The translations under genes were made by a program, and so were the position numbers. The notes under the pieces were generated by a model. The model did not search any database. It saw only the letters and a program-made list of their open reading frames with translations, and was not told the origin of the DNA. A stretch of 33,074 nt of DNA from Streptomyces rochei (lineage in GTDB: Bacteria; Actinomycetota; Actinomycetes; Streptomycetales; Streptomycetaceae), in NCBI GenBank assembly GCA_002155895.1, contig MUMD01000206.1, positions 1 to 33,074 on the forward strand, given 5' to 3'. This document shows, one piece after another, positions 1-33,074 of the stretch (the stretch's first letter is position 1; each line of letters begins with the position of its first letter).

Positions 1-256
1 CGTCGAGCAGCGCGGCGGCCTCCGCGTTGGCGGCGCGGACCTCCTCCGCCGCCGTCGCGCCCTCGACCACCAGCTCGTCGAGCAGCCCGTCCAGCACCTC
101 GGCGAAGGAGGGCACGCCCGCGCGGAAGGCGAGGTCGACGACGCGCGGACCGGACGGGATCGGCATCCCCGCGTCGCACACCAGGACCCCGTCGCCGTGG
201 CCGAGTTCGGCGAGGGCGCCCGCGAGGTGGCGGTTGAGTATCCCGGCCTTCTTCAC
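1..256 (-). CDS. rbsD: D-ribose pyranase RbsD, 3' end outside window
   Basis: RbsD interconverts the pyranose and furanose forms of D-ribose in the cytoplasm and so supplies ribokinase with its substrate. Eighty-five N-terminal residues are visible, starting with GTG at 254-256. The start VKKAGILNRHLAGAL and the segment VCDAGMPIP match the family, including the His (HLAGALAELGHGD) near the active site. A strong Shine-Dalgarno (AGGGGGG) lies next to the ribokinase stop, only 13 bp upstream, so the gene is the last visible member of the sugar operon. The C-terminus lies beyond base 1. Identification rests on sequence pattern plus ribokinase/ABC context; the family is clear, but the exact sugar (ribose or a related pentose) is inferred. 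Confidence 0.9.
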   Translation of the reverse strand, partial: MKKAGILNRHLAGALAELGHGDGVLVCDAGMPIPSGPRVVDLAFRAGVPSFAEVLDGLLDELVVEGATAAEEVRAANAEAAALLD

Positions 257-269
257 CGCTTCGCCCCCC

Positions 270-1172
270 TCACAGCGCGTCGACCTCCGCCGCCGTCGGG
301 TACGACGCCTGCGCGCCCGCCCTGGTCACCGCCGCCGCTCCCACCCGTGCCGCGTAGGCCGCGGCCTGGGCCAGCGAGGCGCCGGTGCCCAGCCGCCAGG
401 CCAGCGCCGCCGTGAACGCGTCGCCCGCGCCCGTCGTGTCCACGGCGTCCACCTTCACGGACGGCACCCGGGACACCTCCGCCCCCGACGCCACCAGCGC
501 ACCCTCCGCGCCCAGCGTGACGACCACCGAGCGCGGCCCCTTGGCCAGCAGGATGCGGGCCCAGTCCTCGGGGCGGTCGCTCACACAGGCGTCACCCAGG
601 ATGACCTTCGCCTCGTGCTCGTTGACGATCAGCGGGTCGCAGGCGTCCAGCACCTCCCGGGGAAGCGGCAGCGGCGGCGACGGGTTCAGCACGAAACGGC
701 TGCCCGGCGCCAGGCTCCGGACGACCTCCACCACCGTCTCCAGCGGCACCTCCAACTGCGTGGAGACCACGCGGGAGGCGTGGAAGAGGCTGGCGGCGGC
801 GCGGACGTCGCCGGGTGCCAGGCGGCCGTTGGCGCCCGGCGAGACCACGATGCTGTTGTCGCCGGACGGGTCGACGGTGATCAGCGCGACGCCGGTCGGG
901 GCGCCGCCGACCAGGACGCCCACCGTGTCGACACCGGCCGCCCGCTGCGAGTCCAGCAGCAGCCGACCGTAGTCGTCGTCGCCGACCCGGGCCAGCAGGG
1001 CCGTGCGGGCACCGAGCCGGGCGGCGGCCACCGCCTGGTTCGCGCCCTTGCCGCCCGGGTGGACGGCCAGGTCGGTGCCGAGCACCGTCTCGCCGGCCCC
1101 CGGCCGCCGCTCGACGCCGATCACGAGGTCGGCGTTGGCCGATCCCACGACCAGGAGGTCGTAGTCGTACAT
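270..1172 (-). CDS. rbsK: Ribokinase (PfkB family)
   Basis: This 300-residue protein is of normal length for ribokinase, which phosphorylates D-ribose to ribose 5-phosphate with ATP in the cytoplasm. Visible family signatures are the N-terminal VVGSANADLV, the PfkB signature-1 Gly-rich stretch HPGGKGANQAVAAARLG near residue 40, the NPSPPLPLP segment, VNEHEAKVILG, and the C-terminal DTTGAGDAF carrying the anion hole and catalytic Asp. The ATG at 1170-1172 is preceded by GGAGAG at 8 nt. It follows the permease/binding-protein fusion after 67 bp and is followed by rbsD after 13 bp, so it is probably read from the same transcript. PfkB kinases vary in substrate, but adjacency to rbsD and a ribose-type transporter argues for ribose. 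Confidence 0.95.
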   Translation of the reverse strand: MYDYDLLVVGSANADLVIGVERRPGAGETVLGTDLAVHPGGKGANQAVAAARLGARTALLARVGDDDYGRLLLDSQRAAGVDTVGVLVGGAPTGVALITVDPSGDNSIVVSPGANGRLAPGDVRAAASLFHASRVVSTQLEVPLETVVEVVRSLAPGSRFVLNPSPPLPLPREVLDACDPLIVNEHEAKVILGDACVSDRPEDWARILLAKGPRSVVVTLGAEGALVASGAEVSRVPSVKVDAVDTTGAGDAFTAALAWRLGTGASLAQAAAYAARVGAAAVTRAGAQASYPTAAEVDAL

Positions 1173-1239
1173 GAATCGCTCTCCGATCCCGATGAACCCG
1201 AGTGAATCCGCGTGGGGCCCGCGGGCCGTTCCGCCCGTC

Positions 1240-3198
1240 TCAGCCCTCGAAGCCGGCCACGTTCTCCTTGGTGACGACCTTCACCGGCACCTTCACCATC
1301 TTCTCCGTCTTCTCGCCCTCGGCGGCGCGCAACGCGTTCTCCACGGCGATCCTGCCCAGTTCCCTGGGCTGCTGCGCCACCGAGGCGTACAGCGTGCCCT
1401 CCCGCACCGCCTTCAGCCCGTCCGGCGTGCCGTCGAACCCGACGACCTGCACGGACTTCCCGGCCTTGGAGCCCAGCGCCTTGATCGCGCCGAGCGCCAT
1501 CTCGTCGTTCTCCGCGAAGACACCGTCGACGTCGGGGTGCGCCTGGAGCAGGTTGGTCATCACGTCCAGGCCCTTGGTGCGGTCGAAGTCCGCGGGCTGC
1601 TTGGCGACGACCTTGATGCCCGGGTACTCCTTCAGCCCGGCCGCGAAGCCCGCGCCGCGCTCCCGGCTGGCGGAGGTGCCGGCCTGGCCCTGGAGGATGA
1701 CGATGGTGCCCTTGCCGCCGAGCTTCTCGGCGAGCGCCCGGGCGCCCAGCTTGCCGCCCTCGACGTTGTCGGAGGCGACCAGCGCCGAGGTGTCCGCCTT
1801 GTTGACGCCCCGGTCCACCGCGATGACGGGGATGTCGTCCTTGTTCGCCGAGCGCACCGAGGGGCCGGCCGCGTCGGAGTCCACCGGGTTGACGATGATC
1901 GAGGACAGGCTCCCGCTGACGAAGTTCTGCAGCTGGTTGGCCTGCTGGGAGGCGTCGTTCTGGGCGTCCGTGACCGTCAGGTCCACGCCCAGCTTCTTCG
2001 CCCGCTCCTCGGCGCCGGCGCGGATCTGCACGAAGAACGGGTTGTTCAGCGTGGACAGCGACAGACCGATCCGCTGGGTCTTACCGCCCGAGGACCCGTT
2101 GTGCAGCAGCGAGGTCGCGCCGACCACGGCGACGGCGACGACGGCCGCGATGACGTACGTCAGCGCCTGCTTGCCCCGGTTCCCGCCGCCGGACGCCCCG
2201 GCCGCCGGGGTCGTCGCGCCCGCCTTGCGGCGCAGCGTGTCGAAGAGCACGGCCAGCGCGATGACGACACCGATGACGACCTGCTGCCAGAACGCGGAGA
2301 CGGACAGCAGGTTGAGGCCGTTGCGCAGCACCGCGAGGATCAGCGCGCCGATCAGCGTGCCGGACGCCTTGCCGGTGCCGCCGGCGAGCGAGGCGCCGCC
2401 GATGACGACGGCGGCGATGGCGTCCAGTTCGTAGCCCTGCGCGGCCTGCGGCTGCGCGGAGGAGAGACGGGAGGCCAGCACGATGCCCGCGGCGGCGGCG
2501 AACAGCCCGGAGAAGGCGTAGATGGCGAGCTTCTGCCGCTTCACCCGCAGCCCGGACAGCCGGGCGGCCTCCTCGTTGCCGCCGATGGCGTACATGGAGC
2601 GCCCGATGTAGGTCCGCCCGAGGACGAAGGCCGTGATCAGCCCCATCACGATCATCACCAGCACCGGCACCGGCAGCCACCCGCCGAGCGTGTCACCGAG
2701 GTGCGAGACCGACTCCGGGAAGGCGATCGGCGAGCCCTGCGAGATGACCAGCGACAGACCGCGCCCCACCGACAGCATGGCGAGCGTCGCGATGAACGGC
2801 GGCAGCTTCCCGTACGAGATGAGGAAGCCGTTCACCAGGCCGCAGGCGATGCCGGTGGCGACGGACAGCAGCACCGCCAGCACCACGGGCATCCCGGCCT
2901 CGGTGGCGCTCCACGCCAGCACGGTGGCCGACAGCGCGGCGACCGAGCCGACCGACAGGTCGATGCCGGCCGAGACGATGACGAAGGTGACGCCGAAGGC
3001 GAGGATCGCGGTGACGGCGGCCTGGACGCCGACGTTGAGGAGGTTGTCGGCGGTCAGGAAGTCCCCGGACAGCGCCGACATGGCGATGACGAGGACGATC
3101 AGCGCGGTCAGGGCGCCGTTGTCGAGCAGCAGGCGGCGCAGGCCGCCCGTGGCGCCGCCCTGCGCGCCCGGCTTGCTCTTGAGCGTGTCAGTGGCCAC
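1240..3198 (-). CDS. Fused ABC sugar permease and substrate-binding protein (RbsC-RbsB)
   Basis: One 652-residue chain carries two transporter subunits that are normally separate. Residues 1 to about 330 form an RbsC-type permease with about 8-10 hydrophobic segments and the motif FVIVSAGIDLSVGSV. A Gly/Ala-rich linker and one extra hydrophobic helix (about 346-365, YVIAAVVAVAVVGATSLL) follow. Residues from about 371 to the end form a periplasmic-binding-protein type 1 domain (RIGLSLSTLNNPFFVQI, FAENDEMALGAI, VVGFDGTPDG). The extra helix would place the binding domain outside the cell as a tethered receptor, replacing the usual lipoprotein. The start is GTG at 3196-3198, overlapping the end of the ATPase gene by 11 bp, so translation is probably coupled. 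No lipoprotein signal and no second binding-protein gene are visible nearby. The domains are clear; ribose specificity is inferred from rbsK/rbsD. Confidence 0.93.
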   Translation of the reverse strand: MATDTLKSKPGAQGGATGGLRRLLLDNGALTALIVLVIAMSALSGDFLTADNLLNVGVQAAVTAILAFGVTFVIVSAGIDLSVGSVAALSATVLAWSATEAGMPVVLAVLLSVATGIACGLVNGFLISYGKLPPFIATLAMLSVGRGLSLVISQGSPIAFPESVSHLGDTLGGWLPVPVLVMIVMGLITAFVLGRTYIGRSMYAIGGNEEAARLSGLRVKRQKLAIYAFSGLFAAAAGIVLASRLSSAQPQAAQGYELDAIAAVVIGGASLAGGTGKASGTLIGALILAVLRNGLNLLSVSAFWQQVVIGVVIALAVLFDTLRRKAGATTPAAGASGGGNRGKQALTYVIAAVVAVAVVGATSLLHNGSSGGKTQRIGLSLSTLNNPFFVQIRAGAEERAKKLGVDLTVTDAQNDASQQANQLQNFVSGSLSSIIVNPVDSDAAGPSVRSANKDDIPVIAVDRGVNKADTSALVASDNVEGGKLGARALAEKLGGKGTIVILQGQAGTSASRERGAGFAAGLKEYPGIKVVAKQPADFDRTKGLDVMTNLLQAHPDVDGVFAENDEMALGAIKALGSKAGKSVQVVGFDGTPDGLKAVREGTLYASVAQQPRELGRIAVENALRAAEGEKTEKMVKVPVKVVTKENVAGFEG

Positions 3199-4723
3199 GG
3201 GAGGCCTCCGTTCCGGTTTCGTCGGTGTGCGGGGTGCTGACGGCGAGCGCCATCACGGCGTCCTGGGTGGCCTCGGCGGCGGGAAGTTCGCCGGCGATCC
3301 GCCCCTGCGCCATGACGACCACCCGGTCGCTCATGCCGAGCACCTCGGGGAGGTCGCTGGAGATCATGAGCACGGCGGCGCCGGCGGCCGTCAGTTCGTT
3401 GATGAGCTGGTAGATCTCGACCTTGGCGCCGACGTCGATGCCGCGCGTCGGCTCGTCGAGGATCAGCACCTTGGTGTTCGCCAGCAGCCACTTGCCGATG
3501 ACGACCTTCTGCTGGTTGCCGCCGGACAGGGTCCGCACGTGCTGCCCGAGCCCGGCCATCCGCACGCCGAGCTGCCCGGCGATCCGCTCGGCCGCCGCGT
3601 GCTGCCCCTTGAGGTCCACGATCCCCGCGCGGGCGGACGACCTCAGCGTCACCAGCCCCAGGTTCTCCTCGACGGAGGCGTCGAGCACCAGCCCCTGACC
3701 CTTGCGGTCCTCGGGCACCAGCCCGATCCCGGCGGCCATCGCGGCGTTGACGTCGTGCCGCCGCAGCGGCGCGCCCGCGACGTGCACGCTCCCGGAGTCG
3801 TAGGGGTCGGCGCCGAACACCGCCCGCACGACCTCCGTGCGCCCGGCCCCGACCAGCCCGGCGATGCCGACGACCTCACCGGCCCGCACCTCGAAGCTCA
3901 CGTCGTGGAAGACGCCGTCCCGCGTGAGTCCTTCGACCCTGAGCAACGCCTCACCGGCGTCACCGCGTTCGCGCGGGTACTGCTGCTCGATGGACCGTCC
4001 GACCATCAGCCGCACCAACTCGTCCTCGGGCGTGGAGGCGGGCACCTGCCCGACGCTCCTGCCGTCCCGGATGACGGTGACGCGGTCGCCGAGGGCGGCG
4101 ATCTCCTCCAGGTGGTGGGTGATGAAGACGATGCCCACACCGTCCTCGCGCAGCCGCCGCACGATGGCGAAGAGCTTGTCGACCTCCTCGGAGGTGAGCA
4201 CGGCGGTCGGCTCGTCCATGATGAGCACCCGCGCGTCCAGGCTGAGCGCCTTGGCGATCTCGACCATCTGGAGGCGCGCGATACCGAGTTCACGCACCCG
4301 TGCCCGCGGGGACACCTTGACCCCCACGCGCTCCAGCAGCACCTCCGCGTCCGCGTCCATCTTCTTCCGGTCGATCATCCCGAACCGGCGGGGCTGGCGC
4401 CCCAGGAAGATGTTCTCGGCGACCGTCAGGTCGGGGACGAGGTTGAACTCCTGGTAGATGGTGGCGATCCCGAGCCGCTCGGAGTCCTGCGCACCGTGGA
4501 TGCGCACCTCCTCGCCGCCGGCCAGGATGCGCCCGGCGTCGGGCGTGTAGGCGCCGGAGAGCATCTTGATGAGGGTGCTCTTGCCCGCGCCGTTCTCACC
4601 GAGCAGCACGTGCACCTCGCCCCGGCGCAGGTCGAAGTCGACGCTGTCGAGCGCGACCACGCCGGGGAAGGTCTTGCGGATGCCCTCGATGCGCAGCAAC
4701 TCGTCCGGACTGCGGCTGCTCAC
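3188..4723 (-). CDS. rbsA: Sugar ABC transporter ATP-binding protein, two ATPase domains (RbsA type)
   Basis: The 511-residue protein has the tandem nucleotide-binding layout of RbsA/MglA/XylG. Domain 1 has Walker A GENGAGKS at residues 42-49, the degenerate signature ARLQMVEIAKAL and Walker B VLIMDEPTAVLT. Domain 2 has the usual altered Walker A (GLVGAGRTE), signature LSGGNQQKV and Walker B VLILDEPTRGID. The ATPase powers uptake through the fused permease encoded immediately downstream. I chose the GTG at 4721-4723 because GAAGGAG lies correctly upstream; an in-frame ATG at 4789 would put 66 bases inside the regulator gene. The start overlaps the regulator stop as GTGA (4 bp), and the gene end overlaps the next start by 11 bp, so the three genes look translationally coupled. 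Confidence 0.95.
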   Translation of the reverse strand: MSSRSPDELLRIEGIRKTFPGVVALDSVDFDLRRGEVHVLLGENGAGKSTLIKMLSGAYTPDAGRILAGGEEVRIHGAQDSERLGIATIYQEFNLVPDLTVAENIFLGRQPRRFGMIDRKKMDADAEVLLERVGVKVSPRARVRELGIARLQMVEIAKALSLDARVLIMDEPTAVLTSEEVDKLFAIVRRLREDGVGIVFITHHLEEIAALGDRVTVIRDGRSVGQVPASTPEDELVRLMVGRSIEQQYPRERGDAGEALLRVEGLTRDGVFHDVSFEVRAGEVVGIAGLVGAGRTEVVRAVFGADPYDSGSVHVAGAPLRRHDVNAAMAAGIGLVPEDRKGQGLVLDASVEENLGLVTLRSSARAGIVDLKGQHAAAERIAGQLGVRMAGLGQHVRTLSGGNQQKVVIGKWLLANTKVLILDEPTRGIDVGAKVEIYQLINELTAAGAAVLMISSDLPEVLGMSDRVVVMAQGRIAGELPAAEATQDAVMALAVSTPHTDETGTEASRGH

Positions 4724-5766
4724 GGCGTACTCCTTCGTACGGGGGAGGGGGACGGGGGGTGTGCGGTGCCGGAGGGGGACTCTCCGCACGAGCGGCGCAC
4801 GACGAGCCGCGCCGGCAGGGTGACGGACTCGCCGGTCCGCCCCTCGATCCGGTCGACGAGCGCGCGTACGGCGGCCCGCCCGAGGTCGCCCGTGGGCTGG
4901 GCGATCGCGGTGACCGGGGGATCGGTGTGCACGAACCAGCGGATGTCGTCGAACGCGGCGAGCGCAATGTCCTCGGGGACGCGCAGCCCGCGCGCCCGTA
5001 CGGCGTCCAGCGCGCCGAGCGCCATCAGGTTGTCGGCGGCGAACACGACGTCGGGCGGCTCGGGGAGGTCGAGGAACCCCTCGGTGACCCGGCGTCCGCT
5101 CTCCGCCTGGAAATCGCCCTGGCCGATGCGGTCGTCGGGGAGGGGGAGCCCGTACTCGGCGAGCGCCTCGCGGAAGGCGTCGACGCGCTCGCGTCCGGTC
5201 GTGGTGGCGGCGGGCCCGGCGATGATGGCGAGCCTGCGGTGCCCGAGCCGGTACAGGTGCGCGACGAGGTCCCGCACCGCGCCCCGCCCGTCCGACCGCA
5301 CCACGGGCACGTCCACGCCGGGGATCCAGCGGTCGACGAAGACCATCGGGGTGCCGGCCCGCGCGGCCTCCAGCATGCGCGGGGAGCCGCCGTCGGTGGG
5401 GGAGACGAGGAGCCCGTCGATCCGCCGGTCGAGCAGCGTCGTCACGTGGTGGTCCTGGAGATCGGGCCGCTCGTCGGCGTTGCCGATGATGACGCTGTAG
5501 CCGAGCGCGCGGGCCTCTTCCTCCACGGAACGGGCCAGTTCGGTGAAGTAGGGGTTCATGACGTCGCTGATGACCAGCCCGAGGGTGCGGGTCTGATCGG
5601 TGCGCAGCGACCGGGCGACGGCGTTCGGCCGGTAGCCCAGCGCCTCGACGGCGGCCAGCACGCGGGCGCGGGCGCCGGGGCTGACGGACGGGTGGCCGTT
5701 GAGGACGCGCGAGACCGTCGCGACGGAGACGCCCGCCTCGACGGCGACGTCCTTGATGCTCGCCAT
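4720..5766 (-). CDS. LacI-family transcriptional regulator of the sugar operon
   Basis: This 348-residue repressor has a LacI N-terminal helix-turn-helix (MASIKDVAVEAGVSVATVSRVLN, about residues 1-24), a hinge with RSLRTDQTRTLGLVISD, and a periplasmic-binding-like effector domain ending near residue 330. A Pro/Ser-rich tail of about 20 residues follows. ATG at 5764-5766 has an excellent AGGAGGT 9 nt upstream. It is the first gene of the operon and shares a GTGA overlap with rbsA, so repressor and transporter are made from one mRNA, an autoregulated arrangement. Two near-identical operator-like elements lie 19 bp before the start codon. By analogy with RbsR, ribose or a derivative would be the effector; this is inferred from context, not seen in the sequence. 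Confidence 0.92.
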   Translation of the reverse strand: MASIKDVAVEAGVSVATVSRVLNGHPSVSPGARARVLAAVEALGYRPNAVARSLRTDQTRTLGLVISDVMNPYFTELARSVEEEARALGYSVIIGNADERPDLQDHHVTTLLDRRIDGLLVSPTDGGSPRMLEAARAGTPMVFVDRWIPGVDVPVVRSDGRGAVRDLVAHLYRLGHRRLAIIAGPAATTTGRERVDAFREALAEYGLPLPDDRIGQGDFQAESGRRVTEGFLDLPEPPDVVFAADNLMALGALDAVRARGLRVPEDIALAAFDDIRWFVHTDPPVTAIAQPTGDLGRAAVRALVDRIEGRTGESVTLPARLVVRRSCGESPSGTAHPPSPSPVRRSTP

Positions 5767-5784
5767 CGCCGTTCCACCTCCTCG

Positions 5785-5820
5785 TGGAATCGATTACACG
5801 GAGGATTGGAAACGATTACA
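5785..5820. promoter_or_regulatory. Tandem LacI-type operator elements before the sugar operon
   Basis: Two 14-bp elements, TGGAATCGATTACA (5785-5798) and TGGAAACGATTACA (5807-5820), differ at one base and repeat at a 22-bp period, about two helical turns. Each is centred on CG, as is usual for LacI-family operators (core AATCGATT or AAACGATT). They lie between the predicted start region and the LacI-family gene, so autoregulation of the whole operon is likely. The exact promoter hexamers were not resolved. Confidence 0.75.
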
Positions 5821-5983
5821 CGGGCGGATGGCAAGGGGGGTGCCCCGGGCCGAGACGCAATCGTGACCCGCCGTGCCCGCCGCCCTCGCGCCGCCCGGCC
5901 CTGCTTCCCCGGCGCCCGCCCTTGCGCCCGTCCTTGCGCCCGCCCCGGGCCTGCCCGCGCCTTGTGCCCCCTGGACGTGCCGA
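5821..5983. other. Gene-free C-rich spacer upstream of the sugar operon
   Basis: No credible gene is present. The stretch is strongly C-rich on the plus strand and contains an 11-bp tandem repeat (CCTTGCGCCCG at 5920-5930 and 5932-5942). It must hold the upstream part of the sugar-operon promoter, but I could not identify hexamers. Confidence 0.5.
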
Positions 5984-6019
5984 GGCCCGGCTCCGGGGCG
6001 GAGGGCCCCGGGCCGGGCC
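5984..6019 (-). terminator. Hairpin terminator after the AhpD-like gene
   Basis: Arms 5984-5999 and 6005-6019 form a 15-bp stem (GGCCCGGC…CCGGGGC against GCCCCGG…GCCGGGCC) with one bulged T at 5992 and a 5-nt loop. It begins 27 bp after the AhpD-like stop codon and insulates that gene from the sugar operon downstream. There is no U-tract, which is common for Streptomyces. Confidence 0.75.
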
Positions 6020-6045
6020 GGGTCGGGCGGCGGTGGCGCCGTCGG

Positions 6046-6531
6046 TCAGCTCGTCGCCGCCTCGAACATGCCCGCCTCGTACGAGCCTCCCGGCTGGTGC
6101 GTGATCACGGCCATCCGGTTGGCCGCGTTGATCAGGGCGACCAGGCAGACCAGGGCGGCGGTCTGGTCGTCGTCGTAGTGCTCGCGCACCCGCGCCCAGG
6201 TCTCGTCGGACACGCCCGGGTGCGCGTCGGCGAGCCGGGTGCCCTCCTCGGCCAGCGCCAGGGCGGCCTGCTCGGCCTCGGTGAACACGGTGGACTCGCG
6301 CCAGGCGGCGACCAGATGGAGCCGCGCCGCGCTCTCGCCGGCCGCCTCGGCCTCCTTGACGTGCATGTCGATGCAGTGGCCGCAGCCGTTGATCTGGCTG
6401 GCCCGCAGCGACACCAGTTCCTGCGTGGCCCTCGGCAGCGTCGACCCGTGGAGCACCAGGGCGGTGCCCGCGAACCGCTTGCCGAACTTGACGCCGATCT
6501 CGTTCTCGAACAGGTTGAAGCGGGTGTCCAT
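6046..6531 (-). CDS. Carboxymuconolactone decarboxylase/AhpD-like protein, ECF41 partner
   Basis: The 161-residue protein has the AhpD/CMD core: an NGCGHCIDMH motif with Cys50, Cys53 and His57 that fits a peroxidase-type redox-active Cys pair and proton relay. The rest is all-helical and ends LVALINAANRMAVITHQPGG. I chose ATG at 6529-6531, which gives the family-standard beginning MDTRFNLFENEIG; the longer frame to 6780 runs into the divergent sigma-factor gene. The Shine-Dalgarno is weak (GAGGACGAG). It is divergent from an ECF41-type sigma factor. That sigma group is characteristically linked to carboxymuconolactone decarboxylase, oxidoreductase or epimerase (COE) genes, which it controls. 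A thiol-dependent peroxide or aldehyde role is plausible, but the substrate cannot be told. Confidence 0.9.
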   Translation of the reverse strand: MDTRFNLFENEIGVKFGKRFAGTALVLHGSTLPRATQELVSLRASQINGCGHCIDMHVKEAEAAGESAARLHLVAAWRESTVFTEAEQAALALAEEGTRLADAHPGVSDETWARVREHYDDDQTAALVCLVALINAANRMAVITHQPGGSYEAGMFEAATS

Positions 6532-6586
6532 GATCTCGTCCTCGCCGTCGGTGTCTCGCTGACGCCCACAAGATGCCGACGGACCC

Positions 6587-6659
6587 GACCCTGTGACGGG
6601 CCGCCGGTGTGACGTGGAGCACCGGCGGCGGGTGTCACACGGCGGCGGCGGCCGGTGTC
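6587..6659. promoter_or_regulatory. Divergent ECF41-type promoter region
   Basis: On the plus strand, TGTCACA (6633-6639), N16 and TGTC (6656-6659) closely match the ECF41 autoregulated consensus as I recall it (TGTCACA-N16-CGTC). On the minus strand, CGTCACA (6614-6608), N17 and GGTC (6590-6587) is a weaker mirror copy pointing at the AhpD-like gene. A perfect 10-bp inverted repeat (GCCGCCGGTG at 6600-6609 and CACCGGCGGC at 6620-6629) lies between the two -35 elements. Both promoters would leave short leaders of about 38-50 nt. Confidence 0.65.
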
Positions 6660-6703
6660 CTGTGCGCGTGACCCCGACCAGGACCGACGAACGGGAGAAG
6701 CCG

Positions 6704-7609
6704 GTGACCAGCGAGCCCAGCGGACGCGAACGGGACGGCGCCACCGAGGCGTTCGTCGCCCACCGCAACCTGCTCTTCACCGTCGCCTACGAGATGCTCG
6801 GCTCGGCCGCCGACGCGGAGGACGTCCTCCAGGAGACCTGGCTGCGCTGGGCGGGCGTGGACCTCGCCGAGGTGCGCGACCGCCGCGCCTACCTCGTCCG
6901 CATCACCACCCGCCAAGCCCTGAACCGGCTGCGCACGCTCGGTCGCCGCAAGGAGTCCTACGTCGGCTCCTGGCTGCCCGAGCCGCTGCTGACCACGCCC
7001 GACGTGGCGGAGGACGTCGAGCTGGCCGACAGCGTGTCGATGGCGATGATGCTGGTCCTGGAGACGCTGACGCCGACCGAACGGGCGGTGTTCGTGCTGC
7101 GCGAGGTGTTCGACCTCGGCTACGACGAAATCGCCGAGGCCGTGGAGAAGAGCCCGGCCGCCGTCCGGCAGATCGCGCACCGGGCCCGCGCGCACGTCGC
7201 GGCCCGCCGGCCGCGCGGGGTGGTCTCGGCCGCCGAGTCACGGCAGGCGCTGGATGCCTTCCGCAGGGCCGTCGAGACGGGCGACCTCCAGGGCCTGCTC
7301 GACATCCTCTCCCCGGACGTCGTCCTGCTCGGCGACGGCGGCGGTGTCAAGCAGGCCGTGCTGCGGCCCGTCACGGGGCGGGACAAGGTGGCCCGGCTGG
7401 TGCTCGGCGGACTGCTCAAGCACGCCGCCTCGCTGTCACTGGGACCGGCGCAGGTCAACGGATACCCGGCCCTGGTCGTCCACCTCGACGGCGCACTCGA
7501 CACCGTGGTGGCGGTCCGCCTCGACGAGGGCCGCATCACCGGCCTCTACGCCGTCCGCAACCCCGAGAAGCTCTCGCACATGCGCCGGGAGACGGCCCTG
7601 CGCCGCTGA
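6704..7609 (+). CDS. ECF41-type sigma factor with C-terminal SnoaL-like domain (SigJ type)
   Basis: From the GTG at 6704-6706 the protein has 301 residues, longer than ordinary ECF sigmas because of a fused C-terminal domain. Region 2 is seen in LLFTVAYEMLGSAADAEDVL and region 4 in LTPTERAVFVLREVFDLGY…EKSPAAVRQIAHRARAHV. The interdomain WLPEPL motif and the Asp-Gly-Gly-Gly segment (LLGDGGGVKQ, with a Val before the Lys) near the SnoaL-like part are hallmarks of ECF41. The extension regulates the sigma in place of an anti-sigma, and no anti-sigma gene is visible. The start was chosen for GGGAGAAG 4 nt upstream; GTG at 6668 is an alternative but lies almost at the predicted transcription start. 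It converges on the ArsR-type gene 10 bp downstream. Confidence 0.92.
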   Translation: MTSEPSGRERDGATEAFVAHRNLLFTVAYEMLGSAADAEDVLQETWLRWAGVDLAEVRDRRAYLVRITTRQALNRLRTLGRRKESYVGSWLPEPLLTTPDVAEDVELADSVSMAMMLVLETLTPTERAVFVLREVFDLGYDEIAEAVEKSPAAVRQIAHRARAHVAARRPRGVVSAAESRQALDAFRRAVETGDLQGLLDILSPDVVLLGDGGGVKQAVLRPVTGRDKVARLVLGGLLKHAASLSLGPAQVNGYPALVVHLDGALDTVVAVRLDEGRITGLYAVRNPEKLSHMRRETALRR

Positions 7610-7619
7610 AACGCGCGGC

Positions 7620-8414
7620 TCACCGCGGCTCCGGCAGCGGCTCGCCGGTCTCCAGCAGCGACTTGAGGCTGGACAGGAGGGCCGGCCAGCCGTGCCGGAC
7701 CATCTCGCGGACGGCGCTGCCGGGCTCGAACCCGTCGTGGACGACGGTCAGCTTCACCGAGCCGCCGCCGAGGTCCTCGATCTCGAACGTGACCTTCGAC
7801 CGCGGCTCGGCGGAGAGCCTGGCCAGGGTCTCGTCGTCGATCCCGTTGGCCCTCGCCCACTCGGGCGTGAAGGTGTGCCAGGTGTACGACAGGCGCCGGT
7901 ACGGCTCGGACTCGAGGACGACCTGTTCGGGATCGGCGGTCCTGGCCGCCCGCTCCTTCCACACCACGGCAGACCCGGCCGCCCAGTCGGTGCCGAACTC
8001 GACACCCCAGTAGCGCCGGGTGAAGGCCGGGTCGGTCAGGCCCTGCCACAGCTTCTCGGGCGTGGTCCTGATGTAGGTCGTGCAGACGAACGCGTTGCTG
8101 TCCATGGCGGTGTCCTCCAGCGCGTGCTTGAGGTCGGCGAGTGCGCGCACCCGCTCCCGGTCGTAGCGGCTGATCCAGCGGTCGGCGATGGCGTTGATCG
8201 GCCCGGCGTCGAGGTAGTGCAGCTTCTCCCGGCCCCGCCGGACGGTGGTGACCAGACCGGCCGCCTCCAGCACCGCCAGGTGCTTGCTGACCGACTGCCG
8301 GGCCATGTCCAGCCCGGCGCACAGCTCCCGCAGGCTCTGCCCGTTGCGCGCGTTCAGGCTGTCCAGCAGCCGCCGGCGGCTGCCGTCGGCCAGCGCCTTG
8401 AAGACCTCGTCCAT
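7620..8414 (-). CDS. ArsR-type HTH repressor fused to an AHSA1/SRPBCC domain
   Basis: The 264-residue protein joins an N-terminal winged helix (about 1-95; MDEVFKALADGSRRRLLDSL, LCAGLDMARQSVSKHLAVLEAAGLV) to a C-terminal AHSA1/SRPBCC domain (about 105-255; TTPEKLWQGLTDPAFTRRYW, VTFEIEDLGGGSVKLTVVHDGFE). No metal-binding ArsR cysteine box is seen in the HTH part, so the SRPBCC cavity is the likely ligand sensor; that is inference. The ATG is at 8412-8414. The 5' flank is a 48-bp inverted-repeat operator with a promoter inside it, 17 bp before the start, so it almost certainly represses itself. No separate SRPBCC gene accompanies it. It ends 10 bp from the convergent sigma gene. Confidence 0.92.
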   Translation of the reverse strand: MDEVFKALADGSRRRLLDSLNARNGQSLRELCAGLDMARQSVSKHLAVLEAAGLVTTVRRGREKLHYLDAGPINAIADRWISRYDRERVRALADLKHALEDTAMDSNAFVCTTYIRTTPEKLWQGLTDPAFTRRYWGVEFGTDWAAGSAVVWKERAARTADPEQVVLESEPYRRLSYTWHTFTPEWARANGIDDETLARLSAEPRSKVTFEIEDLGGGSVKLTVVHDGFEPGSAVREMVRHGWPALLSSLKSLLETGEPLPEPR

Positions 8415-8430
8415 CTCCGCCCCTCCGATG

Positions 8431-8478
8431 TGCAGCCTGTTGGCTGCCTTTCACGTTAGGCAGCCAACAGGCTGCACG
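8431..8478. promoter_or_regulatory. Perfect 19-bp inverted repeat, operator of the ArsR-AHSA1 gene
   Basis: Left arm GTGCAGCCTGTTGGCTGCC (8431-8449) and its exact reverse complement (8460-8478) are separated by 10 bp. Each arm is itself a 6-4-6 palindrome (GCAGCC-N4-GGCTGC), so the site reads as two operators 28 bp apart centre to centre, in opposite orientation at the TGTT/AACA core. Confidence 0.85.
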
Positions 8479-8483
8479 TCAAA
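8454..8483 (-). promoter_or_regulatory. Promoter of the ArsR-AHSA1 gene embedded in its operator
   Basis: On the minus strand TTGACG (8483-8478), an 18-nt spacer and TAACGT (8459-8454) form a good housekeeping-type promoter. The spacer is the right arm of the inverted repeat and the -10 box is its loop, so a bound repressor would block polymerase directly. Confidence 0.65.
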
Positions 8484-8540
8484 CGGGGAGGCCCGCGATA
8501 TCCACTACCGCCCGGGCCGCCGACGGCGGAGACTCGACCC

Positions 8541-9158
8541 ATGGCGGACATGGCATCGTTCCGGGACGCGGTCACGGCGTGGGCGGCGGGCGGCCCCGAG
8601 GGCCCCGCACGCGACCTCGCCGAGCGCCTCTCCGTCCGCACCGTGGTCCTGGTCGAGGGACCGAGCGACACGGCGGCGGTCGACGCGCTCGCCGCGCGGC
8701 GCGGCCGGGACCTGGCGGCGGAGGGGGTCTGCGTCCTGGCGATGGGCGGCGCGATGAGCGTCGGCCGCTTCGCCTCCCTGCTCGGCCCCTGCGGCCTCGA
8801 CCTCCGCCTGACGGGGCTGTGCGACGAGCGGGAGCAGGGGTACTACGTCCGTGCCCTGGCGCGGGCGGACGCCGCCCCGCAGGACCTGTTCGTCTGCACG
8901 GCCGACCTGGAGGACGAACTGATCCGGGCGCTCGGGGTGGCCCGGGTGACGGAACTGATCGAGGCGGAGGGCGACCTCCGCCCCCTGCGGACCTTCCTCC
9001 GCCAGCCCGCCCAGCAGGACCGCACCGCCCAGCAGCGGTTCCGCCGCTTCTTCGGCACCAAGAAGGGCCGCAAGATCCACTACGGCCGCGTCCTGGTGGA
9101 GGCCCTGGACCCCGCTCGCACCCCGGCCCCGCTCGCGGACCTGATGGCGGGGCTCTGA
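8541..9158 (+). CDS. Stand-alone TOPRIM-domain protein (OLD-nuclease-like)
   Basis: This 205-residue soluble protein looks like the TOPRIM half of OLD-family nucleases without an ATPase. TVVLVEGPSDTAAVDAL (Glu39 in the first metal motif) is followed by VCVLAMGGAMSVGRFASLL and then by acidic GLCDEREQG (Asp95, Glu96), the expected second metal site. The C-terminal half (FFGTKKGRKIHYGRVLVEALD) is basic and helical and resembles the tail of OLD-type TOPRIM proteins. ATG at 8541 has GGAG 9 nt upstream; ATG at 8550 is possible. It lies just upstream of recD2 in the same orientation but with a 100-bp gap that seems to hold recD2's own promoter. A Mg-dependent nuclease or DNA-transaction role is suggested by fold alone; no substrate is known to me. 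Confidence 0.78.
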   Translation: MADMASFRDAVTAWAAGGPEGPARDLAERLSVRTVVLVEGPSDTAAVDALAARRGRDLAAEGVCVLAMGGAMSVGRFASLLGPCGLDLRLTGLCDEREQGYYVRALARADAAPQDLFVCTADLEDELIRALGVARVTELIEAEGDLRPLRTFLRQPAQQDRTAQQRFRRFFGTKKGRKIHYGRVLVEALDPARTPAPLADLMAGL

Positions 9159-9246
9159 CCGCCGGCCGCCGAGGGAGCCCGCGTGGTCGCACCGCACGTG
9201 GGTACGTGATCCCGCCGGACCGTGCACCGCTGTCACACCCCACCGG

Positions 9247-9258
9247 TACCGTCGGATC
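9247..9258 (+). promoter_or_regulatory. -10 box for a leaderless recD2 transcript
   Basis: TACCGT (9247-9252, fits TANNNT) lies exactly 6 nt before the recD2 ATG, and no Shine-Dalgarno sequence precedes the start. Transcription should begin at or next to the A of ATG. No clear -35 was found. The same TACCGT-N6-ATG layout occurs before the hydrolase-ABC gene at 23490. Confidence 0.6.
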
Positions 9259-11514
9259 ATGACCGACCAGCCCCCCTCGGCCCCCGGTGAGCGGCGGCTC
9301 GCCACCCTCGAAGGCGTCCTGGAGCGCATCACGTACGCCAACGAGGAGAACGGGTACACGGTCGCCCGGGTCGACACCGGCAGAGGCGCCGGCGACCTGC
9401 TGACCGTCGTCGGCGCGCTGCTCGGCGCCCAGGTCGGGGAGTCGCTGCGGATGGAGGGCCGCTGGGGATCGCACCCCCAGTACGGCAAGCAGTTCCACGT
9501 GGAGAACTACACGACCGTCCTGCCCGCCACCGTCCAGGGCATCCGGCGCTACCTCGGCTCCGGACTGGTCAAGGGCATCGGACCGGTCTTCGCCGACCGC
9601 ATCACGCAGCACTTCGGCATCGACACCCTCAGGATCATCGAGGAGGAGCCCAAGCGGCTCATCGAGGTGCCCGGCCTCGGGCCCAAGCGCACCAAGAAGA
9701 TCGCCGACGCCTGGGAGGAGCAGAAGGCGATCAAGGAGGTCATGCTCTTCCTCCAGACCGTCGAGGTGTCCACCTCCATCGCGGTGCGCATCTACAAGAA
9801 GTACGGCGACGCGTCGATCTCCGTGGTGAAGAACCAGCCCTACCGCCTCGCCGCCGACGTCTGGGGCATCGGCTTCCTCACCGCCGACAAGATCGCCCGG
9901 TCCGTCGGCATCCCGCACGACAGCCCCGACCGGGTGAAGGCGGGGCTGCAGTACGCCCTGTCGCAGGCCACCGACCAAGGGCACTGCTACCTCCCGGAGG
10001 AGAAGCTGATCGCCGACGCGGTGAAGCTGCTCCAGGTGGACACCGGGCTCGTCATCGAGTGCCTGGGCGAGCTGGCCGCCGAGCCGGAGAGTCCGGACGA
10101 CGACCCCGGCGTCGTGCGCGAGAAGGTCCCCGACCCGGAGGGCGGCGACCCCGTCACCGCCGTCTACCTCGTGCCCTTCCACCGCGCCGAGCTGGCCCTG
10201 GCCGGACAGCTGCGCCGCCTCCTGCGCGCCGACGTGGACCGGATGCCCGGCTTCCAGGACGTGGCCTGGGACAAGGCGCTCGGCTGGCTGAAGCGGCGCA
10301 CGGGTGCCGACCTCGCCCCCGAGCAGGAGGCGGCCGTCAAGCTCGCCCTCACCGAGAAGGTCGCCGTCCTCACCGGCGGGCCGGGCTGCGGCAAGTCCTT
10401 CACGGTCCGGTCGGTCGTGGAGCTGGCGCGGGCCAAGAAGGCGAAGGTCGTCCTGGCCGCGCCCACCGGCCGCGCCGCCAAGCGCCTCGCCGAGCTGACC
10501 GGCGCCGAGGCGTCCACGGTCCACCGGCTGCTGGAGCTCAAGCCGGGCGGTGACGCCGCCTACGACCGGGACCGGCCCCTCGACGCCGACCTCGTCGTGG
10601 TGGACGAGGCATCCATGCTGGACCTCCTGCTCGCCAACAAGCTGGTCAAGGCGGTGGCCCCGGGTGCGCACCTGCTCTTCGTCGGGGACGTCGACCAGCT
10701 GCCCAGCGTGGGGGCGGGGGAGGTGCTGAGGGACCTGCTGGCTCCCGGCAGCCCCGTCCCCGCCGTCCGGCTCACCCGCGTCTTCCGGCAGGCCCAGCAG
10801 TCGGGGGTGGTGACCAACGCGCACCGGATCAACGCCGGGCAGCACCCGCTCACCGACGGGCTGAAGGACTTCTTCCTCTTCGTCGAGGACGACACGGAGG
10901 AGGCGGGCCGGCTCACGGTCGACGTCGCCGCGCGGCGCATCCCCGCGAAGTTCGGGCTCGACCCGCGCCGGGACGTGCAGGTGCTCGCCCCCATGCACCG
11001 CGGACCGGCCGGCGCCGGCACGCTCAACGGGCTGCTCCAGCAGGCCGTCACCCCCGGCCGCCCCGATCTCGCCGAGAAGCGGTTCGGCGGCCGGGTCTTC
11101 CGGGTCGGCGACAAGGTCACCCAGATTCGCAACAATTACGAGAAGGGTGAGAACGGTGTCTTCAACGGCACCGTCGGCGTGGTCACCTCGCTCGACCCGG
11201 TGGACCAGCGCCTCACCGTGCTGACGGACGAGGACGAGGAGGTTCCGTACGAATTCGACGAACTGGACGAACTGGCCCACGCCTACGCGGTGACCATCCA
11301 CCGTTCCCAAGGAAGCGAGTATCCCGCCGTGGTGATCCCGGTGACCACCGGCGCCTGGATGATGCTCCAGCGGAACCTGCTGTACACGGCGGTCACCCGG
11401 GCCAAGAAGCTGGTCGTCCTCGTCGGCTCCCGCAAGGCGATCGGACAGGCGGTGCGCACGGTCTCGGCCGGTCGGCGCTGCACGGCGCTCGACTTCCGGC
11501 TCGCGACCCCCTGA
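9259..11514 (+). CDS. recD2: RecD2-type DNA helicase (SF1B)
   Basis: The 751-residue protein is a RecD2 helicase, the form found outside the RecBCD complex; these are 5'-3' DNA helicases in repair and replication stress. The N-terminal third has the RecD2 OB-like start (LEGVLERITYANEENGYTVARV) and helix-hairpin-helix repeats (LVKGIGPVFADRI, VPGLGPKRTKKI, WGIGFLTADKIA). Motor motifs are Walker A GGPGCGKS at residues 373-380, Walker B VVVDEASM, FVGDVDQLPSVGAGEVLRDL, TRVFRQ, the UvrD-like C-terminal VTIHRSQGSEYPAV and YTAVTRAKK. All catalytic motifs are intact. Its start seems leaderless. It lies 100 bp after the TOPRIM gene and 243 bp before citA, and is probably transcribed alone. Confidence 0.95.
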   Translation: MTDQPPSAPGERRLATLEGVLERITYANEENGYTVARVDTGRGAGDLLTVVGALLGAQVGESLRMEGRWGSHPQYGKQFHVENYTTVLPATVQGIRRYLGSGLVKGIGPVFADRITQHFGIDTLRIIEEEPKRLIEVPGLGPKRTKKIADAWEEQKAIKEVMLFLQTVEVSTSIAVRIYKKYGDASISVVKNQPYRLAADVWGIGFLTADKIARSVGIPHDSPDRVKAGLQYALSQATDQGHCYLPEEKLIADAVKLLQVDTGLVIECLGELAAEPESPDDDPGVVREKVPDPEGGDPVTAVYLVPFHRAELALAGQLRRLLRADVDRMPGFQDVAWDKALGWLKRRTGADLAPEQEAAVKLALTEKVAVLTGGPGCGKSFTVRSVVELARAKKAKVVLAAPTGRAAKRLAELTGAEASTVHRLLELKPGGDAAYDRDRPLDADLVVVDEASMLDLLLANKLVKAVAPGAHLLFVGDVDQLPSVGAGEVLRDLLAPGSPVPAVRLTRVFRQAQQSGVVTNAHRINAGQHPLTDGLKDFFLFVEDDTEEAGRLTVDVAARRIPAKFGLDPRRDVQVLAPMHRGPAGAGTLNGLLQQAVTPGRPDLAEKRFGGRVFRVGDKVTQIRNNYEKGENGVFNGTVGVVTSLDPVDQRLTVLTDEDEEVPYEFDELDELAHAYAVTIHRSQGSEYPAVVIPVTTGAWMMLQRNLLYTAVTRAKKLVVLVGSRKAIGQAVRTVSAGRRCTALDFRLATP

Positions 11515-11757
11515 ACCCGAGACCCTCCGGTCAAACCTCCGACCCGTGTGAAAAAAATGATCGATCAAATGAGTCGGGAAGGTCACAGAGCACTTCCGGA
11601 TGGGGAGGAGAGGGGGCAGGATGAGCTGGTTGGCGGCACTGAGTGCCGCCAATAGGCCCGATGGTCGACCCCGAGTGCACTCTCCTGAGCCAAGTGGGGG
11701 ATGGTAGAGACAGTCAGGGCACCTCGAAGATGAGGCACTACGTCGGTGAGGGAAGAC
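11515..11757. other. recD2–citA intergenic region with AT-rich palindrome and hairpin
   Basis: No gene is seen. An A-rich island unusual for this genome (11551-11570) ends in the palindrome TGATCGATCA (11558-11567). A perfect 10-bp inverted repeat (TTGGCGGCAC at 11630-11639 and its complement at 11643-11652) with a 3-nt loop lies midway. It has no T-run, so it could be a recD2 terminator or a structure at the citA promoter. The citA promoter must be here, but no convincing hexamer pair was found. Confidence 0.5.
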
Positions 11758-13047
11758 GTGAGCGACAACTCTGTAGTACTGCGGTACGGCGACGGCGAGT
11801 ACACCTACCCGGTGATCGACAGCACCGTCGGCGACAAGGGCTTCGACATCGGGAAGCTCCGCGCCCAGACCGGTCTGGTGACGCTGGACAGCGGGTACGG
11901 CAACACCGCCGCCTACAAATCCGCCATTACCTACCTGGATGGCGAAGCCGGCATCCTGCGGTACCGCGGCTACCCGATCGAGCAGCTGGCCGAGCGCTCT
12001 TCCTTCGTGGAGGTCGCCTACCTGCTGATCAACGGCGAGCTGCCGACCGTCGACCAGCTGGCCGCCTTCAAGGGCGAGATCACGCAGCACACCCTGCTGC
12101 ACGAGGACGTCAAGAACTTCTACAAGGGCTTCCCGCGCGACGCCCACCCGATGGCCATGCTGTCGTCCGTGGTCTCCGCGCTGTCGACGTTCTACCAGGA
12201 CAGCCACAACCCGTTCGACGAGCGTCAGCGCAACCTCTCGACGATCCGGCTGCTCGCCAAGCTCCCGACGATCGCCGCCTACGCGTACAAGAAGTCGATC
12301 GGTCACCCCTTCGTCTACCCGCGTAACGACCTCGGCTACGTGGAGAACTTCCTGCGCATGACCTTCTCGGTCCCCGCGCAGGAGTACGAGCTTGACCCGA
12401 TCGTGGTCTCCGCGCTGGACAAGCTGCTGATCCTGCACGCGGACCACGAGCAGAACTGTTCGACCTCCACCGTCCGCCTGGTCGGCTCCTCGCAGGCGAA
12501 CATGTTCGCGTCGATCTCGGCCGGCATCAACGCGCTCTGGGGCCCGCTGCACGGCGGCGCCAACCAGTCGGTGCTGGAGATGCTGGAGGGCATCCGCGAC
12601 TCCGGCGGCGACGTCGACACCTTCATCCGCAAGGTGAAGAACAAGGAGGACGGCGTCCGCCTGATGGGCTTCGGCCACCGGGTCTACAAGAACTTCGACC
12701 CGCGCGCCAAGATCATCAAGGCCGCCGCCCACGACGTGCTCTCCGCCCTCGGCAAGTCCGACGAGCTGCTGGACATCGCCCTGAAGCTGGAGGAGCACGC
12801 GCTCTCCGACGACTACTTCACCGAGCGCAAGCTCTACCCGAACGTCGACTTCTACACGGGTCTGATCTACCGGGCCATGGGCTTCCCGACCGAGATGTTC
12901 ACGGTCCTGTTCGCCCTCGGCCGCCTGCCGGGCTGGATCGCCCAGTGGCACGAGATGATCAAGGAGCCGGGCTCCCGCATCGGCCGCCCGCGCCAGATCT
13001 ACACCGGCGTCGTCGAGCGCGACTTCGTGCCGGTCGAGGAGCGCTGA
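11758..13047 (+). CDS. citA: Citrate synthase (type II, CitA)
   Basis: The enzyme condenses acetyl-CoA and oxaloacetate into citrate, the entry step of the TCA cycle. The 429-residue chain is the usual length of the hexameric type II enzyme and keeps its three catalytic residues: His265 (GPLHGGANQ), His307 (FGHRVYKNFDPRA) and Asp364 (YPNVDFYTG). The ending RPRQIYTG is also typical. I chose GTG at 11758-11760, giving VSDNSVVLRYGDGEY; GAGGGA lies close upstream. An in-frame GTG at 11746 would add only four residues and has a weaker site. The gene is monocistronic: a strong hairpin follows 23 nt after the stop. In S. coelicolor loss of this gene is known to block aerial growth through acidification. 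Confidence 0.96.
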   Translation: MSDNSVVLRYGDGEYTYPVIDSTVGDKGFDIGKLRAQTGLVTLDSGYGNTAAYKSAITYLDGEAGILRYRGYPIEQLAERSSFVEVAYLLINGELPTVDQLAAFKGEITQHTLLHEDVKNFYKGFPRDAHPMAMLSSVVSALSTFYQDSHNPFDERQRNLSTIRLLAKLPTIAAYAYKKSIGHPFVYPRNDLGYVENFLRMTFSVPAQEYELDPIVVSALDKLLILHADHEQNCSTSTVRLVGSSQANMFASISAGINALWGPLHGGANQSVLEMLEGIRDSGGDVDTFIRKVKNKEDGVRLMGFGHRVYKNFDPRAKIIKAAAHDVLSALGKSDELLDIALKLEEHALSDDYFTERKLYPNVDFYTGLIYRAMGFPTEMFTVLFALGRLPGWIAQWHEMIKEPGSRIGRPRQIYTGVVERDFVPVEER

Positions 13048-13070
13048 GCGACTCCTTCTCCGGGCGGGAG

Positions 13071-13111
13071 GGTCCCGTGCCCGACGGCGTGAGGTCGTCG
13101 GACACGGGACC
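13071..13111 (+). terminator. citA terminator
   Basis: Arms 13071-13086 (GGTCCCGTGCCCGACG) and 13096-13111 pair over 16 bp with a single C·A mismatch and a 9-nt loop, 23 nt after the citA stop. There is only a weak T-rich tail. Confidence 0.8.
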
Positions 13112-13157
13112 TCTCGGCGTTCCGGGCGCGTCGCTCCGGACCCGGCCGCGCACAGCA

Positions 13158-13208
13158 GAAGGCGCCCCGGCGCCGGTCCCCCCACGGGCCGACGACCAGG
13201 GCGCCTTC
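13158..13208. repeat. Inverted repeat, possible second or opposite-strand terminator
   Basis: GAAGGCGCCC (13158-13167) and its exact complement GGGCGCCTTC (13199-13208) flank 31 nt that can fold further (CGGCGCCGG inside). A/G at the 5' base and T/C at the 3' base would suit a bidirectional terminator, but no transcript direction is certain. Confidence 0.45.
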
Positions 13209-13702
13209 CCATGTCCCGGTGCGGATTCCCCCCACGGGATCCGGCCGGGCGTCTGTGAGGACAGCGCCTGAATCGCTGTGTCGAGCACGACGAGCGGAAC
13301 TCGCCGTGCCTGTCGCACCTGCACCTCGTGCAGTCCTGCTGTTCGTACTGTTCCGGCTGTTCTGTGTGGTGCGGTCTGCCGGGACAGCGCACCCGGGAGG
13401 GCCGCTCAAAGCTTCCCGGTGTACGTGTCCCGGCAACGCAGCTCTGGGAAAGTCCCCCAAGACATCCCCAGATGTCAGGTGGCGCCCCCCAAGACGCTGC
13501 CTGACATCGCCAACTTAGACCTTCGAACCCCTTCGATGGTTACGTTCGCATCACTGTGATCTGCGTCTCTTGCATATGTCCGTTAGGTGCGCAAGAGCCC
13601 CGATACGCCGACCGGGACCCAGCGTAAGGAAGATGCGCGAGCCTTGTGAAGAGCTTATGTGAGGCGCGTGCCGGACTCCAGAGGGTGCCGGGCATCGAGA
13701 CC
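13209..13702. other. Gene-free structured region between citA and copA
   Basis: Open frames here have low third-position G+C, so I see no protein gene. The stretch is richer in A+T than its surroundings, especially 13505-13600, and contains the alternative hairpins annotated at 13461-13508. It also holds a 7-bp stem CTCTTGC/GCAAGAG (13567-13573 and 13591-13597). No clear copA terminator with a T-run was found. On the minus strand a TAAGTT box (13517-13512) could start a short RNA. Confidence 0.5.
13461..13508. other. Two mutually exclusive hairpins (attenuator-like)
   Basis: GATGTC at 13471-13476 can pair with GACATC at 13461-13466 (6-bp stem, CCCA loop). Alternatively, as part of GATGTCAGGTGGCG (13471-13484), it can pair with the segment 13495-13508, giving 14 bp including two G·U pairs. 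The second copy of GACATC at 13503-13508 makes the two folds compete. Whether either strand is transcribed is unknown. Confidence 0.45.
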
Positions 13703-15979
13703 TCAGCGAAACGCGCGCAGGCGCAGGCTGTTGGTCACCACGAACACCGAGGAGAAGGCCATCGCCGCGCCCGCGATCATCGGGTTCAGCAGCCCGGCGG
13801 CGGCCAGCGGCAGCGCGGCCACGTTGTAGCCGAAGGCCCACACCAGATTGCCCTTGATCGTGGACAGGGTGCGCCGGGAGAGGCGGATCGCGTCCGCGGC
13901 CACCCGCAGATCGCCGCGGACCAGTGTCAGGTCGCCGGCCTCGATCGCCGCGTCCGTCCCCGTGCCCATCGCCAGCCCCAGGTCGGCGGTGGCGAGCGCG
14001 GCCGCGTCGTTGACGCCGTCGCCCACCATGGCGACCGTGCGGCCCTCGCGCCGCAGCCGTTCCACCACGGCGACCTTCTCCTCGGGCAGGACCTCGGCGA
14101 TCACCTCGTCGACGCCGACCGCCCGGGCCACCGACTCGGCGACCCGCCGGTTGTCACCGGTCAGCAGGACGGGCGTCAGGCCGAGCCGGCGCAGCTCGGC
14201 CACCGCCTGGGCACTGGTCTCCCTGACGGTGTCCGCCACGGCGACGACGCCGCGCGCGGTGCCGTCCCAGCCGACCACCACGGCCGTACGGCCGTCCCTC
14301 TCGGCCTCGTCGCGGGCGCGGGCGACCTCGGGCGGGAGCGTGTCGTGCAGGCGCCCCACGGTCACCTCACGGCCCGCCACACGACCCCGTACGCCCCGGC
14401 CCGGCACGCTCTCGAAGTCCTCGACGTCCGGCAGCGCGCCGAGCCGCTCCTCGGCGCCGGCCGCGACCGCCCGGGCCACGGGGTGCTCGGAGGCGTGCTC
14501 GACGGCGCCCGCGAGCCGCAGCAGCTCGTCCTCGTCGGTGCCCTCGGCGGCGTACACCTCCCGCAGGGTCATGCGGCCGGTGGTGACGGTGCCGGTCTTG
14601 TCCAGGACGACCGTGTCGACGCGCCGCGTGGACTCCAGCACCTCCGGGCCCTTGATGAGGATGCCGAGCTGGGCGCCGCGCCCGGTGCCGACCAGCAGCG
14701 CGGTCGGCGTGGCCAGGCCCAGGGCGCAGGGACAGGCGATGATCAGGACGGCCACGGCGGCGGTGAACGCGGCGACGGTGTCACCGGTGGCGCCCAGCCA
14801 GCCGCCGAAGGTGGCGGCCGCGATCAGCAGCACGACGGGCACGAAGACCCCGGAGATCCGGTCGGCGAGCCGCTGCACCTCGGCCTTGCCGCTCTGCGCG
14901 TCCTCGACCAGCTTCGCCATCCGCGCCAGCCGCGTGTCGGCGCCCACCCGGGTCGCCTCGACCACCAGCCGCCCCGCGGCGTTGACGGTGGCCCCGGTGA
15001 CGGCGTCGCCGACGCCGACGTCCGACGGCACCGACTCGCCGGTCAGCATCGAGGCGTCCACGGCGCCGGAGCCGTCGACGACGGTGCCGTCGGTGGCGAT
15101 CTTCTCGCCGGGCCGCACGACGAACCGGTCGCCGACCGCCAGCCGGCCCACCGGGACCCGCACCTCACGCCCGTTCCGCAGCACCGCGACGTCCTTCGCG
15201 CCCAGCTCCATCAGGGCCCGCAGGGCGGCCCCGGCGCGGCGCTTGGAGCGGGCCTCCAGCCAGCGGCCGAGCAGCAGGAAGGCGGTGACCCCGGCGGCGG
15301 CCTCCAGGTAGATCGCGGACGCGCCGTCGGCGCGCGAGACGGTGAGGTCGAAGCCGTGCCGCATGCCCGGCATGCCCGCGTCCCCGAAGAACAGCGCCCA
15401 CAGCGACCAGCCGAACGCCGCCAGCGTGCCCAGGGAGACCAGGGTGTCCATGGTGGCCGCGCCGTGGCGGAGATTGGTCCAGGCGGCGCGGTGGAAGGGA
15501 AGGCCGCCCCAGACGACGACGGGCGCGGCCAGGGTGAGCGACAGCCACTGCCAGTTGTCGAACTGCAGCGCCGGGACCATCGCGAGCAGGACGACCGGGG
15601 CGGCCAGCAGGGCCGAGACGACCAGGCGCCGGCGCAGCGCGGACAGCTCCGGGTCGCCGTCCGCGTCGGCGGGCCGCGCGCCGGTGGCCTCCGCGTCGTC
15701 GGCCGGCTCCGGCGGCGGCGCGGGTTCCTCGGCGGTGTAGCCCGTCCTGACGACGGTGGCGATCAGGTCGGCCACCGGCGTGGTCGCCGGGTACGTGATC
15801 CGGGCCTTCTCCGTCGCGTAGTTCACCGTGGCGGTGACGCCGTCCATGCGGTTGAGCTTCTTCTCGACCCGGGCGGCGCAGGAGGCGCAGGTCATCCCGC
15901 CGACGATCAGCTCGACCTCGGCGAGGTCCGGCTCGGTGGCCGCGGTGTCCGTGGGCGTCGCGGCGGTGGTGCTGGTCAT
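13703..15979 (-). CDS. copA: Copper-exporting P1B-type ATPase CopA
   Basis: This 758-residue inner-membrane pump exports Cu(I) using ATP. One N-terminal heavy-metal domain carries GMTCASC (Cys31, Cys34). An acidic, Pro-rich linker leads to eight predicted membrane helices. The transport motif is CPC (Cys416-Pro-Cys418), the phosphorylated Asp460 lies in [11 protein letters not shown] is in [10 protein letters not shown], and the nucleotide hinge is GDGVND. YN in helix 7 and MxxSS in helix 8 ([10 protein letters not shown]) are the Cu(I)-selective P1B-1 signature. ATG at 15977-15979. It follows copZ by 92 bp in the same direction, so the chaperone and pump are probably one transcript under the CsoR-like operator at 16381. 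Confidence 0.95.
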
Positions 15980-16071
15980 GGTCCGGGCTCCAGACGGGCC
16001 GGCCGGACCGTACGCGGCCCGGCCGCGGGGGACTGTGGGCGGTGCTGGGGTGCCGGCGGCGGCGCGGCCGC

Positions 16072-16311
16072 TCAGGCCCTGCCGACCAGCTCGAAGCCGG
16101 CCTCGTCCACGGCGGCGCGCACGGCCTCGTCGTCGAGGGGCGCCTCGGAGACGACGGTCACCACGCCGGTGGAGGCGACGGCCTGCACCGAGCCGACGCC
16201 CGCGATCTCGGAGATCTCGCCGGAGACGGCGCCCTCGCAGTGTCCGCAGCTCATTCCGCTCACCTTGTAGACGGTGGTGACGGAGCCCTGGGTGTCGGTC
16301 TGGGCGGTCAT
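16072..16311 (-). CDS. copZ: Copper chaperone CopZ (heavy-metal-associated domain protein)
   Basis: The 79-residue cytoplasmic protein is a single HMA domain with the Cu(I)-binding motif GMSCGHC about 20 residues from the start, followed by [17 protein letters not shown] and VDEAGFEL, the ferredoxin-like fold pattern. It would deliver Cu(I) to the N-terminal domain of CopA. ATG at 16309-16311 has GAGGAG upstream; a longer frame to 16368 runs into the promoter. Cys-Gly-His-Cys, rather than Cys-x-x-Cys of the pump, is common in actinobacterial CopZ. The gene precedes copA. Confidence 0.92.
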
Positions 16312-16377
16312 GTCGTTACTCCTCGTCGAGGGCGTGCAGGGCGGAAGCCGTGGTCCGGCGCGGACCACTCACCTCAC

Positions 16378-16397
16378 ACTGTACCCCTAGGGGGTAT
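16378..16397 (-). promoter_or_regulatory. CsoR-type operator and promoter of copZ-copA
   Basis: On the minus strand ATACCCCCTAGGGGTAC (16397-16381) is a G/C-block pseudo-palindrome of the type bound by the copper repressor CsoR. TACAGT (16383-16378) at its 3' edge is a good -10 box, so repressor binding would cover the promoter. The copZ start lies 70 bp downstream. No csoR gene is present in the window, so the repressor would act in trans. Confidence 0.75.
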
Positions 16398-16477
16398 GAA
16401 TGCGGATGGGCCTGCCGTGAGATGAGGGGCGGGAGGCGGAGACTCCGCCCACGACAGTACGGAAGTGAGGGTGACGG

Positions 16478-17515
16478 ATGCGCGCGGTCGTGTTCGAGCG
16501 CTTCGGGGAACCGGCCGAGGTGCGGGAGGTCGCCGACCCGCGGCCCGCACCGCACGGCGTCGTGGTGCGCGTGGAGGCCACCGGGCTGTGCCGCAGCGAC
16601 TGGCACGGCTGGCAGGGCCACGACCCGGACATCACGCTGCCGCACGTGCCCGGCCACGAGCTGGCCGGTGTCGTCGAGGCGGTCGGCGACCGGGTGGCCG
16701 GGTGGCGGCCCGGCGACCGGGTGACCGTGCCCTTCGTCTGCGCCTGCGGGAGCTGCGGGGCCTGCGCGGCGGGCGATCAGCAGGTGTGCGAGCGCCAGAC
16801 CCAGCCGGGCTTCACCCACTGGGGCTCCTTCGCCGAGTACGTCGCGCTGGACCACGCCGACGTCAACCTCGTCGCCGTCCCCGAGGGCATGTCGTACGCG
16901 ACCGCCGCCTCGCTCGGCTGCCGGTTCGCCACCGCCTTCCGGGCGGTCGTGCAGCAGGGCCGCGTCGCGCCGGGGGAGTGGGTGGCGGTGCACGGCTGCG
17001 GGGGCGTCGGCCTGTCCGCGGTGATGATCGCCGCGGCCTCGGGCGCCCGGGTGGTCGCCGTGGACGTCTCGGCGCGGGCGCTGGAACTGGCGCGCGCCTT
17101 CGGCGCGGCGGAGTGCGTGGACGCCTCCCGCGCACCGGACACCGCGGCGGCCGTCCTGGACCTCACCGGCGGCGGCGCCCACCTCTCCCTCGACGCCCTC
17201 GGCTCGCCCGTGACCTGCGCCGCCTCCGTGGGCGGTCTGCGCCGCCGCGGCCGGCACGTCCAGGTCGGGCTGCTGCCCTCGGCGGACGGCACCACACCGG
17301 TGCCGATGGCCCGCGCCGTCGCCCTGGAACTGGAACTGCTGGGCAGCCACGGGATGGCCGCGCACACCTACCCGCCGATGCTGGAGCTGGTCCGCACCGG
17401 CGTGCTCCGGCCCGACCTGCTGGTGACCTCCACCATCGGGCTGGCGGAGGTCCCGGCCGCCCTGTCGGCGATGGGGACGGCGCCCGGCGCGGGCGTGACG
17501 GTCATCGAGCCCTGA
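16478..17515 (+). CDS. Zinc-dependent alcohol dehydrogenase (MDR family)
   Basis: The 345-residue medium-chain dehydrogenase has catalytic-zinc ligands Cys38 ([10 protein letters not shown]) and His60-Glu61 ([17 protein letters not shown]). A full structural-zinc lobe has Cys90, Cys93, Cys96 and Cys104, and the Rossmann motif is [15 protein letters not shown]. An acidic residue ends the second beta strand ([11 protein letters not shown]), so NAD(H) is more likely than NADP(H). ATG at 16478-16480 follows GAGGGTGA. It is divergent from copZ; the 80-bp leader holds a GGCGGA-N3-TCCGCC palindrome (16435-16449). Its end overlaps the acetyltransferase end by 14 bp, tail to tail. The substrate is unknown, and linkage to copper export is positional only. 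Confidence 0.9.
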
Positions 17516-18104
17516 CACCGGCCGCCGGCCGGCCCGCGCGACCGCCGGGGTGACCGCGGTGGGCGGCCCACTCGTGGTCGAGGACGGCCATCAGCACCTC
17601 GTCCACCCAGACGCCGTCCCGCCGCTCCACCTCCCGCCGCACGCCCTCGCGGACGAAGCCGACCTTCTCGTACACCCGCAGCGCCCGGTCGTTGAAGGCG
17701 TAGGCGTCCAGCTGGACGCGGTGCAGGCCGAGTTCCTCGAAGGCGTACCCGACAATCAGCCGGGTCGCCTCGGTGCCGATGCCCCGGCCCCGCCCCCGGG
17801 CGCCGATCAGGGTGCGGAAGGTGCAGGAACGCTCCTCGGGCACCCAGGCGTGGAGCACGACCTCGCCGAGCACCTCGCCGTCGGCGGGGTCGGTGACGGC
17901 GAGGTCCAGACGGCCGGGCTGCGCGCTGCGGGAGCCGTACCAGGAGCGCAGCAGCTCGGGGGTGAGTTCGTGCCCCGGCGATCCGGTGAAGCGCCGCACC
18001 TCGGGGTCGCCGACGATCTCGCCCATGCGCGCGGCGTCCGCCTCGGTGAAGGGGCGCAGCACGGTCCGCTCGCCGGTCAGGACGGGTTTGACGGAGAAGT
18101 CCAT
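17502..18104 (-). CDS. GNAT-family N-acetyltransferase (RimJ/RimL type)
   Basis: The 200-residue protein has the RimJ/RimL pattern: [19 protein letters not shown] at the start, an acetyl-CoA loop around [20 protein letters not shown], and the ending [30 protein letters not shown]. These proteins acetylate the N-terminus of ribosomal proteins or small amines; the target here is unknown. A Gly/Arg/Ala-rich tail of about 20 residues is unlike the fold and may be disordered. ATG at 18102-18104 has no clear Shine-Dalgarno; CACGAT ends 6 nt before it, so the start could be leaderless. It lies 49 bp downstream of the small HTH gene in the same orientation and overlaps the dehydrogenase gene by 14 bp. 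Confidence 0.88.
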
Positions 18105-18153
18105 GGGCGGATCGTGCCCCAGCCGGTGCCGGAACCCCGAACGGATTTCCGGC

Positions 18154-18345
18154 CTACCGCTTCCGGTTGCGCGGCCGGGACGCCACCCAGGCCCGGATCG
18201 TGTCCGCGTACCAGTACGGTTTGCCCCGCTCCACGTGGTCGGGCGGTGGCAGCAGCCCGTGCTTGCGGTACGACCGCACGGTGTCCGGCTGGACCCGGAT
18301 GTGGGCCGCGATGTCCTTGTAGGACCAGAGCCTTCGGTCGGTCAC
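18154..18345 (-). CDS. Small MerR/AlpA-like helix-turn-helix protein
   Basis: From GTG at 18343-18345, with a strong GGGAGGTG upstream, this encodes 63 residues: a single winged HTH (LWSYKDIAAHIRVQPDTVRSYRKHGLLPPPD, then a wing with GKPYWYADTIRAWVASR) and a basic C-terminus. It has no effector domain. Such proteins resemble excisionases, AlpA or the DNA-binding part of MerR regulators. No integrase or phage gene is near, so a chromosomal regulator is more likely. The target is unknown; the palindrome GGTGATCACC at 18417-18426 upstream of it is a candidate self-site. Confidence 0.85.
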   Translation of the reverse strand: MTDRRLWSYKDIAAHIRVQPDTVRSYRKHGLLPPPDHVERGKPYWYADTIRAWVASRPRNRKR

Positions 18346-18621
18346 TGGTCGCACCTCCCTGTGCGCACCTCGGCGGCGACCGGGGACGGCCGCTGGGGGG
18401 AGCCGGGTGCTGCGTCGGTGATCACCAAGCCTGCGACGGGTGAACGACACCGAGTGACGAGCGGTCAGGGGTCGTTCCCGGATGTGACGGAAGCCCCGTG
18501 CGCCCGTGACATGCGTGACGGAGCCGGGCCTTTTGTGACACGAGTGCCACGAAGTCGTCCACCGGAGTTCAGGCGTGGCGCGTTGACTCTCCGGGCGTCG
18601 CGCGGCACTGGGAGGGGCGTA
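18346..18621. other. Gene-free spacer upstream of the HTH gene
   Basis: No coding signal on either strand. It includes the 10-bp palindrome GGTGATCACC (18417-18426) and several GTGAC words (18437-18535), probably part of the minus-strand HTH promoter region. I see no further structure. Confidence 0.5.
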
Positions 18622-18660
18622 CGGACGACCGTCCGGACCATGTCGTCCGAATGTCCGGAC
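18622..18660. promoter_or_regulatory. Cluster of GTCCGGAC palindromes upstream of a -35 box
   Basis: Three overlapping or spaced palindromes occur: CGGACG-AC-CGTCCG (18622-18635), GTCCGGAC (18631-18638) and GTCCGGAC (18653-18660). The two GTCCGGAC copies are 22 bp apart centre to centre, and a half-site GTCCGA lies between them (18645). The last copy ends 6 bp before the -35 element, a position suited to an activator; the binding protein is not known. Confidence 0.65.
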
Positions 18661-18666
18661 AAAACA

Positions 18667-18695
18667 TTGACAGGCCGCACCCGCGGGGCTAGAAA
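18667..18695 (+). promoter_or_regulatory. Strong housekeeping-type promoter upstream of mmsA
   Basis: TTGACA (18667-18672), a 17-nt spacer and TAGAAA (18690-18695) form a near-consensus promoter for the main sigma factor. Start of transcription is expected near 18702, 32 nt before the small frame at 18734 and about 440 nt before mmsA. Confidence 0.7.
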
Positions 18696-18733
18696 CCGGG
18701 GGAGACACCACGGCGGGCACGAAGGGGGACGCG

Positions 18734-19006
18734 ATGGCGCACGACCCGATCGGCCGGGGCCCGGAGCACGCGCCCGCCGACGCCGGTTCCCCCACCGAAC
18801 GCCTCCGGCGCGGGACGGCCGCCCCGCCCTGGCAGGAGCGAGGCGCGAGCGCCGACTCCCCGCTCGTACCGCCCCCGCGCCGGAGGTTCCCGCGCCCCGC
18901 CGACCGGGCGACACTGCCCCACGTGTCCACTCGGACGCCCGAACGGCATACACAGTGTCGGGCGCGCACGGAGCGCCCGCCTGCTGGGATGGACCCATGG
19001 CAGTGA
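18734..19006 (+). CDS. Possible small Pro/Arg-rich protein of unknown function
   Basis: I do not recognise this protein. The 90-codon frame begins at ATG 18734 with AGGGGG 5 nt upstream and sits about 32 nt after a strong promoter. Its first 60 codons keep high third-position G+C, which then drops. The product is Pro-, Arg- and Ala-rich with no membrane segment or known motif, and probably disordered. It lies on the mmsA strand and ends 133 bp before mmsA, so it may be a leader peptide or simply an open stretch of the mmsA 5' region. A second tiny frame (18997-19125, Arg/Thr-rich, 42 codons) ends inside the mmsA ribosome-binding site. Confidence 0.35.
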   Translation: MAHDPIGRGPEHAPADAGSPTERLRRGTAAPPWQERGASADSPLVPPPRRRFPRPADRATLPHVSTRTPERHTQCRARTERPPAGMDPWQ

Positions 19007-19139
19007 CCGTGACCCGGAGGTCGCGGGCCGTGACCCGAGGGCCGCGGACCGCGCCCCGGCCGTCCCCGGTCACCGCCCGTGAGCTGGACCAACGGCACGT
19101 CTCGACCCGTCGCCGCCATCTGTGAAGGAGTTCTCGGTC

Positions 19140-20642
<1,503 letters not shown>

Positions 20643-20665
20643 GCGCGCCCACCGCGGACGCCCCG

Positions 20666-20709
20666 ACACCGGTGCCCCGGCCCGCCCGTGCGGGCCGGGG
20701 CACCGGTGT
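20666..20709. terminator. Perfect 20-bp bidirectional terminator between mmsA and lipoprotein gene
   Basis: Arm ACACCGGTGCCCCGGCCCGC (20666-20685) is exactly complementary to 20690-20709, with loop CCGT. It lies 24 bp after the mmsA stop and 7 bp after the end of the convergent lipoprotein gene, so it should stop both transcripts. Confidence 0.92.
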
Positions 20710-20715
20710 GCGGTC

Positions 20716-21576
20716 TCAGCCGGTCATCGCCCCCGAGTCCTTCACTTCCTCGGTGAGGTCCCCGACCTCCCGGGCGGGCGGCGCCACGATCTCCTCGGTG
20801 GCCCCGAACCTGTCGAAGTCCATGGTGACCGTCATGGTGCCGAACTCCTGCTTCAGACGCACCGGCAGGTCCTTCTCGCCCACCCAGATGTCCATGGTGA
20901 TCGAGTCGACGCCGGCGGAGCCGAGCATGCTGTCGGCACCGCTGAAGGCATCCTTGAACTTGCCCAGGTCCTCCCCGTCGAGCACCGCGCGGTAGTGCGT
21001 CGTGGGCTTGCCGTTGACGGTCTCCGCGCCGAGGTCCTCGACGTCGCTGGCGTACTTCAGGCCCTTCATGGAGTCCGCCGGGCCGGCCCCGCCGGCGGCT
21101 CCGCTGAACGCGGCGGCGCCCGACTCGCCGAAGATCGCCGAACCGTCGATCTTCATCCACTCCTTGCCCGCGAGCGGGCCGGCGGGCTGCGGGTCGATGT
21201 CGTAGTAGTAGGCGCCGTCCACGAACAGGGTGCGCACGGTCGGGGAGTCCGTCAGCTCCTGCATCTGCACGGCCTCGGTGTCCATCGCGACGTCGAGCGC
21301 GTAGCCGTCGCCCCAGGAGTACGTGCCGTCCATGGCGATCGGCTCGCCGGTGCCCAGATCGGTCGTCGTCCTGACCTCGGCGGAGCCCAGCTCCTCGGTC
21401 CGGTCGGTGGCCCGCGAGAGCGCCGCCATGATGGTGTCGGCCTTGCTCACCGCCGTGTCGGCCGCCTTCTCGGCGCCCTCGGAAGCCTTCTCGGCTCCCT
21501 CCGTTCCGCACGCGGTCGCCGTGATCATCGCCGCCGCCGTCAGCCCCACCCAGGCCGCGGTGTACCTCAGCTTCAT
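20716..21576 (-). CDS. Secreted lipoprotein, probable LolA/LppX-like fold
   Basis: The 286-residue product has a lipoprotein signal (MKLRYTAAWVGLTAAAMITATAC, lipid Cys23). An Ala/Glu/Lys-rich helix follows (EGAEKASEGAEKAADTA), then a beta-rich body with alternating Tyr/Trp strands (DGTYSWGDGYALDVAMDT, VDGAYYYDI, TMDIWVGEKDLPVRLKQEF) like LppX/LprG or LolA lipid-binding proteins. ATG at 21574-21576 is preceded by GGTGGGGAC; a longer frame would precede the signal peptide and was rejected. A TAGAGT -10 box (21628-21623, minus strand) lies about 47 nt upstream. The protein would sit on the outer face of the membrane. Role and ligand are unknown; the fold is inferred from pattern. Confidence 0.85.
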   Translation of the reverse strand: MKLRYTAAWVGLTAAAMITATACGTEGAEKASEGAEKAADTAVSKADTIMAALSRATDRTEELGSAEVRTTTDLGTGEPIAMDGTYSWGDGYALDVAMDTEAVQMQELTDSPTVRTLFVDGAYYYDIDPQPAGPLAGKEWMKIDGSAIFGESGAAAFSGAAGGAGPADSMKGLKYASDVEDLGAETVNGKPTTHYRAVLDGEDLGKFKDAFSGADSMLGSAGVDSITMDIWVGEKDLPVRLKQEFGTMTVTMDFDRFGATEEIVAPPAREVGDLTEEVKDSGAMTG

Positions 21577-21921
21577 GAGTCCCCACCCGTTGCCGTGTTC
21601 CTGTGATTCATCTGTGCGCGGGACTCTACCGGGCACCACCGACACCGTCCGGCCGCCGGACGGCGGCACGTTTTTTCGCCCCGCCCCCCACGGTTCCCGC
21701 ACGCCCTCAAGGGGCCCTTCAGGAAAGGGGACTGATGCGTTTTCCGGTCACCGACCCGGTATCGGACAACGGTTTCCGTAGGTAAACGGCCATTGACTCG
21801 GCGGTTTTCGTCGGTATTCCATCTGGCGTCGGGAGCGGACGAGAACCACGTACGACCAAGCCGCCGGAGGCGATAGCGCTCCCGCCCGAACCCCACCGCA
21901 CGAGTCGATCGGAACCGCTCC
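21577..21921. other. Divergent promoter region between lipoprotein and APC transporter genes
   Basis: No gene is seen. A 6-bp hairpin (CCGTCC 21645-21650, GGACGG 21658-21663) is followed by six T at 21671-21676. It looks like a plus-strand intrinsic terminator although no plus-strand gene precedes it. An A+T-richer part (21725-21825) includes repeated ACGG/CCGT words and the promoter below. Confidence 0.5.
21793..21820 (+). promoter_or_regulatory. Candidate promoter of the APC transporter gene
   Basis: TTGACT (21793-21798), N16 and TATTCC (21815-21820) resemble a main-sigma promoter with a short spacer. It would give a leader of about 95 nt before ATG 21922. Confidence 0.5.
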
Positions 21922-23343
21922 ATGACCGACACGCTCCGCCCCGCCGAGACCGCCGCCGCGCCCCCGGACGTCCCGGCCCCTCCGGAGTCCCGGACCCTCA
22001 AGCGGTCCATCGGCGTCGTCGGCGGCACCCTGCTGACGCTCTCGTGCGTGACCCCCGCCTCGACCCTCTTCGTGGTCGTCCCCGACCTGTTCGGCTCGCT
22101 CGGCACCGCCACCACCCTGACGATCGCCATCGGCTCCCTCCTGTGCGTCGCCGTGGCGTTCTGCTACTCCGAGCTGGGCACCCTCATCCCCAGCGCGGGC
22201 GGCGAGTACGCCATGGTGTCGACGATGGCCGGGCGGCTGGCGGGCTGGCTGGTCTTCGTGCTCTCCCTGCTGGTCGTCATGATCGTGCCGCCGGTCATCG
22301 CGATGGGCACCGCCGACTACCTCGAACCGGTCGTGCGCCTCGAGCCGTCCCTCGCGGGCGCCGGCGTGATGCTGCTCGCCACCCTCGCGGGCCTGCTCGA
22401 CCTGCGCGCCAACGCCTGGATCACCGGCGTCTTCCTGGTCCTGGAGGTCATCGCCGCGGCCGTCGTCGCGGTGCTGGGCTTCGCCCACGCCGAGCGCGGC
22501 CCCGGCAGCCTCGTCTCCATGGAGGTGGCCGGCGCGGACGGCGGCGCGGACCCCGTGACGGCCGTGCTGGTCGTCTCCGGGCTCGCCATCGCCCTCTTCG
22601 TCACCCAGGGCTTCTCCACCGCGGTCTACCTCTCCGAGGAACTGGAGGACCCGCGCCGCAACGTCGCCCGCACGGTCCTCGCCACCCTCGGCATCTCCGC
22701 CGTGATCATCCTGGTCCCGGTCGCCGCCATCACCCTGGGCGCCTCCGACCTCGCGGAGCTGACCGGCGGCGACATAGGCGCGATGGTCACCGCCTGGTCC
22801 GACTCCGCCGTCGGCACCTTCGTCAGCCTCTGCGTGGCCCTCGCCATCGTCAACGCCGGCATCGTCATGGTCATCCAGAACTCCCGCGTCCTGTTCGCCT
22901 CCGCCCGCGACAAGGCGTGGCCCGGGCCGGTGAACACCGTCTTCGCCAAGCTCGGCCGGTTCGGTTCCCCGTGGGTCGCCACCCTCGCCGTCGGCGTGCC
23001 GGGCGCCGCGATGTGCTTCGTCGACCTGGACACCCTGTACGGCGTCACGGGCGTCTCCGTCACCGGGATGTACCTGCTCGTCGCCGTCGCCGCCCTGCTC
23101 GCCCGGCGCGGCCCCCACCGGCGGGCGCAGGCGTGGCGCATGCCCGTGTGGCCCGCGGTCCCGGTCCTGCTGATCGCCGTCCTCGCCTACATCCTGACCC
23201 AGCAGGAGACGAGCCACCTGCTGTGGACCGGCGGCATCACCGCGGTGGCCACGCTGTACTGGGCCCTGTACCTGCGTCCGCGCCGGGGCACGCGGTGGCT
23301 GGTGACGGTCCCCGAGGACGTGCGCGAGCCGTCCCGGCCGTGA
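21922..23343 (+). CDS. APC-superfamily amino acid transporter
   Basis: The 473-residue integral membrane protein has about twelve hydrophobic segments. It also has APC features: a Gly-rich first helix (RSIGVVGGTLLTLSCVTPAST), SELGTLIPSAGGEYAMV in helix 3, and the loop YLSEELEDPRRNVARTV after helix 6, the conserved E-x-x-x-P-R signature of amino-acid permeases. The 28 N-terminal residues are Ala/Pro-rich and cytosolic. It would import an amino acid or amine by secondary transport; the substrate cannot be read. ATG at 21922 has only a weak GGAA upstream. A 12-bp hairpin follows 15 bp after the stop, so it is probably transcribed alone. Confidence 0.92.
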   Translation: MTDTLRPAETAAAPPDVPAPPESRTLKRSIGVVGGTLLTLSCVTPASTLFVVVPDLFGSLGTATTLTIAIGSLLCVAVAFCYSELGTLIPSAGGEYAMVSTMAGRLAGWLVFVLSLLVVMIVPPVIAMGTADYLEPVVRLEPSLAGAGVMLLATLAGLLDLRANAWITGVFLVLEVIAAAVVAVLGFAHAERGPGSLVSMEVAGADGGADPVTAVLVVSGLAIALFVTQGFSTAVYLSEELEDPRRNVARTVLATLGISAVIILVPVAAITLGASDLAELTGGDIGAMVTAWSDSAVGTFVSLCVALAIVNAGIVMVIQNSRVLFASARDKAWPGPVNTVFAKLGRFGSPWVATLAVGVPGAAMCFVDLDTLYGVTGVSVTGMYLLVAVAALLARRGPHRRAQAWRMPVWPAVPVLLIAVLAYILTQQETSHLLWTGGITAVATLYWALYLRPRRGTRWLVTVPEDVREPSRP

Positions 23344-23358
23344 CGCGCTCCGGGCCCT

Positions 23359-23387
23359 GGCGGCCGGCGCGGACGGCGCCGGCCGCC
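23359..23387 (+). terminator. Terminator of the APC transporter gene
   Basis: GGCGGCCGGCGC (23359-23370) pairs perfectly with 23376-23387 around loop GGACG, 15 bp after the stop codon. Confidence 0.85.
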
Positions 23388-23392
23388 CCCCG

Positions 23393-23414
23393 GCGTACCG
23401 CGCCCGCGGTACGC
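23393..23414. repeat. 22-bp perfect palindrome upstream of the hydrolase-ABC gene
   Basis: GCGTACCGCG (23393-23402) and its complement CGCGGTACGC (23405-23414) are split by only CC. A 2-nt gap makes a poor RNA loop, so a protein-binding site (TetR- or GntR-like geometry) is more likely than a terminator. It lies 75 bp upstream of the presumed -10 box of the next gene. Confidence 0.6.
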
Positions 23415-23489
23415 GGCGCCCGCGCCCTACGCCCCAGGGAGGGGCGGAGGTTCGGCCCCGGGACTGCCACCGATGTCGGCGGCGGCCCG

Positions 23490-23501
23490 TACCGTTGACC
23501 C
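23490..23501 (+). promoter_or_regulatory. -10 box for a leaderless hydrolase-ABC transcript
   Basis: TACCGT (23490-23495) lies 6 nt before ATG 23502 and there is no Shine-Dalgarno, the same arrangement as recD2. A -35 element could not be fixed. Confidence 0.55.
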
Positions 23502-26153
23502 ATGGATCTTCGACTGCCCCGCGTGCGAGGGCTGCTACGGGGACCGCGGCGGCTGCTCGCCGCCGCGGCCGCCGTCGTCGTGCTCGCCGGTGCCGGGACC
23601 TGGACGGCCGTCGCCGGTGACGACCCGCCACCGGTGCACCGCTCGGACCGGGTCGTGGCCGTGGGCGACGGGGTGCGCCTGAACACCTCCTACTTCACGG
23701 CGGGTCCGGCCGGCCGCCGCCCCGCGGTCCTGCTCGCCCACGGCTTCGGCGGCAGCAAGGCCGACCTGCGGGACCAGGCGGAGGACCTCGCCCGCGACGG
23801 GTACGCGGTCCTGACCTGGTCGGCGCGCGGCTTCGGCGAGTCCACCGGGAAGATCGGGCTGAACGCCCCGGACGGCGAGGTCGCCGACGTCTCCCGGCTG
23901 ATCGACTGGCTGGCCGAGCGGCCCGAGGTCCGGCTGGACGGGAAGGGCGACCCGCGCGTGGGCGTGGCGGGCGGCTCCTACGGGGGCGCGGTCTCGCTGC
24001 TGGCCGCCGGCCACGACGACCGGGTCGACGCGATCGCCCCGGCCGTCACCTACTGGAACCTCTCGGACGCCCTCTTCCCGAACGGCGTCTTCAAGAAGCT
24101 GTGGGCCGGCATCTTCGTCAACCTGGGCGGCGGCTGCGGGCGGTTCGAGGACGACCTGTGCCGCATGTACCAGCGGGTCGCCGAGTCCGGGAAGCCGGAC
24201 GCCGCGGCCACGGCCCTCCTCGACCAGCGCAGCCCGCAGGCCGTCGCCGACCGCATCGACGTACCCACCCTGCTGGTGCAGGGCCAGACCGACTCCCTCT
24301 TCCCGCTGGGCCAGGCCGACCTGGCCGCCGAGGCGATCCGGGACAACGGCGCCCCCGTGGCCGTCGACTGGATCGCGGGCGGGCACGACGGCGGCGACCT
24401 GGAGACCGACCGCGTCGAGGCCCGTATCGGGGCGTGGTTCGACCGCTACCTGAAGGACGACGCGTCGGCCGGCACCGGACCCGCCTTCCGCGTCACCCGC
24501 ACCGTCGGCACCGGCAGCGGCGACGGCGAGCCCCGCCTGGAGGGCGTGAGCGCCGACACCTACCCCGGGCTGGGCAGCGACCCCCGCCCGATCGCACTGC
24601 GCGGCCGCGAGCAGACCTTCGACAACCCGGCCGGCGCCAACCCGCCCGCCGTCTCCGCCCTCCCCGGCATCGGCGGCTCCGGCGGACTCGCCCAGCTCTC
24701 CTCCCTCGGCGTCGGCGTCTCCCTCGACTTCCCCGGCCAGCACGCCGCGTTCGAGTCGGAGCCGCTGGAGGAGGACGTCCGGATCACCGGCTCGCCGACC
24801 GCGACCGTGCACGTGAAGTCCACGAAGGACGAAGCCGTGCTCTTCGCCAAGGTGTACGACGTCGGACCCGGCGGCGCCCAGCCCGTGCTCCCCTCCCAAC
24901 TGGTCACGCCCGTCCGGGTGGACGGCGTCGGCGACGGCAGGGACGTGCGGCTCACCCTGCCCGCGATCGACCACGAGGTGGAGAGCGGCCACCGCCTGCG
25001 CCTGGTCCTGTCCTCCACCGACCTCGGGTACGCCTCCCCGGCCGCGCCCGCGCGGTACACCGTCTCCCTGAAGGGCGGCCTGACGGTCCCGACGGGCCTC
25101 GGCGACACCGGACAGGTGGCCGGGCTGCCCGCCTGGGTGTGGTGGGCACCGCTCGCGGGCGCCGCGGTGGCCGCGGTCCTGCTGCTGACCGCCCGCCGCC
25201 GCACCACGGCGCCGCCGCCCGACCCGGCGCTGGCCGGAGTCCCGCTCCAGATCACGGGCCTGACCAAGCGGTACGGCAAGTCCGGCGACCGGTACGCCGT
25301 GCGGGACCTGTCCTTCCGCGTGGAACAGGGCCAGGTGCTCGGCCTGCTCGGGCCGAACGGCGCGGGCAAGACGACCACCCTGCGCATGCTGATGGGCCTG
25401 ATCGGCCCGGACGGCGGCGAGATCCGCGTCTTCGGCCACGCCATCGCGCCCGGCGCCCCGGTGCTCTCGCGCGTCGGCGCGTTCGTCGAGGGCGCGGGCT
25501 TCCTGCCGCACCTGTCCGGCCGGGAGAACCTGGAGCTGTACTGGCGGGCCACCGGCCGCCCGCCCGAGGACGCCCACCTCGACGAGGCCCTGGAGATCGC
25601 CGGGCTCGGGGACGCGCTCGCCCGCGCGGTGCGCACCTACTCCCAGGGCATGCGCCAGCGTCTGGCCATCGCCCAGGCCATGCTGGGCCTGCCCGACCTG
25701 CTGATCCTGGACGAGCCGACCAACGGCCTGGACCCGCCGCAGATCCGCGAGATGCGCGAGGTGATGATCCGTTACGCCGCGGCCGGCCGCACGGTGATCG
25801 TCTCCAGCCACCTCCTGTCCGAGGTCGAGCAGAGCTGCACCCACCTGGTGGTCATGGACCGCGGGCGGCTCGTCCAGGCGGGCCCGGTCGCCGAGATCGT
25901 CGGCACCGGGGACACGCTGCTGGTGGGCACCTCCACGGCGGTGGACGCGCCCCTGGCCGAGAAGGTGGCCGCGCTGCCCGGCGTGGCCTCGGCGGCGGTG
26001 GCCGACGGCGGCCTGCTGGTGCGGCTCGGACCGGACGGCACCGCCCGGGACCTGATCGCCGAACTCGTCCGCCTGGACGTGCCCGTGGAGTCGGTGGGCC
26101 CCCACCGCCGCCTCGAGGACGCCTTCCTCACCCTGATCGGAGACCCGGCATGA
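23502..26153 (+). CDS. Alpha/beta hydrolase (X-Pro peptidase/CocE type) fused to an ABC transporter ATPase
   Basis: A single 883-residue chain joins an extracytoplasmic enzyme to a cytoplasmic motor. Residues 1-40 are a basic, hydrophobic signal-anchor (RRLLAAAAAVVVLAGAG). Residues about 45-535 are an S15/CocE-type hydrolase: nucleophile Ser159 in GGSYGGAV, Asp264 in GQTDSLFP, His295 in GGHDGG, then a jelly-roll domain (FPGQHAAFESEPLEEDVRITG). A membrane helix follows (about 542-563, WVWWAPLAGAAVAAVLLL), then a complete ABC ATPase: Walker A GPNGAGKT 617-624, signature YSQGMRQ 713-719, Walker B ending Asp737-Glu738, and H-loop His770. All key residues are intact. The stop overlaps the permease start as ATGA, so the partner is an ABC-2 exporter. 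The substrate is unknown; export or processing of a peptide or ester is inference. Confidence 0.92.
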   Translation: MDLRLPRVRGLLRGPRRLLAAAAAVVVLAGAGTWTAVAGDDPPPVHRSDRVVAVGDGVRLNTSYFTAGPAGRRPAVLLAHGFGGSKADLRDQAEDLARDGYAVLTWSARGFGESTGKIGLNAPDGEVADVSRLIDWLAERPEVRLDGKGDPRVGVAGGSYGGAVSLLAAGHDDRVDAIAPAVTYWNLSDALFPNGVFKKLWAGIFVNLGGGCGRFEDDLCRMYQRVAESGKPDAAATALLDQRSPQAVADRIDVPTLLVQGQTDSLFPLGQADLAAEAIRDNGAPVAVDWIAGGHDGGDLETDRVEARIGAWFDRYLKDDASAGTGPAFRVTRTVGTGSGDGEPRLEGVSADTYPGLGSDPRPIALRGREQTFDNPAGANPPAVSALPGIGGSGGLAQLSSLGVGVSLDFPGQHAAFESEPLEEDVRITGSPTATVHVKSTKDEAVLFAKVYDVGPGGAQPVLPSQLVTPVRVDGVGDGRDVRLTLPAIDHEVESGHRLRLVLSSTDLGYASPAAPARYTVSLKGGLTVPTGLGDTGQVAGLPAWVWWAPLAGAAVAAVLLLTARRRTTAPPPDPALAGVPLQITGLTKRYGKSGDRYAVRDLSFRVEQGQVLGLLGPNGAGKTTTLRMLMGLIGPDGGEIRVFGHAIAPGAPVLSRVGAFVEGAGFLPHLSGRENLELYWRATGRPPEDAHLDEALEIAGLGDALARAVRTYSQGMRQRLAIAQAMLGLPDLLILDEPTNGLDPPQIREMREVMIRYAAAGRTVIVSSHLLSEVEQSCTHLVVMDRGRLVQAGPVAEIVGTGDTLLVGTSTAVDAPLAEKVAALPGVASAAVADGGLLVRLGPDGTARDLIAELVRLDVPVESVGPHRRLEDAFLTLIGDPA

Positions 26154-27031
26154 GCACGCAGGTCGAACGGGCCGCGCCCGCCGGCCCCCAGGAGGTCGCC
26201 GAGGGCTACCGCGCGGGCCGCACGCTGCCCGTGCGGGTGGAGCTGGTCCGCCAGCTGAAGCGGCGGCGCACCCTCGTCATGGGCGGCATCCTGTTCGCCC
26301 TGCCGTTCGTGCTGCTCGTCGCCTTCCGGATCGGCGGCGAGCCGGGCGGGCCGAACAACCAGATCAGCCTGATGGACTCGGCCACCGCGTCGGGAGCCAA
26401 CTTCGCCGCGGTGAACCTCTTCGCCTCCGCCGGGTTCCTCCTCGTCGTGCCCGTCGCCCTGTTCTTCGGGGACACGGTCGCCTCGGAGGCCGGCTGGTCC
26501 TCCCTGCGGTACCTGCTGGCCGCGCCGGTGCCCCGCGCCCGCCTGCTCTGGTCCAAGCTGGTCGTCGCCCTGCTCCTCAGCCTCGCGGCGATCGTCCTGC
26601 TGCCGCTGGTCGCGCTGGCCGTGGGGACGGCCGCCTACGGCTGGGGGCCGCTGGAGCTGCCCACCGGCGGCAGCCTGCCCACCGGCACCGCGGCCGAGCG
26701 CCTGGCGATCACGGTGGCGTACGTCTTCGTCTCGCAACTGGTCACCGCCGCGCTGGCGTTCTGGCTGTCCACCAAGACCGACGCCCCGCTCGGGGCGGTC
26801 GGCGGCGCGGTCGGCCTGACCATCATCGGCAACGTCCTGGACGAGGTGACCGCCCTCGGCGGCTGGCGCGACCTCCTGCCGGCGCACTGGCAGTACGCCT
26901 GGCTCGACACGGTCCGGCCCGAGCTGGACTGGACCCGGCTGATCCAGGGCACGTCCCTGTCGGTGACGTACGCCCTGGTGCTCTTCGCCCTGGCCTTCCG
27001 CGGCTTCGCCCGCAAGGACGTGGTGTCCTAG
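26150..27031 (+). CDS. ABC-2 type permease, partner of the hydrolase-ABC fusion
   Basis: The 293-residue membrane protein has about six hydrophobic segments (LVMGGILFALPFVLLVAF, FLLVVPVALFFGDTVASEAGW, LVVALLLSLAAIVLLPLVALAV and others) and the ABC-2 pattern GDTVASEAGWSSLRYLLAAPVPRARLLWSKL. Its roughly 45-residue Arg-rich cytosolic N-terminus precedes the first helix. ATG at 26150-26152 overlaps the upstream stop by 4 bp (ATGA), so the two chains are made in linked amounts. ABC-2 permeases pair with single ATPases to export lipids, drugs or peptides; with two ATPase-permease chains this would form a dimeric exporter displaying two hydrolase domains outside. No terminator with a T-run was found behind it. 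Confidence 0.92.
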   Translation: MSTQVERAAPAGPQEVAEGYRAGRTLPVRVELVRQLKRRRTLVMGGILFALPFVLLVAFRIGGEPGGPNNQISLMDSATASGANFAAVNLFASAGFLLVVPVALFFGDTVASEAGWSSLRYLLAAPVPRARLLWSKLVVALLLSLAAIVLLPLVALAVGTAAYGWGPLELPTGGSLPTGTAAERLAITVAYVFVSQLVTAALAFWLSTKTDAPLGAVGGAVGLTIIGNVLDEVTALGGWRDLLPAHWQYAWLDTVRPELDWTRLIQGTSLSVTYALVLFALAFRGFARKDVVS

Positions 27032-27216
27032 CGCCTTACCCGCCCGGTGGAGCCCGCGGACTCGGCGGGGTCTGAGGAGGATCACCCACCGGTCTCGGCG
27101 GCCCGCCGCCGTGCCCACTTCGAGACGCACCCGTGACACCCCGTGCCGCACGTTCCGCCCTCCCGCGCCGTCACAGTCACGTACACCGGCGTCAACGGAA
27201 GCAGGGGGAACGGAAG

Positions 27217-28785
27217 ATGAGGCGACACCGGACACGAGGGCCGATCGGCGCGCTGCTCGCGCTCACGGCGGCGGGCGGCCTGCTGCTCACCGGCTGCGGG
27301 GGAGGAGACGAGGACGCGGCGCGGGACGCGAAGGACACGGCGGTGGACTCCCGGGGCCGGGGCTCCGCGCCGGTGCCCGCACCCGACGGGCCGCGCGGCG
27401 AGGCCGGACAGCGCCACGACGAGGGCGCGACCACGGGCGGGACGGGAGACTCCCGGGAGGTCGCCCCCGAACCCGACCTCCTCTCCACCTTCGCCCTGGA
27501 CGTCGACACCGCCTCCTACGGCTACGCCCGCCGCACCCTGGCCGAGGGCCGGCTGCCCGACCCGTCGACGGTCCGCCCCGAGGAGTTCGTCAACAGCTTC
27601 CGCCAGGACTACGAGCGTCCCGAAGGCGACGGCTTCTCGGTGACCGTGGACGGCGCCCGCACCGGCGAGGAGGACTGGTCCCTGGTCCGCGTGGGCCTGG
27701 CCACCCGGGGCGCCGAGCAGCGCGGCGCCCGCCCGCCGGCCGCCCTGACCTTCGTCATCGACGTCTCCGGCTCCATGGCCGAGCCCGGCCGCCTCGACCT
27801 CGCCCAAGAGGCCCTGGGCACGATGACCGACCGGCTGCGCGACGACGACTCGGTCGCGCTGGTCACCTTCAGCGACGAGGCCGAGACCGTCCTGCCGATG
27901 ACCCGGCTCGGCGACCGCCGCGGCCGCGTCCACGACGCCATCGACAGCCTGGAGCCCACCCAGTCCACCAACCTCGGCGCGGGCGTCGAGACCGGCTACG
28001 ACACCGCCGTCGAGGGCCGCCGCGAGGGCGCCACCAACCGCGTCGTCCTCGTCTCCGACGCCCTCGCCAACACCGGCGAGACCGACGCGGACGCCATCCT
28101 CGAACGCATCGCGGACGAGCGCCGCGAGCACGGCATCACCCTCTTCGGCGTCGGCGTCGGCAGCGACTACGGCGACGCCCTGATGGAACGCCTCGCCGAC
28201 AAGGGCGACGGACACACCACGTACGTGTCGGACCCGGAGGACGCCCGCGAGGTCTTCTGCGAGCAGCTCCCGCGCCACATCGAGCTGACCGCCCGCGACG
28301 CCAAGGCCCAGGTCGCCTTCAACCCGGAGACGGTCGCCGAGTTCCGCCTCGTGGGCTACGACAACCGCCGCGTCGCCGACGACGACTTCCGCGACGACCG
28401 CGTCGACGGCGGCGAGGTCGGCCCCGGGCACACCGTCACCGCCCTGTACGCCGTGCGCACCCGCCCCGGCGCCGACGGCCGGCTGGCCACGGCCACCGTC
28501 CGCTGGCTCGACCCCGACAGCCGTGCCCCGCACGAGGAGTCCGGCGACGTGGAGTCCGGTGACCTCGACGACTCGGTGTGGGAAGCGGACCGCGGCCTGC
28601 GCGTGACGGCGACCGCCGCCTACTTCGCCGACGCCCTGCGTACCCCGTACGACGACGGCTCCCTGCCGGGCGCACCGCGTCTCGGTGAACTCGCCGAGCG
28701 CGCCGACGCGCTGGCCGACCGCACGGACGACCCGGACGTCGGACGGCTCGCCGCGGCGGTCCGGCAGGCGGACGAGCTGACCTGA
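27217..28785 (+). CDS. YfbK-like von Willebrand factor A lipoprotein
   Basis: The 522-residue protein begins with a lipoprotein signal (LLLTGC, lipid Cys27) and a Gly/Asp-rich disordered stretch. Residues about 85-160 match the YfbK N-terminal domain (FALDVDTASYGYARRTLAEGRLPDP, VRPEEFVNSF). A VWA domain follows with an intact MIDAS DVSGS (Asp182-Ser184-Ser186) and LVSDALANTGETD, and the YfbK C-terminal domain (VAFNPETVAEFRLVGYDNR, AAYFADALR). It is probably an outward-facing metal-dependent adhesion or scaffold protein; its partner is unknown. ATG at 27217 has AGGGGGAACGGAAG upstream; a GTG at 27133 would spoil the signal. It follows the ABC permease after 185 bp without evident coupling. Confidence 0.9.
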   Translation: MRRHRTRGPIGALLALTAAGGLLLTGCGGGDEDAARDAKDTAVDSRGRGSAPVPAPDGPRGEAGQRHDEGATTGGTGDSREVAPEPDLLSTFALDVDTASYGYARRTLAEGRLPDPSTVRPEEFVNSFRQDYERPEGDGFSVTVDGARTGEEDWSLVRVGLATRGAEQRGARPPAALTFVIDVSGSMAEPGRLDLAQEALGTMTDRLRDDDSVALVTFSDEAETVLPMTRLGDRRGRVHDAIDSLEPTQSTNLGAGVETGYDTAVEGRREGATNRVVLVSDALANTGETDADAILERIADERREHGITLFGVGVGSDYGDALMERLADKGDGHTTYVSDPEDAREVFCEQLPRHIELTARDAKAQVAFNPETVAEFRLVGYDNRRVADDDFRDDRVDGGEVGPGHTVTALYAVRTRPGADGRLATATVRWLDPDSRAPHEESGDVESGDLDDSVWEADRGLRVTATAAYFADALRTPYDDGSLPGAPRLGELAERADALADRTDDPDVGRLAAAVRQADELT

Positions 28786-28802
28786 GCCGCCCCGTTGACC
28801 AC

Positions 28803-28832
28803 TTACGCGGGAGTAAGTTTACTCTGCGGTAA
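28803..28832. promoter_or_regulatory. Two TTAC-N6-GTAA operators before the acyl-CoA synthetase gene
   Basis: TTACGCGGGAGTAA (28803-28816) and TTACTCTGCGGTAA (28819-28832) are 14-bp imperfect palindromes, 16 bp apart centre to centre, 53-82 bp upstream of the start codon. Sites of this shape are typical of TetR-family regulators of fatty-acid degradation in actinobacteria; the regulator gene is not in the window. Base composition here is markedly A+T-richer than the flanks. Confidence 0.75.
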
Positions 28833-28884
28833 GTAACGGGAAGAGGCAGCGCAACACCACTGCGATCCGCGACCGGGAGCCGAC

Positions 28885-30822
28885 ATGGGCGTACACAGGG
28901 ACCTGAAACGGGCGAGGAGGCGCGGGGACCTGGCCTCCCGCTCCCGGACCGAGACCGTCCGGGACGCCCACGGCACCGTCCGCGAGGCCCGTACCCCGGC
29001 CCTGGCACCCCGCCCCACCACGGGCAGCACCGCCGACATCCCGTTCACCAACGCGGACGAGGCACCCGACGCGGTGGTCCTGCGCCGCGAGGTGGACGGC
29101 GTCTGGCGGCCCGTCACCGCGCAGCGGTTCGCCGCCGAGGTGACCGCCGTGGCCAAGGGCCTGATCGCCGCCGGCCTGGAACCGGGCGGCCGGGTCGCCG
29201 TCATGTCCCGCACCCGCTACGAGTGGACGGTCCTGGACTTCGCGATCTGGACGGCCGGCGGCCAGACCGTCCCCGTCTACCCCACCTCGTCCGCCGACCA
29301 GGTCGAGTGGATCGTCCGCGACTCCGGCGCCCGCCACGTGATCACCGAGACCGCCGCCCACACCGCCACCGTCGTGGCCGGCACGTCCGGCCACGACCAG
29401 CACCCGCGCGCCTGGGAGATCGACTCCGGCGCCCTCGCCGACCTCACCGCCCTCGGCCGGGGCGTGAGTGACGAGGAGGTCACCAAGCGCCGCACCGCCC
29501 TGACCCCCGACACGGTGGCGACCGTCTGCTACACCTCCGGCACCACCGGCCGCCCCAAGGGCTGCGTCCTCACCCACGCCAACCTGCACGCCGAGGCCGC
29601 CAACACCGTCGAACTGCTCCACCCGATCTTCAAGGAGGTCACCGGCCAGACCGCCTCGACCCTCCTCTTCCTGCCGCTCGCCCACATCCTCGGGCGCACC
29701 ATCCAGATCGCCTGCCTGCTGGCCCGCATCGAGCTGGGCCACTTCCCGAGCATCAAGCCCGACGAACTCAGGCCGGCGCTGAAGAAGTTCCGCCCGACCT
29801 TCCTGGTCGGGGTCCCCTACCTCTTCGAGAAGATCCACGACACCGGCCGGGCCACCGCCGAGAAGATCGGCCGCGGTGCCTCCTTCGAGCGCGCCCACCG
29901 CCTCGCCGTGCGCTTCGGCGCGGCCCACCTGGAACGCTTCCTCGGCCGCGGCAAGGGCCCCGGCCCCGCGCTGTGGGCCGGCTGGGCCCTGTACGACCTG
30001 CTGGTCTACCGCCGGGTCCGGGCCGAACTCGGCGGCCGCATGCGCTACGCCATCAGCGGCGGCTCCCCGCTGGAGCGCGACCTCAACCTGTTCTTCTACG
30101 CCGCCGGGATCATGATCTACGAGGGCTACGGCCTCACCGAGACGACCGCGGCGGCCACCATCGTCCCGCCGCTCGGCCCGCGCCCCGGCACCGTCGGCCG
30201 GCCGGTCCCCGGCACCGCGGTGCGCATCGCCGAGGACGGCGAGGTGCTCATCATGGGCGGCATCGTCTTCGGCGCCTACCGCAACGACCCCGAGGCCACC
30301 GACGCCGTCCTCACCGACGGCTGGTTCGCCACCGGTGACCTGGGCTCCCTGGACGACGACGGCTACCTCACCATCACCGGCCGCAAGAAGGACCTCCTGG
30401 TCACCTCCGGCGGCAAGAACGTCTCCCCGGCCGTCCTGGAGGACCGCCTGCGCAGCCGCCCGCCCGTCGCCCAGTGCCTGGTCGTCGGGGACAACCGGCC
30501 CTTCGTCGCCGCCCTGGTCACCCTGGACCCGGACGCCGTCGCCCACTGGCTGGCGGTCCGCAAGCTGCCCGCCGACACCCCGATGTCCGCACTCGCGCGC
30601 GACGAGCGGATGCGCGCCGAGGTCCAGAAGGCCGTCGACCACGCCAACGCCGCCGTCTCCCGCGCCGAGTCGATCCGCGCCTTCCGGATCGTCGACGGCG
30701 AGTTCACCGAGGAGAACGGACTGCTCACCCCGTCCCTCAAGGTGAAGCGGCAGGCGGCGGTGACCGCCTACGCCGACGAGATCGAGGCCCTGTACGCGGC
30801 GCCGGGGCGCCGGCCCGGGTGA
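28885..30822 (+). CDS. Long-chain acyl-CoA synthetase (AMP-forming, FadD15-like)
   Basis: The 645-residue ligase activates fatty acids to acyl-CoA through an acyl-AMP intermediate. It has the ATP loop YTSGTTGRPKGCVLTHAN, the A5 motif YEGYGLTETTAAATI, the A7 stretch DGWFATGDLG, the hinge GRKKDLLVTSGGKNVSP and the C-terminal catalytic Lys in LTPSLKVKRQ. Length and motif spacing match mycobacterial FadD15-type enzymes. There is no signal peptide or membrane helix; it would work at the inner face of the membrane. ATG at 28885 has GGGAG 5 nt upstream. Two TetR-type palindromes lie upstream, which suggests induction by fatty acids or acyl-CoA. It ends 32 bp before a shared terminator facing rdlB. 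Confidence 0.95.
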   Translation: MGVHRDLKRARRRGDLASRSRTETVRDAHGTVREARTPALAPRPTTGSTADIPFTNADEAPDAVVLRREVDGVWRPVTAQRFAAEVTAVAKGLIAAGLEPGGRVAVMSRTRYEWTVLDFAIWTAGGQTVPVYPTSSADQVEWIVRDSGARHVITETAAHTATVVAGTSGHDQHPRAWEIDSGALADLTALGRGVSDEEVTKRRTALTPDTVATVCYTSGTTGRPKGCVLTHANLHAEAANTVELLHPIFKEVTGQTASTLLFLPLAHILGRTIQIACLLARIELGHFPSIKPDELRPALKKFRPTFLVGVPYLFEKIHDTGRATAEKIGRGASFERAHRLAVRFGAAHLERFLGRGKGPGPALWAGWALYDLLVYRRVRAELGGRMRYAISGGSPLERDLNLFFYAAGIMIYEGYGLTETTAAATIVPPLGPRPGTVGRPVPGTAVRIAEDGEVLIMGGIVFGAYRNDPEATDAVLTDGWFATGDLGSLDDDGYLTITGRKKDLLVTSGGKNVSPAVLEDRLRSRPPVAQCLVVGDNRPFVAALVTLDPDAVAHWLAVRKLPADTPMSALARDERMRAEVQKAVDHANAAVSRAESIRAFRIVDGEFTEENGLLTPSLKVKRQAAVTAYADEIEALYAAPGRRPG

Positions 30823-30853
30823 CGGCGTTCACCGAACCCGGACGACGGCATGC

Positions 30854-30896
30854 GGAAGGGGCGGACCGCCGATGCGTTCGGCGGCCCGCCCCTTCC
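30854..30896. terminator. Bidirectional terminator between the acyl-CoA synthetase gene and rdlB
   Basis: Arms 30854-30872 and 30878-30896 form an 18-bp stem with one A/C mismatch (30865/30885) and a 5-nt loop. The outer end GGAAGGGG/CCCCTTCC is adenine/thymine-flanked on both sides. It begins 32 bp after the ligase stop and ends 8 bp from the rdlB stop. Confidence 0.88.
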
Positions 30897-30903
30897 CGGG
30901 GTG

Positions 30904-31308
30904 TCAGCCCTTGCCGCCGCCCTCGCCGTTGGAGGACAGGATCGAGACGTCCTCCAGCAGGTGGGCCAGCGCGCCGTCGCGCTTGGCCTGCGTGGAGTTC
31001 TCGGCGCACTGCTGGTTCAGGTCGTCCGACAGGACGTTGAGGTCCTGGATCGGGACGAGACCGATGACGCTGACCGGGATCTCGCTGACCGCGATGCACG
31101 GCTTGTTGAACGAGCCCTGGATGAGCGCCATCTGCGGGCTCATGTTGCCGTGGGTCGCCGAGTTGCCGAAGTACTGCGCGGCACCGTTCCCGTTCGCGGA
31201 GACGGGGCCGCTGTCGTCGCCGATCGCCATCGCCTGCGGGGCCGCGACAGCGGAGGCACCCATGACGGAGGCGGCGATCGCCGCGTAGGCGACAACCTTC
31301 TTGATCAT
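30904..31308 (-). CDS. rdlB: Rodlin RdlB
   Basis: Rodlins are secreted proteins that, with chaplins, form the rodlet layer on Streptomyces aerial hyphae and spores. The 134-residue precursor has a Sec signal peptide ([20 protein letters not shown]…PQAMA) cleaved before IGDDSG, giving a mature chain of about 106 residues. The family core follows: [30 protein letters not shown] with one Cys, [33 protein letters not shown] with a second Cys. The C-terminus is Gly-rich (NGEGGGKG). ATG at 31306-31308 is preceded by AAAGGA. I name it rdlB because it is the copy next to the acyl-CoA ligase and divergent from a second rodlin, as in S. coelicolor. Expression is expected only during sporulation under BldN. 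Confidence 0.93.
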
Positions 31309-31569
31309 TTGGCCAGTCCTTTCTGAAAAACCCCGTCCTCCGGAGCGCACTGGTCAACTCCGTGTGCTCGTCCGGGTTTCTCCCGTTCACTCAGTCGGCG
31401 GACAGCGGGAAATGTGTGCGGGTCGGTGATTCCCCCTGATTTCCCGGCGATTTCGCGAGGGTCCCGGGATCGCGTGCGGGCCAACCGGGTGAACGCCCGC
31501 AACCAATCCCTCCGCACCGGGTTGATGAGGCCGTAGGACAGTGCGTCGCTACGACGAAAGGAACGCGAA
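31309..31569. promoter_or_regulatory. Divergent rdlB/rdlA promoter region with BldN-like element
   Basis: For rdlA, CGCAAC (31498-31503), N16 and GGTTGA (31520-31525) fits the BldN-type pattern as I recall it (CGTAAC-N16-CGTTGA) and would give a leader of about 40 nt. For rdlB a weaker AGAAAC-N17-AGTTGA reads on the minus strand, its -10 AGTTGA about 46 nt before the start. The remaining sequence shows no gene. The consensus is from memory and needs checking. Confidence 0.5.
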
Positions 31570-31962
31570 GTGCTCAAGAAGGCAATGGTCGCCGCGGCGG
31601 CTGCCGCTTCTGTGATCGGCATGTCCGCTGCTGCCGCCCCCCAGGCCCTGGCCATCGGGGACGACAACGGGCCGGCCGTGGCCAACGGCAACGGCGCCTC
31701 GTCGTCGTTCGGCAACTCGGCGACCGACGGCGACATGAGCCCGCAGCTGTCGCTGGTCGAGGGCACGCTGAACAAGCCGTGCCTGGGTGTCGAGGACGTC
31801 AACGTCGCCGTCATCAACCTGGTGCCGCTCCAGGACATCAACGTCCTGGCGGACGACCTGAACCAGCAGTGCGCGGACAACTCCACGCAGGCCAAGCGGG
31901 ACGGTGCGGTCTCGCACGTCCTGGAGGACCTGTCGGTGCTGTCGGCGAACGGCGAGGGCTGA
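31570..31962 (+). CDS. rdlA: Rodlin RdlA
   Basis: The 130-residue precursor has a signal peptide ([17 protein letters not shown]…PQALA) and a mature chain starting [17 protein letters not shown]. It is clearly paralogous to rdlB in the segments [44 protein letters not shown] and [16 protein letters not shown], again with two Cys. The chain ends at NGEG, lacking the Gly-Lys tail of RdlB. GTG at 31570-31572 has GAAAGGAAC upstream. It is divergent from rdlB and followed by two overlapping hairpins and chpD. It works on the outer surface of aerial hyphae in rodlet formation; expression should be restricted to that stage. Confidence 0.94.
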
Positions 31963-31980
31963 GCCGTATCCCGCCCGGCA

Positions 31981-32035
31981 CGGGCGGCCCGCTGACTTCC
32001 CCGCGGGCCGCCCGGCCGTGACCGGGCCGGGTTTT
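31981..32035 (+). terminator. Double terminator after rdlA
   Basis: A 12-bp perfect stem (CGGGCGGCCCGC 31981-31992 with 32003-32014) overlaps a second stem (CCCGGCC 32011-32017 with GGCCGGG 32025-32031) that is followed by TTTT. They cannot form fully together. The second is a canonical intrinsic terminator, unusual in having a T-run for this genome. Confidence 0.82.
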
Positions 32036-32250
32036 CGCCGGGCGAGCGGAATGACGTCGTCGCTCTCCTGGAGGTACGGCCGGGCCGTGTTGTGGGGCAT
32101 CCGGGTGAATTAACCGGTGTCCCACGTTCGGTAGTTTCCCCGGCCGTCAATTTCTCGTTTGCAGGCTGCAGGTCATGGTGCGAGCCGTCAATGCTGTGCT
32201 CGCGCGGTTTCGGCCGTCATTCAGGCATGACCGCAGAGAAGGGAAAGTTC

Positions 32251-32478
32251 ATGAAGAAGAGCGCTGCTGTCGTCGCGGGCGCGATCATGGCCCTCGGCAT
32301 GGCCGCCCCGGCCTTCGCCGACGCGGGTGCCGAGGGTGCCGCCGTCGGCTCCCCGGGTGTCCTGTCGGGCAACGTCGTCCAGGTCCCCGTGCACGTTCCC
32401 GTCAACGTGTGCGGCAACAGCATCAACGTCGTTGGTCTGCTGAACCCGGCGTTCGGCAACGAGTGCGAGAACGACTGA
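32251..32478 (+). CDS. chpD: Short chaplin ChpD
   Basis: Chaplins are secreted, surface-active proteins that assemble into amyloid fibrils and make aerial hyphae hydrophobic. The 75-residue precursor has a signal peptide (MKKSAAVVAGAIMALGMAAPAFA) and then one chaplin domain: GSPGVLSGNVVQVPVHVPVNVCGNSINVVG and LLNPAFGNECEND, with Cys54 and Cys72 expected to form a disulfide. There is no sortase signal, so it is a short, freely released chaplin. ATG at 32251 has AAGGGAA upstream; an in-frame ATG at 32227 would give a worse signal peptide. The name follows its position between a rodlin and a long chaplin, as chpD in S. coelicolor. Confidence 0.92.
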   Translation: MKKSAAVVAGAIMALGMAAPAFADAGAEGAAVGSPGVLSGNVVQVPVHVPVNVCGNSINVVGLLNPAFGNECEND

Positions 32479-32508
32479 CGTCGTTCCGCACCGACCGGCT
32501 GCGTCACG

Positions 32509-32544
32509 GCCGGCCTCGGCCAACTCGTTTGGTCCGGGGCCGGC
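32509..32544 (+). terminator. chpD terminator
   Basis: Arms 32509-32523 and 32529-32544 form a 15-bp stem with one bulge and two G·U pairs around loop CTCGT, followed by TTT, 31 bp after the chpD stop. Confidence 0.8.
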
Positions 32545-32614
32545 TTTCCCCCTTTCCCGCGGCCTGCCAGCAGCCGGTACTCCAGCCACCTCTACCAGCA
32601 GGAAGACAACCAGA

Positions 32615-33074
32615 GTGCGACAGACCCTGAGCAGGGGGATGGTCGCGGCAGCCGCCGCGACGGGCATCCTTTCCCTGTGCGGCAGCCCCGCCCTTGCCGA
32701 CTCGCATGCGGACGGAGCCGCCAAGAACTCGCCGGGCGTCGCGTCCGGCAACGCCGTCCAGGTACCGGTCGACGTGCCGGTGAACGCCTGCGGCAACACC
32801 GTCGACGTGATCGCCGCGCTGAACCCGGCCTTCGGCAACGAGTGCGAGAACACCTCGGACGAGCCCGCCGACTCCGGCTCCGGCTACGGCCAGGACGGCG
32901 GACACGGCGGGGAGTACGGCGAGGACGTCCCGGACGTCGACGTACCGTCCGGCTCGAGCGCGGACGGGACCGCCGTGGGCTCGCCCGGCGTCGGCTCCGG
33001 CAACGCCGCCCAGGTCCCGGTCGACGTGCCGGTGAACCTCTGCGGCAACACGATCGACGTGATCGCCGCGCTGA
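32615..33074 (+). CDS. chpA: Long chaplin ChpA, 3' end outside window
   Basis: The visible 153 residues begin with GTG at 32615 (AGGAAGA upstream) and a signal peptide ending SPALA. A first chaplin domain follows (about 39-79; NSPGVASGNAVQVPVDVP, Cys59, Cys77), then a Gly/Asp/Tyr-rich hydrophilic spacer (SGSGYGQDGGHGGEYGEDV), and a second chaplin domain (from about 121; Cys143) that is cut at the window end. Two domains in one chain mark it as a long, cell-wall-anchored chaplin; the sortase signal expected at the C-terminus lies outside. The apparent TGA in the last bases is out of frame. Named by its place next to chpD. Confidence 0.88.
   Translation, partial: MRQTLSRGMVAAAAATGILSLCGSPALADSHADGAAKNSPGVASGNAVQVPVDVPVNACGNTVDVIAALNPAFGNECENTSDEPADSGSGYGQDGGHGGEYGEDVPDVDVPSGSSADGTAVGSPGVGSGNAAQVPVDVPVNLCGNTIDVIAAL
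32708..33074 (+). repeat. Internal direct repeat encoding the two ChpA domains
   Basis: Bases 32708-32822 recur at 32960-33074 with an exact 252-bp offset and only scattered, mostly synonymous changes. The last 20 bases (TCGACGTGATCGCCGCGCTG at 32802-32821) are identical in both copies. This indicates a domain duplication or gene conversion inside chpA. Confidence 0.85.

What the first reader, a model, noticed from the sequence alone, without database searches (positions are those of the whole stretch)
23502..27031. Extracellular peptidase-type hydrolase and ABC ATPase in one membrane-spanning chain, coupled to an ABC-2 permease
The 883-residue protein has an intact Ser159/Asp264/His295 hydrolase outside, one central membrane helix, and an intact ABC motor inside. 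Its stop overlaps the permease start (ATGA). A dimeric complex would carry two hydrolase heads at the exit side of an exporter: a 'process-as-exported' machine, or a transporter gated by hydrolase state. I know of peptidase-ABC exporters with an N-terminal cytosolic C39 protease, but not of an exofacial S15/CocE enzyme fused to the ATPase. Relatives may exist in other Streptomyces as unremarked annotations.
Basis: partly seen in the sequence, partly recalled or inferred. Interest (0 to 1): 0.72.

Follow-up and report, generated by a model that had tools for sequence, protein, structure and literature searches.

The report
Exporter motor with outside esterase head
Streptomyces and a number of related bacteria carry a single protein that joins an ester-cutting-type enzyme, predicted to sit outside the cell, to the ATP-burning motor of an export pump inside, paired with its own pump channel; it is real and conserved, but what it moves or cuts is unknown.

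Summary
Window 23502-26153 encodes one intact 883-aa chain: N-terminal hydrophobic segment, alpha/beta hydrolase with jelly-roll (Peptidase_S15 + PepX_C; Ser159/Asp264/His295), one central membrane helix, ABC ATPase. An ABC-2 permease follows with an ATGA overlap. It is no assembly artefact: 92 of 101 Streptomyces genomes have a close homologue of the hydrolase part in an open frame of 873 aa or more, and 82 of 82 inspected named-record loci, mostly close relatives, show fusion plus permease. Fusions also occur in other families and outside the class; their hydrolases form one clade. Triad and key ATPase residues are invariant in those 82.

Best explanation: an ATP-driven exporter presenting an amphiphilic, probably ester-bearing substrate to a tethered exofacial esterase. 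Transport, substrate and coupling are inferred. New variant of a known kind.

The parts
23502..26153 (+). Fusion gene: exofacial alpha/beta hydrolase + jelly-roll + membrane helix + ABC ATPase, 883 aa
   Evidence: ORF and Pfam/NCBIfam hits; AlphaFold2 mean pLDDT 80
23556..23612 (+). N-terminal hydrophobic segment, residues 19-37 (signal peptide or uncleaved anchor)
   Evidence: hydropathy 1.88 over 19 residues; 1.6 or more at this place in 77 of 83 sequences of the named-record set, window included; of the other six, five are 1.43-1.51 and one (L120) is -1.02
23622..25106 (+). Exofacial hydrolase, residues 41-535: alpha/beta hydrolase core plus C-terminal beta jelly-roll (PepX_C)
23976..23978 (+). 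Nucleophile Ser159 codon (GGSYG)
   Evidence: S in 82 of 82 and 24 of 24 fused sequences
24291..24293 (+). Asp264 codon of the triad
   Evidence: D in 82 of 82 and 24 of 24
24384..24386 (+). His295 codon of the triad
   Evidence: H in 82 of 82 and 24 of 24
24135..24161 (+). Cys212...Cys220, probable exofacial disulfide
   Evidence: both Cys in 80 of 82 loci, both Ala in the same other 2; in the diverse set lost together in L045 and L046, which are sisters in the tree
25137..25193 (+). Central membrane helix, residues 546-564, followed by RRR
   Evidence: hydropathy 1.89; 1.6 or more at this place in 24 of 24 diverse fused sequences and 79 of 83 of the named-record set, lowest 1.43
25239..26150 (+). 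ABC ATPase domain, residues 580-883; E instead of Q in the Q-loop (E663)
26150..27031 (+). ABC-2 permease, 293 aa, start overlaps fusion stop (ATGA)

Best explanation
The two genes make an ABC-2 exporter, presumably two fusion chains plus two permease chains, with one serine-esterase/lipase-type enzyme tethered on the outer face of each half. ATP hydrolysis inside drives the permease to move or lift an amphiphilic, probably acyl-ester-bearing small molecule or lipid out of the cytoplasmic membrane; the tethered hydrolase cleaves it as it emerges, so release is irreversible and confined to the exit site. Shown: fused chain, intact catalytic and ATPase motifs, one clade of fused hydrolases, a permease gene next to the fusion in the loci examined, split relatives of the ABC pair with a LolA/RseB-like gene where the hydrolase would be in 14 of 19. 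Inferred: topology, 2:2 assembly, export direction, lipid-like substrate, and that cleavage follows transport.
Against: No substrate, transport or hydrolysis data. Fold or sequence likeness to lipases and LolA does not prove a lipid substrate; PaL cleaves menthyl esters (PMC9902596, passages read). Neighbouring genes outside Streptomyces, where scanned, are not consistent and give no pathway. The three un-fused pairs with the best-scoring permeases (L165-L167), and L173 and L177, have neither hydrolase nor LolA-like gene in the stretch fetched, so an exofacial partner next door is not always needed. In the tree of ATPase plus permease the fused rows are not one side of a branch (2 changes; L173 on a very long branch, L055 beside split rows). 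Only 19 of 55 lower-scoring permease places were fetched. The 2:2 arrangement was not modelled.
Confidence: 0.45

Rival explanations
1. Mechanotransmission: nothing is transported; ATP cycles move the membrane helices and so gate or position the exofacial hydrolase, as FtsEX controls cell-wall hydrolases and NosDFY drives an exofacial partner (functions recalled).
Against: The permease is an ABC-2 type with about six hydrophobic segments; pairs without any hydrolase exist (19 fetched), so the ABC pair has a job of its own.
Confidence: 0.2
2. Self-protection: the pump extrudes a membrane-active antibiotic or peptide and the head destroys it. The ATPase has Glu in the Q-loop, as lantibiotic/bacitracin immunity ATPases do (recalled; one search found no paper for it).
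For: E663 in 82 of 82 loci and 23 of 24 diverse sequences; best NCBIfam hits DrrA and lantibiotic-protection ATPase.
Against: Those hits are far below their cut-offs (173 against 312, 168 against 310 bits). 92 of 101 Streptomyces genomes have the gene, one place each at E 1e-100, with recurring neighbours (aldehyde-dehydrogenase-type gene in 68 of 82 loci, VWA in 44, amino-acid permease in 37; family-level matches), unlike a cluster-borne trait.
Confidence: 0.15
3. Peptide exporter with an exofacial X-Pro or other peptidase that matures the exported peptide.
For: Peptidase_S15 and PepX_C domains above cut-off; NCBIfam CocE_NonD 96.9 bits, cut-off 66.3.
Confidence: 0.1
4. Tether only: the fusion merely anchors an esterase at the membrane and ensures equal amounts; pump and enzyme act on unrelated substrates.
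For: Related hydrolases exist as lone proteins (17 of 41 tree rows, one of them contig-cut); the lone ones keep the triad too.
Against: One clade of fused hydrolases kept across families and beyond the class, with no split version of this hydrolase and ATPase among the loci inspected.
Confidence: 0.1

Closest known systems
PaL lipase (PDB 8yzn/8yzo; taken for the Pseudomonas alcaligenes lipase by its abbreviation, PMC9902596 passages)
   Different: Solved as a stand-alone lipase; no membrane helix or ATPase in the solved chain
CocE/NonD esterases and S15 X-Pro dipeptidyl peptidases
   Different: No ABC domain in the matched chains; fused members have an invariant H80-G81-F82 motif in the expected oxyanion region, where CocE uses a tyrosine (recalled)
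NosDFY ABC complex
   Same: ATPase and permease are among the closest folds; exofacial partner on an ABC-2 motor (recalled)
   Different: NosD is a separate, unrelated protein (recalled); here the exofacial part is an enzyme fused to the ATPase
Peptidase-containing ABC transporters (C39, PCAT)
   Same: Hydrolase and ABC motor in one chain
   Different: C39 is a cytosolic cysteine protease fused to the membrane domain (recalled); here a serine hydrolase predicted on the outside, fused to the ATPase, with the permease separate
Un-fused two- or three-gene ABC systems of the same phylum (L162-L180)
   Same: Homologous ATPase and permease in the same order
   Different: ATPase not fused to a hydrolase, no hydrolase nearby; 14 of 19 have a LolA/RseB-like gene upstream

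Membership tests
ABC-2 type exporter | Intact nucleotide-binding motifs | tested here: met
   Walker A, signature, Walker B, H-loop conserved
ABC-2 type exporter | ABC-2 permease partner | tested here: met
ABC-2 type exporter | ATP-driven export | not testable with these tools
   needs biochemistry
CocE/NonD hydrolase family (S15-like) | Family model above curated cut-off | tested here: met
   TIGR00976 96.9 bits, cut-off 66.3; PF02129 and PF08530 above cut-off
CocE/NonD hydrolase family (S15-like) | Ser/Asp/His triad | tested here: met
   82 of 82 loci and 24 of 24 diverse sequences
CocE/NonD hydrolase family (S15-like) | Tyrosine in the oxyanion hole (recalled for CocE) | tested here: inconclusive
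   H80-G81-F82 invariant in fused rows, but not aligned residue by residue with CocE
X-Pro dipeptidyl peptidase | Cleavage after X-Pro | not testable with these tools
   closest solved structure is a lipase
Peptidase-containing ABC transporter (C39) | C39 cysteine protease domain fused to the membrane domain | tested here: not met
   Pfam lists no C39 domain at E 0.001; the membrane domain is a separate chain
NosDFY | NosD-type exofacial partner | tested here: not met
   exofacial part is an alpha/beta hydrolase
FtsEX | FtsX-type permease | tested here: not met
   permease matches only ABC2_membrane models at E 0.001
Lantibiotic-protection or DrrA ATPase | NCBIfam curated cut-off | tested here: not met
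   TIGR03740 167.7 against 309.75 bits, TIGR01188 173.1 against 312.45

The most novel reading that the evidence does not exclude
A family of actinobacterial ABC-2 motors that hand membrane-derived amphiphiles to an exofacial acceptor encoded just upstream: a LolA-like lipid carrier in one branch, and in this branch a lipase/esterase that became covalently joined to the ATPase, giving an ATP-driven machine that cleaves its cargo as it leaves the membrane.
Probability: 0.35. Interest if true: 0.8.

Novelty: new variant of a known kind. Interest (0 to 1): 0.62.

Why it matters
If the reading holds, this is a near-core Streptomyces membrane complex (92 of 101 genomes) of unknown purpose in which an exofacial serine hydrolase is hard-wired to an ABC motor. 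It would be a directly testable case of coupling between ATP hydrolysis and a chemical reaction on the far side of the membrane, and, with its LolA-associated sister system, a lead to how Gram-positive actinobacteria move lipids or other amphiphiles to the cell surface. Annotation can hide it: the one annotated relative examined is called only 'alpha/beta fold hydrolase'.

Tried and rejected
Frameshift or assembly artefact: rejected. Lone hydrolase inside the fused clade (L064): rejected as a real split; its frame is cut by the contig end, and a jelly-roll end, ATPase and permease of the same genome lie on another contig, L181, whose frame is cut as well. 'No permease paralogue in the own genome': not relied on, because the best ATPase paralogue (C374:42-986, 44% identity) lies beside a LolA-like gene (C374:1142-2395) within 42 bases of a contig end, so a permease could be missing from the assembly. 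X-Pro peptidase label: weakened by the lipase match. Neighbourhood as a clue to substrate: the neighbours scanned outside Streptomyces are inconsistent (CWB2 cell-wall-binding genes, Bax1-I membrane proteins, PadR regulator, histidine kinase). One origin of the fusion: supported by the hydrolase tree (fused rows plus contig-cut L064, 100/99); the ATPase+permease tree needs two changes of label, with L173 on a very long branch, and does not decide between one gain with losses and a later gain.

Papers: ten counted searches, on the fusion, on CocE/S15 with ABC, on the E-loop, on PaL, on PDB codes and on S. coelicolor locus numbers. None of the listed titles or abstract starts describes such a fusion; listings were cut to 8 of 103 papers and 8 of 74, and papers holding a phrase such as 'fused to an ABC' were not opened. 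Only open-licence PMC papers are held, and annotation resources such as InterPro were not searched. The locus numbers were guessed from recalled gene order and may not be the right genes. Passages of PMC9902596 were read; of all others only listings were seen.
Full report
OBSERVATION. The open reading frame 23502-26153 (+) encodes 883 residues from ATG and overlaps the start of the permease gene 26150-27031 by ATGA. Pfam places Peptidase_S15 at 56-268, PepX_C at 413-514 and ABC_tran at 601-741; the permease matches ABC2_membrane_4. NCBIfam CocE_NonD passes its cut-off (96.9 against 66.3 bits), while the ATPase models among the 25 of 195 rows shown do not pass theirs. Ser159, Asp264, His295 and the ATPase motifs are present. 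There are two hydrophobic segments taken as membrane segments, 19-37 and 546-564, the second followed by RRR. This fits an exofacial hydrolase and a cytosolic ATPase; whether the first is a cleaved signal peptide or an anchor is open. Topology rests on hydropathy and charge, plus the cysteine pair below.

REAL AND CONSERVED. Of 101 Streptomyces genomes, 92 hold a homologue of the hydrolase part at E 1e-100 or better, one place each, all in frames of 873 aa or more without stops (the genus name comes from the record titles of the near relatives). Of 396 genomes sampled across the phylum, 78 match the hydrolase at E 1e-20. I fetched 40 loci from 37 of those genomes: 23 are hydrolase-ATPase fusions followed by the permease, 17 are lone hydrolases, one of them (L064) cut by a contig end. 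Eleven of the 12 genomes of the same genus in that sample, the window's included, carry the fusion. Eighty loci kept from a scan of named genomes plus two plasmid-collection records (Tsukamurella; Nonomuraea) are all fused with permease, 82 of 82; the last bases of the fusion read ATGA in 75, GTGA in 6 and CTGA in 1. In the 23 diverse loci the permease start overlaps the fusion stop by four bases in 18. The 80 scan loci are from Streptomyces or close kin (one titled Kitasatospora, one an unnamed actinobacterium), a set biased to close relatives. The triad, Walker Lys, Walker B Glu and H-loop His are each 82 of 82; the triad is also 24 of 24 in the diverse set, and 17 of 17 in the lone hydrolases, so its conservation is not special to the fusion. 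Cys212 and Cys220 are both present in 80 of 82 and both Ala in the same 2, and lost together in L045 and L046, which are sisters, as expected of an exofacial disulfide.

ORIGIN. In a tree of 41 hydrolase domains the 24 fused ones form one group with 100/99 support; the single 'lone' row inside it is L064, whose missing half appears to lie on another contig, L181. A search of the phylum sample (396 genomes) with the permease profile gives 67 genomes; the 25 matches of 373 bits or more lie in exactly the 25 genomes in which I saw the fusion, and the next, at 310 bits, is an un-fused pair. Of the 55 lower-scoring permease places I fetched 19, chosen by hand across families (L162-L180): in 18 the ATPase and permease are separate frames; in L173 they are one chain that has a hydrophobic segment before the ATPase; none of the 19 has the hydrolase. 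So the ABC pair also exists without the head. In a tree of ATPase plus permease the label needs two changes, and the places of L173 and L055 leave the order of events open.

AN UNEXPECTED CLUE. Upstream of the un-fused ATPase, on the same strand, lies in 14 of 19 loci a gene for a LolA/RseB-like protein; 8 of the 14 were used to build the profile, 6 were not. Of the 13 such frames measured, 10 have a hydrophobic segment near the N-terminus (the frames run from stop to stop, so true starts are not known). The profile matches solved LolA (E 1.8e-5) and, weakly, MucB (0.06); Pfam MucB_RseB matches 6 of 8 members at E 0.1 or better, best 1.5e-7; NCBIfam lolA 7 of 8, best 1.4e-6, far below its cut-off for the member shown. 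No such gene was found in the 123 other loci searched, within the few kilobases fetched. Five split loci lack it: L165, L166, L167, L173, L177. The window's own genome has a LolA-like gene (C374:1142-2395) next to the closest ATPase paralogue (C374:42-986, 44% identity). LolA and RseB are known for binding lipids or acylated lipoproteins (recalled). The place just upstream of the ATPase is thus often occupied by a protein predicted exofacial in both branches: a LolA-like protein in one, a hydrolase that has fused to the ATPase in the other.

MECHANISM. I favour an exporter that presents an amphiphilic, probably ester-bearing cargo to the tethered esterase (0.45). Shown: architecture, conservation of both active sites, permease next door, hydrolase-free relatives, LolA-like genes in most of the fetched split relatives. 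Inferred: topology, 2:2 stoichiometry, direction, cargo, order of events. Rivals are mechanotransmission, self-protection, peptide maturation and mere tethering, with tests given.

NOVELTY. Ten literature searches listed no description of such a fusion, within an open-licence library and without InterPro-type resources. All parts are known families; the hydrolase fused to the ATPase rather than to the permease, and its LolA-linked sisters, make it a new variant of a known kind.

Noticed in passing
L162:2215-5618, L163:4294-7717, L164:4227-7532; own genome G000:C374:42-2395: Sister three-gene unit: LolA/RseB-like protein, ABC ATPase, ABC-2 permease in Streptomyces (in the own genome the contig ends before any permease); in L162 a polyprenyl synthetase gene lies upstream.
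   Followed up: partly
L173:3563-5386: Single chain of hydrophobic segment, ABC ATPase and ABC-2 permease without hydrolase, in another family of the same class; looks like a relative that lost or never had the head.
   Followed up: partly
window 1243-3198 (-): Another ABC subunit with an exofacial domain in one chain: a BPD_transp_2 permease fused to a Peripla_BP_4 binding protein, beside a two-domain ABC ATPase at 3191-4789 (-) and a PfkB kinase at 273-1172 (-).
   Followed up: no
window 13706-15979 (-): Heavy-metal P-type ATPase with HMA domain; with the citrate synthase at 11746-13047 it may correspond to the SCO2731 copper transporter region of S. coelicolor (gene order recalled; SCO2730/31 papers listed).
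   Followed up: no
L058:5941-7221 (-) and L059:2662-3798 (+): A CWB2 cell-wall-binding-domain gene directly upstream of the fusion in both fetched fusions of family f31; in L060 and L061 a Bax1-I family membrane protein gene is there instead.
   Followed up: no
L041:4070-7003: This fused relative reads 978 aa, about 95 longer than its kin, with the extra length in the ATPase half.
   Followed up: no
L079:4971-8230: Tsukamurella tyrosinosolvens plasmid carries the fusion (791 aa, annotated only as alpha/beta fold hydrolase) and a permease with ATGA overlap.
   Followed up: yes
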